This document shows positions 1 to 64,000 of a stretch of DNA of 64,000 nucleotides, one piece after another. This DNA comes from a virus. A program made the position numbers and the translations under genes. The notes beneath the pieces are model-generated. The model saw nothing but the letters and a program-made list of their open reading frames with translations, did not search any database and was not told where the DNA came from. Position 1 is the stretch's first letter. Each line of letters opens with the position of its first letter. Location of the stretch: positions 1 through 64,000 of the IMG/VR virus record IMGVR_UViG_3300020160_002696. The stretch is one strand, 5' to 3'.

Positions 1-44
1 ACCTTTTACCAATTTTATAGTTGCTTTTTTACAAATTACTACCA

Positions 45-443
45 TTAGTCTAACATTGTTTTTTTAATATTACCTTTTTCTTTTAATTTCTTGAATGAAG
101 ATGGACAATCTTTAATACCATTTTGCATCCAATCTTGAAAATCTATATGTTCAAGGTAATCTTGTGCAGTTGGAATAAACCTCATTCCAAAATCTTCTAA
201 AATATGAATTTCACAAATATCTTTTACTGATACTTCTTTACCATCAGAGTTAGTAATGGTATATCCAAAAATAGGTATCATTACTTCATGGATCCAAAAA
301 GAATTATGAGTCAAAGACCTATGGCGATTATCAGAAATATATGCCTTTGAGCAATCCATTTTAATATGTATTTCTAAATAATCTTCTAATTGTCCACCAA
401 ATCTTCTTGCTGATGATTTAGAGTGAATGTGTGCATTTGCCAT
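45..443 (-). CDS. DUF6915-like conserved phage/bacterial protein
   Basis: 132-aa protein with the look of a small conserved family seen in phages and bacteria (I recall it as DUF6915). Visible landmarks are the N-terminal SSARRFGG, the D-S/C-SKA segment, NRHRSLTHNS, then NSDGKEVSVKDICEIH, EDFG and the closing IPTAQDYL. The run of conserved His and Asp residues suggests a metal or nucleotide site but no reaction is known to me. The C-terminus is Lys-rich. It is the last recognisable gene of a minus-strand series; bases 1-44 downstream hold no gene I can support. Family recognition is from memory of the motif order, so moderate confidence in the name and high confidence that the gene is real. 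Confidence 0.8.
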   Translation of the reverse strand: MANAHIHSKSSARRFGGQLEDYLEIHIKMDCSKAYISDNRHRSLTHNSFWIHEVMIPIFGYTITNSDGKEVSVKDICEIHILEDFGMRFIPTAQDYLEHIDFQDWMQNGIKDCPSSFKKLKEKGNIKKTMLD

Positions 444-447
444 TATG

Positions 448-588
448 TTATTTATTTTTTATTTGTTTATATTTAATATTTTCAAAGTCAAGATATTCCC
501 AGAAAAATCCAGCAGCACTTTTACCAGGCATATTTGGATTTAATACATTATAAATAGATGAATATGATATTTTTAATTCATTAGCTCT
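448..588 (-). pseudogene. Remnant of a NUMOD-type homing-endonuclease DNA-binding tail
   Basis: The frame is open for 46 codons after a TGA and ends with TAA just before the next gene. It reads ANELKISYSSIYNVLNP followed by GKSAAGFFWEYL. This resembles the NUMOD1-type helix-turn-helix tail of HNH or GIY-YIG homing endonucleases (pattern: ELxxSxSxIxxV, then K-S-A-G-G-x-x-W-x-Y-L). There is no start codon and no nuclease domain, and its 5' end overlaps the 3' end of the L7/L12-like gene in another frame. The best reading is the decayed 3' stump of a homing endonuclease that once sat here. It could also be a misread intergenic frame; the motif match is short. Confidence 0.45.
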
Positions 589-1000
589 TCATGGCATCTA
601 ATTTTTTTGTTAATTCTATTAGGTCTTCCTTAGTTAATTTACTAAGTATAAATTTAATTGTATCTTCTTGATTAGTAAAGTAGTTTAAGTTTTCTGATAT
701 AAAATCAACATAATCTTCTTGTTCACCTAATCCTAATGTTAATAATTTGTATTCTCTTTCAAATTCAAGACCTCCATTTACTAAATATTGACCACCAATT
801 TCTTTCAAGTCTTTTCTAAACTGGTCAATACTTATATCTCTTGGTATTTCAAACTCAACTGTCTTGTTAATATCATAATCAAAAGTATCTGCAATGTCTT
901 TGGACTCTTTCAAACCAAGACCACTTACTTGTTTTATAAGTTTTACAAAAGCTAATTTACTTGGTGTTTTTTGAACACAATTCATTCTTATCTTCTTCAT
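581..1000 (-). CDS. Protein with ribosomal L7/L12 C-terminal-like domain
   Basis: 139 aa. Residues about 14-75 match the C-terminal domain of ribosomal protein L7/L12: a K-x-x-x-V-K-x-I-K start, then SGLGLKESKDIAD, and later a short strand and helix ending near GGQY. In L7/L12 this domain recruits translation factors, so a phage copy could bind host factors, but here it stands without the dimerising N-terminal domain. The C-terminal half (from about residue 85) is helical and acidic with a closing TKEDLIELTKKLD helix. It starts one base after the stop of the kinase-like gene upstream, so the two are probably translated from one message. Confident in the fold, not in the role. Confidence 0.7.
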   Translation of the reverse strand: MKKIRMNCVQKTPSKLAFVKLIKQVSGLGLKESKDIADTFDYDINKTVEFEIPRDISIDQFRKDLKEIGGQYLVNGGLEFEREYKLLTLGLGEQEDYVDFISENLNYFTNQEDTIKFILSKLTKEDLIELTKKLDAMKS

Positions 1001-1001
1001 A

Positions 1002-1637
1002 TTACATTACTCTTTTAGTAGCTTCATTAAATAAATAAGTGTCAATAATCTTTTGGTCAACTTTACATACTTGATTAAAAGTATCACCAAAAGCTGATGT
1101 TTCATCATTATAATTGTGGATTGTATAGTCAGATAGTCTATTTTTTTCAAGTTGATCCATTTCAGTCTTTGATAAATCATTGATTTGTAGTAAACCCATT
1201 TTAGTAAGTTGTTTACATCTACTAATTCTATCTGTATGTGAGGCAAATATACTGATACTTCTATCCATTTTTTTATCCCAACCTCTTTCAAATAAGATTG
1301 ATGAATGGAAAATAGTGTATATTGAATTTTGTTTTTTGTTGAACCTATCATAGGCTCTAAGAATATCAGGTTCAACCAATTTTAATACATTGTTGAACAC
1401 TTCTGGATTTTTAATTTCTCTGAAATTTAAGTAGTCACCTTGGAAGATTTCACTTCCTAATTCTTCTTTAATATCACCTAATAATTCCCAGTTGTAGTTT
1501 AATATAAACCTAAGTACTGTATCTGCATCAAATACAGGAATACCTATTTGTTTAAATAAATTTGCTACTCTAGTTTTACCAGAGTATCTATTACCAGAAA
1601 GTCCTACTTTTATCATTTTATCATTTATTTGTTTCAT
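1002..1637 (-). CDS. Dephospho-CoA kinase-like P-loop kinase
   Basis: 211 aa with a P-loop near the N-terminus (GLSGNRYSGKT) followed by the CoaE-type strand and turn IGIPVFDADTV. In CoaE this D-A-D motif binds dephospho-CoA. The length is close to bacterial CoaE (about 200 aa). A lid-like segment SRCKQLTKMGLLQ and the late NRxSDYTIHN region also fit the CoaE/NMP-kinase family. Phages carry such kinases either as true CoaE or as deoxynucleotide kinases, so the substrate is open. The start chosen is ATG 1637, which overlaps the upstream stop as TAATG; the open frame continues four codons further up but that start lies inside the upstream gene. Confidence 0.72.
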   Translation of the reverse strand: MKQINDKMIKVGLSGNRYSGKTRVANLFKQIGIPVFDADTVLRFILNYNWELLGDIKEELGSEIFQGDYLNFREIKNPEVFNNVLKLVEPDILRAYDRFNKKQNSIYTIFHSSILFERGWDKKMDRSISIFASHTDRISRCKQLTKMGLLQINDLSKTEMDQLEKNRLSDYTIHNYNDETSAFGDTFNQVCKVDQKIIDTYLFNEATKRVM

Positions 1638-1876
1638 TATACTATGCAATTTAGTTTGAATCGTGTATTGTTAGTTATTTTTTTAATCTCTTTTCTTATT
1701 AATTTCTTTTGTTGTTTGTTACAAGTTTGTGAAATTGGATATGGTTGTGATATTCTCAATATAATCTCTCTTTCAGAATTTTTTATTTGTATTTGAGAAA
1801 ACCAATGTGGTGCTCTAAAGCAATCCCAAGTATTGATAGCAGTATAATAAAATTGAATGTGTTCTGTCTTTTTCAT
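1637..1876 (-). CDS. Small hypothetical protein, first gene of host-type promoter operon
   Basis: 79 aa, not recognised. The N-terminal half is aromatic (two Trp, several Phe and Tyr: YYTAINTWDCFRAPHWF) and looks like a small beta fold; the C-terminal half is a basic stretch rich in Lys and Arg (KQQKKLIRKEIKKI), so nucleic-acid contact is possible. It is the first gene after a well-formed Bacteroidota-type promoter at 1887-1917 and is coupled to the kinase-like gene through a TAATG overlap. This places the row 1876 to 45 in one early operon. Confidence 0.65.
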   Translation of the reverse strand: MKKTEHIQFYYTAINTWDCFRAPHWFSQIQIKNSEREIILRISQPYPISQTCNKQQKKLIRKEIKKITNNTRFKLNCIV

Positions 1877-1886
1877 AAATAGAGTA

Positions 1887-1917
1887 CAAATATATACATT
1901 ATATTAATCATTACAAA
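1887..1917 (-). promoter_or_regulatory. Bacteroidota-type promoter (TTTG-N19-TATATTTG)
   Basis: On the minus strand TTTG (1914-1917) is followed after 19 bases by TATATTTG (1887-1894), matching the -33/-7 consensus TTTG and TAnnTTTG known for the primary sigma factor of Bacteroides and Flavobacterium. The -7 box ends 10 bases before the ATG at 1876. It implies early transcription by host polymerase. Confidence 0.7.
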
Positions 1918-1937
1918 ATTTTTTTATATAATTATTT

Positions 1938-2945
1938 ATGAAATACACAATTGAAGAATTGGGATTTGTCCTTTACAACAATCGATCAGTTAATGGAGTA
2001 GTAAAAAACTTTCTACCTACTGATATTAATCCACTGAAAATAATTAGAATTGAAAAAATCTTAGACAAAGTTAAGGAGAATTTTTCATCTGACAATAGAA
2101 TGGTTGAAGTAAATATTAATGAATTAAACTCTACTGCAGATGATGTCATTGTTACCCCAAAAGATTTAGAAAATCTAACAGACTTAATAATAGAAAACAT
2201 TGGTCACTTTAATCAAGATGAATTTGAATATCTTATTGGTAGAGGTATAGGTGAACAAACTATTTTAGAATATAAGTTATTAGGTCTATCATCTATTATT
2301 GACTTAGAACATCTTAAAATGATTGGTGCAACATCACACCCTGTATTAAAACAATTCTTAGATGATGGTATTGAAAATGGTGGAATTATTATTCCTCTTT
2401 TTGAAAATGATAAACTTGTTAATTGTGCAATAAGAAAATTAAATATAGGTAAAGATACTTTAGCTGAGAAGTTTGATCCACCAAGAACTAAAACATTAAA
2501 GTATTCATTGGCTTGTCCTGATGTTCCTGTTTGGGGATTAGATGATATAAATGAGTCAGAAGAGATTTGGATAGCCGAGGGTATATTTGATATGATTGCA
2601 CTTAGAAAGCTTGGTAGAAAGTCTGTAAGTTGTTCCAGTGCAATGTGGAGTGCAATACAGTTATATAGAATACTTGAGAAGAAACCTTCTAATATAGTAA
2701 TTGTTTCAGATAATGATAATGTTGGTTTAAGAGTATCTGCTACTCTTAGAGATTTCTTTGAAGATTATAAAATAAATACTAAAGTTGTAGTAAGTAGAAT
2801 AGGAAAGGATCCTGCAGAACATTACTTTCAAAAACAAAAAGGATTAGAAGATTTTATAGATATAGAAATAACTAATGATATGATTGAATTAAAGGTGGAT
2901 GATTCTTTTAATTTTATTAACTATTTAAAAAATAGAAATTTCTAA
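1938..2945 (+). CDS. DNA primase with Toprim domain
   Basis: 335 aa. The C-terminal two thirds carry a Toprim fold: the strand IWIAEGIFDMIALRKLG supplies the conserved Glu (EGxFD), and later SDNDNVGLR supplies the DxD-type acidic pair. A short conserved block before it (IIIPLFENDKLV) is the DnaG-type core strand. No zinc-binding domain is visible at the N-terminus; residues 1-95 are instead an unassigned helical segment. The size and layout resemble T4 gp61-type primases. It makes RNA primers for lagging-strand synthesis. It opens a plus-strand row running to the methylase, divergent from the operon to its left, with a TATATA tract about 7 bases before the ATG. Confidence 0.78.
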   Translation: MKYTIEELGFVLYNNRSVNGVVKNFLPTDINPLKIIRIEKILDKVKENFSSDNRMVEVNINELNSTADDVIVTPKDLENLTDLIIENIGHFNQDEFEYLIGRGIGEQTILEYKLLGLSSIIDLEHLKMIGATSHPVLKQFLDDGIENGGIIIPLFENDKLVNCAIRKLNIGKDTLAEKFDPPRTKTLKYSLACPDVPVWGLDDINESEEIWIAEGIFDMIALRKLGRKSVSCSSAMWSAIQLYRILEKKPSNIVIVSDNDNVGLRVSATLRDFFEDYKINTKVVVSRIGKDPAEHYFQKQKGLEDFIDIEITNDMIELKVDDSFNFINYLKNRNF

Positions 2946-2948
2946 ATT

Positions 2949-2956
2949 AATATATA
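2949..2956 (+). promoter_or_regulatory. AATATATA box 4 bases before ATG (late-promoter-like)
   Basis: AATATATA followed by TGTT and the ATG at 2961. It is one of thirteen copies with near-fixed spacing to a start codon. If it is a -10 element, transcription would begin at or next to the ATG. Confidence 0.5.
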
Positions 2957-2960
2957 TGTT

Positions 2961-3791
2961 ATGATAAAAAGATATAGACAATTTGTAAATGAGAGTATAG
3001 AAGATTATCTTCCAGCTAAAAAATCCTATACAAGAGATGATATTAGACAACTAAGAGATGATTGGGTTGAAGCTATAATAGAAATTTCAGAAGAAAATGG
3101 AGGTGCTAATTACTCAACATTGTGTAAGAGAAAAGATGATGATCCAGAACAAGATTATAGAGAATATCAAAAAGAAATGGATTCTAAAGGATTTAATTTT
3201 GATTTAATAAAGGAAATATTTTCAGAGGAATCTAACAAATTGATTGGTAAATGGGCATCAGATAGTTCTGATACAGATATATTTAGAGAGATTCATGAAA
3301 GTCCACTTGAAAATATGAATGGTGAAATTGATACATATTTATACTTTACTACTAAAAGATTAGGATTAGATTATAAGAAAGTTGAATTAGGTGGTCCATC
3401 ATGGTGTGGTATTGAGGAACCTGAAGAAGCAATTGTTAGATACTCATATGGTTATCATAAAACTAAATATGGTCAACTTATGATGGAACAATTAGGTATA
3501 ACCCAAGAAGATTTTGAATCATATGCAAGTAAAGGATTTTGTATACGTTTAATTGATAGTTGGAGTGATTTTTTCTCTGCTAGAATGGAAGATTATGTTA
3601 TTATAGAAGAAGATAGAATTGTTATATTTACTAAAAGACTATCAGATTATTTAGAGATTTCTATTGATGATGTTAATGAAAAATTAATTTGGTTTTTAAA
3701 CATATATAATTTTATTGAGTATGATATAACAGAAAATGAATTTCTTATTCATTGTGAATCTCTACAAAGATACTTTTTGAATGCTACTTAA
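2961..3791 (+). CDS. Putative injected head protein with capsid-targeting-like leader
   Basis: 276 aa. It begins MIKRYRQFVNES, the leader shared with proteins starting at 36991, 46590 and 27825, and similar in form to the T4 capsid-targeting sequence MKTYQEFIAE. The predicted cut by a prohead protease is after VNE (residue 11). The remainder is acidic and helical with many Asp, Glu and Tyr; no catalytic motif is recognised. A GGPSWCG turn lies near residue 150. The gene has its own AATATATA box and sits between the primase and the M16 peptidase. The leader is seen directly; packaging is inferred from the T4 parallel. Confidence 0.7.
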   Translation: MIKRYRQFVNESIEDYLPAKKSYTRDDIRQLRDDWVEAIIEISEENGGANYSTLCKRKDDDPEQDYREYQKEMDSKGFNFDLIKEIFSEESNKLIGKWASDSSDTDIFREIHESPLENMNGEIDTYLYFTTKRLGLDYKKVELGGPSWCGIEEPEEAIVRYSYGYHKTKYGQLMMEQLGITQEDFESYASKGFCIRLIDSWSDFFSARMEDYVIIEEDRIVIFTKRLSDYLEISIDDVNEKLIWFLNIYNFIEYDITENEFLIHCESLQRYFLNAT

Positions 3792-3833
3792 ACTTTATAC
3801 TAACTTAATAGTATAATTCTAAAACAATTTTAT

Positions 3834-4943
3834 ATGATAATAAATTTAAAAAGTCAGACTGACCTTTCAGGTTTCTATGTAGTTTATGAAGGCTCAACAA
3901 ACTTGGAAAAACCAGGATGGTATGGAATTTCACACTTAATGGAACATTTAGTATGTAAATCATTTGACCACTTACAAGAAGATTTTGATAGAGATGGAAT
4001 AGACTGGAATGCATATACTTCATCTAATGAGATAGTATTCTATTTAACAGGACTTGATGAAAAAGTAAACAAATGGAAGAAGAAATTCTTAGACCTATTA
4101 ACAACTTTCAAAGTAACAAAAGAAGAATTTGAGAATGAGAGAAAAATAGTCCTTGAAGAATATATGGATTGTTTTAACGATCAAACACAATCACATATGT
4201 TAAACTTATCAAGAAAGTTATTTAATGATTATGATCCAATTGGATTGAAAAAAGACTTGGAAAATCTTAAATTTATGGATTGTCTTAACTTCTTTGAATT
4301 ACAATATTCAAAACCAACCAAAATTATAAATGTTTCAAAACATAAAGATTTTAATGATAAAGGTATTGACTTTCAAGAAAGACATATTACTAAAAGTTTA
4401 TCGTTTGGTAATCATAAGGTTGATTTAGAATTAAATAATGAATTTAAAGATAAGACATCTATTGCAATATTATCACCTGTAATTGAAGAAGACTTTGCAT
4501 ATGTTAACTTTATAAACTCTATGTTATCATTAGGACTTAAATCTCCTTTGTATCAAGAAGTCAGAGAGAAAAAAGGATTAGTATATTATATACATTGTTA
4601 TCAATCAAGAGTATGTGATAAAGGTATTAATGGTATATCCACTTTAACATCAAACAAAAACTTTAATGAAGTTGTTGAAGCAGTTAAGACTGTAATCACT
4701 AACCCTGATAAGTATTTAACTAAAGAAAGATTTAACCTTGTTAAGGAATACTACCAGGTAAGAAAACAAAAAGATGATATTAATAGATATGGTTCTGTTA
4801 ATCAGTGGATTAATCCAAAAGGTTGGTCTGTGTATGACATCTTAGATGAAGTAACCCTTAAAAAAGTTAGAGAAGTTTATGATAAGTATTATGACTTTGA
4901 TAAATTTTATATTTCATCTGATAAAAAAGAATTTAAAAAATAA
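3834..4943 (+). CDS. M16-family (insulinase/MPP-like) zinc metallopeptidase
   Basis: 369 aa, a single M16 unit of two halves. The inverted zinc motif HLMEH is at residues 34-38 (H34, E37, H38), and the distal ligand lies in ERKIVLEE, with E109 about 71 residues later, the usual spacing. The C-terminal half has the family block LYQEVREKKGLVYYI, whose Arg and Tyr contact substrate in M16 enzymes. Unlike mitochondrial processing peptidase, no second non-catalytic subunit is nearby. M16 enzymes cut short peptides or leader sequences. It lies directly after a leader-bearing protein, which makes a role in leader processing or clearance a fair guess, though only a guess. Confidence 0.85.
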   Translation: MIINLKSQTDLSGFYVVYEGSTNLEKPGWYGISHLMEHLVCKSFDHLQEDFDRDGIDWNAYTSSNEIVFYLTGLDEKVNKWKKKFLDLLTTFKVTKEEFENERKIVLEEYMDCFNDQTQSHMLNLSRKLFNDYDPIGLKKDLENLKFMDCLNFFELQYSKPTKIINVSKHKDFNDKGIDFQERHITKSLSFGNHKVDLELNNEFKDKTSIAILSPVIEEDFAYVNFINSMLSLGLKSPLYQEVREKKGLVYYIHCYQSRVCDKGINGISTLTSNKNFNEVVEAVKTVITNPDKYLTKERFNLVKEYYQVRKQKDDINRYGSVNQWINPKGWSVYDILDEVTLKKVREVYDKYYDFDKFYISSDKKEFKK

Positions 4944-4946
4944 TAT

Positions 4947-5672
4947 ATGTTAATTCCATATATTGGTGAAAAGACAAAATTTTCACAATTTATAACACCA
5001 AACATTCCAACTGACATATCTACTTATGTAGAACCATTTGGAGGTATGTTTGGTGTTTTCTTTTCTTTAGACTTTGATAAATATGCACATGTTGACTTTA
5101 TTTATAATGATATTAACAACTTAAACTATAATTTATTCAATCAGTTACAGAATAATAAAGATTTTATAGACTTGGTTAAATCTACCAAAGTAGATGAAGA
5201 ATTTTATAGATTTTCACTGAAAGGAATTATTACTACAAAAGATGATGTTCTATTGGCATTACAATGGTTAGTAATTTTGACTTGTTCTAATCCTTATGAA
5301 ATTGGTCAGGATTGTTGGAAAGGTGACAGAGATTTTGAAATATTCAAAATGAAACATAGTGCATATAAACCAAAGATAGATAGAATTACAAGTATTTATA
5401 GTGCTGATTATAAAGATATTATTAATAAGTATGATTCACCTGAGACATTCTTCTATGTTGATCCACCATATAAAGGTAAAGAGAAGTATTATATAAATCA
5501 TGAGTTTGGAACTGATTCACATAAAGAATTAGCAGAAATGTTAAATAACATTCAAGGTAGATTTTTACTAAGCTATTATGATTTTGATGGACTGAGAGAA
5601 TTGTATCATAATTGTAGATTTGAATTTAAGAAAACTATAATGGGAACAGAGTGGATAATTATGAACTACTAA
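4947..5672 (+). CDS. DNA adenine-N6 methyltransferase, D12/Dam class
   Basis: 241 aa. The AdoMet-binding motif is VEPFGGMFGV (residues 28-37) and the catalytic motif is DPPY at 172-175, in the order typical of the D12 class that includes Dam and T4 Dam. An N-terminal PYIGEKTKF block matches the usual PYxGxK opening. It would methylate adenine in a short target and protect phage DNA from restriction or mark it. Starts three bases after the M16 stop, so translation is probably linked. Its last 14 bases overlap the 3' end of the convergent gene. Confidence 0.88.
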   Translation: MLIPYIGEKTKFSQFITPNIPTDISTYVEPFGGMFGVFFSLDFDKYAHVDFIYNDINNLNYNLFNQLQNNKDFIDLVKSTKVDEEFYRFSLKGIITTKDDVLLALQWLVILTCSNPYEIGQDCWKGDRDFEIFKMKHSAYKPKIDRITSIYSADYKDIINKYDSPETFFYVDPPYKGKEKYYINHEFGTDSHKELAEMLNNIQGRFLLSYYDFDGLRELYHNCRFEFKKTIMGTEWIIMNY

Positions 5673-5961
5673 TACCTAACTTGTATAATTTCTTATCTCT
5701 ATCATCACGTAGTTTATAGTTTTCTTTATATAATTTTCTTGCAGCACTTATAATTTCTTTGGCCTGACTTTTAGTTGGATTTTCAGTTCTGGTATTTGGT
5801 ATTCTATCATCAAAGTCCCAATATAACTCATTGTTTAGATAGACTATGGCCTTTAACTCTGAATGATCCTGACCATAATAATTTTTAATATAGTAAGTAT
5901 AATCTACTTGCCAGTTATCATTTTTAGATGTAAAGTAGAATGATGATTTAGTATGTTCCAT
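5659..5961 (-). CDS. Hypothetical protein with RDKKLYKLG C-terminal tail
   Basis: 100 aa from ATG 5961; a longer open frame exists but begins inside the terminator hairpin upstream, so the shorter start is preferred. The N-terminal half is a beta-rich segment with Tyr and Trp (DYTYYIKNYYG, ELYWDFDDR); the C-terminal half is helical and basic. It ends with RDDRDKKLYKLGI, a tail shared with the proteins starting at 55088 and 56029 and more loosely with four others. Function unknown. Confidence 0.6.
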   Translation of the reverse strand: MEHTKSSFYFTSKNDNWQVDYTYYIKNYYGQDHSELKAIVYLNNELYWDFDDRIPNTRTENPTKSQAKEIISAARKLYKENYKLRDDRDKKLYKLGISSS

Positions 5962-5998
5962 ATTATTATAATAAAAATTATAAAATAAGTTTAAAAAG

Positions 5999-6023
5999 AA
6001 AACCACTCATTTTGAGTGGTTTT
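5999..6023. terminator. Hairpin terminator, 11-bp stem
   Basis: Perfect inverted repeat AAAACCACTCA / TGAGTGGTTTT with a 3-base loop, followed on both strands by T-rich sequence. It lies just downstream of the HD-hydrolase stop (6027, minus strand) and upstream of the gene at 5961, so it mainly ends the HD message. Confidence 0.75.
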
Positions 6024-6026
6024 CTT

Positions 6027-6596
6027 TTAGTAATTAGTTTTTACATATTCTATTAAGTCAGAAATATTATCTGAATTATAAATGTAAGGATGTTTATCTA
6101 ATAAAGATTCTAAGAATTTAACTCTGCCTTCTTTATAAGCATCATTTCCATATACTTTATATTCTTCATGAATTCCTTTTTCCCAATCAAGTAACTGGTC
6201 ATAGTTTCCATTAGTAATAACATTCATATCAAATTGAATAAAGTTATTTGATAATCTACTACTTGCTTCATGAGTTTTTGTATCTAAAATCATTTGTTTG
6301 ATGTCTTGAATGTCTTTATCAGATTTATTCTGACAACATTCTAAAAAGAAGTCAGCAGATTTCTCTTCATTATCTTGTTTCATTGGATCATAAACACAAT
6401 CATGAAAAAGAGCAGTGATTAATAACTTCTCATATTCTTTCTCAGAGAAAGCATGTGTATTTTCATTAATCTGGTCAATTAAATCATTTAAGTGATTTAA
6501 TGTATGATAAGAACGATGTGATTCATTCCACATTCCTAAAACTGTATTAACATCACATTTGATGTTCCATTTGTTTAATAATTCTTGTAAATTCAT
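6027..6596 (-). CDS. HD-superfamily metal-dependent phosphohydrolase (COG4339-like)
   Basis: 189 aa. The order W-x-x-x-x-R-x-YHTLNHL (H31, H35), then LFHDCVYDP with HD at 65-66, then DNEEKSA matches the family known as predicted metal-dependent HD phosphohydrolases. These act on nucleotides or related phosphates; the natural substrate is not established. The length is normal. It is the distal gene of a minus-strand row beginning with the sirtuin at 7736, and is closed by the terminator at 5999-6023. Role in phage nucleotide metabolism or in removing signalling nucleotides is inference. Confidence 0.82.
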   Translation of the reverse strand: MNLQELLNKWNIKCDVNTVLGMWNESHRSYHTLNHLNDLIDQINENTHAFSEKEYEKLLITALFHDCVYDPMKQDNEEKSADFFLECCQNKSDKDIQDIKQMILDTKTHEASSRLSNNFIQFDMNVITNGNYDQLLDWEKGIHEEYKVYGNDAYKEGRVKFLESLLDKHPYIYNSDNISDLIEYVKTNY

Positions 6597-6625
6597 AATA
6601 TTTATTATTTTTATAAAAGTATATA

Positions 6626-6760
6626 TTAAGATTGGTATACTGGTATATCAATAGTAGATAATAACTTTATAATTTTAGTTTTTCTTCTATTTGCTTTTGC
6701 TGCAATATTAAGATGTTTTTCTAAATTTTTTAGAACAGAATCAAAATCAGTTATCTTCAT
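6626..6760 (-). CDS. Small basic hypothetical protein (44 aa)
   Basis: A 44-aa frame beginning MKITDFDSVL and continuing with a basic helix AAKANRRKTKIIKLL. ATG 6760 lies one base after the stop of the upstream gene (TAA-T-ATG), the spacing seen between real neighbours here. Composition (Lys/Arg-rich centre) suggests nucleic-acid binding. No relatives recognised. The short N-terminus vaguely recalls the leader family but lacks the Glu. Confidence 0.55.
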   Translation of the reverse strand: MKITDFDSVLKNLEKHLNIAAKANRRKTKIIKLLSTIDIPVYQS

Positions 6761-6761
6761 A

Positions 6762-7016
6762 TTACTTCTTTAAAATTAAATCAATTTTGGCTTCTCTTTC
6801 TTGTGCCTTTTCTCTTAGTAATCTTGCTTCTCTTTCCTGAGGTGTTTCTTCTCTTTTAGTTTTATAAGTACTCCAATCACTATTCTTCATATAACCACCT
6901 AAGAAATCATCAATACTATAAGATGATCCTAATTCCTTTAATAATTTATCATAGGAATGGTATTTATCAGTTTTGTAATAATCTTTATCAAAAAGATTGT
7001 TCCATTTTTCATTCAT
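6762..7016 (-). CDS. Hypothetical protein with charged coiled C-terminus
   Basis: 84 aa. The N-terminal half is Tyr- and Asp-rich (NNLFDKDYYKTDKYHSYDKL); the C-terminal half is a long charged helix (EREARLLREKAQ) ending REAKIDLILKK. The end matches the recurrent C-terminal tail seen in six other proteins here. It lies 3 bases after the sirtuin stop, so is co-transcribed. Function unknown. Confidence 0.6.
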   Translation of the reverse strand: MNEKWNNLFDKDYYKTDKYHSYDKLLKELGSSYSIDDFLGGYMKNSDWSTYKTKREETPQEREARLLREKAQEREAKIDLILKK

Positions 7017-7019
7017 AAT

Positions 7020-7736
7020 TTATAATTGTTTAGTTAGTTCAATGTATAATTTTTCCATACCAGTTGTCGCTGGTTCTTGGATATGTTTAAATTCTAATTC
7101 TCTGAACTCAGGAACATAAAAATCTTTATCTCCTGGGTCCACATAGTAAATTAAAGTATTGTATTTTGTAAGAAAAGGAATTTCATTTGCAGGTGAAACT
7201 TGCATAGAAGTTCCAATAACAATACAGATGTCACATTCTTCTGCTGCCTTTACTGCATTATTTACATTATCTTCATTAAGACCTTCACCAAACCAAACAA
7301 TGTGTGGTCTCATTTGAGAACCTTTTTCACATTTGTCACCAAGGTTTAAATCTTCTGTCCAATCATAAACTAATTTAGAATCAAGAGTTGATCTAACCTT
7401 AGTTAACTCACCATGTAAATGTATAACATTTGTAGAACCTGCTCTTTCATGTAAATCATCAACATTTTGTGTTGCAATGGTTACATCAAAATATTCTTCA
7501 AGTTTGGCAAGTAATTCATGTGCCTTATTTGGCTGTACTGTTTTAAGTTGTTTTCTTCTTTCATTGTAGAATTCTAATACAACTTCTTTATTTCTTCTCC
7601 AAGCATCTATGGTGGCAACATCTTCAATCTTGAAGTTGTTCCATAAGCTATCCTTGGAATCTCGGAAAGTTTCCACACCACTTTCTTTAGAAACTCCTGC
7701 ACCTGAGAATACTAATATTTTTTTTCTGTCTGTCAT
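7020..7736 (-). CDS. Sir2-family NAD-dependent deacylase (sirtuin)
   Basis: 238 aa with the full set of sirtuin motifs: GAGVSKESGVETFRD (12-26) for NAD, TQNVD (89-93), catalytic His108 in HLHGE, MRPHIVWFGE, and GTSMQVSP. It is closest in layout to bacterial CobB. The four-Cys zinc site appears degraded: only one Cys (DKCEKG) is visible where CobB has paired Cys residues. Sirtuins consume NAD to remove acyl groups; some Sir2 proteins act in phage defence, so a phage copy may reprogram host proteins or NAD. It is first in a minus-strand row. Upstream is TATCTTTA, one base off the host -7 box. Confidence 0.88.
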   Translation of the reverse strand: MTDRKKILVFSGAGVSKESGVETFRDSKDSLWNNFKIEDVATIDAWRRNKEVVLEFYNERRKQLKTVQPNKAHELLAKLEEYFDVTIATQNVDDLHERAGSTNVIHLHGELTKVRSTLDSKLVYDWTEDLNLGDKCEKGSQMRPHIVWFGEGLNEDNVNNAVKAAEECDICIVIGTSMQVSPANEIPFLTKYNTLIYYVDPGDKDFYVPEFRELEFKHIQEPATTGMEKLYIELTKQL

Positions 7737-7815
7737 ATTATATTGTATAAAGATAATTAAAAATAGTTTAGACTATTAATTTTTTTATATATACTAAAAA
7801 GTTAATAATAGTTAA

Positions 7816-10800
7816 ATGAATACATTTTCATCAACAAATATAATACAAAAAAACATAATTACCAAACCTTATCTTTTAACAACAGAAGAATTAACTCAAA
7901 TAGGTTCTGGTATTAATCTAGTAGGATATGATTTTTTAAAAACACTACCTGAACCAATAGATGAGACTATTGTAAACTTTAGATATGGTAATCCAAGTAG
8001 TCCAAGATTATTGAATTGGGTTGAACCATATAAAATAGCTGGTATTAACTATACTTTGTTTTATACAGAAGTAAATTCAGGTTTAAAAGTAAATGATAAA
8101 GTATTTATTATTAATGGTGCATATGATAGCAATTTACTAATTCAAGAAGATAAGTATAAAAAAGGTAGAGATGGATATAAAGTTCTCTTTGTAGATGAGT
8201 GTAGAATTGTATTGGATATAGAATTTAAGGGTTGGCTACCTGCAAATGATTATTCTGAACAACCAGAAGATTTTGATGATTTTATCAAAGTTTATTATAT
8301 TAAAGATCAAAATGACTTTATTCATGTCAATAGACAAGTAACTACAAGAGGTCAAATATTTGATTATAAATTTAATAAAAATCAAAATAATATTATATTT
8401 ACTGATATTGATTTTGAATCTATACCACAAGGTAGTTGGGGAGAAACATCAGGTTTGACAGGTTCACCAGGATTCTTTATTAAAGATGGAACATCAAATT
8501 GGATTAATATTAGTAATAATTCTATTACCGGTAATGATTTTATGAATGGCTTGTATTCTATTGCAGCAACTAATTCTAATAACAAAATACTTATATTAAA
8601 TGGTAGTTTTACTTATTCATATTCAAATGGTGTTATTGCTGAATTTAAGGAAGATTCTGTTTATTCTTGGAAATATGATTCAATATCAGGTACTTATAGT
8701 TGGTTAGTTAATGTTAAACATGAAAATAATAATCCACCAATAATTACAAAGTCTAACTTTAGAAGAGGTAAATTTGATGGTAAGTGGAATGGAGGACTTT
8801 ATGGAACTAGTGATGAAAGAATAATATGGAATAGCAAAACTGCAACTTGGAACTCAGGAACTTTATTAAATACAACATGGCAAACAGGTATAATGAATTC
8901 TTTCTATAGTCAACCAAGTAGTTATTTTGCAGAATTTGAATACTCTTTTGCAACTTCTTCAGGTTTCCCTTTTCAAAAAGTTAATAATCCAGATAATAAT
9001 GGTTATGGTTATAACTTTGTTATTAATTCAGACATTCAAAATGCAGTTATAAATAATGGTAATGTTACTAACTCAAAATTAGGAGCAAGTGCAAGTTCTT
9101 ATAATATTGTTGAAGAATATTTAAAAGAAAGTAATATTGTTGATAATTTTATTACAGATGGAATTACAGTAAATAAAGCACTCTTTGATAATTGTAAATT
9201 TATAAATGCAAATATTGAAAATACTGAGATTAGAAATTGTAGGGCAGAAAATTCAAGATTTAATAAAGTTAAATCTGTTAACTCACATTATAAATCTTCA
9301 TTATTTTTAAATTCAAATTATATTAGTGATAACATAATTAAAGTACTTGATTATGATGAGTTTACATATACTACTACTAATGACTCAAATGCAACTCACA
9401 AAGTTTATAAGTTTTATATTAATAAAAGAAGTTATGAGAAGTTCAAATTGAAAGATAGCTTTTATATAAAAGGAATTAAAGTAAATAATAATTCTGGTGA
9501 ACTATTAAACTTCTTTGATACTAAATTTAAAATAGGTCCTTATAAAGAGTATATAGATTATGATTTAGGGGTTGGATTTATAAAATTGGCAGTTGAATAT
9601 AATGCATTTATTTCTACACCTAAAGAAAATGAGTATAGATATTCAGTTGATAATACTGGAAATAAATTAGAAGATATTAAGGGTAAAGATTATTATTCAG
9701 TTGATATATTTGTAAAACAAAAATTTGAAGAAACAGGATTTGGTTCTGGGAATATAGATTATATAACATCAAACTCAGGTATATTCAATGATACATTTTT
9801 AGGAACTGGTATATTAGATTTCTCAGAAGCTTATATTGTAAACTCAGATTTTGAAAGTGGTATATTTGAGAACTCAAATTGGAATAGTGGAAATCATATA
9901 AATTATAGTAATGATAATAATATCACTAAAGATATATTAAATGGTGGTGGTTTTTATAGTTTAAGTTTAACTGGTACTAATAGTATTTCATTTTCTAACA
10001 CAATATCAATTGAAGGTATTGCAAGTGAAGTAGATTATGATTATTTGGGAACTGGTAGTGTTGTATTTTTAAATGCAGTTGATTATGATACAAGAGGAAA
10101 AGTTACAAGTTTTGTAATTGATAATCCAGGTTCTCTTTACACTAATGGTACATTTAGTACAAGTGGAGGTTCAGGAACAGGATTAACAATAAATGTTACT
10201 GCATCTACTATTGGAGCTGCTTTTGAGGTAGAACTTATACCTGATGGTGATGTTAATAATTATTATTATGCAAGTAGTGCAGGTGGTGGTTATACTACAA
10301 GACAAACTACTGGTGGATCCGGAACAGGATTAGTAGTGGAAATAATAGTAAGTAATAATAGTCCTCATTTTATTACAGATGTTACAATTTTAAATCGTGG
10401 TTCTGGTTATAATATAAATGATGAATTAAATATCTCTTTAGTTTCTATTAGTGGTGTTGATAATGAAGGTCCTATAAAAAAATTAAAAATTACAAGTATA
10501 TTAGATGGTGGTGTCTTAGTTAGCTCTACACAATCATTTCAAGGATTAGGTTATCAGATAAATGATATTATTACAATAAATGGTGGTAACTCTAATGCCC
10601 AAATAAGAGTAACTGGTGTTACTGGTTCACTAACAAGATTACCTGATGCATATAAAATTACAAATCACCAAATTACAGGAACAAATCAAATAATTGATTT
10701 AGAATCAATATATACATTTCCTAATTTATTGGAAAATGGATTGTTCCTAACTATGGGAGCTCAGAATAAATATGGTTATTTACATAGAACTAAGTTTAAT

Positions 10801-13206
10801 AAATCTAGACTTATAACAGGTATATTTAAAAGAGCATATATAGTAAACTCACTATTAAAAGATGAGAATTTTGATGTTAGTGATAAAGATTTTAACAATA
10901 TTAAAAAAATAAAAAATTTAATTTTTGTAGATACTATATTTTCTAATAATTCAAATATTCTATCTAAGGCAACTTATATGAATTCATTTTTTGTAGGTGG
11001 TAATGATATATGGGATAATGGTATATTTTATGATTCTATTTGGAATGGAGGAAATTTTAAAAATGGATTAGTAAAAGAATCAATTTGGGTAGATGGTATA
11101 TTTAGTGATGGTCTATTTTATAACTCAAGAAGTTTTAATAATATAGGAGGAACTAATTATAATCAAGATATAAAAACAAGATATTATAAAAGTGGTACTG
11201 AATCTAATGCAAGATTTTCATGGCAAAATGGTACATTTTTAAATGGTGAATTTTATAAAAGTGATTGGGAAAATGGAGTATTTAATGGTGGTAAGTTTTA
11301 CTATTCTAAATTTTATAATGGTGTATTTAATAATGGTGTTATAGGTGATAAATCAATTCCTATAGATGATACTTGGTTCTATAATGGAACTATAAATTAT
11401 GCAGTTGTAGAAAATTCTAAAATTGTTTCTCAGAAGTATAATGGTATTTCAAATTCAGTTATTACTTGGAACAATGGTATATTTAATTCTGGAGTTTTTG
11501 GTACAAATGATATACAAGGTGTAGTTAATACTGCTACTTGGAGTTATGGTATATTTAATGGTGGTGAGTTTAGAAATAAAGCAAAATGGAAAGATGGTAT
11601 ATTTAATGGTGGTAAATTCTTATCTAACTATGGATTAAATTTACCAGATAATTCAACAAATAAAGAAGATTACTCTTGGGAATATGGTATATTTAATGGT
11701 GGTGAGTTTGGTAATGCAAGCACTACAATTAATTCAAATTGGTTTGATGGTGAATTTAATGGAGGTCAATTTAAAGGAAGAGTTTGGAATAATGGTATAT
11801 TCTCATTTGGAGAATTTTTAGGAAGTGGTGGTATTGCAATTGGTGGAACACCATCATTTGTATCACAATCCAATCCTGGTATATTTGTAAACTCATATAA
11901 TTTTCCACCAACTGGTTCAACTACAAGAAGATATTATGGTTTATGGAGAAATGGTTATGTAACTGATATTAAAGATAAGTATATTACAGATAGAAAATTA
12001 TATACTGATATTAAAAGGTCAAGTGATACTACTAAAGTTGTCAATAAAGCTATCTTAAAAAATATGCTTTGGGAAAAAGGTATATTTTCACATCCAAGTG
12101 GTGAGATGATTAACTCAGTTTGGTTGGATGGAACATTTGAAAGTGGTAGATTTTTATCAAGTTCATTTAATCCTTATGTAACAAGAAATGGTGTTAATAG
12201 ATTTAATTTTAGTGATACTTGCTCTTGGAAGAATGGTATATTTGATGGTGGTGAGTTTAATATATCTACTTGGGAAAATGGAACATTTGTTTCAGGAACT
12301 GCAGTAGGTATGAAATGGAAAAATGGTATTGTTAATTATATGAATGCCTATAATGTATTCTGGGAAGATGGTTTATGGAGAAATGGTAACTGGAATGGTT
12401 CTTATTTTAACTTAACTAAAACAGGTTCAGTTATTGATGATTATGCATTACAAGTTCTAAACAATGGCATGACACTTGGTGTTACATCATCATCTTTACA
12501 TGTTTGGAATATATTTCATAATGAATCATTAAGTGATTATACACAATCTAATACAACAGGATTTGTATTTTCATCCAATACTAATGATGATAGTCCACCT
12601 GCTTGGAGTTCAAGTAGTACTTTTAGTGAAGTTGGATTAACACCTACAACCTCTTCAATTACTATAGTATGGGATCCAATATTTTGGATTGTTAATGATA
12701 ATAGTGATAGATTAGGTACAGATATATCTATAAAAGTTTTATTAACAAGTAATATAAATGATTTAATTAGTGGAGAATGGCAGTATAGTATAGATAATAT
12801 AAACTGGGATAGTTTTGCAAGTGTAACTACAACAGATAATATATATTATAATATGGCATTAGGAGATAACTATTTTAGGATTGAAGATACTATTACAATA
12901 GGACTTAGTTTAAATATTATATATTCTAATGTATTAAAATATACAAGAGAATTAAGTACTTTATATAATAGTTTTAGTGTTATTGTAGGTGCAGCAAATT
13001 GTGTATTTGGTCAAATATCTTTTTCATCTGCATATCAAGAAATTCTTTATTCAAGTTCATCTGTATTAGCAATTGGTACAATATTATATACAGATACTAA
13101 TCTTACAACTACAACAAATGTAGGAACAATAAAAACTGGTTCAATTATTTATGATTTGAGTTCTGGTGAAATTGTTGATATTTATTCTGTAGGTACTACT
13201 TGTTAG
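7816..13206 (+). CDS. Giant virion protein with Trp-Asn-Gly repeats (1796 aa)
   Basis: 1796 aa. Much of the protein consists of short repeats of the type W-x-x-G-x-F-x-x-G-x-F (for example WNNGIF, FNGGEF, WENGVF, WSYGIF), sparse near residues 315-355 and 675-690 and dense from about 1065 to 1535. These behave like MORN or pentapeptide beta-solenoids, in which each unit is one turn. Around 730-970 is a Gly/Ser-rich beta region. The N-terminal 300 residues and last 260 lack repeats and probably anchor it. Size and its row with the Hint protein, another giant and the tail-collar protein point to a baseplate or tail-fibre component. It has paralogues at 14686 and 42787. Preceded by a TATATATA tract 28 bases upstream of ATG. 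Confidence 0.8.
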   Translation: MNTFSSTNIIQKNIITKPYLLTTEELTQIGSGINLVGYDFLKTLPEPIDETIVNFRYGNPSSPRLLNWVEPYKIAGINYTLFYTEVNSGLKVNDKVFIINGAYDSNLLIQEDKYKKGRDGYKVLFVDECRIVLDIEFKGWLPANDYSEQPEDFDDFIKVYYIKDQNDFIHVNRQVTTRGQIFDYKFNKNQNNIIFTDIDFESIPQGSWGETSGLTGSPGFFIKDGTSNWINISNNSITGNDFMNGLYSIAATNSNNKILILNGSFTYSYSNGVIAEFKEDSVYSWKYDSISGTYSWLVNVKHENNNPPIITKSNFRRGKFDGKWNGGLYGTSDERIIWNSKTATWNSGTLLNTTWQTGIMNSFYSQPSSYFAEFEYSFATSSGFPFQKVNNPDNNGYGYNFVINSDIQNAVINNGNVTNSKLGASASSYNIVEEYLKESNIVDNFITDGITVNKALFDNCKFINANIENTEIRNCRAENSRFNKVKSVNSHYKSSLFLNSNYISDNIIKVLDYDEFTYTTTNDSNATHKVYKFYINKRSYEKFKLKDSFYIKGIKVNNNSGELLNFFDTKFKIGPYKEYIDYDLGVGFIKLAVEYNAFISTPKENEYRYSVDNTGNKLEDIKGKDYYSVDIFVKQKFEETGFGSGNIDYITSNSGIFNDTFLGTGILDFSEAYIVNSDFESGIFENSNWNSGNHINYSNDNNITKDILNGGGFYSLSLTGTNSISFSNTISIEGIASEVDYDYLGTGSVVFLNAVDYDTRGKVTSFVIDNPGSLYTNGTFSTSGGSGTGLTINVTASTIGAAFEVELIPDGDVNNYYYASSAGGGYTTRQTTGGSGTGLVVEIIVSNNSPHFITDVTILNRGSGYNINDELNISLVSISGVDNEGPIKKLKITSILDGGVLVSSTQSFQGLGYQINDIITINGGNSNAQIRVTGVTGSLTRLPDAYKITNHQITGTNQIIDLESIYTFPNLLENGLFLTMGAQNKYGYLHRTKFNKSRLITGIFKRAYIVNSLLKDENFDVSDKDFNNIKKIKNLIFVDTIFSNNSNILSKATYMNSFFVGGNDIWDNGIFYDSIWNGGNFKNGLVKESIWVDGIFSDGLFYNSRSFNNIGGTNYNQDIKTRYYKSGTESNARFSWQNGTFLNGEFYKSDWENGVFNGGKFYYSKFYNGVFNNGVIGDKSIPIDDTWFYNGTINYAVVENSKIVSQKYNGISNSVITWNNGIFNSGVFGTNDIQGVVNTATWSYGIFNGGEFRNKAKWKDGIFNGGKFLSNYGLNLPDNSTNKEDYSWEYGIFNGGEFGNASTTINSNWFDGEFNGGQFKGRVWNNGIFSFGEFLGSGGIAIGGTPSFVSQSNPGIFVNSYNFPPTGSTTRRYYGLWRNGYVTDIKDKYITDRKLYTDIKRSSDTTKVVNKAILKNMLWEKGIFSHPSGEMINSVWLDGTFESGRFLSSSFNPYVTRNGVNRFNFSDTCSWKNGIFDGGEFNISTWENGTFVSGTAVGMKWKNGIVNYMNAYNVFWEDGLWRNGNWNGSYFNLTKTGSVIDDYALQVLNNGMTLGVTSSSLHVWNIFHNESLSDYTQSNTTGFVFSSNTNDDSPPAWSSSSTFSEVGLTPTTSSITIVWDPIFWIVNDNSDRLGTDISIKVLLTSNINDLISGEWQYSIDNINWDSFASVTTTDNIYYNMALGDNYFRIEDTITIGLSLNIIYSNVLKYTRELSTLYNSFSVIVGAANCVFGQISFSSAYQEILYSSSSVLAIGTILYTDTNLTTTTNVGTIKTGSIIYDLSSGEIVDIYSVGTTC

Positions 13207-13230
13207 AATATAAAAATAAATAATTAGATA

Positions 13231-14646
13231 ATGTCAAATATAATAAACTTAACTTGGAATGGTGCAACTGATGACAATGGTATATCAGGTTATCAAATTC
13301 AATGGAGAACATCTACAACATCACCTTGGTCTCAACCAATTTTAGTTAATCATAATCCTAATTCTCCAGGAAACAATTTAATATCTGGTGGTGGTAGTTA
13401 TAGTCATACTATAACTCAAGTACGTGATCATACATTTAGAATAAGAATAATAGATAGTGTAGGTCAATTTAGTGGTTATAAAGAAATTTCAGTACCTGTT
13501 GATAGTTCCACTATATTAATTTCAAGTCAAGGTATAGCACTTGGAAACAATTTAGTATGTACTTCAAATGCATTAAATCCAATAAATCCTATATTACTTA
13601 AAGATAATGGTGTAATAACTAGTACAATAACAGATACTTTAACATTTGTAAAAAATGTTGATGATAGTACATTTGATGGACAAAACAGATTTTGGAGAAT
13701 ATTATTGAATACAATAAGTTATAAATGTAAAATAGAACCATCAGGTAAGATTGTATCACATGAACAATGTTCCTCTAATATTAGAACATTTAATATATCA
13801 AGTCAAGGTTATGATTCAAATATAACAAATGGTCAAATATGTGTAGCAGACTTAAATAATACAATATATTTCAATAATGAATTACAAATTGGTACTATAG
13901 TTTATAATACTTTGAATGATAATGGTACTTTATCAGGTCCATTTATTGGTATTAATAGATATTATTTAATTAGTGATAATGATTTTTACTATATTATTCA
14001 AATACAAAATAATGGTAGTGTATCATCTATTCAAGATTATACTGCAGTCTGTCAGTTAGATGATCCAAATAATGTTATTGTTACTTGTTGTTTTGTAAAA
14101 GGAACTAAAATAACAATGTTTGATTATACAACTAAAAATATTGAAGATGTTAAAATTGGTGATATTGTAATAACTTATAATGAAGAAACTAAATTACAAG
14201 AACCAGGTGAAGTAACAAATATAGCAAATCCTGTAAAAAGTAATATAGTTGAATATGAATTATCAAATGGTGTGTTAATAAAATCAACTACTTGTCATCC
14301 TTATTGGGTTGTTAATAAAGGTTGGTCATCATTTAATAAATCATTAACTAAAGAATTGTATGATTTTAATGTAGAACAAATAGAAGAGAGTGATGTTTTA
14401 CTTACTATAGATAATAAAGAGGTTGTTGTTGATAAAATAACTGAACTAATAACTAAAGAAGTTGCTACATATAATTTAGAAATATTGGGTAATCATACAT
14501 ATTATGCAAATGGTATTTTAGTTCATAATAAAACTGCTGTTCCTCCTGCACCAAACAGGTATGATGAATTTGGTAATCAAACATCTGCTTGGACTACATG
14601 GAATAACTTGTATGGTACTACAGCAACTTGTTATGCAGAACCATAA
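13231..14646 (+). CDS. Virion-module protein with FN3-like domain and self-processing Hint (intein-like) domain
   Basis: 471 aa. Residues 1-90 look like a fibronectin type III domain (NLTWNGATDDNGISGYQIQW). A Hint domain spans about Cys287 to Asn433: the start CCFVKGTKI with tandem C286-C287, IEDVKIGDIV, the block-B TTCHPYW (353-359, His356), and the end block YYANGILVHN at 424-433. In inteins and Hedgehog proteins the first Cys makes a thioester and the final His-Asn cleaves the C-side bond. Here residue 434 is Lys, not Cys/Ser/Thr, so ordinary protein splicing is unlikely; cleavage or ligation as in bacterial intein-like domains is more probable. A 38-aa tail follows. It lies between two giant repeat proteins, suggesting a tail or baseplate part. 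Confidence 0.82.
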   Translation: MSNIINLTWNGATDDNGISGYQIQWRTSTTSPWSQPILVNHNPNSPGNNLISGGGSYSHTITQVRDHTFRIRIIDSVGQFSGYKEISVPVDSSTILISSQGIALGNNLVCTSNALNPINPILLKDNGVITSTITDTLTFVKNVDDSTFDGQNRFWRILLNTISYKCKIEPSGKIVSHEQCSSNIRTFNISSQGYDSNITNGQICVADLNNTIYFNNELQIGTIVYNTLNDNGTLSGPFIGINRYYLISDNDFYYIIQIQNNGSVSSIQDYTAVCQLDDPNNVIVTCCFVKGTKITMFDYTTKNIEDVKIGDIVITYNEETKLQEPGEVTNIANPVKSNIVEYELSNGVLIKSTTCHPYWVVNKGWSSFNKSLTKELYDFNVEQIEESDVLLTIDNKEVVVDKITELITKEVATYNLEILGNHTYYANGILVHNKTAVPPAPNRYDEFGNQTSAWTTWNNLYGTTATCYAEP

Positions 14647-14673
14647 AAATAATCAAAGTGATAAACTTAAATT

Positions 14674-14681
14674 AATATATA
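14674..14681 (+). promoter_or_regulatory. AATATATA box 4 bases before ATG
   Basis: AATATATA then GTTT then the ATG at 14686. It gives the giant structural gene its own late-type start although the upstream gene ends only 39 bases before. Confidence 0.5.
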
Positions 14682-14685
14682 GTTT

Positions 14686-17600
14686 ATGCAAAACTCACAA
14701 TCAACATTCTATGATAGAAATTCTTCTCAAAGTTGGGAATTAGTATTAAATAGTGGTATAACTAGAAAACCAAGATATTTAGAAATTCCATTATATATAA
14801 ATAGTGAATTTATAAATGTTAATTTATATAATCAAAAGAAGAACTATCAATTTTTAACTACTATTAAAGGTGGATCTGCATCTACACTGGATATACAACT
14901 GAGTGATCCTTTTAAGGCAGGTTTTGTAAAACAATTATCAATTTTGGAAAATAGTGAAGTACAATTTTATACTTATGCAAATCCAATTTCATCTGAAAGT
15001 TCTGTTAATATAATTAAATATGGTGCACTAGATACATTTACATCAAGTTATATAACTGCATCATCAATTAGAGAGATAGACTTTTTAATAAATGGTTATA
15101 GAGAGTTTAGATACTTAAATCTTCCCTTAAATGATGAAAGTCAACCAAATGGATGGTGTTATGAAATTGATTCTATTTCAAATACTGGTTTATATAAATG
15201 GTACTTTTCATCAACATCAAGTGTTATACCTCCACTTTATTCAACTTTTGGTTCAGGATTAGAAGAAGTTTCACTTAATAATGATTATATAGCAACTTTA
15301 ATTGATTATGATTATTTCAATTTAGATTTTACTTTTAATTTCACTGGTGGTAATTCAAATGATAAAATGGAAGCATTTTTGGTAAATCAAAATGACTTAA
15401 AATTGGGTAGATCATCTTGGGGTAATCCAATTAACTTTAAAGTAAGTGGTTTATCTGGTGTGACTAGTTCACTTAATACAATTGCTACTTTTAGTCAAAT
15501 AAATTTAGCAGCTACAAATATTAATGGAACTAAAAGATATTTGGTTTTTAGACCAAATATGTCACCTTTGCCAAGAACTACAACATATGTTGCGAATATA
15601 TCAATTGTAAGTTTAGTTGGTGGATATAATCCATTAAACAATCTACAAGTAGTACCTGCAACATCTTCTACAACTAGCAATATAGATATTAATATAATAG
15701 ATTCAGTATATAATTTTCAATCTGTTTCAAATGGTGTAACATTTAGTTTGGCATCAAAAATAGGAAATGGTTATTTTAAAGCAGGTATTTGGGAAAATGG
15801 AGTTTGGAATAATGGTTGGAGAGATGACACAGTAGTGGCTGATTTTGATGATATTTACTCTGCATTTCTTTATGCATATGATGTATCTTGGAAAATAAAA
15901 ATTAGTGGTTCAAAGGCTTCATGTAATTCATTTAAAGTTGGTGATAAAGTAGCAATTGGTAATATTATAGCAATTGATATAAATGAAAATAGAAATCTAT
16001 TAAGAGATTATTATAATATAACTGAGATATATATAAATCCTGATAATTCTGGAACTAATTGGATTGAAGTTAGTTTAAATACTACATTTCCATATAGAAG
16101 AATTGAAAAAGATTCATCTAATCACAAAATTAAGATAACTAAAAACATTTGGTTATCAGGTGCATTTTTTAATGGTTATTTCTCAGGAGTTTGGAATAAT
16201 GGGTTATTTAAAGGTTATCCTAAAATTACAGAAATGTTTGATACTCATTGGATTGATGGTTTTTTTAATGGAGGACATTTTAACTCTACTTATCCTGATT
16301 ATTATTTTACTGATATAGAATCTACTGAAAATTGTCAAGTTAGTAATATTACTTTAGTATTTGGTACTGCAACACCTCCAAGAACTTCTGGACATAATTT
16401 ACTTCCAGGGGATTATATAATAATTGAAAAGGATATATCTTATATTCCTAATTCAAATAATACTACATCAACTGCTATATTATATAATCCAGAATATAAT
16501 GGTATTGCTAAAGTTTTAGGAGTTAATGGAAATAATGTTGTTGTTGATAAGAAACAAAATCAGATATTAGCATTTCCAGAAGCGGGTAAAGTTACTAGAT
16601 ATACTGCATCTAGTGTTATACAAAACTTTAAGTTTTATGATACTAATAGATCATTATTAAAATCAAATGAAAGTTCAATTTCATCAAGTATATTTAGTTT
16701 TAATTCTTGGATTGATACTAATTATGATACTACAAGATCAGTTACATTAGGTAGAGATTTTAGGTCATATGAACCACTAACAAGTAAATCTGTAAATAGA
16801 AATAATTTGTATGGTTATCCTACATATGATGTACTTTCAAGTGCATCACGTTTTAGAAATTCTTTTGACTTAAATTATGGATTGTACAAGTTAGGAACTA
16901 AATATAAGTTATTTACTGATTTTATTGGTGATGGTTCTACATTTAATGAACCATTTGATCCAAAACTAGATAATATATCTAATTTTTACAATGCTGGTTG
17001 GACTTTTTCAACTAAACCAAATCGTTCTACTGATTTAACATTTAATAGATCTGAGGCAATTATATCGGCAGATAGTGCTTCTATTATTTCTACCACAATA
17101 CAAGATTATATAGATGCAGGTGTTACAGGAAATGAATTGTATTTAACCGCAACTAACTCAGGTGCAATATTAAATAATGATAAAATTAATATAGCAAAAA
17201 CAAGATATAGTGTAGTAGAGTTTGATGTTGTTACTTATAGTATTGCAAATTCTAAATTTACACAAACTAATCAAAGGTTATATGATTTAGAAACTGAACT
17301 TAGTGGTCCACCTTTAAATCTTGCAACACAATCAAATATTTCAGTTGATAATTTAACACTTACTGCAAGTAATATTTTCACATTTGATGTTGGTTCACAA
17401 GGAACTTCAATGATTCCAGAAAATAACTTCTTTGATGGATTTGATGGTGAAGTTTGGTCTGTTGATAAACAATCAGATGGTAAGATTATAGTATCTGGTA
17501 ATTTTACTGAATATAATGGTTCACCAACACCAAAACCTAAAATTTGTAGAATAGATAATGGTGTATTAGATATGTCATTTAATCCTGATATTAATGATTT

Positions 17601-20106
17601 TAATCCTACATATATAGATTTTATAAAAGTGTTGGTTGTTAAGGATTATTTACCAATGTTTGATAAGATATTTTTAATAATAAATTATACACAATTAATG
17701 TCAGTAAATAGTTATCCAAATGTTTTAGGAAGGGTTATTAGATTAGAACCAGATGGTACATTTGTAGGTACAATATCAAATTTACAAAAAGAATTTAACT
17801 CAAAAGTAACAGATATTGCAGTAAGGCCTACAGATGGACTTGTTGTAATAGTTGGTCTTTTTACAGCATTCTACTATAATAGTACTAATGTATTCTTTTT
17901 AAATAAAATGGCCTTATTTGAATATAATACTTCAACCAATCTTTCTTTTTCAGGTTATAACTTATATAGTGGATCAAGTAGTGAAACTAGAGGATTTTCA
18001 TTTTTTGATAGTCCTTCTACTATTGCATTTTTAAGTGATGGTAGTATCATAATTGGTGTGGCACCAAAAGAAATAGGATCTGCATCAAATACAAATGCAA
18101 GATCAAAATTTAAGAATAATTCAGGTACTACTTATTATATAAATGGAATTGTTAAATTAAACACTAATTCAACACAGATTAATGTTGATAGTACATTTCT
18201 TACAACTAGTGCAACTAGTACAAATATGAAAGGATTTTCACTACCATCATCTTTTACACTTTTGTCTAATACATCAAAGAATTTTATTAATAGAATAAAA
18301 GTAGATTCATTAAATAGAATTTATGTAGTTGGTAACTTTGCATCTTATAATGATGGAACTCTTCTTAGAACTTGTAAAAATATAGTAAGGTTGAATTCTA
18401 ATGGTTCATTTGATACAACATTTAATACAGGTACAGGACTAAATTCATTTGCATATGATATAAAATTTAGTTCTGATTATAGTATCTCATATATAGGTGG
18501 TGAATTCACCAGTTATAATAATCAACCTTGTGGTAAAGTTATATCAGTTGGTATAAATGGTGTCTTACAGAATACTTATGTTGGTGGTACTCTTAACCCA
18601 TCAACTTCTGTAGTAAGAACTATGGTTTTAAATGGTTCTAATTTAGTAGTAGGTGGAACTTTCTCATCATATCAACAAGTACCAACTACTACTATTACAC
18701 AAACAATAACAACAAGTGAATGTGTTTTTGGATTGTCATTATTACCAGAAGATATTATCAACATTGCTGTTAAAATTTCATTAAATTGTCAAGGTTCTAA
18801 TTTAGAAAATATTACAATTAATTTAAAATCACCAGATAATAAAATTATTTGTTTAAAGAAAAGTAATGTTTCAAATACATCACCACTTAGTTTAGTGACA
18901 GAAACAATATTAACAGACACTGTATTTGATATTTTATCAAATACTCCGCTCTCATCAGGTAATCAACCATATACTGGAACTTTCTCTATGGAAAAACAAA
19001 CTGGTATAGGTACATTAGGATTTGGTGTTTCTAATTCAACAAACATTGAAGAATTAGTAACTACTAATACACTAAATAATTGGACTATTTATATTCAAAA
19101 CGAAAATTCAACTTACCCAATACTAAATAAATGGGAGTTGATTATTAAATATAAGAAATATATAGAAGATGTTGGAATTGAAATAACACCAAGTGTTGAT
19201 TTACCAATTTTACATTTTAATAACCTTAATTTTGAGATTGGATCTCAACCTAGTGGTGATGAAACTATTCCTATTTATAGAAGAATGTCTTATTTACCAA
19301 TAACCCAAAATATTAATCATTTATCAGTTCAAAATTCATTTAGATTTGACTCTATTGAAAAAACATCTGCTGAAAGATATAATGGTTTTGGTTCAAATAC
19401 AATTAAAAAGAAATATGAATATTTCTATAATAAGACTGATTTAATGATGAGTATTCAAGGAAATGGTGATATGGGTGGAAGTCAATCTATGATGGTATTG
19501 GATAATATTAAAATGTATGAAACAGATATGATTCCATTCTTTAAATATTTTGAAGAAGCAAATATCTATAAAGGTATACAAATTCCTTATGAAGGTGTCG
19601 CACCTAATATTGATTATCTAAACTCTGATTTTGTATTTGTTGATAATGTTACAATTGGTATAGATAGTCTTGATAGTTCAATATTGGATAATACTATTAT
19701 TTGTGTACCTAATGTTGTGGTTAGTGCCTCTTCATCAGTAATAGTAACAACTAATCTACCAACAAATATAGCAACATCATCAGTAAGTATAAGTGGTAAT
19801 GTTTCTATACAAGGTAATGTACAATATATTTCTAGTGGACTTTATTTGAGCGAGGGTAGTTTACAAGAAAATTCAGTTGACAATCCTGTTTTTGATGGTT
19901 TTAATTTTAGTAAAAATGAAACTGGATTACTACCAAGTAGAACATATTATGTTCAGGCATTTGCAGTTACTCAAAAGTTTCTAACCATTAATGGTGCTCT
20001 TACACTTGAACCACAAGAGGTTACTAAAGGACAATTTTTTACTTTTTCAACAGATAGATTACCACCTGATTACTCTAATGATTATTCTGGTGATTATTCA
20101 CAATAG
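14686..20106 (+). CDS. Giant virion protein with delta-60 repeats, P-domain and FN3-like end (1806 aa)
   Basis: 1806 aa. Domains in order: an N-terminal beta region; Trp-Asn-Gly repeats near 363-378 and 488-532 (WENGVWNNGW, WIDGFFNGGHF); beta-propeller-type delta-60 repeats from about 920 to 1330 (DGKIIVSGNF, RIYVVGNF, the LDxSFN and FDTTFN signatures); a proprotein-convertase P-domain-like module about 1338-1488 (LENITINLKSPDNK then WELIIKYK); a 1525-1660 region containing YNGFGSN; and an FN3-like C-terminal domain ending in Asp/Tyr/Ser-rich YSNDYSGDYS. Such multi-module layout fits a baseplate hub or long fibre that meets the host surface. The P-domain-like module recurs in the 1925-aa protein, so they are relatives. 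Confidence 0.8.
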   Translation: MQNSQSTFYDRNSSQSWELVLNSGITRKPRYLEIPLYINSEFINVNLYNQKKNYQFLTTIKGGSASTLDIQLSDPFKAGFVKQLSILENSEVQFYTYANPISSESSVNIIKYGALDTFTSSYITASSIREIDFLINGYREFRYLNLPLNDESQPNGWCYEIDSISNTGLYKWYFSSTSSVIPPLYSTFGSGLEEVSLNNDYIATLIDYDYFNLDFTFNFTGGNSNDKMEAFLVNQNDLKLGRSSWGNPINFKVSGLSGVTSSLNTIATFSQINLAATNINGTKRYLVFRPNMSPLPRTTTYVANISIVSLVGGYNPLNNLQVVPATSSTTSNIDINIIDSVYNFQSVSNGVTFSLASKIGNGYFKAGIWENGVWNNGWRDDTVVADFDDIYSAFLYAYDVSWKIKISGSKASCNSFKVGDKVAIGNIIAIDINENRNLLRDYYNITEIYINPDNSGTNWIEVSLNTTFPYRRIEKDSSNHKIKITKNIWLSGAFFNGYFSGVWNNGLFKGYPKITEMFDTHWIDGFFNGGHFNSTYPDYYFTDIESTENCQVSNITLVFGTATPPRTSGHNLLPGDYIIIEKDISYIPNSNNTTSTAILYNPEYNGIAKVLGVNGNNVVVDKKQNQILAFPEAGKVTRYTASSVIQNFKFYDTNRSLLKSNESSISSSIFSFNSWIDTNYDTTRSVTLGRDFRSYEPLTSKSVNRNNLYGYPTYDVLSSASRFRNSFDLNYGLYKLGTKYKLFTDFIGDGSTFNEPFDPKLDNISNFYNAGWTFSTKPNRSTDLTFNRSEAIISADSASIISTTIQDYIDAGVTGNELYLTATNSGAILNNDKINIAKTRYSVVEFDVVTYSIANSKFTQTNQRLYDLETELSGPPLNLATQSNISVDNLTLTASNIFTFDVGSQGTSMIPENNFFDGFDGEVWSVDKQSDGKIIVSGNFTEYNGSPTPKPKICRIDNGVLDMSFNPDINDFNPTYIDFIKVLVVKDYLPMFDKIFLIINYTQLMSVNSYPNVLGRVIRLEPDGTFVGTISNLQKEFNSKVTDIAVRPTDGLVVIVGLFTAFYYNSTNVFFLNKMALFEYNTSTNLSFSGYNLYSGSSSETRGFSFFDSPSTIAFLSDGSIIIGVAPKEIGSASNTNARSKFKNNSGTTYYINGIVKLNTNSTQINVDSTFLTTSATSTNMKGFSLPSSFTLLSNTSKNFINRIKVDSLNRIYVVGNFASYNDGTLLRTCKNIVRLNSNGSFDTTFNTGTGLNSFAYDIKFSSDYSISYIGGEFTSYNNQPCGKVISVGINGVLQNTYVGGTLNPSTSVVRTMVLNGSNLVVGGTFSSYQQVPTTTITQTITTSECVFGLSLLPEDIINIAVKISLNCQGSNLENITINLKSPDNKIICLKKSNVSNTSPLSLVTETILTDTVFDILSNTPLSSGNQPYTGTFSMEKQTGIGTLGFGVSNSTNIEELVTTNTLNNWTIYIQNENSTYPILNKWELIIKYKKYIEDVGIEITPSVDLPILHFNNLNFEIGSQPSGDETIPIYRRMSYLPITQNINHLSVQNSFRFDSIEKTSAERYNGFGSNTIKKKYEYFYNKTDLMMSIQGNGDMGGSQSMMVLDNIKMYETDMIPFFKYFEEANIYKGIQIPYEGVAPNIDYLNSDFVFVDNVTIGIDSLDSSILDNTIICVPNVVVSASSSVIVTTNLPTNIATSSVSISGNVSIQGNVQYISSGLYLSEGSLQENSVDNPVFDGFNFSKNETGLLPSRTYYVQAFAVTQKFLTINGALTLEPQEVTKGQFFTFSTDRLPPDYSNDYSGDYSQ

Positions 20107-20138
20107 AAAAATAATATATAAAAATAAATATTTATAAT

Positions 20139-20783
20139 ATGGCAATACCTACATATACAAGAGAACAATTAATAACATTAATATCAACAAAATTGGCAGG
20201 TTCTCCTAATACAATAGATGCAGTTGAACATAGAGAACTTGAAACTGCTATAGTAAATGCTATTTATGGACAAATAGGTGATATTAAAGAAATTTCATGT
20301 AATACTACTTATATAACAAATAACTTTAAAACAGGTACTAATTTAATTGATGAAGGTTTGGGACTTCCATCAGGTGAAAGATATGGTTGGGCTATATGTA
20401 ATGGTAAAAATGGAACAGTAGATAAAAGAGGTAATGTTTCTATAGGTTATGATCCTTCAAGTTATGCAACACTTGCTTCTACTCAGTCAGGTGGTGGTAC
20501 TACACCTTATAAACAAGGTGGTCTAAAAACAGTTACATTAACAATTGATCAAATGCCACCACATAGTCATACACGTCCCAGAGGTAATGATAATAATTTA
20601 GGTGGTGGAACAAATCAGTATGGTTGGCAAGCAATTGATGATTTGTTTGGTAGCTATGCAACAAACACCACAGGAGGTGCTGGATCTACATCAACTGGTA
20701 ATACAACTGGAGGTTCAACCAATGCGCATGAAAACATGCAACCTTACATAGTTACTTTATTTATTCAGAGGATTCCTGTTTAA
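20139..20783 (+). CDS. Phage tail-collar domain protein (short tail fibre type)
   Basis: 214 aa. The C-terminal two thirds is a tail-collar domain: GWAICNGKNGTVDKRG, then DQMPPHSH with the His pair used in T4 gp12-type fibres to bind metal, and the closing NAHENMQPYIVTLFIQRI. The N-terminal 60 residues are helical and likely a trimer stalk. T4 gp12 binds host surface sugars irreversibly; this is the most likely receptor contact in module 1. Its last 23 bases overlap the 3' end of the convergent dnaJ-like gene, an unusual tight junction. Confidence 0.85.
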   Translation: MAIPTYTREQLITLISTKLAGSPNTIDAVEHRELETAIVNAIYGQIGDIKEISCNTTYITNNFKTGTNLIDEGLGLPSGERYGWAICNGKNGTVDKRGNVSIGYDPSSYATLASTQSGGGTTPYKQGGLKTVTLTIDQMPPHSHTRPRGNDNNLGGGTNQYGWQAIDDLFGSYATNTTGGAGSTSTGNTTGGSTNAHENMQPYIVTLFIQRIPV

Positions 20784-21483
20784 AAAGTAGTAAATATCCA
20801 ATTTTACCGGCTTCATCCTTTGAATAGTGACCCATTGCTTCTAACTTGGTTTCATCACCAGTTAGTTTAATGTTTCTTAACTTTTGTTTACCCAATATAC
20901 GTTTATCTCCTTTACAAGTCTTACAAGGAGTTAAACCAACTTTTCCCTGACCCTGACAAAATGAACATTTGTTACCATTGTAGTCTTTACCACTACCTTC
21001 ACAGAAATCACAACCATCATCAGCATCAAAGATATGTAATACCTTACCATCATTATCTTTAATGATAATTTTAGATGATAAATCTTTTCCAGATCCATCA
21101 CAAGTCTTACACATTACCCATCTTTCATATTCAATTTTCCCATCAAAAGTATCATCTACCTTGATGTAAATATTGAACACATCATTCTTTTTGAACTTCT
21201 CTAATTTATCCTTAGTGTCATCAAAATTGAAATTAAAATCTGTTTCTAATAACTCATAATACTCATTGTAGTTATTACCATATCTACTTTTCATATCATA
21301 AGCCTCTCTTTCTTCACCACAAAGAATATCATATGCTTCTGTTAAATCACCAAATACAATTGAATCACCACCTTTATCAGGGTGGTGAGTAAAGGAAAGT
21401 TTATAGTAAGCTTTCTTTATCTCTTTTTCAGTAGAGGTATTTATAACTCCAAGTAAAGCATAATAGTTTTTATTTAGATTCAT
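20761..21483 (-). CDS. DnaJ-type co-chaperone with zinc-finger domain
   Basis: 240 aa. The J domain is at about 4-70 with the HPD motif at 34-36 (THHPDKGG), which stimulates Hsp70 ATPase. The central part contains CxxCxGxG-type motifs (CKTCDGSG, CDFCEGSG, CSFCQGQG, CKTCKGDK), the zinc-binding domain of type I DnaJ, though the first half is separated by an insert around KIIIKDNDGK. The substrate-binding C-terminal region is much shorter than in DnaJ (about 376 aa). It would recruit host DnaK to phage proteins, for example during assembly or replication. Three more genes follow the pattern of short overlaps upstream. Confidence 0.88.
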   Translation of the reverse strand: MNLNKNYYALLGVINTSTEKEIKKAYYKLSFTHHPDKGGDSIVFGDLTEAYDILCGEEREAYDMKSRYGNNYNEYYELLETDFNFNFDDTKDKLEKFKKNDVFNIYIKVDDTFDGKIEYERWVMCKTCDGSGKDLSSKIIIKDNDGKVLHIFDADDGCDFCEGSGKDYNGNKCSFCQGQGKVGLTPCKTCKGDKRILGKQKLRNIKLTGDETKLEAMGHYSKDEAGKIGYLLLFKQESSE

Positions 21484-21676
21484 CTATTAATTCATTTATT
21501 TTTTCTTCAAGTATTGGAAAATCATAGTTTAATACCATATCTGAGATTTCTTCTGAAAATTCATCCTCAAATATTAAACAATCTGTATTCTCAATGAATT
21601 GAATTAATTTTGGTAATCCCTGATTATATACATTTATAATCTTTTCTTTGTTTAAGTAACGCTTGTTAAATCCCAT
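21470..21676 (-). CDS. Small acidic hypothetical protein
   Basis: 68 aa, acidic and helical (EDEFSEEISDMV, EEKINELIDESK). It overlaps the dnaJ-like start by 14 bases, a spacing that recurs between coupled genes in this window, so it is probably translated with it. No family recognised. Confidence 0.55.
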   Translation of the reverse strand: MGFNKRYLNKEKIINVYNQGLPKLIQFIENTDCLIFEDEFSEEISDMVLNYDFPILEEKINELIDESK

Positions 21677-21684
21677 ATTTATAT

Positions 21685-21921
21685 TTATTTATCTAAAATT
21701 TTATCTATTTTCTCTGATCTTCTATTTATCTTATTTAATAATTCAAATCTATACTCTGACTTAAAGCCACACCATCTACATTTTTCCACTGGTTTTTTTG
21801 GTGGTTCATTTGTTGGTTTGATAGGTATAGAATATGTATGTGATATATCATTTGACCCACATTCTGGACAATTATTTAATGTTTTATCATATAACATATT
21901 TAAAGGAAAGTTTATTTCCAT
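21685..21921 (-). CDS. Zinc-ribbon protein
   Basis: 78 aa. Two knuckles CPECGSND (about residues 18-25) and CRWCGF (about 48-53), spaced as in a zinc ribbon. A Pro-rich stretch (KPTNEPPKKPVEK) lies between them. The C-terminus RRSEKIDKILDK fits the recurring C-terminal tail found in several proteins here. The start ATG overlaps the end of the small collagen-like gene. Likely binds nucleic acid or protein; role unknown. Confidence 0.68.
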   Translation of the reverse strand: MEINFPLNMLYDKTLNNCPECGSNDISHTYSIPIKPTNEPPKKPVEKCRWCGFKSEYRFELLNKINRRSEKIDKILDK

Positions 21922-22046
21922 AACTCTAATATTTTTCTTATTTTAATCATTCTTATCCATCTCTTATCTGGTATTCCTGTAACACCAACAGGTCCACTTG
22001 AACCTGTTGGTCCTAATTTTATACTATATTTTATTTTAGTGTTCAT
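21912..22046 (-). CDS. Mini collagen-like protein (44 aa)
   Basis: A 44-aa frame with a short collagen-like stretch GPTGSSGPVGVTG (residues 12-24) followed by a basic helix RWIRMIKIRKILELWK. Its ATG lies 8 bases inside the 3' end of the gp46-like gene and its stop overlaps the ATG of the zinc-ribbon gene, so it fits the overlap style of the row. The basic IKIRKIL end is echoed by IKIRRIL in the small protein at 25493. It could be translated or could only be a coupling linker; the collagen composition argues for translation. Confidence 0.5.
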   Translation of the reverse strand: MNTKIKYSIKLGPTGSSGPVGVTGIPDKRWIRMIKIRKILELWK

Positions 22047-23733
22047 ATTCTACTTCTTCTATATAAGAAAATACCTCTTTGTTTATTTTTATTATTCTAT
22101 CAAACATTTCTTGGTTCAAAATAGCATGATGTACAACAAATATATTGATGTTATAGTCATTTGCAAATGATTTAAGAAGCAATAATATAGAATCTATACC
22201 TTCTATGTCAATTGATGAAAATACTTCATCTAAGAACAAAATATTGATATGTTTTTTAGTTCTGATTAATTTTAAGTAAGCAATCAAAATAGCAATATTT
22301 ACTTTTTTAGATTCTCCGGTACTTAATGAATCATGTTCTACAACAGATCCAAGATTTTTAATCTCTGAACTAAATGTCTCATCTAATTTCACTTCAAATG
22401 GTAAACCCATTTTCTTAATATTCTCTGCTATAAAGTGATTAATTGGTTTAATAATACCTGCAATAATTGATTTCTTGGCACCATCTTCACTTAAAACTCT
22501 ATTAAGTTCTTTGTAAAACAATTCTTTCTCTTTACAAACTCCAGCATTATCATGACTTATAGTTTTTCTCTCTTCTAAGTCATCAATAGTATTTTGAAAC
22601 TCTTGTGTATTTACAGATTCATTTACTTGTGAACCTTTCTTTCTACTTAAATTATCAATCTGTGTTTTATAGTTTTTAAGAAGATAACTTAAATCATTGA
22701 ATGATTTTGTTGTTCCTTCTGCAATCTCTTTTAATTTAGTCTGTTTTGCTCTTATAGAAGTTATATTGTTTTGTATCTCAACTAAGATACCTTCATGTGA
22801 GTTCTTTTTCTCAACTAAAGAGTTTCTTAATGTAACAAAATGTTCTGATAAGAAATCTGTTGAACAAGTTGGACATTTACCAGAATCATAAAGGTCAATT
22901 TCTCTTTGTACATTTCTAATGTCATTTTGAGTAGAACTTAGTTGTCTTTTCTCAATATCTAACTCATCTGAAAGTATTGTTTCTTTTTCTTTAATTTTAT
23001 CAACCTTTTCTTTAAGAAGCTTATAGTCATCTTTTTTAGAGTTCATTTCATCTGTAAGAGTATCAATTTCTTGTTGTAAATTTTCTTTCTCTTTTTCAAT
23101 TGCTTTTTCAATAGATCTTTTAATAGAATCAATAGAGTCTTCTAATGTTCTTATCTCTGAATCTAAAGAAGCTAATCTTATTTTATTGTTTTTATTTATA
23201 TCTTTAAGAATACCATTAAGAATATTAATTACCTCTAAGTTAAATAACTTATCTAACAATAATTGTTTTTCTTCATTTGTTAATGATATAAAGTTTTTAA
23301 AGTCATTGATAGACATAGATATAAATGATTTGAATGTTTCAATATCTAATCCAATATACTTTTCAATTTTATCATCAATATTTGCTTTACCTGCTCTTTC
23401 ATTAGGTACTCCATTTTCAATAAGGTTTAGAACACTTGGTCCAATACCTCTTTGTATTTCAACATCTGTTCCATTAGCAACAAATTTTATTCTATTCAAT
23501 AATTCACCATTGATTCTGTTTGGCAAGGAAGATAATTTATGCCATTTTTTTGCTTTACCTGACTTTACTTTTCCATAAAGTGAGTATTCAAAGGATTCAA
23601 GTAATGAAGATTTACCATTACCATTGTTTCCTACAAGAAGAACTAACTCTCCTTTTTCTGTATTTAATTTTAATACTTGTTCATTATTACCAAAAGATTT
23701 ATAACCTCTAATTCCTATTTCACTTATTAACAT
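22036..23733 (-). CDS. 46: SbcC/Rad50-like recombination nuclease subunit (T4 gp46 type)
   Basis: 565 aa SMC-like ATPase. Walker A GNNGNGKS at 35-42; a zinc-hook CPTC at 287-290 in the middle of two coiled coils; signature motif LSTGESKK near 470; Walker B INILFLDEV near 497; and an H-loop His in VVHHA. The length matches T4 gp46 (560 aa). With its nuclease partner gp47 (not in this window) it resects DNA ends for recombination-dependent replication, feeding the UvsX encoded at 59202. The upstream region has a T7 tract and TATATA about 24 bases before ATG. Confidence 0.9.
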   Translation of the reverse strand: MLISEIGIRGYKSFGNNEQVLKLNTEKGELVLLVGNNGNGKSSLLESFEYSLYGKVKSGKAKKWHKLSSLPNRINGELLNRIKFVANGTDVEIQRGIGPSVLNLIENGVPNERAGKANIDDKIEKYIGLDIETFKSFISMSINDFKNFISLTNEEKQLLLDKLFNLEVINILNGILKDINKNNKIRLASLDSEIRTLEDSIDSIKRSIEKAIEKEKENLQQEIDTLTDEMNSKKDDYKLLKEKVDKIKEKETILSDELDIEKRQLSSTQNDIRNVQREIDLYDSGKCPTCSTDFLSEHFVTLRNSLVEKKNSHEGILVEIQNNITSIRAKQTKLKEIAEGTTKSFNDLSYLLKNYKTQIDNLSRKKGSQVNESVNTQEFQNTIDDLEERKTISHDNAGVCKEKELFYKELNRVLSEDGAKKSIIAGIIKPINHFIAENIKKMGLPFEVKLDETFSSEIKNLGSVVEHDSLSTGESKKVNIAILIAYLKLIRTKKHINILFLDEVFSSIDIEGIDSILLLLKSFANDYNINIFVVHHAILNQEMFDRIIKINKEVFSYIEEVEYEH

Positions 23734-23764
23734 TTATTAGTTTGACTTTTTCTTTTTATATAAA

Positions 23765-23788
23765 AAAAGTCAACCTAAGTTGACTTTT
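23765..23788. terminator. Hairpin terminator after 23787-24080 gene
   Basis: Inverted repeat AAAAGTCAAC / GTTGACTTTT with loop CTAA, followed on the minus strand by a T7 tract. It begins at the stop codon of the gene ending at 23787 and separates it from the gp46-like gene. Confidence 0.75.
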
Positions 23789-24080
23789 ATTCTTCTGCTT
23801 CTCCAAAGTAATAATCTAAATCTATTTCATCTAAAGTATTTATAATTTCATTGTAAGGCACTAGCTTTTCTACTATTTCTAAAACTAATTTGTTATAACC
23901 TTTCCAGTTTTCAATTGAACATCCAAGAATTTCTTCCAATGTTTCATCTACTGTTAAGGTAACAAATTGATTCTTATAGTAAAAAGTGGCCTCATAGTAT
24001 TCATCTTCATAATTCAATGATAGAATTACTAATACACCATCTTCTATTTTACCTAAATATTCAATTATATCAAATTTCAT
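23787..24080 (-). CDS. Hypothetical acidic protein
   Basis: 97 aa, acidic, alternating beta strands and helices (VLVILSLNYEDEYYEATFYY, then EIVEKLVPYNEI), ending YYFGEAEE. No family recognised. It starts directly at the stop of the upstream gene and is followed at once by a terminator, so it is the last gene of the row that begins at 24930. Confidence 0.6.
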   Translation of the reverse strand: MKFDIIEYLGKIEDGVLVILSLNYEDEYYEATFYYKNQFVTLTVDETLEEILGCSIENWKGYNKLVLEIVEKLVPYNEIINTLDEIDLDYYFGEAEE

Positions 24081-24304
24081 TATCCTAAAATAGTTTCAAT
24101 TTTTTCATCTCTTTCTTCTTGAGATAAATTTTTTAAAAATCCACCTCTTATTAAAGTATTCATAATACTTATAGCTTGTTTTGTTCTACCATCAACATAT
24201 GAACTCATCATATCTCTATAATAGTCATGTATATTTCTTCTCTCATCTTCTGTTTTCAGACTTGATACTTTATCAAGATCCAAATAATAATCTTCTAACT
24301 TCAT
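24080..24304 (-). CDS. Hypothetical helical protein with C-terminal tail motif
   Basis: 74 aa from ATG 24304; a longer open frame exists upstream but runs through the preceding gene. Helical and charged, ending LSQEERDEKIETILG, a member of the recurring R-D-x-K-(I/L)-x-x-(I/L)-L/G tail. Compare KRDKFLSLILG at the end of the DUF6011 protein. Function unknown. Confidence 0.58.
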   Translation of the reverse strand: MKLEDYYLDLDKVSSLKTEDERRNIHDYYRDMMSSYVDGRTKQAISIMNTLIRGGFLKNLSQEERDEKIETILG

Positions 24305-24311
24305 TTTATAA

Positions 24312-24581
24312 TTATATTTTTTCTCCAACAACAAATTCCAATTTATGAAATTTATTATCAGTTCCAGTAAATACAATTTGAATTTTGTCAACATCAACAA
24401 ATTCTTTTGCCATACCAGTTACTTCATTAATCATAACATCTTTTTTATAGACAACATCAATTGATGGTTCTTCTCCTAAAAATCTACGCATATCTTCTAA
24501 TATCTTTGATATTTTCCAATCATCATTTTTGAAATCTATATTAGACATATATTGTCTAATTGAGTGTTCTTTTAAATCCAT
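24312..24581 (-). CDS. Hypothetical protein
   Basis: 89 aa. Helical N-terminal half (QYMSNIDFKNDDWKISKILEDM) and a beta-rich second half (VDKIQIVFTGTDNKFHKLEFVV). No catalytic pattern and no family recognised. Lies 16 bases downstream of the GIY-YIG-like gene and 7 bases upstream of the next. Confidence 0.58.
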   Translation of the reverse strand: MDLKEHSIRQYMSNIDFKNDDWKISKILEDMRRFLGEEPSIDVVYKKDVMINEVTGMAKEFVDVDKIQIVFTGTDNKFHKLEFVVGEKI

Positions 24582-24597
24582 TTTTATATTTTATTTT

Positions 24598-24930
24598 TTA
24601 AAAACTACCTTTATCTAAGTAGTATGTATTGTTGTTTGTTATTAGTTCAAAGTTATCATGTAATGTTTGACAGCGTTCTTGGAATGATAATAAGTCTTCG
24701 TCAGTTAAATTAAACCATTCACCTCTTACTTTTTTGTTTTTAAAGGCTCTATGTAAACTTGCTTCTATCTTTGTTCCCCACTTTGACCTAAAAGAGTCTA
24801 TTATATAAAATTCTGATGCATTACCAGTCTTGAACTCTTTAATTCTTTCATCTATACTTCTTTTTGTGTAACCTATTTTGTGTAGTTTCATACCATTAAT
24901 TTCAGAACACACTAAGTAAATATTTATCAT
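24598..24930 (-). CDS. GIY-YIG-related nuclease domain protein (T5orf172/MUG113 type)
   Basis: 110 aa consisting of a single domain: the strand NIYLVCSE, then KIGYTKRSIDERIKEFKTGN with the catalytic Arg, a later Glu in KIEASLHRAF, and the typical close GEWFNLTDEDL. This order defines the T5orf172 branch of the GIY-YIG superfamily, found alone or with DNA-binding domains in phages. It may be a homing-type or restriction-type nuclease, or a phage effector. Its own AATATATA box precedes the ATG by 4 bases. The neighbouring truncated structural fragments (25323-25948) may be a trace of its past activity, which is inference. Confidence 0.8.
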   Translation of the reverse strand: MINIYLVCSEINGMKLHKIGYTKRSIDERIKEFKTGNASEFYIIDSFRSKWGTKIEASLHRAFKNKKVRGEWFNLTDEDLLSFQERCQTLHDNFELITNNNTYYLDKGSF

Positions 24931-24934
24931 AAGG

Positions 24935-24942
24935 TATATATT
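24935..24942 (-). promoter_or_regulatory. AATATATA box 4 bases before ATG
   Basis: Minus-strand AATATATA, spacer CCTT, ATG at 24930. Gives the nuclease-like gene an independent late-type start. Confidence 0.5.
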
Positions 24943-24943
24943 A

Positions 24944-25336
24944 CTACCTCATGACCCTCTTTTTAGTTTTCTTTATAGGTTTTCTATATATCTCTATTAA
25001 TCCATTTGAATATTCAATTCTCTCATAAAAATATTTAATTGATACTAAATTATGTTTTCTAACTATCTCTAATCTACCAATCACTTTAGCATCTTTTATA
25101 TTTACTATGTAAGGTCCATTCTTTAATTTTCTATAGTTTCTCAAAACAGTATCACAAACTTCTCTTCTTATAAGAGGTCTTGATTTATAATTAGAATAAA
25201 CTACCATTGAATCAGAACCTCTGACATTACTTATACTTTCCATTCCATCATAACCATGGTTATAATATTCAACTTTTTTCTGTGAATAAACAAATGTTGT
25301 TATAAACAAAAATAATAATATACTAATCTTTCTCAT
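24944..25336 (-). CDS. Secreted/periplasmic protein with flavobacterial-type signal peptide
   Basis: 130 aa from ATG 25336. The first 19 residues are a signal peptide (MRKISILLFLFITTFVYSQ): two charged residues, a hydrophobic core, and a cut expected before or at the S-Q pair, which is typical for Flavobacteriia. The mature part is Lys- and Tyr-rich with a GRLEIVRKHNL strand region and a very basic end (KPIKKTKKRVMR). The longer upstream ATG would add 12 residues before the signal and is unlikely. The start overlaps the previous stop by 14 bases. A phage-encoded exported protein could act in superinfection exclusion or lysis; nothing in the sequence decides it. Confidence 0.68.
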   Translation of the reverse strand: MRKISILLFLFITTFVYSQKKVEYYNHGYDGMESISNVRGSDSMVVYSNYKSRPLIRREVCDTVLRNYRKLKNGPYIVNIKDAKVIGRLEIVRKHNLVSIKYFYERIEYSNGLIEIYRKPIKKTKKRVMR

Positions 25337-25493
25337 ATATGGAAACTCCAGGACTAATAAATATAGATTCATTCTTAGGTGGTAAACCTAATATTCTTCT
25401 TATTTTAATTTTACGTAAATTATTCTTAGGTATTCTGATGTATGTATTGTCAGAATAAGTGGTATAAACACCAGGTTTCATATAGACTGACAT
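25323..25493 (-). CDS. Small protein ending in a tail-sheath-like N-terminal motif (56 aa)
   Basis: 56 aa starting MSVYMKPGVYTTYS, with a basic central helix (LRKIKIRRILGL) and ending SIFISPGVSIYEKD. The final block resembles the first residues of T4-type tail sheath proteins (F-x-S-P-G-V-x-x-x-E-x-D), as if a sheath gene had been cut after its start. ATG 25493 overlaps the upstream stop as TAATG. The basic helix resembles that of the 44-aa protein at 22046. It may be a real small protein or a relic; see findings. Confidence 0.5.
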   Translation of the reverse strand: MSVYMKPGVYTTYSDNTYIRIPKNNLRKIKIRRILGLPPKNESIFISPGVSIYEKD

Positions 25494-25948
25494 TATATTG
25501 TAGTTGAATTTGTTGCACCATAAACAAAATCCATATAGAATAGGTGACCACTTGGACCACTTGGTTTAATATAATCAGGATGATCCTCAGTCTTCATTTC
25601 CTCAAAATCTTTACCTTCAACAAGAGCATCAATTTTTCTATCTCTATTTTCTATCTTAACTTCTTGTTTGATTTTCTTCATTTCATCACCAGAATTACCA
25701 CCACCTATTGGTGCTACTGATACTAAATCTTGTCCTATTGTTTGAGCAGCAACTCTCATTGCAATTGGTAGTAAACTACCATAATCAGGTTGTGAAGTTA
25801 TTATACTATCTGGTGCAGTAACTATTTCATTAGTGGCATGTAGTTCAGCATATTGTGACATCCACTCTTTTTTATCTTCTGAGATTTTCATACTATTAAG
25901 TACTGAATCCCATTTCTTTAGTGTTTCTTCTTTGTTTAATTTTTCCAT
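25493..25948 (-). CDS. Short protein resembling the N-terminal part of a gp23-type major capsid protein
   Basis: 151 aa. Residues about 57-80 (LLPIAMRVAAQTIGQDLVSV followed by API) and 131-144 (SGHLFYMDFVYG) match the two consecutive strands of T4 gp23-like capsid proteins, where the pattern is RR-x-x-x-x-LIA-x-D-x-x-GVQPM ... PTGLIFxMRxxYG. Between them lies an unusual Lys/Glu-rich insert of about 45 residues. The rest of a capsid protein (over 350 aa) is absent, and stop TAA follows immediately. It may be a capsid-gene fragment, a vertex/decoration paralogue, or a domain reused to interact with the shell. Lies just downstream of a strong terminator. Confidence 0.5.
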   Translation of the reverse strand: MEKLNKEETLKKWDSVLNSMKISEDKKEWMSQYAELHATNEIVTAPDSIITSQPDYGSLLPIAMRVAAQTIGQDLVSVAPIGGGNSGDEMKKIKQEVKIENRDRKIDALVEGKDFEEMKTEDHPDYIKPSGPSGHLFYMDFVYGATNSTTI

Positions 25949-25952
25949 AAAA

Positions 25953-25980
25953 AAAGTTTTCTATTTATATAGAAAACTTT
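25953..25980. terminator. Hairpin terminator with 12-bp stem
   Basis: AAAGTTTTCTAT / ATAGAAAACTTT around a 4-base loop, followed on the minus strand by T7 that runs to the next ATG (25948). It ends the message of the leader-protein trio at 27825-25990. Confidence 0.8.
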
Positions 25981-25989
25981 ATAATATGT

Positions 25990-26379
25990 TTATTCTAAAC
26001 CATATTCTGATTTTATCTCATCAAATAATTCTGAGTAATCATCATCACTCATATCTTTATCATAAGTACTTTTATACCAGCTAATCATTTCTCCAATAAC
26101 AACATCTTGTGCTTCACCATTATTGTGGTCAATATACCAATCATATTCTGAATCATAATCTTCTTCCCAATCAGGATCTACCCATTCCATAATTTCAAGA
26201 TCATATCTAGAAGCAACTTCATTATCAGAATATTCTTCTTTTATTCTTGTAATTGCCAAATCTAAGTCAAATTGACCTGTAGATGTTTCTTGTTTAGTAT
26301 CATCTTTGTCATCAAATCCTAATACTGGGTTAATGTTTTCATCATCACTGATGTCTTCAAATGTTTTTATGTATTTCAT
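25990..26379 (-). CDS. Acidic putative injected protein with capsid-targeting-like leader
   Basis: 129 aa beginning MKYIKTFEDIS, of the leader class with a Lys-rich start and F-E. The mature part is extremely acidic (SDDENI, VDPDWEEDYDSEYDWYIDHN, DMSDDDYSELFDE), a composition seen in DNA-mimic proteins that inhibit DNA-binding enzymes; that role is inference only. Third gene of a row of three leader-bearing proteins, followed directly by a strong terminator. Confidence 0.65.
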   Translation of the reverse strand: MKYIKTFEDISDDENINPVLGFDDKDDTKQETSTGQFDLDLAITRIKEEYSDNEVASRYDLEIMEWVDPDWEEDYDSEYDWYIDHNNGEAQDVVIGEMISWYKSTYDKDMSDDDYSELFDEIKSEYGLE

Positions 26380-26386
26380 AGTATTT

Positions 26387-26866
26387 TTATTTATGTTTTC
26401 CTTCTAATATCATTATATCAAACTCACTATCTTTCATAGCAAGTGCAAATGTGTGTCCTAATTGTTCTACTTTATGTTGAACATCTTGTGCAACCTCCAT
26501 AAACCCATAAGTCTTGGAAGTAGGTATTCCAAATGCTCTTCCATTTCTTTGTTGGTCAGCAGTCAATATATCATATGTTTCTCTAAATCTTATTATATAA
26601 CCTTTGTAATAACCTTTTATATCTTTAATATTACCTGCTGCAGTTCTATCTTCATGTTCTTGATATAAATCATCAAAACTTTTATCAGATGTTCTAACTG
26701 CATATAAATCTCCACTCTCATCTTCTAAATTCCAACGTCTTTGTAAATGATAGTTTATTGTATAAGTAAGATTATGGTCTCCAAACTCAGTTAGTAAAAA
26801 TCTTAGTTTATCTTCATCTTCAAATATATCATTTGATAAACTCTCTGTAAACTTTCTCATTCTCAT
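26387..26866 (-). CDS. Putative injected protein with leader-like start
   Basis: 159 aa beginning MRMRKFTESLSND; a second ATG two codons in would give MRKFTESL, closer to the family. The start overlaps the upstream stop as TAATG. A middle block (YYKGYIIRFRETYDILTADQQRNGRAFGIP split here for reading: YYKGYIIRFRETYD, then QQRNGRAFG) has alternating strands and Arg residues. No family recognised. It is coupled to the 319-aa leader protein upstream. Confidence 0.62.
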   Translation of the reverse strand: MRMRKFTESLSNDIFEDEDKLRFLLTEFGDHNLTYTINYHLQRRWNLEDESGDLYAVRTSDKSFDDLYQEHEDRTAAGNIKDIKGYYKGYIIRFRETYDILTADQQRNGRAFGIPTSKTYGFMEVAQDVQHKVEQLGHTFALAMKDSEFDIMILEGKHK

Positions 26867-27825
26867 TATTTCAATTTTATATGTATATTTAACCAGAATG
26901 ATTGGGCTTTAACACTTATTAAAACTTTATCAGACCATTTTTTACTTAATATCCAGTTACTAAAGTTACCTTTAATATTAAATAATTCTCCTTCATCTAA
27001 TTTACCATTATCCCATTTACCAATACCATAATAACCAAATGATAAAACTTTATCAACTAATGTTGGTTTTGACCTTTGTTCATGATAACCTGGTGTAAAA
27101 TCTTTCATATCTGTTTTTATCTTACCTAATAAAAGAATATCTTGATATGATAAATTAACTAACTCTTTTTTCAAAGAAGCTGCAGATTTTAAGTCTAATT
27201 GAACAATCCATTTAATTACAGATTGTGATAATTTGAATTGACCAATTGGTAATGATTCTTCATAAGAAATACCATACTCAAATTTACCATCACATTTAAT
27301 ACCAAAGTATAAATCAACTTCATTTTTTGCATAGTCAATCATCTCTACATATTTAGATAAAGATTTGAATCTACTAAATACTATCTTAACATCATCAGAA
27401 ATCAATTTTGGATAGTGATAGAACAACAAAAACTCATCAGGTGACTTATCTAATGTTGGTTGTCCATTCTTCTGTCCTAAGGCAGTTAATGCTTTCAAAA
27501 AAGAATTAAATATACCTTTTCCTGCTAATGTAATTTCAGATTCTAAAAGGTCTTCAACTTCTGTAGAAGCAGATACTTTAGCTTCTGGATGTTCTTGTAA
27601 ACCATTTTGTTGATAATCTTCAATTTGTTTCTTTATATCAGCTTGTTCTCTTGAATCTAATAGGTTAATAGCATTTGATAGTTTAATATCAGGTGTTATT
27701 TCACCTAAAAATCTATTTACTATATTTTTAATGTATTCATCATCATATAATGATTCAACCCATTCTCCTATAGAGTTGAAGTCTTCTTTACTTTCTTTGA
27801 TGAATTCTAAATATTTCTTTATCAT
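26866..27825 (-). CDS. Putative injected protein with capsid-targeting-like leader (319 aa)
   Basis: 319 aa beginning MIKKYLEFIKES, the clearest relative of T4 MKTYQEFIAE; a prohead protease cut would fall after IKE (residue 11). The rest has helices with GE and KSAAS turns, a DKSPDEFLLFYHYPKL segment, a central LPIGQFKLSQSVIKWIVQL helix and a C-terminal region ending SVKAQSFWLNIHIKLK. No enzymatic motif is recognised. First gene of a three-gene row of leader-bearing proteins, with an AATATATA box 4 bases before its ATG. Confidence 0.7.
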   Translation of the reverse strand: MIKKYLEFIKESKEDFNSIGEWVESLYDDEYIKNIVNRFLGEITPDIKLSNAINLLDSREQADIKKQIEDYQQNGLQEHPEAKVSASTEVEDLLESEITLAGKGIFNSFLKALTALGQKNGQPTLDKSPDEFLLFYHYPKLISDDVKIVFSRFKSLSKYVEMIDYAKNEVDLYFGIKCDGKFEYGISYEESLPIGQFKLSQSVIKWIVQLDLKSAASLKKELVNLSYQDILLLGKIKTDMKDFTPGYHEQRSKPTLVDKVLSFGYYGIGKWDNGKLDEGELFNIKGNFSNWILSKKWSDKVLISVKAQSFWLNIHIKLK

Positions 27826-27829
27826 AGTC

Positions 27830-27837
27830 TATATATT
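27830..27837 (-). promoter_or_regulatory. AATATATA box 4 bases before ATG
   Basis: Minus-strand AATATATA, spacer GACT, ATG at 27825. Drives the three leader-protein genes down to the terminator at 25953-25980. Confidence 0.5.
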
Positions 27838-27880
27838 AAATTATATGATTACTTTTTTACTTTGGTTGTGTACATGTATT

Positions 27881-28033
27881 TCAAACATTATTTATTAAAT
27901 CTAATTGTTCTTGAGTTAATACTTCCATATTACAAGTAGTAATAAAAATACTAAGATCTTGTGGATTATTAATTATTGAATTAAATTCATCTTCATTTAA
28001 TCCTTGAATTTCTAAAAATTGATTTTCTTCCAT
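27881..28033 (-). CDS. Small acidic hypothetical protein (50 aa)
   Basis: 50 aa, MEENQFLEIQGLNED at the start, acidic and helical with one Cys near the middle and QEQLDLINNV at the end. ATG 28033 overlaps the stop of the adhesin-like gene (TAATG), typical of coupled genes here. Possibly a chaperone for the large beta-rich protein upstream, as tail-fibre genes are often followed by small assembly factors; that is inference. Confidence 0.55.
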   Translation of the reverse strand: MEENQFLEIQGLNEDEFNSIINNPQDLSIFITTCNMEVLTQEQLDLINNV

Positions 28034-29394
28034 TAGCTTATATTTATTTTGAATCTTCCACTATAAGTAACACCTGCAATTGTTGAGAATGTATATGAAC
28101 TAATTTTCAAGTTTTGTGTTGTACTTAAAGTTAAATCTTGTAAAGTTATTGTTGTTGATGCATTGGCAAATCTACCAAATGTAGATAATAGTGATATATT
28201 TGCGGATGATCCTATACCAATTACATCAAAATCAATAGATGATCTTTGAGTTGTATCACCATATAATGAATATGAACTTGTTCCAACTCTAGTAAGAATT
28301 GGTGTAGTAGTTTTTATGGTATCTGTTTTGATTTTAAAATTGACTGGATTTCTTAATTCTGTATAACAAAATCTACCATCAGGTAAACTAATACCAGTAG
28401 TTCTTAAATCTAATGTGAATGAATCAGTTAAATTAAATTGTTCACTTACCACCATCATATCAGGTGTAAAAACTATAGAATTTTCTGTAGTTGTAATAGG
28501 TAGTTCAACTATAAAACCCTGAAATACACCAAGTACACCAAGTGTTGATGTTGAGGTTGTGTTTGTATTTGGTGAGTATTGATTACTATAAAAATAACTA
28601 CCACCAACGGATCCATTTGTTCTTAACCATTCATACATTATCCCAGTTAAAAATGAATTAGCACTCATAAATTTATTCATATCTATTGGAGCAGAATAAG
28701 GATTTGATATAAGTATATATGAAAGTGAATTAATTGAATTTTTCTCAAAAGGTATTCTTATAACACCAGAATTGAGCTTTCCAGTAACACTAACATTATT
28801 TGTAGTTATAGTCCAAGGTGCAGGTGTTAGTGAGAATGTATTTGGTGTTCTGATTAAAAATCCAGTTCCAGGTATAAATATACTTGCTGCAACATTAACA
28901 CCCACATTGGTGGCATTAAAGTAGTAAAATTCAGAATGTAAATTTGAAAGAGGATTATATACATAAAATCTATTACTTAATGTTCCAGTTGATAGTGATT
29001 GTGTAGTTTTACCACCTATTGGATCACCCAATTGTCTATAATCTAATCTAGCTACATTAAAAGGTAAAGTTCTTGATATAGTAAGTTTAACACTTGTTGT
29101 ATCAACATTAGGATTATATAAAGCCAATGCTCCATTACTGGATATGTTAAAAGTTACCCCAGAGGCAGCCTGTGTTATGTTTCTATTTACTCTAATATAT
29201 GTATTTGTTGATATTGTAATTGTTCCACTATCTAAAAATAAATCTAAACAACTTATACTACCATGAGTAGCTGTTGTATATGTACCAGCTATTCTTGCTA
29301 TCATATTTACATTTGGAGTACCATTATTCCAAGAAGAACCATTCCAAGTTGTTGTAGTTCCAAATCCCAATGTAGATGGAGTAATATTTCTCAT
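28033..29394 (-). CDS. Flavobacterial surface-protein-like virion protein
   Basis: 453 aa, beta-rich, no signal peptide. The start (TTTWNGSSWNNGTPNV, then AGTYTT...GSISCLDLFL, then TYIRVNRNITQ) closely follows a pattern common in large secreted surface proteins of Flavobacteriia, where TWNGTSWSNGTP begins a beta-helix region. Later come NPYSAPIDMNKF and an FVYNPLSNLHSEFYYF-type region also usual in that group. It lies next to the collagen-like fibres in the tail module. The likely explanation is a receptor-binding or decoy domain taken from a host adhesin. Overlaps the next gene's start by one base. Confidence 0.68.
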   Translation of the reverse strand: MRNITPSTLGFGTTTTWNGSSWNNGTPNVNMIARIAGTYTTATHGSISCLDLFLDSGTITISTNTYIRVNRNITQAASGVTFNISSNGALALYNPNVDTTSVKLTISRTLPFNVARLDYRQLGDPIGGKTTQSLSTGTLSNRFYVYNPLSNLHSEFYYFNATNVGVNVAASIFIPGTGFLIRTPNTFSLTPAPWTITTNNVSVTGKLNSGVIRIPFEKNSINSLSYILISNPYSAPIDMNKFMSANSFLTGIMYEWLRTNGSVGGSYFYSNQYSPNTNTTSTSTLGVLGVFQGFIVELPITTTENSIVFTPDMMVVSEQFNLTDSFTLDLRTTGISLPDGRFCYTELRNPVNFKIKTDTIKTTTPILTRVGTSSYSLYGDTTQRSSIDFDVIGIGSSANISLLSTFGRFANASTTITLQDLTLSTTQNLKISSYTFSTIAGVTYSGRFKINIS

Positions 29395-31148
29395 TATGCA
29401 AATTTTAATTTTCCACTTACTATAACTTCTGGACTAGATGCAGAATAAACTAATATATCTGCTAGTGAGTTAGCTCCATATGTAGTAGCAACAACATCAC
29501 TTGTTGTACTAATAACTACACCTGATCCAACCACAGTTATTTGTCCTGATGACTTTTGTAATAATGTAATTGATGTTCCTTCTACAAATGTTAAAGATGA
29601 GGTTAGTAGTAGGTTTATACTAGCAGTACCAGTATAAACTAATGTCTTTAAAAAATCATTATCTGTCACTGTGTAAGTTCCTGAAATAATACTTGAAGTT
29701 ATGTTACTAAAAGAGTAATATTGACTTCCAGTTGGACCTTGACTTCCAGTTGGACCTTGACTTCCAGTTGGACCTTGACTTCCAGTTGGACCTTGACTTC
29801 CAGTTGGACCAATATCACCAGGTACACCAACTGCCCCGGATAAGTTAATTTGCCAATTAGAGTATGTTTGACCTGACAATCCATTATCCTCTGTACATGT
29901 AACACTCATTGTTCCAGTCAATGGAAAGTAACTATTAATAATAGCATGAAAATGGTCAGTTGGATTATCATTAGGTGATACTATTATAGTTTGTGATGGT
30001 GTATATGCTAATGATGTACCAACTAAAAAATCTCTCTCAAATCCAATTTCTGGTATAGTAAAAGTATCTGATGAAGTAGTTGAGTATCTATCACCATCAG
30101 CACCAGTAGGACCTTGTGGACCATCAGTACCAGTAGGACCTTGTGGACCAGTAGTACCTTGTGGACCAGTAGGACCATCAGCACCAGTAGGACCTTGTGG
30201 ACCATCAGTACCAGTAGGACCTTGTGGACCATCAGCACCAGTAAGACCTTGTGGACCAGTAGGACCTTGTGGACCAGTAGGACCTTGTGGACCAGTTGCA
30301 CCAATAAAAACACTATTATTTATTAATAAAGTATCTTGATTACTGGATAAAATTAAAGGAGATGCAGTTGTACCTAAATTAATATTACTTACAACTAATG
30401 ATTCACCATCAGTTGATAAAGGAACACCACCAATATAAATTGTTTGTCCTGAAACATGTAAACTTTTCCATTGTGATGCACTTGTTCCTAAGTTGTATAT
30501 ACTATCTTGAGATGGTATAATATCAGTTATAATATTGGTAAATCTAGATTCTACATAATTTATGATATAATTTTGTACATTTTTATCAATTAACAAAGGA
30601 ACTTTTTGAGTTAAAATATCTATTTGCTCTCTTAATTTAATTAATGATAATTTTGACTCATTTGAAGTAGAAAACTCTAAAGTAATTATTCTATTACTCT
30701 TTAGATTTATTTTTAATAAATTACCAGATACATTAGTATTATTAATAGTAAATGGATCAATAGTATATTTTACAACTAAATCTATACCAAGTATTTTAAT
30801 ATTTCTATCTGATTGTGCTAAAGGTCTTAAAAAAGTATCATAACTATAAGGAGCAGTTGTATAACCAACTACAGGTTGTGAATTGTCAATATAATCATTT
30901 GTTTGTAACAATGTTGATATTTGTTCAAGTAATATAGATTTTGCTAAAATAGGCTCATCAGTATTGATAAAGTCTAATTTAATTTCTTTACTACTTTTTA
31001 AGATAATTCTAAGTAAATTAACTTCGTCTATAACATCAGTTATAAATGTTGGTTTAACAGTATAAGTTAAACTACCAGTATTATCATAAAATTTAATGTT
31101 TTTATCAGAACCAATTGGCTTTAAGAAACTATTACTACTATAACTCAT
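29394..31148 (-). CDS. Collagen-like tail fibre with duplicated N-terminal domain (584 aa)
   Basis: 584 aa. N-terminal domain at 1-85 ([18 protein letters not shown]), repeated at about 100-195 ([18 protein letters not shown]). Then the fibre motif [17 protein letters not shown] near 216, a first collagen stretch about 283-353 of GPQGPTG-type triplets, an 85-residue beta module starting [10 protein letters not shown] and ending [10 protein letters not shown], a second collagen stretch about 442-477, and a C-terminal head domain of about 100 residues ([13 protein letters not shown] to VSGKLKFA). This is the modular plan of phage receptor-binding fibres; the collagen parts form a trimeric rod. 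Paralogue of the protein at 32703. Confidence 0.82.
29721..29810. repeat. 18-bp tandem repeat, five copies
   Basis: Five perfect copies of TTGACTTCCAGTTGGACC encode the second collagen-like stretch (GPTGSQ) of the fibre. Perfect DNA identity suggests recent slippage or recombination changing rod length. Confidence 0.9.
30100..30300. repeat. 9-bp-periodic collagen-coding repeat tract
   Basis: Interleaved 18- and 27-bp copies built on ACCTTGTGGACCA and ACCATCAGCACCAGTAGG, encoding GPQGPTG and GADGPQG triplets of the first collagen stretch. Copies are near-identical but mixed, consistent with unequal exchange. Confidence 0.85.
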
Positions 31149-31182
31149 TATCTATAAATATTTTTATTAAAGTATATATAAA

Positions 31183-31206
31183 AAATTATAAGTCAAATTA
31201 TAAGTC
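31183..31206. repeat. 12-bp direct repeat, two copies, between fibre genes
   Basis: AAATTATAAGTC occurs twice in tandem in the short gap between the two fibre genes, next to TATATATA. It may be an operator or simply a slippage product. Confidence 0.5.
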
Positions 31207-31221
31207 AATCTGATAGTATGT

Positions 31222-32703
31222 TTAATCAGTTGTTTTAGTATATTCTAAAATTAAATAAAAATTTTCAACAAAATAAGAATAAATACCTTCAAATCTTAAA
31301 GAATTGCTAGTTGTACCTATAAAATTACCAGGATTACTTCCCAATTCAGTAGTTTGTGAATTTAATAATGCCACTGGTGATATAGAAGTTCTATCAGTTC
31401 CTGGGCCAATTGGTTGTAAGTTTACAATATCTGCTCTTAAATAAAATGCAATAGATAAATTATGATTGATATTAACAGAGGTTTCTGATGAAGTGGCAGA
31501 AAATGAAATAACCTTTCTATAGATAGGTTTACCATCTATCCACATACCTCCTGTTAAAATCTCATTTGTTGAATATGATAGTGATGTAACTAAACCAGTA
31601 TCTGTAGGACCTGTAGGACCAATTGGACCTTGTAAACCATCAGCACCTGTAGGACCAATTGGACCTTGTAAACCATCAGCACCTGTAGGACCAATTGGAC
31701 CTTGTAAACCATCAGCACCTGTAGGACCTTGTATTTCTGTAAATGAACTAGTTGAACTAATTCCAGGTGTTCCACTTAAATTCATATACCAGTTACTATA
31801 AGTACCTGAACCTATAGAATTTTCAACAACTATTGAAATAAGTCCTGTTGAAAAGTCATAATAATCTACTTGTCCAGTAAAATAACCCCCTTCTGTCTCA
31901 TAATCAAAGTCATATAAATTAGGTAAGTCACTATAAACAACAACATTTTGTGAACTTGAATAAGCTAAATATGGATTCACTTCTAAATCTACAACTTGTC
32001 CAATTTCAGGAACTGATAAAGTAGTAGAAGATGTGGTATAATATCTATCTGCTTGCCCTTTTTCACCACTTAAATTCATATACCAAAAACTAAATGTCTC
32101 TCCAGTTGTAATACTTGTTGAAAAATCAACAACTAGTGTCATTTGTCCAGTTGTTTTATTATAGGAATCTATTCTACTTATAAAATAGTCACCACCAACT
32201 TCATAGTTATCATCATATAAATTTGGAATATCATTATAAACAATAACACTTTGTGCAGGTGTATAGGCTAAACCGATTTGTGTTTCCAAATCTATTACTT
32301 CACCAACAATTGGTAATTGAAATGGTGTACTTGATGTTGCACTATATCTATCTGCAGCACCTGTTGCACCAGTAGGACCTACAATAATAGAAACCTTACT
32401 AAAAATAGAGTCAACATAATTTTGTACATCTCTATCAATCAGATGTGGTACATTTTTAATTAGTGTGTCTATTTGTATTTGTATTCTTGTTAAAGCAAGT
32501 TTTGCCTCATTTATAGTTGAGAAGTGTAATGATATTATTCTTTTGGATTTTAAGTTAATTTTAAGTATATTATTACTTATAGAAACATTTTGTATAGCAA
32601 ATGGATCTATAGTATATTTAATATCATTAGTATCATCTAATATTTTTATATTTTTATCAGATGATGTAATTGGTCTTAAAAATTTATTATAACTATAACT
32701 CAT
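31222..32703 (-). CDS. Collagen-like tail fibre with two beta modules (493 aa)
   Basis: 493 aa, paralogue of the fibre at 31148. N-terminal domain 1-85 (YNKFLRPITSSDKNIKIL). Then two copies of the beta module found after collagen in many phage fibres (RYSATSSTPF ... SFWYMNLSG and RYYTTSSTTL ... YSNWYMNLSG), a collagen stretch from the 36-bp DNA repeats (GPTGADGLQGPI), and a C-terminal tip domain beginning EILTGGMWIDGKPIYRKVI, a form common at phage fibre tips. The tip probably contacts the receptor. Compared with its paralogue the order of collagen and beta modules is rearranged. Confidence 0.82.
   Translation of the reverse strand: MSYSYNKFLRPITSSDKNIKILDDTNDIKYTIDPFAIQNVSISNNILKINLKSKRIISLHFSTINEAKLALTRIQIQIDTLIKNVPHLIDRDVQNYVDSIFSKVSIIVGPTGATGAADRYSATSSTPFQLPIVGEVIDLETQIGLAYTPAQSVIVYNDIPNLYDDNYEVGGDYFISRIDSYNKTTGQMTLVVDFSTSITTGETFSFWYMNLSGEKGQADRYYTTSSTTLSVPEIGQVVDLEVNPYLAYSSSQNVVVYSDLPNLYDFDYETEGGYFTGQVDYYDFSTGLISIVVENSIGSGTYSNWYMNLSGTPGISSTSSFTEIQGPTGADGLQGPIGPTGADGLQGPIGPTGADGLQGPIGPTGPTDTGLVTSLSYSTNEILTGGMWIDGKPIYRKVISFSATSSETSVNINHNLSIAFYLRADIVNLQPIGPGTDRTSISPVALLNSQTTELGSNPGNFIGTTSNSLRFEGIYSYFVENFYLILEYTKTTD
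31611..31728. repeat. 36-bp tandem repeat, three copies plus part
   Basis: Three perfect copies of a 36-bp unit starting CTGTAGGACCAATTGGACC, then a 10-base partial, encode the GPTGADGLQGPI rod of the fibre. Perfect identity indicates recent expansion. Confidence 0.9.
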
Positions 32704-32717
32704 TATTTATATTATTT

Positions 32718-33845
32718 TTATTCAACTATAATTTCAATATTAACACCATCCAATAAGTTATGTGCTATATCAGAGAAGTTAAATGTTACAGAATATGTAC
32801 CAGGTGTTGTAATTAATGATAATTCTGTTGCAGTTGTGTCATGAATAATTAAGTTAGAAGGTTGCATTGACATAGTTCCTTCTCTGTTATCAACAATGTT
32901 ATCAACTAATAAATTAATTAATTGTGGTTTATCTAAAACACTTGAAGTACCATAAGTAACTAAGTTTATTGATGTAGAGAATGTTAATCCATCTGCAGTA
33001 GAGTAAGGACCATTAGTCAATCCATTAAATGCAATATAATCTCCATCACCACCAACTTGATTATAGAATGTCAATACAGGATCTTGATTATCAGCAGGGT
33101 AACCATCAATAATGTTAGAATTTGGATTTTCAATAATAAAGTTTAGTAATGAGTGTGCTTGATATGCATCATACTCTGTTAAAAATTGTAAGAATATTGT
33201 CCCATAACTTGCATCATCTATAATTAATATTGAACCGGTTTTTTCAATTGTTTCTATATTAGAAATCTCCATATAGATTAATGGTCTTGAAGGTGTTCCT
33301 TTATCCATAATCTTGATAGATTCTTCTTGTATATGAGTTTTAATATCTGTCCATTCTAAATTAGTGAATGATGTACTTGATTGATTAATTGAATCATTAA
33401 AGAAAGTATAACTATCATCAATAACACCAACCATTACTTCTAAAGTTACTGCATATTTTGTATTTGGATTTGTTAAGTATAATTGTTTAATTCTATTAGT
33501 AGAGTTACCTGTTAAACACATCATTTGTGCCATTGGATAAGTTTTTGTTAAATCATCATAAAAACTCCAAGTAATATAATTATCTTCTTCTATAACAGAT
33601 GCACTATTATACATTGCCTTAATTGCTAAGAAAGTTGCATTATCTCCTAAACCTAAGTGATTTAGTAAGTAATTTGTTTGACCTGCTTTAAGTAAAATTC
33701 TACTTTTAAGAAGTTGTTTGTAGGGCATTCTTAAATCTGATACTGTAAGTCTATCTACTATATTGGCACCATCAATTGCAATGAAATCACCACCATTTAC
33801 TTTAATATATTGTGCACCACTACCAAATATTGTTCCACATCCCAT
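32718..33845 (-). CDS. Structural (probably baseplate or fibre-attachment) protein
   Basis: 375 aa starting MGCGTIFGSGAQYIKV, mixed alpha/beta, with a VTLEVMVGVIDDSYTFFND core and a final Ig-like strand pattern (TTPGTYSVTFNFSD). No named family recognised. It stands between the collagen fibres and the 873-aa structural protein in one orientation, so it is likely a fibre-attachment or baseplate part. A TATATA tract lies about 20 bases before the ATG, giving a longer leader than the leader-protein genes. Confidence 0.68.
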   Translation of the reverse strand: MGCGTIFGSGAQYIKVNGGDFIAIDGANIVDRLTVSDLRMPYKQLLKSRILLKAGQTNYLLNHLGLGDNATFLAIKAMYNSASVIEEDNYITWSFYDDLTKTYPMAQMMCLTGNSTNRIKQLYLTNPNTKYAVTLEVMVGVIDDSYTFFNDSINQSSTSFTNLEWTDIKTHIQEESIKIMDKGTPSRPLIYMEISNIETIEKTGSILIIDDASYGTIFLQFLTEYDAYQAHSLLNFIIENPNSNIIDGYPADNQDPVLTFYNQVGGDGDYIAFNGLTNGPYSTADGLTFSTSINLVTYGTSSVLDKPQLINLLVDNIVDNREGTMSMQPSNLIIHDTTATELSLITTPGTYSVTFNFSDIAHNLLDGVNIEIIVE

Positions 33846-33893
33846 AATTAATTATTAATTTTAATGTATATATTAAAAACTAAAAACTATTTA

Positions 33894-36515
33894 TTACAAA
33901 TCAAGGACATTTACTGAATATCTTTCTTTAAGAACTGTTGAATCTGAAACTCTTGTTAGTCTAATCTTTTTACCTTTATTCAAAGAGAAGTAAGGTATAT
34001 TAGATAATAAAGAAGGTATTGTTGTACTATGTAATTTAATTGGATATACATTTATACTTGTGGCATAATTTACTAAACTTAAATTTGAAGAAATATCAAA
34101 TTCAACAAAGGAAGTATTTGCAATAACAGGATATTGTCCAGAATAATCATAAACTGAAGCAGTACCAACAAATAGGTTATTTAGTGTTAATACATCTCCC
34201 ACTTTTATAGAATTTGATACAATATTAGAATCCATATCAAAATAAACTCTAAGTTTATTTCCAGGCTCTAAAGTTATTTCTTTTGTAAAATCAATATTAA
34301 ATTTGAAATCTTTCCATAGATAAGCAGAGTTAGGATTTTGTAAAGAAGTATTGTAATAAACTGGTAAATCTATTCCACCAACAATAAGAACTTCTGTACT
34401 TTGATTGGTTGTATTTGAAATATTACTTCTCATATAAATATCTAACTTCTTATTTTGAGAAGAAAACTCTGATGCATCAATCATAAAATCAACTGATTGT
34501 CTATAATATAAATCCCTATCTAATACAAATGTTAAATTACTTGCAGTAAATGAAAGTTGGACCTCATCATTATTAGTAAAATTGACTAAAAAATCTCTAT
34601 TATTTGGTACTGCTAAATTAGCAGGTATAACACCTTGTGTATTATACATATCAGTTGCATTATAAACATAAACTCTTTCATAAGATGTATTAACTGCACT
34701 TAATCTAATTGTTGGTGGTGTGCCAGTTACTGTACTAACCTCAATAGTATCAGTAGATACAAGTTGATTTGTTGAATATAATCTTAATAAATTTTCAAGA
34801 TTTTGAATTTTTGAATTTATTGTTGCTAAATCTGTTTGTGTATATACTAATCCTTTTACTGCATTTAATTCATCTCTTATAGTTCCTTGCTCTGCAATTA
34901 GATTTAAGAAACTATCATTAGTTGAAGATAATCTACTCATTGATTGATTAAATAAGTTCATACTAAACATTGAATTGATTGCCTCAGGATTATAAGTATC
35001 AACTGGATTTTCATTAATTATATTAAAGTTTAAGTTTAAACTAAATGCAAATGATGTACCATCTTGATTACCATTAGTTACAAACTTTTTATAACTTGGA
35101 AATCTCAATCCTCTTTCTTCTTCAATTACATTATTATCTGGATTGTCTAAGAAAGAAATTCCATACAAATTAGACTTTTGATTACCAGCAGAATCCTCAA
35201 CTGTATAATACCATAAAATAGCATTAAACTCAAAATCAGATGGTGGTAAATTATTAACTGAAAGTGCATTAAATTGGTCAAAGTTAGTTAAGTTTCTACC
35301 TAAAATATTCATCTTGACATAGTGAGCAGAGTTGAAATCCATTGTAATACCATCAATAGTATTACCATTTACAATTGGTGTATTTGTATCACCAGAAACA
35401 CCATAGTAAGCACCACTTCTTCTTATTGAATCTCCACCAGCTGTTTCATAAGTCCAATCTAATGTGTCAAATTGTCCTAAGTAAGAACCTGGATAGTTTA
35501 ATGGAGAGTTAACAATTGGAGAACTGAATCCTTGATTCTCACCTGCACCCATAATCTCTGCTTGATATTGAGATGGTATAATAGGAAATGATAAGTTTGG
35601 TTTATAATTTATATCATACATTGTTCTGAAAAGAATATCAGGTGTTTGACCTGTATGATCTGGAATATGTGCATAAACTTCTGTATAAGAACGATTTGCT
35701 TCTTGTACATTAGATATACCATTTACTTCACCAATATATTGAACTAATCTATTATAAACTAATTTAGCCTCACCACCATTATATTGATCAGTAAATTCAG
35801 TATTAAATGTAACTAATTGACCTAATGTTCCATCAGGTGCTATAATATTATTGACCTTTACATTAATACCATCAGAAGAAGTTTTATAAATATTAACAAT
35901 ATCACCAACTCTAAAGTTTGTAGTTCCATTGAATTCTATTTGTAGTTGGTTATTATCATTATTTGATGTTTTAATGTCCCAAGCAGTTAATTCTCTTTCT
36001 TTCCATAAATATTCAGGAAAGTATTCAGGATCGTTAATATTAGCAGATTGAAATTCTGCAATTGAACTGAAATACTCATCATCTGGTATAGCTGGTTCAA
36101 AGTCAATAATATTTAATTTTTTAGCCCATTTGTAGAAAATCTTTTCTGTTGTAGTTTCTAATACATTATTATCATAGTAATAATTAGTATTATTTAATCT
36201 TGATTCTCTTATTACAACTTCTTGATTAGCAACATAATTTCTTAAAGACTCAATAATTTGATCTTTAAAATCTGTTGGTAATCCAGCAGTGACAGATTTC
36301 TTAAAAGCATTACCAAAGTCAAAGTAAACTGGTTTTGATGCAGTTCCTGAACCTGTATTTAAGTTTTGTTTAGGTAAGTTAAGTAAAACATATTTAGAAA
36401 AATACATTTTGTAATTAGAGTTCTGATATGCTGCTGATATATCTTCTGCTGCACTTGGAAAGGCATAGAAGGATGTACCATTGGTTTTTACTGATTTATA
36501 CAAGGGTGTTGACAT
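33894..36515 (-). CDS. Large virion structural protein (873 aa)
   Basis: 873 aa starting MSTPLYKSVKTNGTSFYAFPS. N-terminal half is mixed with a KSVTAGLPTDFKDQIIESLRN helix and a long loop-rich centre; about residues 545-570 form a short coiled coil (DLATINSKIQNLENLLRL), and the last 280 residues are beta-rich. No family named from memory. Position in the fibre/baseplate row, size and absence of enzyme motifs support a baseplate wedge or connector. TATATATA lies about 30 bases upstream. Confidence 0.7.
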   Translation of the reverse strand: MSTPLYKSVKTNGTSFYAFPSAAEDISAAYQNSNYKMYFSKYVLLNLPKQNLNTGSGTASKPVYFDFGNAFKKSVTAGLPTDFKDQIIESLRNYVANQEVVIRESRLNNTNYYYDNNVLETTTEKIFYKWAKKLNIIDFEPAIPDDEYFSSIAEFQSANINDPEYFPEYLWKERELTAWDIKTSNNDNNQLQIEFNGTTNFRVGDIVNIYKTSSDGINVKVNNIIAPDGTLGQLVTFNTEFTDQYNGGEAKLVYNRLVQYIGEVNGISNVQEANRSYTEVYAHIPDHTGQTPDILFRTMYDINYKPNLSFPIIPSQYQAEIMGAGENQGFSSPIVNSPLNYPGSYLGQFDTLDWTYETAGGDSIRRSGAYYGVSGDTNTPIVNGNTIDGITMDFNSAHYVKMNILGRNLTNFDQFNALSVNNLPPSDFEFNAILWYYTVEDSAGNQKSNLYGISFLDNPDNNVIEEERGLRFPSYKKFVTNGNQDGTSFAFSLNLNFNIINENPVDTYNPEAINSMFSMNLFNQSMSRLSSTNDSFLNLIAEQGTIRDELNAVKGLVYTQTDLATINSKIQNLENLLRLYSTNQLVSTDTIEVSTVTGTPPTIRLSAVNTSYERVYVYNATDMYNTQGVIPANLAVPNNRDFLVNFTNNDEVQLSFTASNLTFVLDRDLYYRQSVDFMIDASEFSSQNKKLDIYMRSNISNTTNQSTEVLIVGGIDLPVYYNTSLQNPNSAYLWKDFKFNIDFTKEITLEPGNKLRVYFDMDSNIVSNSIKVGDVLTLNNLFVGTASVYDYSGQYPVIANTSFVEFDISSNLSLVNYATSINVYPIKLHSTTIPSLLSNIPYFSLNKGKKIRLTRVSDSTVLKERYSVNVLDL

Positions 36516-36574
36516 AAAAAATACAATATAAGTTTTTCATATATATAAAAAAATGAAACCTCTTTAATATGAAA

Positions 36575-36596
36575 AAATCCTCATTACTGAGGATTT
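36575..36596. terminator. Terminator hairpin containing the stop codon of 36584-36991
   Basis: AAATCCTCA / TGAGGATTT around GTAA (minus strand); the TAA stop of the leader protein is the loop. The 5' arm encodes the final Asn-Pro-Gln. T-rich on both sides. Confidence 0.75.
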
Positions 36597-36991
36597 GTTT
36601 GTAACATCTTAACTATTTCCATAAAGGCCTTTTCTGTACCTTTAATAGTATATTCATATAAACCATATGCATTTACTTCTGTAGGTGCTTGGTCATAGAA
36701 TTTAACACCATTGAGAACTTCATCTATATCATTTCGGTATTTAAGATAAAAATCATATATATCAGCATCATTTATAAATCCTTCAACTTTAACATCTTCT
36801 GGATTCTTTTCAAATGATTCAACAAAGGAAGCAAACTCTCCACCACTTTTAGTAATAGTATTATCAATCATCTTTTTTACTTCTTCTTTAAGTTCAGTAA
36901 ACTTATTTGAATCTAATGATTTAACACCTGGTGTCTCATCAATATTGGCATCATCTGCCTCATTTACAAATTGTGTATATCTTTTTATCAT
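36584..36991 (-). CDS. Putative injected protein with capsid-targeting-like leader (135 aa)
   Basis: 135 aa beginning MIKRYTQFVNEAD, nearly identical over 11 residues to the leader at 2961 (MIKRYRQFVNES). Cut site expected after VNE. The rest is acidic and helical (ELKEEVKKMIDNT, SFEKNPEDVKVEG) with no known family. It has its own AATATATA box and a terminator whose hairpin includes its stop codon, so it is a complete single-gene unit inserted between two virion genes. Confidence 0.7.
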   Translation of the reverse strand: MIKRYTQFVNEADDANIDETPGVKSLDSNKFTELKEEVKKMIDNTITKSGGEFASFVESFEKNPEDVKVEGFINDADIYDFYLKYRNDIDEVLNGVKFYDQAPTEVNAYGLYEYTIKGTEKAFMEIVKMLQTNPQ

Positions 36992-36995
36992 AATC

Positions 36996-37003
36996 TATAT
37001 ATT
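36996..37003 (-). promoter_or_regulatory. AATATATA box 4 bases before ATG
   Basis: Minus-strand AATATATA, spacer GATT, ATG at 36991, only a few bases after the stop of the 1925-aa gene. Confidence 0.5.
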
Positions 37004-37009
37004 AACTTT

Positions 37010-40000
37010 TTACATCCAATTTGCACCATCTTTAAATATTCCATTGTACCAAATACCACCTTCCCAAAGTCCAGTTTCATAAATACCATTTGTCCAAACA
37101 CCTGATTTCCAGTTAGTGCTTCTAAATCTACTAACAACTCTTAATCCTGTTTCACTATCATTATCTATTGTATTGTAACCAGGTGAAATATTGATAAAAA
37201 GTTTAGTTATCTTATTAATTGAATCTACAAAACTAGGTTCTATAACCTTATACTGACCTTCAATACTATTTGTAAGTCCAAAAGTATTTAAAATATTTAT
37301 TTCATCATCAATATTAAAATCAAACTCTCCATTCAATGTAATATATCTATCATCATCACTATTATAAGTAATTCCAATAACTTGAATATCCTCCAATATA
37401 CCACCATACCAATTTCCAGATTGAAAATCCATATTATATGCGATACCACCATACCAGTCACCAGTAAACCAAGCACCGGTTTTCCATATTGAATATTTAT
37501 GAGATGTTGAAACTATGGGTAATCCATCATTGTTGGTAATCATTCTTGAATAAAAACTTCCACTTAACCATTTACCAGCTCTCCAGTTTGCAGTTCTACT
37601 ATTATATGCTTTAGTACCAAATCTTGCAAGTGAGTTTTTTTCCTCAAAAATACCATCATACCAAATACCATTCTCAAAGTCTCCACCATTCCATTTACCT
37701 TTAAGCCAATATGCAGGATCATTATCACAATTAAATATTCCTCCATTCCAAGTACCATCATTCCAAATACCACCTGATAAAATACCATTATTCCATGTAC
37801 CATCATTCCAAATTCCTCTATACCATTCACCATTATTCCAAGTACCACCATACCATCTACCATCAACCCAAGTACCATTATTCCAAGTTCCATCATACCA
37901 TCTACCACCAAACCAAGTTGATTGTATTGTATCTGATACACTATTATCTACTTCAACTGATATTAAATTATCTGTTATTCTTTTAGAATTCCAAGTACCT
38001 TCATACCAGTCACCTGATTTCCAGGTACCTGATATCCAAGTTCCACCAAACCATCTACCACATTCCCAATAACCCTTATACCAGACTAATCCATTTATAT
38101 CAAGTCCCAATAAGGCACCTGAAACTTCTGCTTCTAACATCCAAGGATATTGAAGTGATAGTGTTTCAATATTTAAACCATCAATTAATCTAAATCTATA
38201 TTTGTTATAGTCAACATTTATTAGACTATAAACATCATTAGTTAATTTTAAGTTATCAATACTTAATTCAATTGCAATTTTACCTTTTTTATTTACACCA
38301 ACATCAATTATATCAACAGGTTGATAATTAAAGAAAGGATCACTTTTAGTGTATTTCAAAAATCCTGTATCATTAACAATAGTGTTATTAATATATGGTA
38401 TATCTATCCAAACCTTATATTCATCAACTACATTAACTATATGATAACCAAAGTATTGTTGATTTAAAAACTCAGAAGAGAATGTCCCACCATTAAATTC
38501 TAAAATAACACCATCACTATTTTTTAATTCATGTTTCTCACCACAAATTATAAGTAGTTTATCATTATCTACATCAGTATCTGTTATTTTAATATTAAAT
38601 TCTCTTGCAAGTTTTGTTATATTCATTGCCAATTCATTCTTATAATCAGTATAAATAATTGCAGATAATTCTTTAATTGTATCTACATCAGATAATAAAA
38701 TTTTAGTATATGAATCAGTTGATATTTTATAATTTGTAGTTCTATCATAGTTATAAAAGTTGTTATTTACATTATCTATAATCCTATTATTAAATCTTGG
38801 TCTATGTATATTGTTTAATTCTTGTAAATCCTCACTTATTTGTAATAATGTTCTTCTTGATAAAATATCAATAAATCTAGGTTGAATACCAATTGGAAAT
38901 ATTATACTTTTACCAAATTCAATATCATAAGTGTTATCTATACTATTGTAATATTTTTTAGTTACTAATAATCTATCAGTACTATATGTAGTACCAACTG
39001 GAGGATTATAATAGTCATTATCAGAATACATTATTATATCTACAAATGTATCTATAAATATACTTTCCCATTCCAATTCTAAATCTGTACCAAATTGTAA
39101 TATATTACTTGGTTTTGTATTATTACTACTGAAATCAATACCATTAAAATTAAAATAAGCCCCTGTTGAATTTGCACTAAGTGAAGCTTGCATAGGTATT
39201 GCCTTATAATGTGGCATTGCATAGTACTCTTTATCTACAGTAAATTTTGCTGTTGTTAAATTTGTAGTATCATTTAACCCTTCTAAGTAATCTAAAATAT
39301 TATAAGTTGGTGTATATCCAAATTTTAAGAAACCATCTGTATAAATCATTTCTCTTTTAATAGTTATAGGAATATTTGCTTCATTAACTCCAGTTGCAAT
39401 TACTTGTGTTGCTAAATTGTAATAAGATGTTATATTATTAAACTTAGCATCTATTGTAATATTATTTGGATTATTATATGTTAATTGATAACCATGTGAA
39501 ATTGGATGTATATTAAATCTTTCTTGTAACTGGTCTAAATTTTGAAACTTGTTTAAGTTGGTAATAGTAATAGGATCCTGAGTTTTTATTAATTCAGTAA
39601 TTATATTATCATTAAAGTCCATATACATATAGAGATACTTACTTGTTCTATTTATAGTTCTTAAAATTGGACTTAAATGTGTAAAATTGGTTATATTCTT
39701 AATTTTATTAACTACAAATTGACTATCCACAACAGAACTACTTAGGTTAATTACATCACCAACACTAACAGGAAAACTAGTACTAACTCTAACTATCATT
39801 AAATAACCATAAAAGTAAATATCATATAATTCATTTGGTCCTGATATTGGTATTAGTCCTAAACCATTAAACCTACTTTGTGTACTATCTAATAGGGAAG
39901 GTGCTAATCTTGATATATTATCTAATGTATTAGTTATAGAGAATATACCTTTAGTTGATGCAATACTACTTTTACAAAAATCTGTTGATATTTCAACTTT

Positions 40001-42787
40001 GCTACTTTCATCTAAAGGCATATCAGAATAATACTCAAATGTCTTTTGTCTATCTTTCCAATATGTTAACCAATTGGTTTCTGATTGTGTCATAAAACTT
40101 GGTGCTGTTGCACCATAAACTAAAGGAGTAAATGATAAACAGTTTAAATCAATTTCATTTGGTTGTTTATAAACAAATTTTAAATCCCATCCAAAAAACT
40201 TTCCTACTAATAAGTTTCCAAGACCAATACCTTGAGTATTATTATTATTATAATATGGTGAATTTGGTAAAAATATTCCTGCATTTACTTGGTCCCATTG
40301 TATGTATAATTCCCAATTACCTGTAAATCCACCATTAGAGTTTAATAGAGTTGATAAAATATTAGTATTTGCCTTAGGAATAAGTGTAAAAGTGTTACTC
40401 AGTTGTAATATTTTATCCATTTGATAAGTTTTATTACTATAAGGTGCAAATGATTGTCTAAATTTAGTATAATCAAATGATGTGGTGAACTTCACATTTG
40501 AAAGTGTTGTACCTGTACCAGAACTAGCTCTTTTTAAATTTATTACTCTTCCATTAGGTGCTCTTAAATTAATTAATAAATTAGTTATACCAGCTGGATT
40601 TGTTAAATTTAGTTTAATCTCAATATCCATAGGATTTATATCAGAAATATTATTAACATATATTCTGGATATTAAAAAACCTATAGTGTTTTGGTCAATA
40701 TCTTGAAAAGTATTATTTGAATATGTAATATCATCTAAACTATTAACTAAATTAAATGATGTTGAACTTGGTAATCTATAGTCACCTGTATCAGTAAAGA
40801 AATTTAATTTACTTGCAACATCATAATCAACAAATAACATTTTAGATTTTAATCTTGATTCAAAATTATCATCCAATAAATTAAAATTTAAAGGAGGACT
40901 ACTATAAGTTGCAGATTGTAATAAAGAAGTATTTCCACATATAATTAATTCTTCTGAATTATAATCAAATATTTTGTTTACTGATAATCCATCATATAAA
41001 AATGCTTCTTCGCTACTAATTATAGTATTTGAGTATTGATTAAAAACACCATTAGAAACACCTATATTAGTAAATTTATTTATATCAAGTCTTAATATAC
41101 CATTATCTCCAGAAAAAAGAAAATAGTTTGAAGTTCCTTTTTGTTTTATATTAGTTATATCACCATAAATTGAATTAAACTCTAAATAAATAAAATCAAA
41201 ATTAGTTACAGAGTTTAAATCATTTGCAATTATCTTACCATCATTAGTAACTAATAATAAAAATTCTTTGATTATTGTTGCACCAGAATCTCTTGATTGT
41301 TGTATATTTTCATTTGAACTTGATAAGTTCCAATAAACATTTGAATAAATAATATCATTAATATTATCAACTAATAAATATTCTTCATAATCATCAATAA
41401 ACTTTGATATTCTTCTTTTATATGCAGTCCATCCGGAAATATCTTCTTCTAATTCTATAAAAACTCCTGTATTACCTACAATATAAATTTTATCTTGAGA
41501 TTGAAAAAGTACTTTATTATAATAATAAGATTCAAAATCATCCACAATTATACTATCCCAGTTTAATCCACCATCATTAGTTATTAATATTGTATTTAAG
41601 TCACCAACCACAACACCTTTTAAATTATTGTAAAATGATATTGACTTTAAATTCTTTGTTATATTAATATTAATTTTTTCTAATAAAAAATCATGTTTTC
41701 TAACTTTTAATAAAGTTCCATCATCTCCACATATCCAATAATACATTTCAGTTTGTGTAATTGCTCTTAAATTAACTTTATATTTATTAGGAATTATATT
41801 TGATGTGCCAGTTAGACCTGTAAATTGTTGTGTATTTAATATAACACCAAATTCACCAACTGCAATAGTTCTCTGTGGAATACTATAAGTAATTGAATTA
41901 ATTTTATAAGTTTGTGAATCATGTTTTAAAACATCATAATAGTTAATTTCAAATAGATTGTTATAATCTACTCTATTTCTTAATAACCAATTATGTTTTT
42001 CAATAAATTCAACAGGTTCATTCAAAGATGAAGTTGGGTAATATCCACTTAATAATCTACTTAAATGAAATTGTCTTTGTGTATTAATAGTACCTAACTT
42101 AACTGAAATACTATATCTTATACAATCTTCATATAATGATAAATCATCAGTTTTAGTCAAATAACCATTGTTAAACAGGTATATTCCATTTTCAGAATTA
42201 TAATAGTTATATTCTATTGTTGTTCCATAATCTTGTACTAAAGTATAATTACCCTTAAAGTATGTATTAGGATCAGTATCAAATGGTAATGTTTCAATTG
42301 ATATTTGATCTTTAACTAAAAGTCTATGACCATTAAGTAATTTAACACCATCAACAATAAGATTTGTATATCTTGTACTTAAATTTATTTGTTCAGTTGT
42401 AGCAACATCAACATATAAATAATTAATAGAATCCTTTATTAATCTATCAGGTGTAAATAAATTCTTTAATGTTAGTCCATACTCAGATAAATATTTTGTA
42501 TAATAATTATTTGAAGTTATTGCATTGATTGGACTTGCATTTTGTGGAATTGCAGTATAAGAATATTGAGAACCTGAACTATCTATGTACCAGTTTCTTG
42601 GCTCATATTCTCCTAAAATATCATAGATATTATCTACTGTATTAATTGGTAGATAAGTAGCACCACTAAGACACTTTGAATAGTATCTTGTAGAAACAAG
42701 TTCTTGTTTCAAGTAATCAAAATTACTTTTAGTTAATTGATCCTCTGTTATAACCCATTTGTTATAATCTTTATTAAATATCCACAT
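37010..42787 (-). CDS. Giant virion protein with Ycf48-like propeller, P-domain and Trp-Gly repeats (1925 aa)
   Basis: 1925 aa. About 300-640 is a beta-propeller of the Ycf48/BNR type (AVGEFGVILNT, then LKGVVVGDLNTILITNDGG with GLNW). About 705-880 is a P-domain-like module (ITNLLINLRAPNGRVINLKR). Residues 1564-1700 are dense Trp-Gly repeats (WFGGTWISGTWKSGDWYEG), resumed at 1738-1770 and in the last 35 residues (WKSGVWTNGIYETGLWEGG). The combination matches that of the protein at 14686 and the repeats match the one at 7816. Likely a baseplate or fibre protein; the repeat at the very C-terminus may be the distal tip. The DNA of the repeats also yields false open frames in other phases. Confidence 0.8.
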   Translation of the reverse strand: MWIFNKDYNKWVITEDQLTKSNFDYLKQELVSTRYYSKCLSGATYLPINTVDNIYDILGEYEPRNWYIDSSGSQYSYTAIPQNASPINAITSNNYYTKYLSEYGLTLKNLFTPDRLIKDSINYLYVDVATTEQINLSTRYTNLIVDGVKLLNGHRLLVKDQISIETLPFDTDPNTYFKGNYTLVQDYGTTIEYNYYNSENGIYLFNNGYLTKTDDLSLYEDCIRYSISVKLGTINTQRQFHLSRLLSGYYPTSSLNEPVEFIEKHNWLLRNRVDYNNLFEINYYDVLKHDSQTYKINSITYSIPQRTIAVGEFGVILNTQQFTGLTGTSNIIPNKYKVNLRAITQTEMYYWICGDDGTLLKVRKHDFLLEKININITKNLKSISFYNNLKGVVVGDLNTILITNDGGLNWDSIIVDDFESYYYNKVLFQSQDKIYIVGNTGVFIELEEDISGWTAYKRRISKFIDDYEEYLLVDNINDIIYSNVYWNLSSSNENIQQSRDSGATIIKEFLLLVTNDGKIIANDLNSVTNFDFIYLEFNSIYGDITNIKQKGTSNYFLFSGDNGILRLDINKFTNIGVSNGVFNQYSNTIISSEEAFLYDGLSVNKIFDYNSEELIICGNTSLLQSATYSSPPLNFNLLDDNFESRLKSKMLFVDYDVASKLNFFTDTGDYRLPSSTSFNLVNSLDDITYSNNTFQDIDQNTIGFLISRIYVNNISDINPMDIEIKLNLTNPAGITNLLINLRAPNGRVINLKRASSGTGTTLSNVKFTTSFDYTKFRQSFAPYSNKTYQMDKILQLSNTFTLIPKANTNILSTLLNSNGGFTGNWELYIQWDQVNAGIFLPNSPYYNNNNTQGIGLGNLLVGKFFGWDLKFVYKQPNEIDLNCLSFTPLVYGATAPSFMTQSETNWLTYWKDRQKTFEYYSDMPLDESSKVEISTDFCKSSIASTKGIFSITNTLDNISRLAPSLLDSTQSRFNGLGLIPISGPNELYDIYFYGYLMIVRVSTSFPVSVGDVINLSSSVVDSQFVVNKIKNITNFTHLSPILRTINRTSKYLYMYMDFNDNIITELIKTQDPITITNLNKFQNLDQLQERFNIHPISHGYQLTYNNPNNITIDAKFNNITSYYNLATQVIATGVNEANIPITIKREMIYTDGFLKFGYTPTYNILDYLEGLNDTTNLTTAKFTVDKEYYAMPHYKAIPMQASLSANSTGAYFNFNGIDFSSNNTKPSNILQFGTDLELEWESIFIDTFVDIIMYSDNDYYNPPVGTTYSTDRLLVTKKYYNSIDNTYDIEFGKSIIFPIGIQPRFIDILSRRTLLQISEDLQELNNIHRPRFNNRIIDNVNNNFYNYDRTTNYKISTDSYTKILLSDVDTIKELSAIIYTDYKNELAMNITKLAREFNIKITDTDVDNDKLLIICGEKHELKNSDGVILEFNGGTFSSEFLNQQYFGYHIVNVVDEYKVWIDIPYINNTIVNDTGFLKYTKSDPFFNYQPVDIIDVGVNKKGKIAIELSIDNLKLTNDVYSLINVDYNKYRFRLIDGLNIETLSLQYPWMLEAEVSGALLGLDINGLVWYKGYWECGRWFGGTWISGTWKSGDWYEGTWNSKRITDNLISVEVDNSVSDTIQSTWFGGRWYDGTWNNGTWVDGRWYGGTWNNGEWYRGIWNDGTWNNGILSGGIWNDGTWNGGIFNCDNDPAYWLKGKWNGGDFENGIWYDGIFEEKNSLARFGTKAYNSRTANWRAGKWLSGSFYSRMITNNDGLPIVSTSHKYSIWKTGAWFTGDWYGGIAYNMDFQSGNWYGGILEDIQVIGITYNSDDDRYITLNGEFDFNIDDEINILNTFGLTNSIEGQYKVIEPSFVDSINKITKLFINISPGYNTIDNDSETGLRVVSRFRSTNWKSGVWTNGIYETGLWEGGIWYNGIFKDGANWM

Positions 42788-42790
42788 AAA

Positions 42791-43026
42791 TTATTTTCTT
42801 ACTTTTAATTCCCACATAACTGTCTTGCTGTCAACCAAAACTTCATTTTTCACAATGTAAACTTTTGACTTTTTTAATATCTCTCTTAGTTTAATTATGA
42901 AATTTTCATATTGATATATGTCTTCTATATAATCTGAAATATCAATTAAAAAGTAAGTTTCCTTTGAGAATATTAAATCATAAATTAAATCGTCTGTTTT
43001 CTTCACAACAAAAAAATTTTTTTCAT
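42791..43026 (-). CDS. Small hypothetical protein with apparent frameshift in an A7T7 run
   Basis: The main frame from a GTG at 43006 gives 71 aa (MKKTDDLIYDLIF...KVRK). A better start lies at ATG 43026, placed 3 bases after an AATATATA box, but it is one base out of phase: the codons pass through A7T7 and stop after MKKIFLL. One extra A or T would join them into a 78-aa protein starting MKKNFFVVKKTDD. Either a homopolymer sequencing error or a real slippery site. The body is acidic/hydrophobic (YFLIDISDYIEDIYQYENF). Function unknown. Confidence 0.5.
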
Positions 43027-43029
43027 AAT

Positions 43030-43037
43030 TATATATT
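43030..43037 (-). promoter_or_regulatory. AATATATA box 3 bases before ATG 43026
   Basis: Minus-strand AATATATA, spacer ATT, ATG. It supports 43026 as the true start of the frameshifted small gene. Confidence 0.4.
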
Positions 43038-43107
43038 AAATAATATAAGCTCTTTAAATATGAACAGAGAAATAAAGTAAATGAATATATAAAAGAAAAA
43101 ACTATTT

Positions 43108-43863
43108 ATGAGAGGAAAAAAGTATTCTAAAAAGGAAGATGATGTTGTAAGTACACCTAAAACTATCTTACAACCTGAGATTCCTAAGTTTAATATTCAG
43201 AAAATATCATTTGAGTTGAAATGTAAAAATTCCTCTCAAAAAAAATTAGTCAATCTAATTAATAACAATGATATTACTATAAGTGCGGGTCCTGCAGGTA
43301 CAGGTAAGACTTATCTTGCTTGTGCTCAAGCTCTGAAACTTTTAAAAAGTGATAAGAGATATGCAAAAATACTCTTAGTGAAAAGTGTTACTGTACTTGA
43401 AGGTGAAGATGTTGGATTTTTAAAAGGAGATTTAAAAGAGAAGATGTTTCCTTTTACAATCTCTTTTTTGGATAATTTCTATAAGTTAATTGGTGAAGAT
43501 AATACAACTGCTATGTTAAATGAAGGTTTGATTGAAGTTTTACCACTTGCTTATATTAGAGGTAGAAGTATTGATAACTCAATTATTATTGTAGATGAAG
43601 CTCAAAATATTTCTCTTAAAAATATGAGAAGTACTTTAACAAGAATTGGTGATAATTCAAAAATGATTATTACTGGTGATACTAAACAAATTGATATTAA
43701 AAATAAAAGATTGTCTTCATTAGATACTGTAGTTTCTATATTCTCTGGTAAACCAAATATTGGTACTATGGAGTTTCAAACTAAAGATATTGTAAGAAAT
43801 CCAATTGTTATGATGATTGAAGATGAATTTGATGCTTGGGAAGAAAATCAACCTAAAAAATAA
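43108..43863 (+). CDS. phoH: PhoH-like ATPase
   Basis: 251 aa. Walker A GPAGTGKT at 61-68, then a VKSVTVLEGEDVGFLKGDLKEK block typical of PhoH (R/K-P-x-V-E-x-G-E-x-LGFLPGD in host forms), Walker B IIIVDEAQN, and a late TRIGDNSKMIITGD motif. The family binds and hydrolyses ATP; PhoH proteins are widespread in marine phages and are linked to RNA unwinding or phosphate stress, with no settled phage role. The N-terminal 40 residues are a basic linker. The ATG follows a TATATA tract by 16 bases. Confidence 0.9.
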   Translation: MRGKKYSKKEDDVVSTPKTILQPEIPKFNIQKISFELKCKNSSQKKLVNLINNNDITISAGPAGTGKTYLACAQALKLLKSDKRYAKILLVKSVTVLEGEDVGFLKGDLKEKMFPFTISFLDNFYKLIGEDNTTAMLNEGLIEVLPLAYIRGRSIDNSIIIVDEAQNISLKNMRSTLTRIGDNSKMIITGDTKQIDIKNKRLSSLDTVVSIFSGKPNIGTMEFQTKDIVRNPIVMMIEDEFDAWEENQPKK

Positions 43864-43874
43864 TATTGAAATTT

Positions 43875-43882
43875 AATATATA
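43875..43882 (+). promoter_or_regulatory. AATATATA box 4 bases before ATG; decides the start
   Basis: AATATATA, spacer CAAT, ATG at 43887. The longer open frame would start at a TTG (43866) upstream of this box; the box favours ATG 43887. Confidence 0.5.
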
Positions 43883-43886
43883 CAAT

Positions 43887-44108
43887 ATGGAATTTATAGT
43901 AGAGTTTAAGTCTTTTTATAATGTTGGTGATATTGTTCTTATAGAATATTGGTATAATGACATGATAACACCCTGTAAGGTTGTAGAGAAGCTTTCTAAG
44001 ACAAAATATAAAGTAAGTCATAATATTCCTCAATCAGAAATTAAAAATGCACCAGATGAAGAAATTAAATCATCTGATATAATAGATAAATTAAAAAACC
44101 CATCATAA
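43887..44108 (+). CDS. Small hypothetical protein ending in terminator-encoded NPS
   Basis: 73 aa starting MEFIVEFKSFYNVGD. The first 45 residues look like a small beta-barrel (VGDIVLIEYWYND, then KVVEKLSKTKYKV), reminiscent of SH3-like or Hfq-like folds, followed by an acidic tail EIKNAPDEEIKSSDIID. The last residues KNPS are encoded by the 5' arm of the terminator hairpin. No family named. Own promoter-like box. Confidence 0.6.
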   Translation: MEFIVEFKSFYNVGDIVLIEYWYNDMITPCKVVEKLSKTKYKVSHNIPQSEIKNAPDEEIKSSDIIDKLKNPS

Positions 44109-44119
44109 GATGGGTTTTT
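44094..44119. terminator. Bidirectional terminator, 11-bp stem, stop codon in loop
   Basis: AAAAACCCATC / GATGGGTTTTT around ATAA; the TAA of the plus-strand gene is in the loop. T-rich on both sides, placed between convergent genes. The core is the same as at 63131-63158. Confidence 0.85.
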
Positions 44120-44120
44120 G

Positions 44121-45398
44121 TTATGTGAAAAAATGATATTCATCATCACCTAATAGTTCATCTACTAAATTCTCATAGAAGTATCTATCATAGTCATTCT
44201 CCATATCTAAGTATTGCTCTCTGACAATTTCAAGTTCTTCTTTATTTAGTTTGTTACTTGAAAATTTAGTCATTATCCAATCATAATGTTTTACACCAAA
44301 CTCACTATCAAGTTCAATTAGTTTACCACCATTATCAAAGTAAGTTTTAGATTTTTTTCCTCTTCTTGTTTTCTTTGGTTTGTCAAAAAAATCATCTGCT
44401 AATAAATCATTTCTATCTGTATAATGAGTATAATTACCATCTTCATCTTCTTCATCTAAATCTTCATAGTAATTGTAATCTCTTGTTTTAGTAACTCCAC
44501 CTGTTCTACTCCAACCTGTACCTGTTGTTGGATAACTTCCAACACTTCTTCTTGAACCATGCCAATCCGCATCTTCATCATCCCATTCATCAAATCTACT
44601 ACCACTATAAATACCACTCCATTTTGAAGTTTTGTATTCTTTAGCTTCATAAACTAATGGATCTCTTTTAGTTGGTAAGTTTTCCCAATCTACTTTTAAA
44701 CAAGCATTTGCTAATTTAACTAAGTGTTCTATATCTTGACTTTCATTGAAAGTATGTTCTTTGTAATATCCAACAGATACATTTGTACATTCTGGAATAA
44801 GGTCAACAAACTCAGCAGAGTCTGTATAAACTCCACCATCATCTTTTACATAAGAAAGGCCTGATTTATTTAATTCTTGACAAAATGCATCTGCAAATTC
44901 ATCTGAACAACATCTTGACCAAGACTGGTGTGTAATAATTGAAGTTGTTGCTCTTCTATCAAATGAAATTATTCTATCATAATCTTTGAAATCACCAGAT
45001 TTTGCTGCAGCACTTGAACCAACACAACCTACTTCTTCACCAATAAAAAAGTAATATAATCCTGGAATTTTATTTTTCATCATCCAAGTAAGTATTGTAA
45101 CACCTGCTTTATCATCTGCACCTAAAGTAGTAGTACCATCTGTTTTAATCATAAATCCATCAAGTACATGAGTAACAGGTTCATGAACTTTTGAAACTGT
45201 ATCAAGGTGAGAAGCAAAGATTGTTTTTGACTCACCAATTTTACAGAAATAATTACCATGTTCATCCATATCTATTCCTTGTGGGAATAAACCAAGTTTG
45301 AACATCTTATCAGCAATAATATTCTCACTACCATGAGGATATGTATTCTTTGTAAGTTCAATAAAAACTTCTGGTATGAATTCTGTAGATTTTGTCAT
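44121..45398 (-). CDS. M20/M28-type zinc aminopeptidase with long acidic C-terminal extension
   Basis: 425 aa. The peptidase core (1 to about 245) has the di-zinc ligands in order: H64 and D66 in FASHLDT, D95-D96 in LGADDKAG, catalytic E121-E122 in IGEEVG, D147 in ISFDRRA, and a late His in YYKEHTF. This is the co-catalytic plan of M20/M42 exopeptidases such as peptidase T. Residues 245-425 form an unusual extension with Ser/Arg/Trp-rich and acidic parts (SGSRFDEWDDEDADWHGSR, DEEDEDGNYTHYTD) not seen in those enzymes. Transcribed from a host-type promoter, so probably early. A role in turning over host peptides is likely but unproven. Confidence 0.82.
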   Translation of the reverse strand: MTKSTEFIPEVFIELTKNTYPHGSENIIADKMFKLGLFPQGIDMDEHGNYFCKIGESKTIFASHLDTVSKVHEPVTHVLDGFMIKTDGTTTLGADDKAGVTILTWMMKNKIPGLYYFFIGEEVGCVGSSAAAKSGDFKDYDRIISFDRRATTSIITHQSWSRCCSDEFADAFCQELNKSGLSYVKDDGGVYTDSAEFVDLIPECTNVSVGYYKEHTFNESQDIEHLVKLANACLKVDWENLPTKRDPLVYEAKEYKTSKWSGIYSGSRFDEWDDEDADWHGSRRSVGSYPTTGTGWSRTGGVTKTRDYNYYEDLDEEDEDGNYTHYTDRNDLLADDFFDKPKKTRRGKKSKTYFDNGGKLIELDSEFGVKHYDWIMTKFSSNKLNKEELEIVREQYLDMENDYDRYFYENLVDELLGDDEYHFFT

Positions 45399-45416
45399 TA
45401 TTTAGATTTATTTTAA

Positions 45417-45448
45417 CAAAGATAATACAATTAATTATTTTTTCCAAA
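45417..45448 (-). promoter_or_regulatory. Bacteroidota-type promoter (TTTG-N20-TATCTTTG)
   Basis: Minus-strand TTTG (45445-45448), 20 bases, TATCTTTG (45417-45424), then the ATG of the peptidase gene 18 bases further. Same architecture as those at 48392, 51968 and 56636. Confidence 0.72.
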
Positions 45449-45465
45449 CAAAAGAATAAAAATCT

Positions 45466-45571
45466 AATATATAAATTGTAGCTGTTATATAATTCATGTC
45501 GGGTATCAATAGGATACCATTGAGATTTTGAAAAGAATCAAAGATATGGATCCAAAAATAAATTAAAACAA
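45466..45571 (+). promoter_or_regulatory. Structured leader of the SHOCT protein gene
   Basis: An AATATATA box (45466-45473) here lies about 98 bases before the ATG rather than 4. The leader holds a perfect hairpin GGTATC-AATAG-GATACC (45502-45518), a mini-frame ATG at 45496 (MSGINRIPLRF then TGA) that continues in frame as KRIKDMDPKIN to TAA at 45567, and an A-rich run before the gene start. A regulatory leader is the simplest reading. Confidence 0.45.
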
Positions 45572-46525
45572 ATGGCAAAAATGCTTAAAACAACTACCAC
45601 TCCAAGTGCGTGGGTAGTTAACTCAAAAGATAGAGGAAGAAAATCTATCAAAAAAGGAAAAGTCTATCTACAAGACAAAGAAGAATTTCAAATTGAACTT
45701 TTCAATCCTTTACAAGACTGTGTACTAGCAGACATCAAATTAAATGGTAAATCAATTTCACAAACAGGTTTGGTATTAAATCCAGGTCAAAGATTTTATT
45801 TAGATTGTTTTATTGATGATAAAAAGAAATTCATTTTCAATACTTATGAAGTTGAAGACACTACAGAAGTAGCAAATGCAATTGCAAAAAATGGTTTATT
45901 AGAAGTTTTCTTCTATAAAGAATCAGTAGTTACATTAGAAAATTGGAATAATAAATTTAATCGTATTCTTACTGGTAGAACATATCCTTATTGGACTAGT
46001 TATCCTTGGGGTACAACAAATCCTTATACTGTTTATTATGGTAATGGTATTACAAATACTAATTCATTTAATACAGGTACAGGTACATTAGGTAGTGGTT
46101 TAGTTACAACAACTGCAAATACAGGCAATGTTTATTGTTCAACAGGGGCAATTGATTTAACAAATCTTAAATCAACAAATAATGCATACTATTCAAGTAC
46201 AATTGATTCTATACCAATTAATAATTCTATTCAATCATCATATTCAAGTACTATTGAAACTGGTAGAATAGAAAAAGGTGAAAAATCTAAACAAAAGTTT
46301 GAATCTGTTGATATGGACTTTGATAATTATTACATTGCATCAACTATAGTTCAATTACTACCAGATAGTAGAAAACCAGTTGAAACAAAAGAAATAAAAA
46401 GAACTACTACAATATCTCTTGATAGTATTGTTCTTTTGGAAAAACTTGGTGAACTTCATAAAGCAGGAATATTAACAGAAGAAGAGTTTACAACAAAGAA
46501 AGAAGAATTGCTTTCTAAAATATAA
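45572..46525 (+). CDS. Beta-domain protein with C-terminal SHOCT motif (317 aa)
   Basis: 317 aa. Residues about 15-115 are a compact beta domain with LNPGQRFYLDCFIDDKKKF and FNTYEVED, a form I recall from hypothetical phage and protist-virus proteins. The middle (140-235) is low-complexity, rich in Thr, Asn, Gly, Ser and Tyr. The last 35 residues are a SHOCT motif (LEKLGELHKAGILTEEEF then KKEELLSKI), a small helical unit that usually mediates oligomerisation or protein contact. The long structured leader and the strong terminator downstream suggest tight individual control and possibly high expression. Function unknown; a virion decoration role would fit. Confidence 0.68.
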   Translation: MAKMLKTTTTPSAWVVNSKDRGRKSIKKGKVYLQDKEEFQIELFNPLQDCVLADIKLNGKSISQTGLVLNPGQRFYLDCFIDDKKKFIFNTYEVEDTTEVANAIAKNGLLEVFFYKESVVTLENWNNKFNRILTGRTYPYWTSYPWGTTNPYTVYYGNGITNTNSFNTGTGTLGSGLVTTTANTGNVYCSTGAIDLTNLKSTNNAYYSSTIDSIPINNSIQSSYSSTIETGRIEKGEKSKQKFESVDMDFDNYYIASTIVQLLPDSRKPVETKEIKRTTTISLDSIVLLEKLGELHKAGILTEEEFTTKKEELLSKI

Positions 46526-46548
46526 TTAAAAATAATAACAGCTATATA

Positions 46549-46575
46549 AAAAGAGAGTTTTTAACTCTCTTTTTT
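46549..46575 (+). terminator. Strong intrinsic terminator (T8-9)
   Basis: AGAGAGTT / AACTCTCT with a TTT loop followed by a long T tract. Directly after it the TATATATA box of the next gene begins, so terminator and promoter abut. Confidence 0.85.
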
Positions 46576-46576
46576 T

Positions 46577-46585
46577 TTATATATA
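46577..46585 (+). promoter_or_regulatory. TATATATA box 4 bases before ATG
   Basis: TTATATATA, spacer AGTT, ATG at 46590; placed right after a terminator, so the downstream gene must start its own transcript. Confidence 0.55.
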
Positions 46586-46589
46586 AGTT

Positions 46590-47975
46590 ATGATAAAAAG
46601 ATACTTACAATTTATTAAAGAACAACAATTGTCTTTATTCCCTATGGATGAAGTAATGAAACCTGTTGAAGAAATAAAAACATATAGACTTGAAGATGAT
46701 AAGATTGAAGAACTATTTGTTGAAATGAGTGATGAGGGATATACAATTGATATTGAAAGAGGTTTTGTAGAAACTGAATTTAGATATAGTGGTGGAAAGT
46801 ATCACAATGATTATAAAGTATTTGGACAGAAATTAGTTAAAGGTGAGGTAACTCCTGCATACTGGGTAAATATATATGATACAAAACCAACAAGTGATGA
46901 TGTTACTGATGTTGTTTTAACTGCAATTGATTATTTTGAAGACCTTGGTTTTGAAGCTAAAGTATATGAAAATAAGAGTGAGGTAAATTTAGATGAATTA
47001 TTAATACAAGGTGGGTTCTTTTTGAAAGATGAAAGTGGTGATATAACTAAAGATATACAAATAGATGATAATATCGGCTTATTTGTAATGGATAAGAAAG
47101 AAACAAAAATTGATGCTAAAGAACTTTGTGAGTATTATGAATGGTTGTCTGAAAAAGATAAAGATACTTTTATAGAAGGTGATGATATTTATATTGTTGT
47201 TGGAATGGAAGATTTGGCTGATATATTATTAGGTGATGAAAAAAGTTATAAAAGTCAATTAATTGATGGTATAGATGATGATTACTATTATAGTTCAGAA
47301 TATTATCCAGATACAAATTCTTTACTTAGTCATGATTTGAATAAAGAAAATGAAGTTCTATTAGTTAAAGCTTTAATTAAAGAATATGGTGGATTAGATG
47401 AACTTGTTAAAGAAGCAGATAATGATAAATTAGAAGGATTAACAGAAGATGAAGTTATAGAATATCTAACTAAAGAAAGATATTACTATACATTAATTGA
47501 GTTATGTAAAAATTCTGATTTAGTACAAGATATTAAACAAACTTATGGTGATTATGCAGTAAGTGCTCATCAAGATGCAAACTATCAAGAACTTGTTAAT
47601 GAGTTTGATAATATTGTTGGTGATAGAAGTTATGGTGCAGAATTATCATATAGTAAATATGATAAAGAAGTAGAAGTTAAAAAGACTTATACTAAACAAG
47701 ATGGTACAAGAGAAACACATACTTATCCAGAAGTTCAAACATTTTATAAAATAAAGTTTGATAATAAATGGCTTGAGAACTTTGATTATGACTTCTTACA
47801 AAATGAATCACTTTATGATATATTTAGAGAGTATTGTCAGGCTTGGTTAGGAACTTTTAAGTTTGAACCTCACTTTTCTGATTATGGTTCAGTTGATTTA
47901 AAAGAATTTAATGGTGATGTTACTTGGATGTTAAATAACAAACTTGGTATAGAAAATAAAAGAAATCCTTCATAA
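46590..47975 (+). CDS. Large putative injected protein with capsid-targeting-like leader (461 aa)
   Basis: 461 aa beginning MIKRYLQFIKEQQ; cut expected after IKE. The mature part is acidic throughout, rich in Asp, Glu and Tyr (DDDYYYSSEYYPD, ELVKEADNDKLEG), with a repeated pattern of short helices and a Tyr-rich region near 340-390. No enzymatic motif seen. It is an isolated transcription unit, with a terminator and box immediately upstream and a terminator overlapping the stop downstream; its last residues are RNPS from the hairpin arm. The largest of the leader-bearing family in this window. Confidence 0.7.
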   Translation: MIKRYLQFIKEQQLSLFPMDEVMKPVEEIKTYRLEDDKIEELFVEMSDEGYTIDIERGFVETEFRYSGGKYHNDYKVFGQKLVKGEVTPAYWVNIYDTKPTSDDVTDVVLTAIDYFEDLGFEAKVYENKSEVNLDELLIQGGFFLKDESGDITKDIQIDDNIGLFVMDKKETKIDAKELCEYYEWLSEKDKDTFIEGDDIYIVVGMEDLADILLGDEKSYKSQLIDGIDDDYYYSSEYYPDTNSLLSHDLNKENEVLLVKALIKEYGGLDELVKEADNDKLEGLTEDEVIEYLTKERYYYTLIELCKNSDLVQDIKQTYGDYAVSAHQDANYQELVNEFDNIVGDRSYGAELSYSKYDKEVEVKKTYTKQDGTRETHTYPEVQTFYKIKFDNKWLENFDYDFLQNESLYDIFREYCQAWLGTFKFEPHFSDYGSVDLKEFNGDVTWMLNNKLGIENKRNPS

Positions 47976-47985
47976 AGAAGGATTT
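47963..47985. terminator. Bidirectional terminator, stop codon in loop
   Basis: AAATCCTTC / GAAGGATTT around ATAAA; the TAA of the plus gene is in the loop. T6 follows. It also lies just past the stop of the convergent gene at 47992. Confidence 0.8.
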
Positions 47986-47991
47986 TTTATT

Positions 47992-48369
47992 TTAGTAACA
48001 ATCTCTAACTATTTTAAATCCAATTGACTTTAATAGAGAGATTATTTCTTTAAATTTAGTATTTGCTTCTTCATCAGAACTAAAATATAATGTATGATGG
48101 TTTTCACTATCATTAATAGAATACTCACTAATAAGTAATTTATTTAATATTTCTTCAAACCAATTGTCTTCAAGAAAGATATAATCTGATACACAATCAT
48201 CATCTTTCTCAACAGGTCCCCAATAAATATCATAATACCTTTTATTTGTACCATATTTTATTTCTCCCCAATTTTCTCCCTTTTCAATTGCAATTTTCTT
48301 GGTTTTTACTTCTGATATAAGTGATGAATCTTGTAAGTTGCTAATAGATATTGGATATAGATTTGTCAT
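47992..48369 (-). CDS. Hypothetical protein
   Basis: 125 aa, mixed alpha/beta with NWGEIKYGTNKRYYDIYWGP in the middle and a final KEIISLLKSIGFKIVRDCY. No family recognised. Transcribed alone from a host-type promoter at 48392 toward the shared terminator, so likely an early gene. Confidence 0.6.
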   Translation of the reverse strand: MTNLYPISISNLQDSSLISEVKTKKIAIEKGENWGEIKYGTNKRYYDIYWGPVEKDDDCVSDYIFLEDNWFEEILNKLLISEYSINDSENHHTLYFSSDEEANTKFKEIISLLKSIGFKIVRDCY

Positions 48370-48391
48370 ATTTTAGTTTTTTAGTGAGTAA

Positions 48392-48423
48392 CAAAGATAA
48401 TATAAATATATGATATAACCAAA
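48392..48423 (-). promoter_or_regulatory. Bacteroidota-type promoter (TTTG-N20-TATCTTTG)
   Basis: Minus-strand TTTG (48420-48423), 20 bases, TATCTTTG (48392-48399), ATG of the downstream gene 22 bases on. It lies just after the stop of the Nudix gene. Confidence 0.72.
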
Positions 48424-48431
48424 AAGATTTT

Positions 48432-49004
48432 TTATTTTTGTAAGTTCATATATTCTTTTAACTTCAATAACAAATAATCTGTTATTAAGTCTGATGTTTT
48501 TATTGAGTCAATAAATTTAGCACTTACTCTTACAGACTTACTCACCTTTTCTACTTCTGAACCATCACCAGTTGGAGTTACTTCTGAATATTCTCTTTCA
48601 TTTAAAGGAATAATAAATGGATGATACTTTGATGTCATTCCCTTAGAGATATACAAAGGTTTTAATGGATCTAATTTATAATTCTCATTGACTACTATAC
48701 CAGCTTCTTCTTCAAGTTCTCTTAACATAGCAGTTTCAATTGCTTCACCAGTTTCTACTTGTCCACCAACTACAGTTGCATGATATTCTTGACCATCAAC
48801 ATATTTATAAGTTGGGATATATTCATATCTTAAAATGAATTCATTTTTCTCAATTAAGTAAGGAATACAAACAACTAAGTCTCTTTCTTTTATAATTGAC
48901 CAATCTTCAAAGTCAATAACTTTTATAGCTTCATCTGAGTAAAGAACTTTTTCTTTACCTTCTTCAAATTCATTTTTAGGTTTCATCTTTGAAAACTTAT
49001 CCAT
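48432..49004 (-). CDS. Nudix hydrolase (ADP-ribose pyrophosphatase-like)
   Basis: 190 aa with a perfect Nudix box at 81-103: GQVETGE, eight residues on RELEEEAGI (G-x5-E-x7-R-E-U-x-E-E-x-G-U). The flanking VVGG and the downstream KGMTSKYHPFIIPL are like ADP-ribose or NDP-sugar pyrophosphatases. Such an enzyme would cleave ADP-ribose or related nucleoside diphosphates, products that arise when host defence or the phage sirtuin consumes NAD; the link is inference. It is one of two Nudix proteins, with the ligase and HD protein upstream in the same direction. Confidence 0.85.
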   Translation of the reverse strand: MDKFSKMKPKNEFEEGKEKVLYSDEAIKVIDFEDWSIIKERDLVVCIPYLIEKNEFILRYEYIPTYKYVDGQEYHATVVGGQVETGEAIETAMLRELEEEAGIVVNENYKLDPLKPLYISKGMTSKYHPFIIPLNEREYSEVTPTGDGSEVEKVSKSVRVSAKFIDSIKTSDLITDYLLLKLKEYMNLQK

Positions 49005-49021
49005 TTTATTTTATTTATTTT

Positions 49022-49469
49022 TTACATGAAAGGTTTTAATGCCTCTTCATCAAGTTCTATTCCTAAGATAAACTTAAACTCACCACCTACTTTTTTAACA
49101 TCTGATGATAAAGTACCATTATACATTATTTCTTTACCATTTTCTTTAACTAAAATACTTGCTAATAATTTATATGTTCTCTTATCTGTTTCAGTTGAAC
49201 CTTCATTATTATCTGCTTTTCTTATCCATTCATCATATTGGTCAAATTTATCTTGTTTAAATCTAACTTCTTTATATACATCTAACTCTACCAAGTATTG
49301 AAAATTTTCATCTTTGGTCCAAGTTTTTAGTTTACGGTCATATTTAAGATATTTCTCAGTAAAGTTTGTTTGATAATCTTCTATTTCTCTTAGACATTGT
49401 ATCTAATTCTTCTTTAGTAAGTCTTGTTAACTTTCTTGATTTATGTTGATTAAAATTTTGTATCTTCAT
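49022..49469 (-). CDS. Leader-family protein interrupted by a one-base frameshift
   Basis: The 3' frame encodes at least 90 aa (VELDVYKEVRFKQDKF ... LDEEALKPFM) and stays open without a start up to about 49400. An ATG at 49469, overlapping the upstream stop as TAATG, opens in another phase as MKIQNFNQHKSRKLTRLTKE and stops at 49356. Removing one base near the AAGAGAAATAG stretch fuses them smoothly (ELDTMSKEIEDYQ) into a 148-aa protein. The start resembles the shared leader (M-K-I-x-x-F-N). So this is one gene with an indel, either a sequencing error or a recent mutation. Function unknown. Confidence 0.6.
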
Positions 49470-49699
49470 TATTCTTTAGTTATTTTATAACCTAATTTTT
49501 TTATCATTTCAGTTACATCTAATATTAGATTTGTGGCTAAATCATGTGTCATTACAAATCTACCATCATTATCATCTATAATAGATTTTATTTCACTTGT
49601 ATAGTTCTTTCTAAAAGAAACATAGTCTTTATTAGAACTATCAAATTTATTTAGTATTTCCTTGTTATCTATAACCTCATTAAATTTCTTTATCTTCAT
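49469..49699 (-). CDS. Small putative injected protein with leader (76 aa)
   Basis: 76 aa beginning MKIKKFNEVIDNKE, of the leader class. After the expected cut at FNE the rest is a small helical protein (FRKNYTSEIKSIIDDND, then TEMIKKLGYKITKE). Coupled by TAATG to the frameshifted leader-type gene downstream, so two leader proteins are in tandem. AATATATA box 5 bases before the ATG. Function unknown. Confidence 0.65.
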   Translation of the reverse strand: MKIKKFNEVIDNKEILNKFDSSNKDYVSFRKNYTSEIKSIIDDNDGRFVMTHDLATNLILDVTEMIKKLGYKITKE

Positions 49700-49704
49700 A
49701 TTAT

Positions 49705-49712
49705 TATATATT
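49705..49712 (-). promoter_or_regulatory. AATATATA box 5 bases before ATG
   Basis: Minus-strand AATATATA, spacer ATAAT, ATG at 49699. Confidence 0.45.
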
Positions 49713-49716
49713 AAAA

Positions 49717-50355
49717 TTAATAAGCATAGTTTTTGGTAGGTTTTCTACATTTCAACTGAGACTTAACATTATTCATTTCATTTGTACCAAGTTCTAACTT
49801 AGCATTTTTTCTTTTCATAACTAAACCTTCATACATATCAATTTTTATCAAATCATTATATAAGTCTAAGAAACCACCATTGTAAGATTTTACTCTGTAG
49901 ATGTTTTCTGAAATACCATACAAGTGTTCTTTCTCACAATCTACTTGACCATATAAGTCATTTAAAATTGCAACTCTTTGTTCAAAAGTAGTTCCTACTA
50001 AATAGTTACCCTCAAGAACAAGAATATCAAAAATAACAAACTTATGATTAAATGGTCTACCAGTTTCATCATTCTGAGATTTGTTCATATACTCACCATT
50101 GATTACCATCCATTCACCATTACCTCTATACATAGAAGAAACTTCTTCATCTGTTATTCTGAAATTAGTAAGTCTTTGATTGTGTCTATTCATTACAATG
50201 TGTTTTTCACCATTTGTATAAATAGTAGTATTAGAACCATTAAGTTTTGGTTGTCCTAATAATGAGTCATTGTCCCAAAAAGTTAACTCGTCCGAAGGAA
50301 TTGCATTCTTTGGACGAGGTGGATAGATATAAATGAATTTTGAATATTGTGCCAT
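49717..50355 (-). CDS. ATP-dependent polynucleotide (RNA/DNA) ligase
   Basis: 212 aa, a minimal nucleotidyltransferase domain. Motif I is KLNGSN with the adenylated Lys at 37 (K-x-x-G), motif III is VINGEYM, IIIa FVIFDIL, motif IV EGLVMKR near 181 and motif V KCRKPTK near the C-terminus. KLNG rather than KxDG, and the short size without an OB domain, make an RNA-ligase-like enzyme as likely as a DNA ligase. T4 uses RNA ligase to repair tRNA cut by host defence. A TATCTTTG host -7 box lies at 50371-50378 upstream, without a clear -33. Confidence 0.82.
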   Translation of the reverse strand: MAQYSKFIYIYPPRPKNAIPSDELTFWDNDSLLGQPKLNGSNTTIYTNGEKHIVMNRHNQRLTNFRITDEEVSSMYRGNGEWMVINGEYMNKSQNDETGRPFNHKFVIFDILVLEGNYLVGTTFEQRVAILNDLYGQVDCEKEHLYGISENIYRVKSYNGGFLDLYNDLIKIDMYEGLVMKRKNAKLELGTNEMNNVKSQLKCRKPTKNYAY

Positions 50356-50370
50356 ATCTTAATATTTCTA

Positions 50371-50378
50371 CAAAGATA
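50371..50378 (-). promoter_or_regulatory. Host-type -7 box TATCTTTG
   Basis: TATCTTTG on the minus strand 15 bases before the ligase ATG. I see no TTTG at the usual distance, so this is weaker than the other four. Confidence 0.45.
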
Positions 50379-50389
50379 AGGATTATTTT

Positions 50390-50875
50390 TTAATAATTAT
50401 ATAAAGCTTGCATTTTTTCTGCAATTCTAATTCCAATTGGAGTATTCATCAAATCTGGTCTTGGAACATAACCACATCTAATTAATTCTATTCTATCTGC
50501 ATCAAAACAAGCTCCTATTGTAATATCTTCTTTATTTACTACTCCTTTATGATGATACTTACAAGCTTCCCATAACTGTTCTATTTGAGTTCTATTTAAG
50601 AAATTTTCTAATTCACTTTCAATCTCTCTAACATAATTGGCTGACCTGTCACCATGTTCAGGGTCTTGGAAATCATCCAGTCTTTTACAATCATGAATAT
50701 GTGCAAATAATCTAACAACAGTTAAATCAACACCAGGTTGATTAGCTAACATAATTCCATTCTTTTCAACTTCATCCCAATGGTCAAACCCATGTATATT
50801 ATGGTCTTCCAAGATGAATTGTTCTTTTGCTAATTTTATAATTTTTTGAATTGCTTCTTCTAATGATCCAGTCAT
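50390..50875 (-). CDS. HD-domain phosphohydrolase
   Basis: 161 aa. Metal ligands in order: H32 in GFDHWDEV, H61-D62 in FAHIHDCKR, H108-H109 in YHHKG, and D125/D127 in CFDADRIEL, the classic YedJ-type HD layout. It would hydrolyse a nucleotide or nucleotide signal. Second HD protein in the window. It lies between the ligase and the nucleotidyltransferase in a minus-strand row driven from about 51968. Confidence 0.83.
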   Translation of the reverse strand: MTGSLEEAIQKIIKLAKEQFILEDHNIHGFDHWDEVEKNGIMLANQPGVDLTVVRLFAHIHDCKRLDDFQDPEHGDRSANYVREIESELENFLNRTQIEQLWEACKYHHKGVVNKEDITIGACFDADRIELIRCGYVPRPDLMNTPIGIRIAEKMQALYNY

Positions 50876-50918
50876 ATTTTTTTATATTATTTATTAAATT
50901 TTATGCGACATCATGATA

Positions 50919-51641
50919 CTATAATAAGATATTTTGTTCACTCTTACCTTTTTTAAAGAGATCAAAACTAATATTCTTGAATATTACAAATAAGTCTTTT
51001 TTATGTTTATTTTCTCTTGATAGATAATGTTGTGAATTTGTATCTTTTAGATGCATATCTAATTTTTGATCCATTATCTGTAGAGGACAATGAATTTTAT
51101 AAGTATGTCCTTTATATTCAAAGGTATTATATCTAACATCATTATCTAAGAAATAATCAACTTTGTAGATGTATTCATTACCAAATACTTTTATTAAGCA
51201 ATTTACTACTAATATAAAGGGAAATAAAAAACTATTTAAAAATGAATTTATAGTTACTTCTTTTCTATAAACATGTTGTTTATATCCTAATCTATTTTCA
51301 GAAAAACCAACATCACCACTATATGAGTGGTCATTATAATAATGTGCATTTGGATATCTGTCTTTATCTTTGATAAGAACATCAATATCATTACAACTTC
51401 TATTTATTAGACCATAAAGATTTAATGCAAAAGAACCTGTGATAACATCATCAGGACAAACTATTTTTAAAAAATCAAGCTCATTTTCATGAACTTCCAT
51501 ATTCACAGGTGATACTGAAAATTTAACATCATCAGTAGTTATCACTTGTATCTTTAAGTCTCTTAAAGCACTCTTTGGCTCAAAGTCTATTACCCAACTT
51601 GGGGTATCATATATTCCCATATCATCTGTAGTTTCAAACAT
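50919..51641 (-). CDS. Nucleotidyltransferase-fold protein
   Basis: 240 aa. The motif VITGSFALNLYGLINRSCNDIDVLI (shown in parts: GSFALNLYG, then NDIDVLI) gives the G-S-x-x-L ... D-x-D signature of the polymerase-beta-like nucleotidyltransferase fold, as in MNT, MenT and AbiEii-type enzymes. The second half (FNSFLFPFILVV is hydrophobic; then IHCPLQIMDQKLDMHL) resembles the helical rest of such stand-alone enzymes. Possible roles are NMP transfer to tRNA or protein, or tRNA repair beside the ligase. The start overlaps the upstream small membrane gene (TAATG). Confidence 0.72.
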   Translation of the reverse strand: MFETTDDMGIYDTPSWVIDFEPKSALRDLKIQVITTDDVKFSVSPVNMEVHENELDFLKIVCPDDVITGSFALNLYGLINRSCNDIDVLIKDKDRYPNAHYYNDHSYSGDVGFSENRLGYKQHVYRKEVTINSFLNSFLFPFILVVNCLIKVFGNEYIYKVDYFLDNDVRYNTFEYKGHTYKIHCPLQIMDQKLDMHLKDTNSQHYLSRENKHKKDLFVIFKNISFDLFKKGKSEQNILL

Positions 51642-51784
51642 TATTCTATTTTTGTTATGATATGTTTATTCCACCACTTAAAAAACTTATTCTCTTTGTC
51701 AAGATTAGGTATAATCAATCTGTCAATACTAATCATTAAGAAAAGTAAGACACTCAAAGTCAAAAGTATTAAAGGTAATATCAT
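51641..51784 (-). CDS. Small single-span membrane protein (47 aa)
   Basis: 47 aa. Residues 1-20 (MILPLILLTLSVLLFLMISI) form one membrane span starting at the N-terminus; the rest is a short basic tail with WW (KFFKWWNKHIITKIE). The stop is fused to the next ATG as TAATG. Small membrane proteins of this kind often serve in lysis timing or exclusion, but nothing here specifies it. Confidence 0.6.
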   Translation of the reverse strand: MILPLILLTLSVLLFLMISIDRLIIPNLDKENKFFKWWNKHIITKIE

Positions 51785-51796
51785 AATATTGTTAAA

Positions 51797-51949
51797 TTAG
51801 AAAGGTAAGTCATTTATAGTCTCTTTCTCAACATTTGTTTGAAAATATTCAGACTGATTTTTAAAATCTTCTGCCATAATTAACAATTCATTTAATTGAG
51901 CTGGATCCATATTAGGATTTTCCATATAATCATTGATAGTCTCGTACAT
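51797..51949 (-). CDS. Small acidic protein (50 aa), first gene after host-type promoter
   Basis: 50 aa starting MYETINDYMENPNMD, acidic and helical (QLNELLIMAEDFKNQ). It is the first frame after the promoter at 51968-51999, ends 13 bases before the membrane-protein ATG, and has a composition like genuine early phage proteins. No family recognised. Confidence 0.58.
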   Translation of the reverse strand: MYETINDYMENPNMDPAQLNELLIMAEDFKNQSEYFQTNVEKETINDLPF

Positions 51950-51967
51950 AGTGTTTTATTTAGAATA

Positions 51968-51999
51968 CAAATATAAGATAAAATTTTAATATATACAAA
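51968..51999 (-). promoter_or_regulatory. Bacteroidota-type promoter (TTTG-N20-TATATTTG) overlapping a divergent late-type box
   Basis: Minus-strand TTTG (51996-51999), 20 bases, TATATTTG (51968-51975), driving the row 51949 to about 49717. The plus-strand AATATATA box (51988-51995) of the gene at 52001 lies inside its spacer and next to its -33 box. Confidence 0.72.
51988..51995 (+). promoter_or_regulatory. AATATATA box 5 bases before ATG
   Basis: AATATATA, spacer CAAAT, ATG at 52001; overlaps the divergent host-type promoter. Confidence 0.5.
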
Positions 52000-52000
52000 T

Positions 52001-52684
52001 ATGAAACACTTAAAAAAGTTTAATGAAAGTAAATCAGAAATGCCATTGGAAGACTACTTTGTAGAATTTGTAGATGAAGGGTTTACTATTGAAAGAGAGT
52101 TAAATCAATTCAAACTTAAATATACTGGAGAATATGATTTTAGTCAAACACTTGAAATGTATAATGATGTAATCTCTAAATTACAAGCTTATGGTAGAGA
52201 TATAACTAAAACAGACTTATCATATAGAAAATCTGTTACAAATATTCTTATTGAAGTTAAGAATAATATTAAACCTAATGATGCTATTGAAATTACACTT
52301 AGAGGTGAAAAATTAAAACTAATACCACATGCTTATGCAGTATATGGTAGTCCACAACCTCAACAAAGTTATCATACTAATGATGCAGGTAGAACAGTAA
52401 AACTTGGTAAACCAAGACCACCATATGTTAATACTATAATATTATTCTGTAAAGATGAAAATAATAGAAACTATAATATAACTTGGGAAAATAGATATGG
52501 TAATGAACTTTCTAAAGAGGATATTAGAGCAAAAGTACAAAATACAAATATTAATATTGATTTAGAAAATGCTTCTAAAGTAATAGAAACTATCAAAAAG
52601 AATGAAATTGAGGCAAGATATGGAACTGAAATAATGCTTGATGTATTTACTGAAACAATTACTCCAGAATTACTTACTAGATAA
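52001..52684 (+). CDS. Putative injected protein with leader (227 aa)
   Basis: 227 aa beginning MKHLKKFNESKSE, the leader class with F-N-E; expected cut after FNE. The mature part includes an alpha/beta start (DYFVEFVDEGFTIERELNQ, similar in tone to the 46590 protein), a proline-rich loop with YGSPQPQQSYHTND, and a C-terminal helix region. No family recognised. Its last 8 bases overlap the convergent gene. Confidence 0.65.
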   Translation: MKHLKKFNESKSEMPLEDYFVEFVDEGFTIERELNQFKLKYTGEYDFSQTLEMYNDVISKLQAYGRDITKTDLSYRKSVTNILIEVKNNIKPNDAIEITLRGEKLKLIPHAYAVYGSPQPQQSYHTNDAGRTVKLGKPRPPYVNTIILFCKDENNRNYNITWENRYGNELSKEDIRAKVQNTNINIDLENASKVIETIKKNEIEARYGTEIMLDVFTETITPELLTR

Positions 52685-53111
52685 TCTGACTAATCTTATT
52701 GTATCTTGCTATTGACTTACTAAATACTGATGCTTGTTCAGCCATACTTTCACACTCTGATTTTACATATTGCATATCTCTATAAGTGCCACTTAATCCA
52801 AAGACACTATCTTCATTTAGTAAAAAATAAGGTGTTAAATCTCCATAATGTGCACAATCAAATCCAATGACCCAATTATTATTATCATCATATGAATTAT
52901 ATGTTAGACCACCATGTGCTCTTATATTAAGTTCATCATATCCAATACCATATAAAGAACTATCTCGTGTTAAAGTAATATATCCACATAAAGCTTTTAA
53001 TCCATTTCTATGTATAGAACACTCAATAATGACACCATTACTACAGGTATAATTCCATAGTAATGTGTCACCTTCTTTTTCAATCAGTTCCTTTAATTGT
53101 TCTTTATTCAT
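52677..53111 (-). CDS. Conserved phage protein of the HGGLT/GFDCAH type
   Basis: 144 aa. The run CGYITLTRD, then RAHGGLTYNS, then WVIGFDCAHYGDL, then YRDMQYVKSECESMAEQ follows a hypothetical family common in phages and prophages, where the His and Asp pairs recur. No activity is assigned to it that I know of. It lies at the end of a minus-strand row that begins at 56612. The start ATG overlaps the upstream stop by four bases (ATGA-type). Confidence 0.72.
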   Translation of the reverse strand: MNKEQLKELIEKEGDTLLWNYTCSNGVIIECSIHRNGLKALCGYITLTRDSSLYGIGYDELNIRAHGGLTYNSYDDNNNWVIGFDCAHYGDLTPYFLLNEDSVFGLSGTYRDMQYVKSECESMAEQASVFSKSIARYNKISQII

Positions 53112-53485
53112 ATAGTAAATCCTGTTTGTAAATTGTCAATAAACCTTTGTGGTAGATAAACATTCTTTAATCTGATTGCTGGTTTGAAAAGAGGTGCAAT
53201 TTCCTCTACTGTAAAATAAGCTAAGTTACAACCTAACTCAACCACATAAAATGTTAAGTGAGTATTTTCTTTGGCAAATATAATAAAATTATCTATACCT
53301 TGTTTAATTTCATCTAAAGTAACTGGATTATAATTACTTCTTAATTCTTTTGTTACTATGGCATATGATTGACCTTGTAAACCTTTAGATTGACCATAAA
53401 TAGCACCAAATTTATTTCTTGCAGTTAATGCTGCTCCTCCGACCATGTCTTCCTTGTCGGTTAGATCCAAACGTGAAGACTTCAT
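53108..53485 (-). CDS. A1S_2505-like phage non-structural protein
   Basis: 125 aa. The block GGAALTARNKFGAIYGQSKGL followed by GQSYAIVTK, FIIFAKENTHLTFYV and ELGCNLAYFTVEEIAPLF matches a family annotated in phages as A1S_2505-type non-structural protein; the usual N-terminal His-Gly-rich loop is replaced by LTDKEDMV here. Fold resembles macro-domain-like or ADP-ribose-handling proteins (GGAA and the late GCNLAYF turn), which is a tentative impression. It lies in the nucleotide-enzyme row. Confidence 0.66.
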   Translation of the reverse strand: MKSSRLDLTDKEDMVGGAALTARNKFGAIYGQSKGLQGQSYAIVTKELRSNYNPVTLDEIKQGIDNFIIFAKENTHLTFYVVELGCNLAYFTVEEIAPLFKPAIRLKNVYLPQRFIDNLQTGFTI

Positions 53486-53515
53486 TTTCTTTTAATTCTT
53501 TAATATATTTAGGTG

Positions 53516-53863
53516 TTATTCTTTCCATATATCTGCAAATGTTGGTTTATAAGTAACTTTAGGATTTTCATAACCCAAAAGTTCATCAATCAATTTATTT
53601 CTTCTTTCTTGTTTTGAATAGAAAGAGTTCATATCAATTATTTGATATGGAAAGTATAGATTTATACTTTTTCTTCTTCTGAAAATTGGACCTGATATTA
53701 TTTCTTCATAAAAATCCTTTTTTACATAAGAAAAATTATTACAATCATCATAATACCAATCATAATCATCATAATAGTCATAATAGTCATACCACTGAAT
53801 AAACTCAAGGTCTAATTCACGTCTAACTACATCATACTTATCTTTTTTACTAGTCTTCTTCAT
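53516..53863 (-). CDS. Tyr/Asp-rich hypothetical protein
   Basis: 115 aa with a low-complexity Tyr-Asp tract (YDYYDYYDDYDWYYDD) at about 25-40, coded by short CAT-AAT repeats. The rest is mixed (INLYFPYQIIDMNSFYSK). Overlaps the upstream stop by 14 bases. The first residues KKTSKKDKYD are basic. Function unknown. Confidence 0.58.
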   Translation of the reverse strand: MKKTSKKDKYDVVRRELDLEFIQWYDYYDYYDDYDWYYDDCNNFSYVKKDFYEEIISGPIFRRRKSINLYFPYQIIDMNSFYSKQERRNKLIDELLGYENPKVTYKPTFADIWKE

Positions 53864-54236
53864 TAAGATGTTTTACAATTTTGTCAATTCTCCAATCTCT
53901 TATGTTTATTTTGAAATCTTCAAATGAATTAGATTGTCCTAATACAGTAATTCTTTCATTTATTTGTTCAATAAGTCCAGCAATTTCAACATCTTTAGTT
54001 TTGCCTTTACCATCATAAACACATTCAATTTTTGTTGGTTCATCAGTTGCTACAATCCACATTGTTATATTGCTATATATATCAAACTGATTTCTAACAT
54101 CATGAATATATTCTTCTGCTCTTTGTCTTGACATACCATTTACACATATATAAAATACAAAGATTGGATTATCTAAATTTAATTCAATTTTTGGTGGTTG
54201 TTGGTAGTTATATGCAAAATTAATTGATGCTGTCAT
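53850..54236 (-). CDS. Hypothetical protein of VWA-like or ubiquitin-conjugation-like topology
   Basis: 128 aa. Starts with strands rich in aromatic residues (NPIFVFYICVNGMSRQRAEEYIHDV) then a DIYSNITMWIVATDE strand and a helix near the end. The strand order with VNGMSRQ and ATDEPT recalls a small alpha/beta sensor domain, but I cannot name the family. Co-directional with Nudix and others; its end is overlapped by the next gene. Confidence 0.55.
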   Translation of the reverse strand: MTASINFAYNYQQPPKIELNLDNPIFVFYICVNGMSRQRAEEYIHDVRNQFDIYSNITMWIVATDEPTKIECVYDGKGKTKDVEIAGLIEQINERITVLGQSNSFEDFKINIRDWRIDKIVKHLNEED

Positions 54237-54264
54237 AATAAAGTTTTTCTTTATTATATCATAC

Positions 54265-54693
54265 TTAGTCTATTAAGTTTAGTAAGTGTTCTACTCTATA
54301 AAATATCTTAGTTTTAGCTTCTTCTTTTGTTAAAAAACCACACCAATCTAATTCCTCAATCTGTAACATTTCTTTTGGTAAAGTTTCATCTGACAAATCA
54401 ATCTCTGAAATATCATTGATATAAACTTTGAATAAATAAAGTTCTTTATAAATCTTACCTCTCTTATCATTATAAAGTATAACAATTGGTTCTTTATCAA
54501 TGATTCTATCTTCTGTTATCTCAATAGAAGTTTCTTCTTTAAGTTCTCTTATGGCAGCTTCTATTTGACTTTCACCTAATTCTATACCACCTTTAGGAAA
54601 TGAATAGGTATTAGACCACCTTGCATTAGTTGGATGACTTAAAAGTAACTTGTTATTATTTAGAATAATTATTATTCCTGCTGATTTTTCCAT
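54265..54693 (-). CDS. Nudix hydrolase (NTP or dinucleotide pyrophosphatase type)
   Basis: 142 aa. The Nudix box lies at 35-57 (GGIELGE at its start, then RELKEETSI); the last conserved Gly is replaced by Ser56, a tolerated change. The N-terminal GIIIILNNNKLLLSHPT and FPKGG pattern resembles diadenosine tetraphosphatase/MutT-like enzymes. It would hydrolyse nucleoside diphosphates linked to another moiety. Start overlaps the stop of the gene upstream (54693), so co-translated. Confidence 0.85.
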   Translation of the reverse strand: MEKSAGIIIILNNNKLLLSHPTNARWSNTYSFPKGGIELGESQIEAAIRELKEETSIEITEDRIIDKEPIVILYNDKRGKIYKELYLFKVYINDISEIDLSDETLPKEMLQIEELDWCGFLTKEEAKTKIFYRVEHLLNLID

Positions 54694-55088
54694 TATATTC
54701 CTAAGTCATTTAATTTTGCTTCTCTTGATAATGCTTTTTTTGCATCTGCTGGTATATCACCAACAAATCCATCCCAGTTTTTGATTTTATTTATTGCTTG
54801 GTTTGCAACAATTACATTTTTAATTTCTCTTTTAACTTCATCTGCTTCAAGATTTATATTAACTAAAGCACCACTATTTTCATTTATACAGACAAGTTCA
54901 CTGGTTACTTTTCTTTCAGTTGTACCAAGACCAAACCAAGTAGTTCTTTCAGTTACTTTTTCAACTTTATTATATACAAATACATAATGATAATTATTAC
55001 TCCAACCCTTTTTAATATTAAAGTAATAGGTTTTACCATCTTCAAATAAGAATGGTGTCATTTCAACTATAATTTTATCTTTTTCCAT
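54693..55088 (-). CDS. Hypothetical protein with REAKLNDLGI tail
   Basis: 131 aa, beta-rich N-terminal two thirds (TPFLFEDGKTYYFNIKKG, VFVYNKVEKV) and a C-terminal helix ending LSREAKLNDLGI. The tail is shared with the proteins ending at 55706 and 5659 (RDIKLKELGI, RDKKLYKLGI). It directly precedes the Nudix gene. Function unknown. Confidence 0.6.
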   Translation of the reverse strand: MEKDKIIVEMTPFLFEDGKTYYFNIKKGWSNNYHYVFVYNKVEKVTERTTWFGLGTTERKVTSELVCINENSGALVNINLEADEVKREIKNVIVANQAINKIKNWDGFVGDIPADAKKALSREAKLNDLGI

Positions 55089-55091
55089 GTT

Positions 55092-55709
55092 TTAATTAAA
55101 TGTTAATTTATATATTTCTTCTATTGCTTTTATTCCATTAGGTTTTATCTCTCTTGTTCCAATACCTGCAAAGTTTTCATAACTTATTTTAAGAGGTTTT
55201 GTGACTTCAATAAACTTTAGTGAGGTATATGACCATCTAAACCATTTGTCTTTATCCTGGTCAAATACATAAACAAACTTACCATTATTTATGGCCATTT
55301 GAACTGCATAACCTGTACCACCATCAACTACTTGAAACTCTGATTTATTATAAAATCCTTTTGAACCTTTTTTACCAGGTTCTACTATAGTTCCAATTGC
55401 AAATACTTCATCAGAATATTTTACTTGAGACCAGTTTCTTGCTAACAAGTTCATAAACTTATGAATACCATATCTACTTAAAACTCTATTTGCTTTAGTT
55501 ATTTCTTTTACTCCTTCTTCATAATCAGTATCACTAATTTCTACTTTATTTTCAGTAGTATGATACTTTGTTTTGTAAGAATATGCCTTTGTCTTTACAC
55601 CATAGTTGGCTCCTATGGTTTCAAAATAAGTATCACTTCCAATTGCTCCACCAGAATGACAAACTAATCTGTCTAATCTGATTGGTGTATTTCCAAATAT
55701 ATCTATCAT
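55092..55709 (-). CDS. SLOG-like nucleotide-binding protein
   Basis: 205 aa. Near the N-terminus CHSGGAIGSD (residues 17-26) is the Gly-rich loop of the SLOG/LOG (Rossmann) superfamily, which binds nucleotide-derived ligands; later KANRVLSRYGIHKFMNLLARN is the usual helix, and FAGIGTREI near the end matches the closing I-G-x-R element. Phages and defence systems both use SLOG folds, for example in Thoeris where ThsA senses an ADP-ribose derivative. A phage copy might bind or sequester such a signal; this is speculation. Co-transcribed with Nudix. Confidence 0.66.
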   Translation of the reverse strand: MIDIFGNTPIRLDRLVCHSGGAIGSDTYFETIGANYGVKTKAYSYKTKYHTTENKVEISDTDYEEGVKEITKANRVLSRYGIHKFMNLLARNWSQVKYSDEVFAIGTIVEPGKKGSKGFYNKSEFQVVDGGTGYAVQMAINNGKFVYVFDQDKDKWFRWSYTSLKFIEVTKPLKISYENFAGIGTREIKPNGIKAIEEIYKLTFN

Positions 55710-56029
55710 ATTCCCAATTCTTTTAATTTTATATCTCTTGTATATACTACATAGTCTTCTGCTTGTGTAATGAAGTATTCATTCATTTCTTGTTCAGTAA
55801 AGTAATACCATTTTACTCTTTCTGAGTATGGTTTATTCCACCAATCTTTCTTATCAGATCCAAAAAATTCATCTTCAACACAGAAACCATAACCTTCTTT
55901 ATCAGTTGCAGCATTCCAAGTTAAGTCACCACAACCTTTTATCTTGTAGTGACTTTTTAGTTTTAATGTTTCATATTGTTTTATACAAACAACACTATCT
56001 CCCATTTCAAATCTATCTTCTTTATACAT
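55706..56029 (-). CDS. Hypothetical protein with RDIKLKELGI tail
   Basis: 107 aa from ATG 56029, which overlaps the upstream phosphoesterase stop by eight bases; the longer open frame uses a non-coupled start. Beta-rich small domain (MGDSVVCIKQYETLKL, WYYFTEQEMNEY) with WNAATDKEGYGF in the middle, then the tail VYTRDIKLKELGI. Function unknown. Confidence 0.6.
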   Translation of the reverse strand: MYKEDRFEMGDSVVCIKQYETLKLKSHYKIKGCGDLTWNAATDKEGYGFCVEDEFFGSDKKDWWNKPYSERVKWYYFTEQEMNEYFITQAEDYVVYTRDIKLKELGI

Positions 56030-56612
56030 GGTGATCAACTTTAACAATTTCTCTTTTCTCCATTAATTGAAGTATTTCATTGATATGAAATGGTCTGAAC
56101 TCTTTGTGTGCATCAATACCAACATCCATTGATTTACCATAATCTGGAATGCTACCATGTGAGTGACCATAAAGATGAATTACACCTTTATGAGAACTTG
56201 GCCATACTCTGTGAGAATAGTGAGATAAGTGAAATTTGTTTTTTCCAATGTAACCTGTATAAGTATCTCTAACACTTACAAACAATTCAAATGGATCAAA
56301 TGATAATCTTTGTCTTCTTTCTTCATTGAATTCATCAAAAATTTCATCATGGTTTCCTTTTATTAAGTGAATAGTTTTACAGATTAAAGATTTTCTGAAA
56401 TCATACATTTTTTGTGGTGAACCAAAAGAGAAATCACCAAGATGATAAAGAATATCATCTTCTTTTACATATTTGTTGATAGTATCAATCAAACACTCAT
56501 TCATTTCCTGAACTGTTTTGAAAGTTCTGTAACCAGACTTCCATTTTGACAATTCTGGACCTGCAATTCCTGAGTGATGATAGTGTGTATCAGATGTAAA
56601 CCAAATGTTCAT
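56022..56612 (-). CDS. Calcineurin-like metallophosphoesterase
   Basis: 196 aa. Metal motifs in order: D8 and H10 in TSDTHYHH, GD in YHLGDFSF, GNHDE, then HLSHYSH and YGHSHG. This is the compact YfcE/phage phosphoesterase type rather than the longer Mre11, since no DNA-binding cap is seen. It may cut phosphodiesters or cyclic nucleotides. Driven by the host-type promoter at 56636, first gene of the minus row that includes the SLOG and Nudix genes. Confidence 0.85.
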   Translation of the reverse strand: MNIWFTSDTHYHHSGIAGPELSKWKSGYRTFKTVQEMNECLIDTINKYVKEDDILYHLGDFSFGSPQKMYDFRKSLICKTIHLIKGNHDEIFDEFNEERRQRLSFDPFELFVSVRDTYTGYIGKNKFHLSHYSHRVWPSSHKGVIHLYGHSHGSIPDYGKSMDVGIDAHKEFRPFHINEILQLMEKREIVKVDHHV

Positions 56613-56635
56613 ATATTATTTATTTTTTAATTATA

Positions 56636-56667
56636 CAAAGATAGTAAATTATTTTTATAATATCAAA
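56636..56667 (-). promoter_or_regulatory. Bacteroidota-type promoter (TTTG-N20-TATCTTTG)
   Basis: Minus-strand TTTG (56664-56667), 20 bases, TATCTTTG (56636-56643), 23 bases before the phosphoesterase ATG. Drives the row to 52677. Confidence 0.72.
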
Positions 56668-56704
56668 AAATAATATATATGTAATAATAAAATAGAAATA
56701 AAAT

Positions 56705-57211
56705 ATGAGATACTTAAAATTATTTGAAGATATAGTTCCTGCACATCAAAGTGGGTCCGAATATAGAAACAGAAATACTGATGAAACAACAGATGTTACT
56801 AAATTAGATAGTATACCACTTAGGTCACCAGTGTATCAAAAAGGTGAAATACTTATCTTTTCAGAGGGTAGAGATGTTGATTATGAATTTGCAGAAAGGT
56901 TATTAAAAAGGTTAGGTCTTAAATTGATAGGTGAACCTTATGATAGAGGATTTTTAGTTAAATGTGAGCCTGGTAAGGAAGTAGAAAGTGCCAAAATGGC
57001 AATTGCAAAATATCCTGATTTTTTTGATAGTTATGAAAGAGAAGATATTAGAATGCCTTATATATCAGATAAAGTTGATGTTTTAGTTGGAGAAGTTGAA
57101 GGTATAGTAGATTTCTTTGAAAGTACTTTACAAAGAAATGTAAATTCTACTAAATATAATAAGTATATTGATGATATAATAAATGAACTGGATAAGTTAA
57201 AAATAAATTAA
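56705..57211 (+). CDS. Putative injected protein with leader and subtilisin-propeptide-like domain
   Basis: 168 aa beginning MRYLKLFEDIVPA, of the leader class. About residues 60-115 (LLKRLGLKLIGEPYDRGFLV then PGKEVESAKMAIAKYPDFFDS) read like the propeptide/inhibitor domain of subtilases, where a strand, G-x-x-L-V and a helix end with the cleavage-proximal segment. No protease domain follows. Such a domain, if injected, could inhibit a host protease; inference. First of three tandem leader-bearing genes. Confidence 0.62.
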   Translation: MRYLKLFEDIVPAHQSGSEYRNRNTDETTDVTKLDSIPLRSPVYQKGEILIFSEGRDVDYEFAERLLKRLGLKLIGEPYDRGFLVKCEPGKEVESAKMAIAKYPDFFDSYEREDIRMPYISDKVDVLVGEVEGIVDFFESTLQRNVNSTKYNKYIDDIINELDKLKIN

Positions 57212-57213
57212 TT

Positions 57214-57534
57214 ATGAAACATATAAAAATATTTGAAGAGTTTAGAGAGAAAGTTGTAACTTTCACTAATAAAAGAAATCCAAGGTTAGTAATAAAAGTT
57301 ACTAAAACACCTGATGGTAGAATAACTAATATTGATAATCCAAATGGAATAAGATTTTGTTTCTCTGTAGGACAACTATTTAACAGAACTGCTGAGGTTT
57401 GGGCAAGTAATAATAACTACTTAATGGATGGACAAGATATGACACCAGAAGAGAAAATAATGGGAATTAAAGTATCTGATATACCACCAGGACATGAACT
57501 AAGAATGTTATATCCTGGAAAGTTTAAAAAGTAA
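57214..57534 (+). CDS. Putative injected protein with leader (106 aa)
   Basis: 106 aa beginning MKHIKIFEEFREK. A compact beta domain follows (NPRLVIKVTKTPDGRITNID, then FSVGQLFNRTAEVW) with a final loop PPGHELRMLYPGKFKK. No family recognised. Starts two bases after the upstream stop. Confidence 0.62.
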   Translation: MKHIKIFEEFREKVVTFTNKRNPRLVIKVTKTPDGRITNIDNPNGIRFCFSVGQLFNRTAEVWASNNNYLMDGQDMTPEEKIMGIKVSDIPPGHELRMLYPGKFKK

Positions 57535-57544
57535 AAATATAGAA

Positions 57545-58330
57545 ATGAAATACTTAAAATTATATGAAGAGTTTGTTAGTAAAGAAACTAAAGTAAACTG
57601 GGGAGAAGCTGAACTTGAAATCAAAGAAATGTTTAGAATCTTTAAAGAGTTAAAAGAAATACCAAATGAATTGACTGTTGATGGTGAGAAATTTAATATA
57701 GATAAATCTATCTTTGATGTTGAAGAACCTCAAGAGTTTGAACAACAAGTTGATGATATAAATGGTAAGCACACAGACTCTTCAAAGATTGGACCAACTG
57801 CAGATGAAATTCTATCAATGAAAGAGTTGACGGTTAGTGGTAAAAAGGTAGATGCAAAACCTTATTACAATTTTATTAAATTTTGTAAGAAGGTATTTTG
57901 GAAAGGTCAGAAAGTTCAATTAGATAAAACAACAATTCAAAAGTTAGCAGATGATTCACAATCAATAGGTAGAGGTGAATTTTCAAAATTCATAAAAGAT
58001 TCTAGTGAGTATCAAAGATTATCAAAAGCATATGATAATACTATGACTTTCTTGAAAGAAAAAGGAGCAGAAGATAAATTTAATACAACTGGTTTATTTA
58101 GTAAGTACCCGGATATCAATAAAAAAGACTACAATGACGCAGTTCATTACTTTATTTACTATGGCAAATCTTATTTATTCTTTGAAGAACAAATAAAGAA
58201 AGGTGGTAAAATGCCAATAACATCAGCAATTGAAATTTCAGGTAAATGGTATATTGTTGGTGGTAATAGAAGAATGAGTTTTTATGTATTAAGTGGTATA
58301 GACCCAGTGATATGGCTAACTAAGATTTAA
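57545..58330 (+). CDS. Putative injected ParB/sulfiredoxin-fold protein with leader
   Basis: 261 aa beginning MKYLKLYEEFVSK. The C-terminal 50 residues (KMPITSAIEISGKWYIVGG then NRRMSFYVLSGIDPVIWL) match the ParB/Srx-like fold with its GGNRR motif, used in nucleases and NTPases of the ParB superfamily. The middle region is helical with many Lys. Third of the leader trio, ended by the convergent terminator. If packaged, it would enter the host with the genome. Confidence 0.66.
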   Translation: MKYLKLYEEFVSKETKVNWGEAELEIKEMFRIFKELKEIPNELTVDGEKFNIDKSIFDVEEPQEFEQQVDDINGKHTDSSKIGPTADEILSMKELTVSGKKVDAKPYYNFIKFCKKVFWKGQKVQLDKTTIQKLADDSQSIGRGEFSKFIKDSSEYQRLSKAYDNTMTFLKEKGAEDKFNTTGLFSKYPDINKKDYNDAVHYFIYYGKSYLFFEEQIKKGGKMPITSAIEISGKWYIVGGNRRMSFYVLSGIDPVIWLTKI

Positions 58331-58362
58331 TTAAAAAAGAACTTAATTGGTCTTTTTTATTT
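58331..58362. terminator. Bidirectional terminator between convergent genes
   Basis: AAAAAAGAAC / GGTCTTTTTT hairpin with one mismatch and loop TTAATT, T-rich on both sides. The minus gene's stop (58343) is within the hairpin, so its last residues KKTN are coded by the stem. Confidence 0.7.
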
Positions 58363-59068
58363 TATGAGCTAAATTATCCCATAGTATTCTATAAATATCA
58401 TCAATCTTATCATATTTAATTCTAACTAATTCAATATAGTGTTCTTCGCAATATTCATTCTTTACTTTATCATTTGATTTAATACGTTCTAAAGTATCAA
58501 CACCACCAAACCTTTCAATTGGTTCAAAATGTTGTCTACCATCAAACTCTATACAAACTCTAAGAGTAGGTAAATAAAAATCAAATATAACATCATCTAA
58601 TTTATGTTTTTCCTTAAATACAATTTTATATTTTCTTAAAAAATTATGTATTTCTGTTTCACCAAACAAATCCATTTTCTTCATTTCATCATTGATAATA
58701 GATTCTTCTGTTCTTCTAAATTCTGGTGCCATTCCTTTTAAGTGTGAAGTTGGTCTTTGTAAATAAACTATACCATCATAAATGATTTTAACATCAATTA
58801 AAGCACCTTTATATTCAGTTAATGTATAATCATATTTATTACCCCAAACGTCTTTAGATTCACTTATAAATTGTTCTGTAGTTCTTGTTGGTGTATTCTT
58901 TTCAGGACATTTACCCATTAAATGCTTAGAAACTCTTTGCTCATATTTAACATTATTATATTCAATAATAATTTTATCAGATAAAATTATCTTATCTGAT
59001 AGATTTAAGTATTTGTATTTGTAACCATGTTGGTTATGAGCTCTTTCTAAAAATTCACTTCTTGTCAT
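58343..59068 (-). CDS. Homing-type endonuclease with Vsr-like C-terminal nuclease domain
   Basis: 241 aa. Two N-terminal repeats of about 55 residues (ERAHNQHGYKYKYL and ESKDVWGNKYDYTL, each with a following V-x-I/Y strand) resemble the DUF723-type DNA-binding repeats. The C-terminal half (GETEIHNFLRKY, VIFDFYLPTLRVCIEFDGRQHF, then NEYCEEHYIELVRIKYD) is a PD-(D/E)xK/Vsr-like nuclease as in the EDxHD homing endonucleases of phages. It probably spreads itself by cutting cognate genes lacking it. Located opposite the uvsX-like gene. AATATATA box 4 bases before ATG, with GGAA spacer. Confidence 0.72.
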   Translation of the reverse strand: MTRSEFLERAHNQHGYKYKYLNLSDKIILSDKIIIEYNNVKYEQRVSKHLMGKCPEKNTPTRTTEQFISESKDVWGNKYDYTLTEYKGALIDVKIIYDGIVYLQRPTSHLKGMAPEFRRTEESIINDEMKKMDLFGETEIHNFLRKYKIVFKEKHKLDDVIFDFYLPTLRVCIEFDGRQHFEPIERFGGVDTLERIKSNDKVKNEYCEEHYIELVRIKYDKIDDIYRILWDNLAHKIKKTN

Positions 59069-59072
59069 TTCC

Positions 59073-59080
59073 TATATATT
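59073..59080 (-). promoter_or_regulatory. AATATATA box 4 bases before ATG
   Basis: Minus-strand AATATATA, spacer GGAA, ATG at 59068. Confidence 0.5.
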
Positions 59081-59116
59081 CCAATTTATTTATGATTTAT
59101 ATATTAGAAAGTTATA

Positions 59117-59156
59117 CTCCCCTGCAAAACTTTTTTAAAAAATGTTGAAAGGGGAG
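59117..59156. other. GC-armed inverted repeat between divergent genes
   Basis: CTCCCCT and AGGGGAG flank 26 bases that also contain opposing T6 and A6 tracts. It is the only G/C-rich stem noticed in this AT-rich window and lies between the homing-type nuclease and uvsX. Candidate operator, attenuator or replication-related structure. Confidence 0.45.
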
Positions 59157-59201
59157 AGAAATAACTTTATATATACTTTATAAAAATATTAGAAAATTAA
59201 A

Positions 59202-60425
59202 ATGGCTAAACAAGTTAAAGAAGGAAAAAAATTTGAATTCAGTAAAGTAGGTTCGATTTTGGATAACATAGCAAAATCTGTTCCAATTATTATTGAGAAG
59301 GAAGTTAAAGAAAAACAATTTATATCAACTGGTTGTTATTTATTAGATGCTGCATTATCTGCAAAATTAGTTGGTGGTGGAATCTTAGGTGGTCGTATCT
59401 TTGGTTTATTAGGAGAATCTGGAGCAGGTAAATCATTTATTGCTTACTCTATTTGTAAGTCAGCTCAGAAATCAGGTGCATCAATTATTTATATTGATAC
59501 TGAAAACTCAATTGATTTAGAAGGAATCACAAAATTTGGTATTGATAATGCACCAGATAAATTCAGATTAGTTAGATCTAATAAAGTTGAAGATATTAAT
59601 ATATTCTTAACTCAATTATTAGATGAATTAAAAGATGCTAAAATGGATGGTTTTGAAATTCCTAAAATTGTTATTGTACTTGATTCAATTGGTATGATGT
59701 CTTCTAATAAAGAGAAAGAAGATTTATTAAAAGGAGCAATGAAACAAGATATGACTAGAGCAAAAGGATTAAATGCACTTTTTAGAAGTATTAGTTCTGA
59801 CTTAGGTTTCTTAGATATTCCAATGGTTTGTTGTAACCACACATACTTATCTCAAGATTTATTTCCTAAAGAAATATCTAAAGGTGGTATGGGTCTTGTT
59901 TACTCTGCATCAGTATTAGGATTTTTAAGTAAATCAAAATTAAAAACTGGTGAAGAAGATGATATGGACTTAGGACAATCAGGTATTTCAGTTCTATTTA
60001 AAACACAAAAGAATAGATTGGCAAAACCTAAAAAGATTAGATTTGATATTTCATTTGCACATGGTATGAATCCTTATACTGGATTAGATGCTTTCTGTAG
60101 ACCTGAATACTTTAATCAAATTGGTATTGCTAAAGGTAAAATGGAAGTTGATAAATCAACAGGTGAAATGAAGTTCATACCAGGTGGCATTAGATGGTAT
60201 GTTGACCACTTAAATAAATCAGTAACAACTAAACAATTATTCACACAAGAAGTATTCACACAAGAAGTATTGGAAAAAATGGCACCAATAGTTAATGATT
60301 ATTTCAGATTTAAAAGTATTGATGAAATTGATGAAGTTGAAAAAGAATTTAATGCAATCATTGAGGAAGAAGATGATACAAACGGATTTACAGATGCAGC
60401 AGATGCAGATGATATTTTCGGATAA
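59202..60425 (+). CDS. uvsX: UvsX/RecA-like recombinase
   Basis: 407 aa. Walker A GESGAGKS at 71-78, then YIDTENSIDLEGITKFGI and the Walker B region IVIVLDSIG near 165, and L1/L2 loop regions around PMVCCNHTYLSQ and GGMGLVYSASVLG. Total length and order match T4 UvsX and other phage RecA-type proteins. It catalyses strand exchange in recombination-dependent replication, downstream of the gp46-type resection factor. C-terminus is acidic (EEEDDTNGFTDAADADD), as in RecA. Followed by a weak hairpin then the Hc1-like gene. Confidence 0.92.
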   Translation: MAKQVKEGKKFEFSKVGSILDNIAKSVPIIIEKEVKEKQFISTGCYLLDAALSAKLVGGGILGGRIFGLLGESGAGKSFIAYSICKSAQKSGASIIYIDTENSIDLEGITKFGIDNAPDKFRLVRSNKVEDINIFLTQLLDELKDAKMDGFEIPKIVIVLDSIGMMSSNKEKEDLLKGAMKQDMTRAKGLNALFRSISSDLGFLDIPMVCCNHTYLSQDLFPKEISKGGMGLVYSASVLGFLSKSKLKTGEEDDMDLGQSGISVLFKTQKNRLAKPKKIRFDISFAHGMNPYTGLDAFCRPEYFNQIGIAKGKMEVDKSTGEMKFIPGGIRWYVDHLNKSVTTKQLFTQEVFTQEVLEKMAPIVNDYFRFKSIDEIDEVEKEFNAIIEEEDDTNGFTDAADADDIFG

Positions 60426-60433
60426 AAAAAGAA

Positions 60434-60456
60434 AACCTCTTTTATAAGTAGGTTTA
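60434..60456 (+). terminator. Weak hairpin between uvsX and the small basic gene
   Basis: AAACCT / AGGTTT with an imperfect interior (CTTTTATAAGT) just after the uvsX stop; no long T run, so likely partial termination or mRNA 3'-end protection. Confidence 0.4.
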
Positions 60457-60482
60457 AAAACAAAAAATAAAAATTAGAAATT

Positions 60483-60653
60483 ATGAACAAACAAGAAATT
60501 TTTGAACAATTAGCAACTTTATGGGCTTCTTTTGAAGAAAACCATGCTAAAACAACTAAAAAATCTGATGCTGATGCACGTAAAGCATTAGGAGAAATTA
60601 AAAAGTTGGTAACTCCTTATAGAGCAGCATCTGTAGCAGAAGCAAAAGCATAA
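60483..60653 (+). CDS. Small histone H1/Hc1-like protein (56 aa)
   Basis: 56 aa starting MNKQEIFEQLATLW. The segment KTTKKSDADARKALGEIKKL followed by VTPYRAASVAEAKA resembles the Hc1-type small histone-like proteins of Bacteroidota and Chlamydia (A-x-R-x-R-K-A-L-x-E-I-K-x-L). Too short to appear in the usual length cut-offs. Encoded 58 bases after uvsX on the same strand, so plausibly condenses or coats DNA during recombination or packaging. The Hc1 match is moderate. Confidence 0.6.
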   Translation: MNKQEIFEQLATLWASFEENHAKTTKKSDADARKALGEIKKLVTPYRAASVAEAKA

Positions 60654-60668
60654 TAAGAATCTGTTTTT

Positions 60669-60717
60669 CCATATTTTGTAAAATATGGTGGTGGAAGTTG
60701 ACAGTACCAGTGTCGAC
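60669..60717 (+). ncRNA. Structured 3' region with two further hairpins (candidate small RNA)
   Basis: CCATATTTT-GT-AAAATATGG (60669-60688) and GTTGACA-GTACCAG-TGTCGAC (60697-60717, one G-U pair) lie between the small basic gene and the terminator at 60732. Conserved-looking loops and lack of a gene suggest a 3' UTR element or a processed small RNA; not matched to a known class. Confidence 0.4.
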
Positions 60718-60731
60718 CCTTTATAAAGTAA

Positions 60732-60755
60732 AAACCTCTAAGAAATTAGAGGTTT
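60732..60755. terminator. Bidirectional terminator, 10-bp stem with GAAA loop
   Basis: AAACCTCTAA / TTAGAGGTTT around GAAA, perfect pairing, T-rich on both sides. The stop codon of the minus gene (TAA, 60746-60748) is in its stem, so that protein ends VNL from the hairpin. Confidence 0.85.
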
Positions 60756-61273
60756 ACTTTTTTTTCACCAAATGATAAACTCATTTTGTAATACCACACA
60801 CACCAATAAAAAATAGTGTATAATGAGCCAATCATTGTACGTATATGAAAATAATGTTTAATTAAACCATCAATTACTTGAAATACAATCATTAGTAAAA
60901 GCATTATAATCTGAACTTTATCTGACTTCTTTGAGTATAGTAATTTCTTTATCTTATTAAGTCTATTACCATTAAAGAACTTATGACTTGTTATTCCTTC
61001 TAACTTATCATCCCTATTACAAGAAACACATAAATGAAAATCTTCTCTTTTTGGATCCTTTACTGCTTTTTTATATATTTCATCTAATTTATCATACTTT
61101 TCTTGTGTATCTAAATTTTCAGTTAAGTCAATTTTACAAGAATAACATCTTATACCTTGTTTAACATCCCAACTTACATTTTTTCTTTTCTTAAAAAGAA
61201 TGTATAATCTTATACTTATTACTACTATACAAAGTAATGATATTGCAGAAACTATTGTTGATAATATATCCAT
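60746..61273 (-). CDS. Membrane protein with cysteine pairs
   Basis: 175 aa. One N-terminal span (LSTIVSAISLLCIVVISIRL), a cytosolic-looking middle with CYSC and CVSC pairs about 50 residues apart (zinc-ribbon-like), and two C-terminal spans (VQIIMLLLMIVFQVIDGL and SLYTIFYWCVWYYKMSL). Basic in between (KKLLYSKKSDK). It follows the DUF6011-like gene by one base, so co-translated. Possibly a phage membrane regulator; function unknown. Confidence 0.65.
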   Translation of the reverse strand: MDILSTIVSAISLLCIVVISIRLYILFKKRKNVSWDVKQGIRCYSCKIDLTENLDTQEKYDKLDEIYKKAVKDPKREDFHLCVSCNRDDKLEGITSHKFFNGNRLNKIKKLLYSKKSDKVQIIMLLLMIVFQVIDGLIKHYFHIRTMIGSLYTIFYWCVWYYKMSLSFGEKKVNL

Positions 61274-61731
61274 TATCCTAAAATTAAAGATAAGAATTTA
61301 TCTCTCTTTTCTTGTTTAGAAAGAGATTTAATACACTCTGGTCCTAAACCATTTTCAATACTTGATGGAACTGTTAGAACTCTACCACATTTACCACAAG
61401 TACCTTCATGCCAAACTTCAACAAAGTCTTGAAGTTTACCTATTTTAAGTTTATTTAATACATAGTCAAATACTTTAACTGATTGAGCTTCTGATGAAAC
61501 AGCAGATTTTTTACCATGTCTGTAAACACCTTCAACAGCAGTTCCTAAATAAGTATAAGTATCTGGACCAGTTAATACACTAACAAAGAAAAGATTACTA
61601 TCTTTGTCTTTAGATTTTTTTACTTTAAAAGTAAATCTGTTTTCAGTTTTGGTATTAACAACTGTAAATGTTGAATTACCTGCAAACATAAATTTTAAAG
61701 CATCTGTGTTATTTAATTTGTGTCCTGACAT
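61273..61731 (-). CDS. DUF6011-like zinc-binding protein with C-terminal tail motif
   Basis: 152 aa. The N-terminal two thirds contain FTVVNTKTENRFTFKV and a YLGTAVEGVYRHG segment; the C-terminal part has the knuckle CGKCGRVLTVPSSI and NGLGPEC, the DUF6011-type zinc site seen in several phage proteins. The very end KQEKRDKFLSLILG is one of the shared C-terminal tails. A TACTTTTG host-type -7 box lies 18 bases before the ATG (61750-61757), but no clear -33. Function unknown. Confidence 0.75.
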   Translation of the reverse strand: MSGHKLNNTDALKFMFAGNSTFTVVNTKTENRFTFKVKKSKDKDSNLFFVSVLTGPDTYTYLGTAVEGVYRHGKKSAVSSEAQSVKVFDYVLNKLKIGKLQDFVEVWHEGTCGKCGRVLTVPSSIENGLGPECIKSLSKQEKRDKFLSLILG

Positions 61732-61749
61732 ATATCTTATTTGTTTCTA

Positions 61750-61757
61750 CAAAAGTA
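61750..61757 (-). promoter_or_regulatory. Host-type -7 box TACTTTTG
   Basis: TACTTTTG on the minus strand, 18 bases before the ATG at 61731; TAnnTTTG match, -33 not convincing. Confidence 0.4.
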
Positions 61758-61769
61758 CAAAAAAACTTT

Positions 61770-61777
61770 TATATATA
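61770..61777 (+). promoter_or_regulatory. TATATATA box 4 bases before ATG
   Basis: TTATATATA, spacer CACT, ATG at 61782. Confidence 0.5.
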
Positions 61778-61781
61778 CACT

Positions 61782-62405
61782 ATGAAAATTAAAAAATTTG
61801 GTATTTTTTTAGAAAGTTTAGCAAGACCTGATAGTAGTTTAAAAACACTAAAGAGAACTAAAGAACTTAATGGTTCTGACTTTTTAGAGATATTAAATGA
61901 AAATTGTAAAAATTTCTCTTTTGATAATACACAACTTTGGAGGTCAAAAACAAAGAAATATAATTTAGAGTTATTTACACCTGCTCCAAGAAATGCAGAT
62001 CCTCTCGCATTTAAAGATTTCTTTAATGAAATTGAACATAATACAGAAGAATATCCAGTTGTTAGAAAAAACTCTTTAATTGGTGGAACTGATAAAGAAA
62101 TTTGTAAGTTTTTAGTTGGTGGTGATATGTATTTAGTTATACCATTTGATGATAGTGAAATAGTATTTTGTCCAATTATGGATATGTGGGCAATGTCAGA
62201 TGATAGAAAAAACTTAACAGGTAAAAATATGTTGGTTAAAGGTAAACCAATAAGTAAAGATGATTTTACAAAAGTTTCTTATACTAAAAACTTTAAATAC
62301 TTAGATAAAGGTTGGAATGGTAAAGGTTGTGAGTTCTTTATATCAAGTCCTTGTTTATTAGTTCATGAAAGTAAAATAGATTGGTTAAAGAAAAACTTAA
62401 AATAG
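61782..62405 (+). CDS. Putative injected protein with leader (207 aa)
   Basis: 207 aa beginning MKIKKFGIFLESLARP, leader class with FLES, cut expected after FLE. The mature protein has a mixed fold with NLELFTPAPRNADPLAF, a GGDMYLVIPFDDSEIVFCP strand pair with three acidic residues, MDMWAMSDDRKNLTGKN and a Lys-rich end. The PAPRNADP and WAMSDDR blocks look like a compact enzyme or ADP-ribosyltransferase-like core, but no catalytic triad is clear. Packaged T4 Alt is an ADP-ribosyltransferase, so that class is worth testing. Inference. Confidence 0.62.
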   Translation: MKIKKFGIFLESLARPDSSLKTLKRTKELNGSDFLEILNENCKNFSFDNTQLWRSKTKKYNLELFTPAPRNADPLAFKDFFNEIEHNTEEYPVVRKNSLIGGTDKEICKFLVGGDMYLVIPFDDSEIVFCPIMDMWAMSDDRKNLTGKNMLVKGKPISKDDFTKVSYTKNFKYLDKGWNGKGCEFFISSPCLLVHESKIDWLKKNLK

Positions 62406-62421
62406 AGAACATGTAGTTTAC

Positions 62422-62427
62422 TATATA
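62422..62427 (+). promoter_or_regulatory. TATATA box 5 bases before ATG; decides the start
   Basis: TATATA, spacer TGTTT, ATG at 62433. The alternative ATG at 62427 is part of the box. Confidence 0.45.
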
Positions 62428-62432
62428 TGTTT

Positions 62433-63146
62433 ATGAAATATAATATAGTAACAATTGACCCCAGTTTAATCTCTACTGCATTAGTAGTATCATCAGGTGA
62501 TACTTTTAAAATGTATAACTATTGTAGAGAATCAAGTGCCTTTGGTAAAAAAGGAATCACTAAATGGTTTGGTATGGCTGAACAACACATAACTTATAAA
62601 TTTATTGAATATAGAAGTTTTAAAGACTATTCAGAAGGTGAGTTAATAAAATTAAAAGATTATGATAAAATCAGTGATATGATTATTACTGATATTAAAG
62701 AAAATATTGATTCAAATAAACCAACTAAAATTGGTATAGAAGGATATTCATTTTCATCTACTGCAGGTGACATAATTGATTTAGTTACATTTTCAACCAT
62801 TTTAAGAAAGAAACTATTTGATTTAATATCAGAAGACATTACTATACTTTCTCCTTCAACCTTGAAGCTGGAATCTTGTAAATTGACTTATCCACCAATT
62901 AATATTGGTATTAAAAAAGAAAAATGGGTATATAGGAATAATATAGGAATATCAGGTGGTTCATTTACAAAAAGAGAAATATTTTTAACAATTATAGAAA
63001 ATAATAATTGGTCTGACTACTGGACAAAACATTGCAAATTATCTAAGACTGATATTTTAGGAATTGCAAAGATACCAAAACCTTATGAAGATGTGAATGA
63101 TGCATTTTTAATTTATAAATACTTAGAAAAACAAAACCCATCATAA
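62433..63146 (+). CDS. RuvC/RNase H-fold nuclease
   Basis: 237 aa. The first strand VTIDPSLISTALVV has the catalytic Asp9; IGIEGYSF gives a Glu in the second site; ILSPSTLK follows; the C-terminal DVNDAFLIYKYL supplies the last acidic pair. This is the layout of RuvC-like Holliday-junction resolvases found in phages (poxvirus/phage type). It would resolve branched DNA formed by UvsX and gp46 before packaging. Its end (QNPS) is coded by the terminator arm. Start placed by the TATATA box rather than the earlier ATG. Confidence 0.75.
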   Translation: MKYNIVTIDPSLISTALVVSSGDTFKMYNYCRESSAFGKKGITKWFGMAEQHITYKFIEYRSFKDYSEGELIKLKDYDKISDMIITDIKENIDSNKPTKIGIEGYSFSSTAGDIIDLVTFSTILRKKLFDLISEDITILSPSTLKLESCKLTYPPINIGIKKEKWVYRNNIGISGGSFTKREIFLTIIENNNWSDYWTKHCKLSKTDILGIAKIPKPYEDVNDAFLIYKYLEKQNPS

Positions 63147-63158
63147 GATGGGTTTTGT
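63131..63158. terminator. Bidirectional terminator, 12-bp stem, stop codon in loop
   Basis: ACAAAACCCATC / GATGGGTTTTGT around ATAA; core identical to that at 44094. Ends both the RuvC-like gene and the convergent leader gene. Confidence 0.85.
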
Positions 63159-63484
63159 TATATCTTTAATATTAAACTAATTACTTTATCAACCTCTGAT
63201 ATGGAATATATTCCTAAAGTATCAGTAATATTAAACTCTTCTTTTACTATAGATAAATTTTTATCAATCAATGATATTGAAATAAAAGGTAGATTTTTTT
63301 CTTCTCTTAATCCTTCAAGAAAAAATTTTACATAGTTATGATTATAAGTAATACCTATTAATTCACGATTCTTCTGTAATTCATTAACAATTTTATGTAA
63401 AATATCTACCTCTTCTTTTTCTAATTGATTTGGATTCCAACTCCCCATTGTATCAAACATTTCATTAAACTTCCTTAGTTTCAT
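63158..63484 (-). CDS. Putative injected protein with leader (108 aa)
   Basis: 108 aa beginning MKLRKFNEMFDTM; cut expected after FNE. Helical and Glu-rich (KEEVDILHKIVNELQKNREL) then a short beta part (YVKFFLEGLR, FISISLIDKNLS). No family recognised. It starts 11 bases after the stop of the ankyrin-type gene to its right on the same strand. Confidence 0.62.
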   Translation of the reverse strand: MKLRKFNEMFDTMGSWNPNQLEKEEVDILHKIVNELQKNRELIGITYNHNYVKFFLEGLREEKNLPFISISLIDKNLSIVKEEFNITDTLGIYSISEVDKVISLILKI

Positions 63485-63497
63485 TTACTTAGTTGTT

Positions 63498-64000
63498 TTA
63501 TTTTATTGCAGATAATTCATACTTAGGTCTTTTACCTGAGTTTTTCATTATCCAGTTTAATGTTTCTATTTTAGAATCTTTTAACCTTTTTCTACTAATT
63601 TTAATCCAAGTAAAAATATCATCCCAATCACCATCACTTATTTTCTCAAATAAACCAGCTTCTTTGAAATATTCTAAACATTCAATTCTACCATATTCAG
63701 CAGCCCATTTAATTATTTGGTTTCCTTTACCATCTAATAAATCCTGCCATAATTTTGTTTTCTTAATATACTCCATTAATAATAAAAATGGTTCATAATA
63801 AGATTTACCAACATTATCTACTTTTGACCAAGTTCCTTTGTAACAAGCTCTTAATGGTAATGATTGACCAAAGTTAGGATCCAATCCTGCAGATAAACAG
63901 AATTGTAATGGTTCAACTGCATTAACAACATTTTTAAATATTTCACCATTCATCTCAGCACCATAAGAAACTAATAATTTAATCATATCAATTCCTTTAG
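63498..64000 (-). CDS. Ankyrin-repeat-like protein, C-terminal part (runs off the right edge)
   Basis: Open to the window edge; the visible part is at least 167 aa and ends at TAA 63498. The ATG at 63986 is probably internal, since the codons before it (KGID) continue an ankyrin-type unit: GIDMIKLLVSYGAEMN, followed by a second VEPLQFCLSAGLDPN and a third IIKWAAEYGRIECLEYF. Each repeat is degenerate. Ankyrin proteins bind partner proteins; in a phage such a protein may target host factors. The 5' part lies outside the window. Confidence 0.68.
   Translation of the reverse strand, partial: KGIDMIKLLVSYGAEMNGEIFKNVVNAVEPLQFCLSAGLDPNFGQSLPLRACYKGTWSKVDNVGKSYYEPFLLLMEYIKKTKLWQDLLDGKGNQIIKWAAEYGRIECLEYFKEAGLFEKISDGDWDDIFTWIKISRKRLKDSKIETLNWIMKNSGKRPKYELSAIK

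Follow-up and report, generated by a model that had tools for sequence, protein, structure and literature searches.

A candidate self-cleaving, A-type BIL-like Hint domain followed by lysine in an accessory tail-region protein of an uncultured phage

Bacterial intein-like (BIL) domains have so far been studied in bacterial proteins, and the A-type is reportedly exemplified by a domain of Clostridium thermocellum (2lwy) in work by Amitai (2003), Dassa (2004) and Aranko (2013). The chemistry described for A-type BIL domains comprises an N-terminal thioester, cleavage through Asn cyclisation and a possible ligation (PMC4031507; also PMC5874633, PMC7765530, PMC7664689). When the +1 nucleophile is missing, the freed C-terminal amine can attack the N-terminal thioester, which amounts to splicing by aminolysis, and cleavage products outweigh splicing in the known members (PMC4031507). 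In phages, S74 chaperones detach from tail fibres by themselves (PMC7824862).

Here we analyse a Hint domain encoded in the tail-fibre region of a 64,000-nt stretch of phage DNA (the window). Hints in phages as such are not new, since many phage proteins in UniProt are automatically named 'Hint domain containing protein'. Protein searches of 50,697 sequenced phage records with the window Hint and two relatives returned mostly helicase, terminase and polymerase inteins, along with some unnamed proteins; the Hint family with Lys or Arg at +1 described below is thus known almost exclusively from uncultured phages. In the mostly open-access literature searched, no phage-virion BIL was found, and the Lys/Arg+1 rule, the tandem arrays and the structural-protein setting of phage Hints appear undescribed there. 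Our preferred reading, to which we give a probability of about 60%, is that the window domain cleaves itself to mature the tail-associated protein that carries it, an accessory and variable protein whose C-terminal tail can be exchanged.

Assignment of the Hint domain

The Hint-encoding ORF (13231-14646, 471 aa; plus strand, as are its parts and the two giant ORFs flanking it) comprises a weakly FN3-like start, two weak ~90-aa repeats, the Hint domain and a 38-aa tail. The original prediction had called the N-terminal part FN3-like, of which a weak hint is left in residues 1-95 (13231-13515; Pfam fn3 E 0.045, below the cut-off). Residues 96-285 (13516-14085) hold two diverged repeats of ~90 aa that are 30% identical to each other (self-BLAST E 0.005). 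These repeats are Cys-bounded, and the end of the upstream ORF is similar to them at a non-significant level (E 0.24). The N-extein as a whole was assigned to no family, and its AlphaFold2 model is of low confidence. The tandem Cys286-Cys287 that the original prediction placed at the start of the domain is indeed encoded at 14086-14091, the second Cys being the catalytic Cys1 (Cys287, 14089-14091) and the first occupying position –1 (Cys286, 14086-14088). The domain proper thus spans residues 287-433 (14089-14529) and ends in His432-Asn433 (14524-14529); the predicted interval 14086-14529 covers residues 286-433 exactly, and Lys434 (14530-14532) opens a tail of 38 residues (14530-14643).

In phmmer searches of the PDB, residues 287-433 matched the BIL domains 6y75/6tmm (E 9e-8) and 2lwy (E 6e-5). 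NCBIfam TIGR01443 (intein C-terminal region) scored above its cut-off; Pfam Intein_splicing was below cut-off, as was Pfam PT-HINT PF07591 (25 bits, cut-off 27.7). An AlphaFold2 model built from 54 aligned sequences reaches pLDDT 91-98 across the Hint domain, with low confidence elsewhere in the protein. Foldseek ranked Tetrahymena BIL2 at the top (6y75, E 3.6e-12; 6y75/6tmm, TM of target 0.86-0.91, 1.4-1.6 Å) and C. thermocellum 2lwy beside it (TM 0.90, 1.5 Å), ahead of inteins (TM mostly 0.6-0.86); Hedgehog 1at0 scored 0.73, and many Hint structures were found at probability 1.00. On the strength of this model we are confident of the Hint fold. The further claim of a bacterial intein-like domain lacking a canonical +1 nucleophile holds as well.

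By its features the domain would be classed as an A-type BIL, as it displays each BIL feature that can be checked from sequence and fold: Cys at position 1 (C287), a C-terminal His-Asn (H432-N433), a +1 residue other than Cys, Ser or Thr (Lys434) and a variable flank in a non-conserved protein, for which the closest relative, L001, has a different tail and two complete relatives have no gene. With the C. thermocellum A-type BIL it shares the fold (TM 0.90, 1.5 Å), Cys1, the His-Asn end, the lack of Cys/Ser/Thr at +1 and variable flanks; the phage Hints differ in residing in tail-type proteins, in having a basic +1 residue as the norm, in forming arrays of 2-4 and in that many of the proteins end directly after the +1 Lys. 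Tetrahymena BUBL1 BIL2 (6y75, 6tmm) is the solved structure closest by both sequence and fold, but it belongs to a eukaryotic locus with other flanking proteins. The highest cellular identity (48%) is to the Hint of an Aquimarina mytili YD-repeat-like protein (L086), which ends in VHN-K plus an 11-residue tail yet is bacterial rather than phage-borne. B-type BILs have no His-Asn motif, whereas HN is present here.

In sequenced phages, the nearest matches include class 1 inteins of helicases, which would fit a canonical intein or selfish element. We nevertheless consider that explanation highly improbable: the +1 residue is Lys, whereas the helicase intein of Vibrio phage K389, taken as a control, carries Cys there; no homing endonuclease is present; and the domain sits in a separate accessory gene, not at a conserved site of an essential, conserved enzyme. 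The Hedgehog C-terminal autoprocessing domain (1at0) has the same Hint fold and Cys1 thioester, and a Hedgehog-like transfer would pass the Cys286 thioester to an external nucleophile, so that residues 1-286 would become covalently bound to, for example, a surface molecule or a lysine on an adjacent virion protein. The residues for an N-terminal thioester are intact, and the Hint lies at the extreme C-terminus in many relatives, as it does in Hedgehog. The fold is nearer to BIL (TM 0.90) than to Hedgehog (0.73), however, and only the 38-residue tail follows, with no sterol-recognition region, no involvement of cholesterol, no acceptor-recognition region and no known acceptor, which makes such a transfer improbable. 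Likewise, the suggestion that part of the protein is attached to a sugar on the host surface or to another tail protein finds no support, as no sterol-recognition-like or acceptor domain stands behind the Hint.

A polymorphic-toxin HINT was rejected, the PT-HINT score being below cut-off and the tail holding no toxin-like or other domain. The best Pfam label for the ORF is AXH (ataxin; E 1.6e-12), an identity that we rejected as cross-detection of Hint-like sequence, as solved AXH chains match weakly (E 0.002-0.02); no AXH chain occurs among the best 50 Foldseek matches to the window Hint. Separately, AXH, a module of ataxin-1/HBP1, scores above cut-off on several phage Hints (window residues 288-392, L028, L010 and others; up to E 7e-38), hinting at either AXH-Hint kinship or an over-wide model.

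Catalytic residues and the +1 position

The catalytic set of the window Hint is complete, with C287 in block A, T353xxH356 in block B (T353-T-C-H356, 14287-14298), H422, H432 and N433. C287, H356, H432 and N433 are invariant in the 54 aligned Hints, which were matched over full length, so that this invariance describes complete members only; Thr353 is found in 41/52. Between the window and L001, dN/dS is 0.37 for the Hint and 0.83 for the middle region, the former value indicating purifying selection on the domain. Both the invariance and the selection speak against a folded but chemically silent Hint that would act as a structural or linker domain, an explanation we judge unlikely even though tandem arrays do retain Hints in which Cys1 or HN has been lost.

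Redox locks have been reported for some inteins. Among 92 phage Hints, 13% have Cys at position –1, compared with a background of 0.8%, and because of this enrichment Cys286 is a possible disulfide partner of Cys1 and the Cys286-Cys287 pair a possible lock of the same kind.

As to the other end of the domain, the original prediction held that the Lys after Asn433 blocks canonical splicing. Lys434 does preclude the canonical branched intermediate; splicing as such is not barred, since A-type BILs can splice by aminolysis (PMC4031507). Searches of uncultured virus contigs with patterns leaving out the +1 position yielded about 200 related Hint domains from uncultured phages, some in tail proteins and some in others. 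After redundancy removal at about 60%, 92 viral Hints have both Cys1 and HN; in these the +1 residue is Lys in 49 and Arg in 12 (66% Lys/Arg), compared with a Lys/Arg share of 1-15% at +2 to +10 and 9% inside the Hint domain. Among cellular relatives (n=24), +1 is Lys in six and Arg in none, and among Hint domains without Cys1 one of eight has Lys/Arg at +1. AT-richness was rejected as the source of Lys+1, given a Lys/Arg share of 82% in loci of 40-50% GC (11 loci) and of 1-15% at +2 to +10; in loci above 50% GC the share is 43% (7 loci). On a poorly resolved tree, the Lys/Arg label of the phage domains requires 17 changes versus 43 in shuffles, which points to an inherited, retained trait rather than 61 independent gains. 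The Lys+1 of the window Hint is thus a family signature, Lys/Arg being the norm in this large phage group. In the Magnetospirillum BIL, exchanging the Tyr at +1 for Cys reportedly switches splicing on.

At most five residues remain after the domain in 16 of the Lys+1 cases, and Lys is the last residue of the protein in 11. Arg+1 occurs at internal positions only (terminal or short, K24/R0; internal, K25/R12; Fisher p 0.002, uncorrected for kinship), and the tolerance of Arg argues against a strict side-chain nucleophile. A speculative scheme, which we consider rather improbable, has the N-terminal thioester resolved on the α- or ε-amine of the +1 Lys, so that lysine-capped or isopeptide-branched/crosslinked phage proteins would arise and tandem arrays would release short inter-Hint peptides. 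If true, phages would be using Hint chemistry, with a novel end result, to build their proteins.

A variable gene in the tail module

The Hint gene is flanked by giant fibre-like ORFs of 1796 aa upstream (7816-13206) and 1806 aa downstream (14686-20106), in keeping with the tail-module setting originally described. The downstream protein has DUF5122/delta-60 repeats, and a Gp10_C/tail-collar-like ORF (20139-20783) follows the pair. It is solely these neighbouring genes that suggest a virion location for the window protein. Elsewhere in the window, an M16 (insulinase-type) peptidase gene (3834-4943) lies beside a D12 adenine methyltransferase and is 78-79% identical in the two large relatives described next.

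The window virus, itself uncultured, is related to very large phages. Its upstream giant protein shares 48% identity over residues 1-1574 with a protein of LR745206 (634,780 bp) and is also related to one of LR756502 (642,428 bp). In both of these complete genomes the two giant genes are adjacent, with gaps of about 30 bp, and Hint matches are absent; the Hint is therefore dispensable for the fibre. Across further relatives (L226, L227, L231, L233-L241), the giant fibre genes are neighbours in some and a fused ORF in others: they are adjacent in L231 and L233, and a single ORF matches both in L234-L241, of which L239-L241 look like one virus.

The closest relative, L001 (G001, 92 kb), encodes a protein that is 80% identical up to residue 435; past its first residues the 38-aa tail is unalignable. 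This tail is replaced relative to L001 between DNA flanks that are both ~89% identical, with similarity returning just 3' of the stop codon (AAAAATAATCAAAGTGATAAAC). At the giant-gene junction the window has one gene and L001 has two, the additional ORF, of 182 aa, lying within L001 6880-7981. Blocks of 82-91% DNA identity between the two are broken at 12663-13210 and 17527-18107, and the last ~220 aa of the upstream giant protein are variable, the match to L001 breaking off at 12662. Both segments are replaced relative to L001 and form variable spots of the tail module, inside or next to the genes for the giant fibres. The window Hint gene is thus an optional insert, accessory and variable.

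Predicted processing and host proteins of phage Hints

If the window domain self-cleaves as we propose, Cys287 would take over the acyl group of Cys286 in an N-S shift to form a thioester, and His432 would assist cyclisation of Asn433, freeing the tail at Lys434. Because the +1 residue offers no group for a canonical branched ester, the 52.5-kDa protein would as a rule be cleaved at one or both ends, giving residues 1-286 (31.5 kDa), the Hint (16.7 kDa) and the tail (4.2 kDa). Cleavage at a single end would leave residues 1-433 (48.2 kDa) or the Hint plus tail (21.0 kDa). Minor splicing may occur through attack of the Lys434 α-amine on the thioester, with a 35.7-kDa product. The domain would thereby mature a tail-associated protein once, much as S74 chaperones do for tail fibres, with the sequence behind the Hint exchangeable. 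Cleavage, the presence of its products in virions and the maturation role are what we infer here, and the S74 comparison is a working analogy that implies no kinship: the Peptidase S74 intramolecular chaperone likewise cleaves itself and sits at or close to the C-terminus of fibre proteins, but it has an unrelated fold and Ser/Lys chemistry. Proteins ending in HN-K would free one residue only, and tail release therefore cannot be the general purpose of these domains.

Alternatively, BIL-type aminolysis may mainly splice, joining residues 286 and 434 into one 324-aa protein and removing the Hint. The full set of catalytic residues is retained, as this requires, and VrlC-like relatives have two large exteins whose counterparts in phages without the Hint make up one continuous protein, a pattern that rejoining predicts. 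Specifically, VrlC/DUF4815-type proteins carry one or more Hints directly N-terminal of a DPLAQTF domain, with a phrog_358 match up to the Hint, and proteins of this type are without a Hint in the Kyanoviridae phages Mosig and Melnitz. Predominant splicing nonetheless seems doubtful for the window protein, as cleavage is dominant in known A-type BILs (PMC4031507), the window protein has a short C-extein that has been replaced among close relatives, and the C-extein is Lys alone in many relatives. With self-cleaving maturation, phage tail assembly would have two kinds of self-processing domain, S74 chaperones and Hints. The large set of uncultured-phage Hints, with its basic +1 residues, arrays and pairs of proteins with and without a Hint, offers directly testable material on the purpose of BILs, and could supply protein engineering with small self-cleaving domains that have an unusual +1 residue.

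Other relatives place the Hint in further contexts, including C-terminal Hints behind baseplate-hub-like N-domains (weak PF09931) in some, a C-terminal Hint in a tail-fibre-like protein that has collagen-like repeats (L021) and two Hints directly ahead of an S74-like chaperone domain (L014). The VrlC-type, baseplate-hub-like and S74-like settings, being virion contexts, count in favour of the proposed maturation domain. ATP-grasp-like N-domains (YjfC/YgiC, glutathione synthetase) are predicted in front of 1-4 Hints (Foldseek E 7e-6, with a TM of just 0.44 and a large rmsd), so the hosts of phage Hints need not all be virion proteins. These proteins often finish with HN-K as the last residue. 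Fusions of this kind occur in L027, L028, L037-L039, L041-L044, L068, L153, L162, L165, L184, L187 and L189, and a predicted peptide-ligase-like fold adjoining self-cleaving domains is an odd pairing.

At least two near-complete Hints are present in 50/130 viral Hint proteins and four in 12/130 (counts before redundancy removal), and tandem phage Hints are mostly spaced by 0-5 residues. Some relatives are without Cys1 or the final HN, and some members are therefore partly inactive. The arrays of L002 and L010 suggest a division of labour, in which the first Hint is without Cys1, the middle ones are complete and the last has Cys1 without HN. In these arrays, Cys-containing linkers (e.g. KFPFCGEGPR) have a predicted cut site on either side and may be released. 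An array of five near-complete Hints is found in a protein of at least 2455 aa from a Thermoplasmata archaeon MAG (L088).
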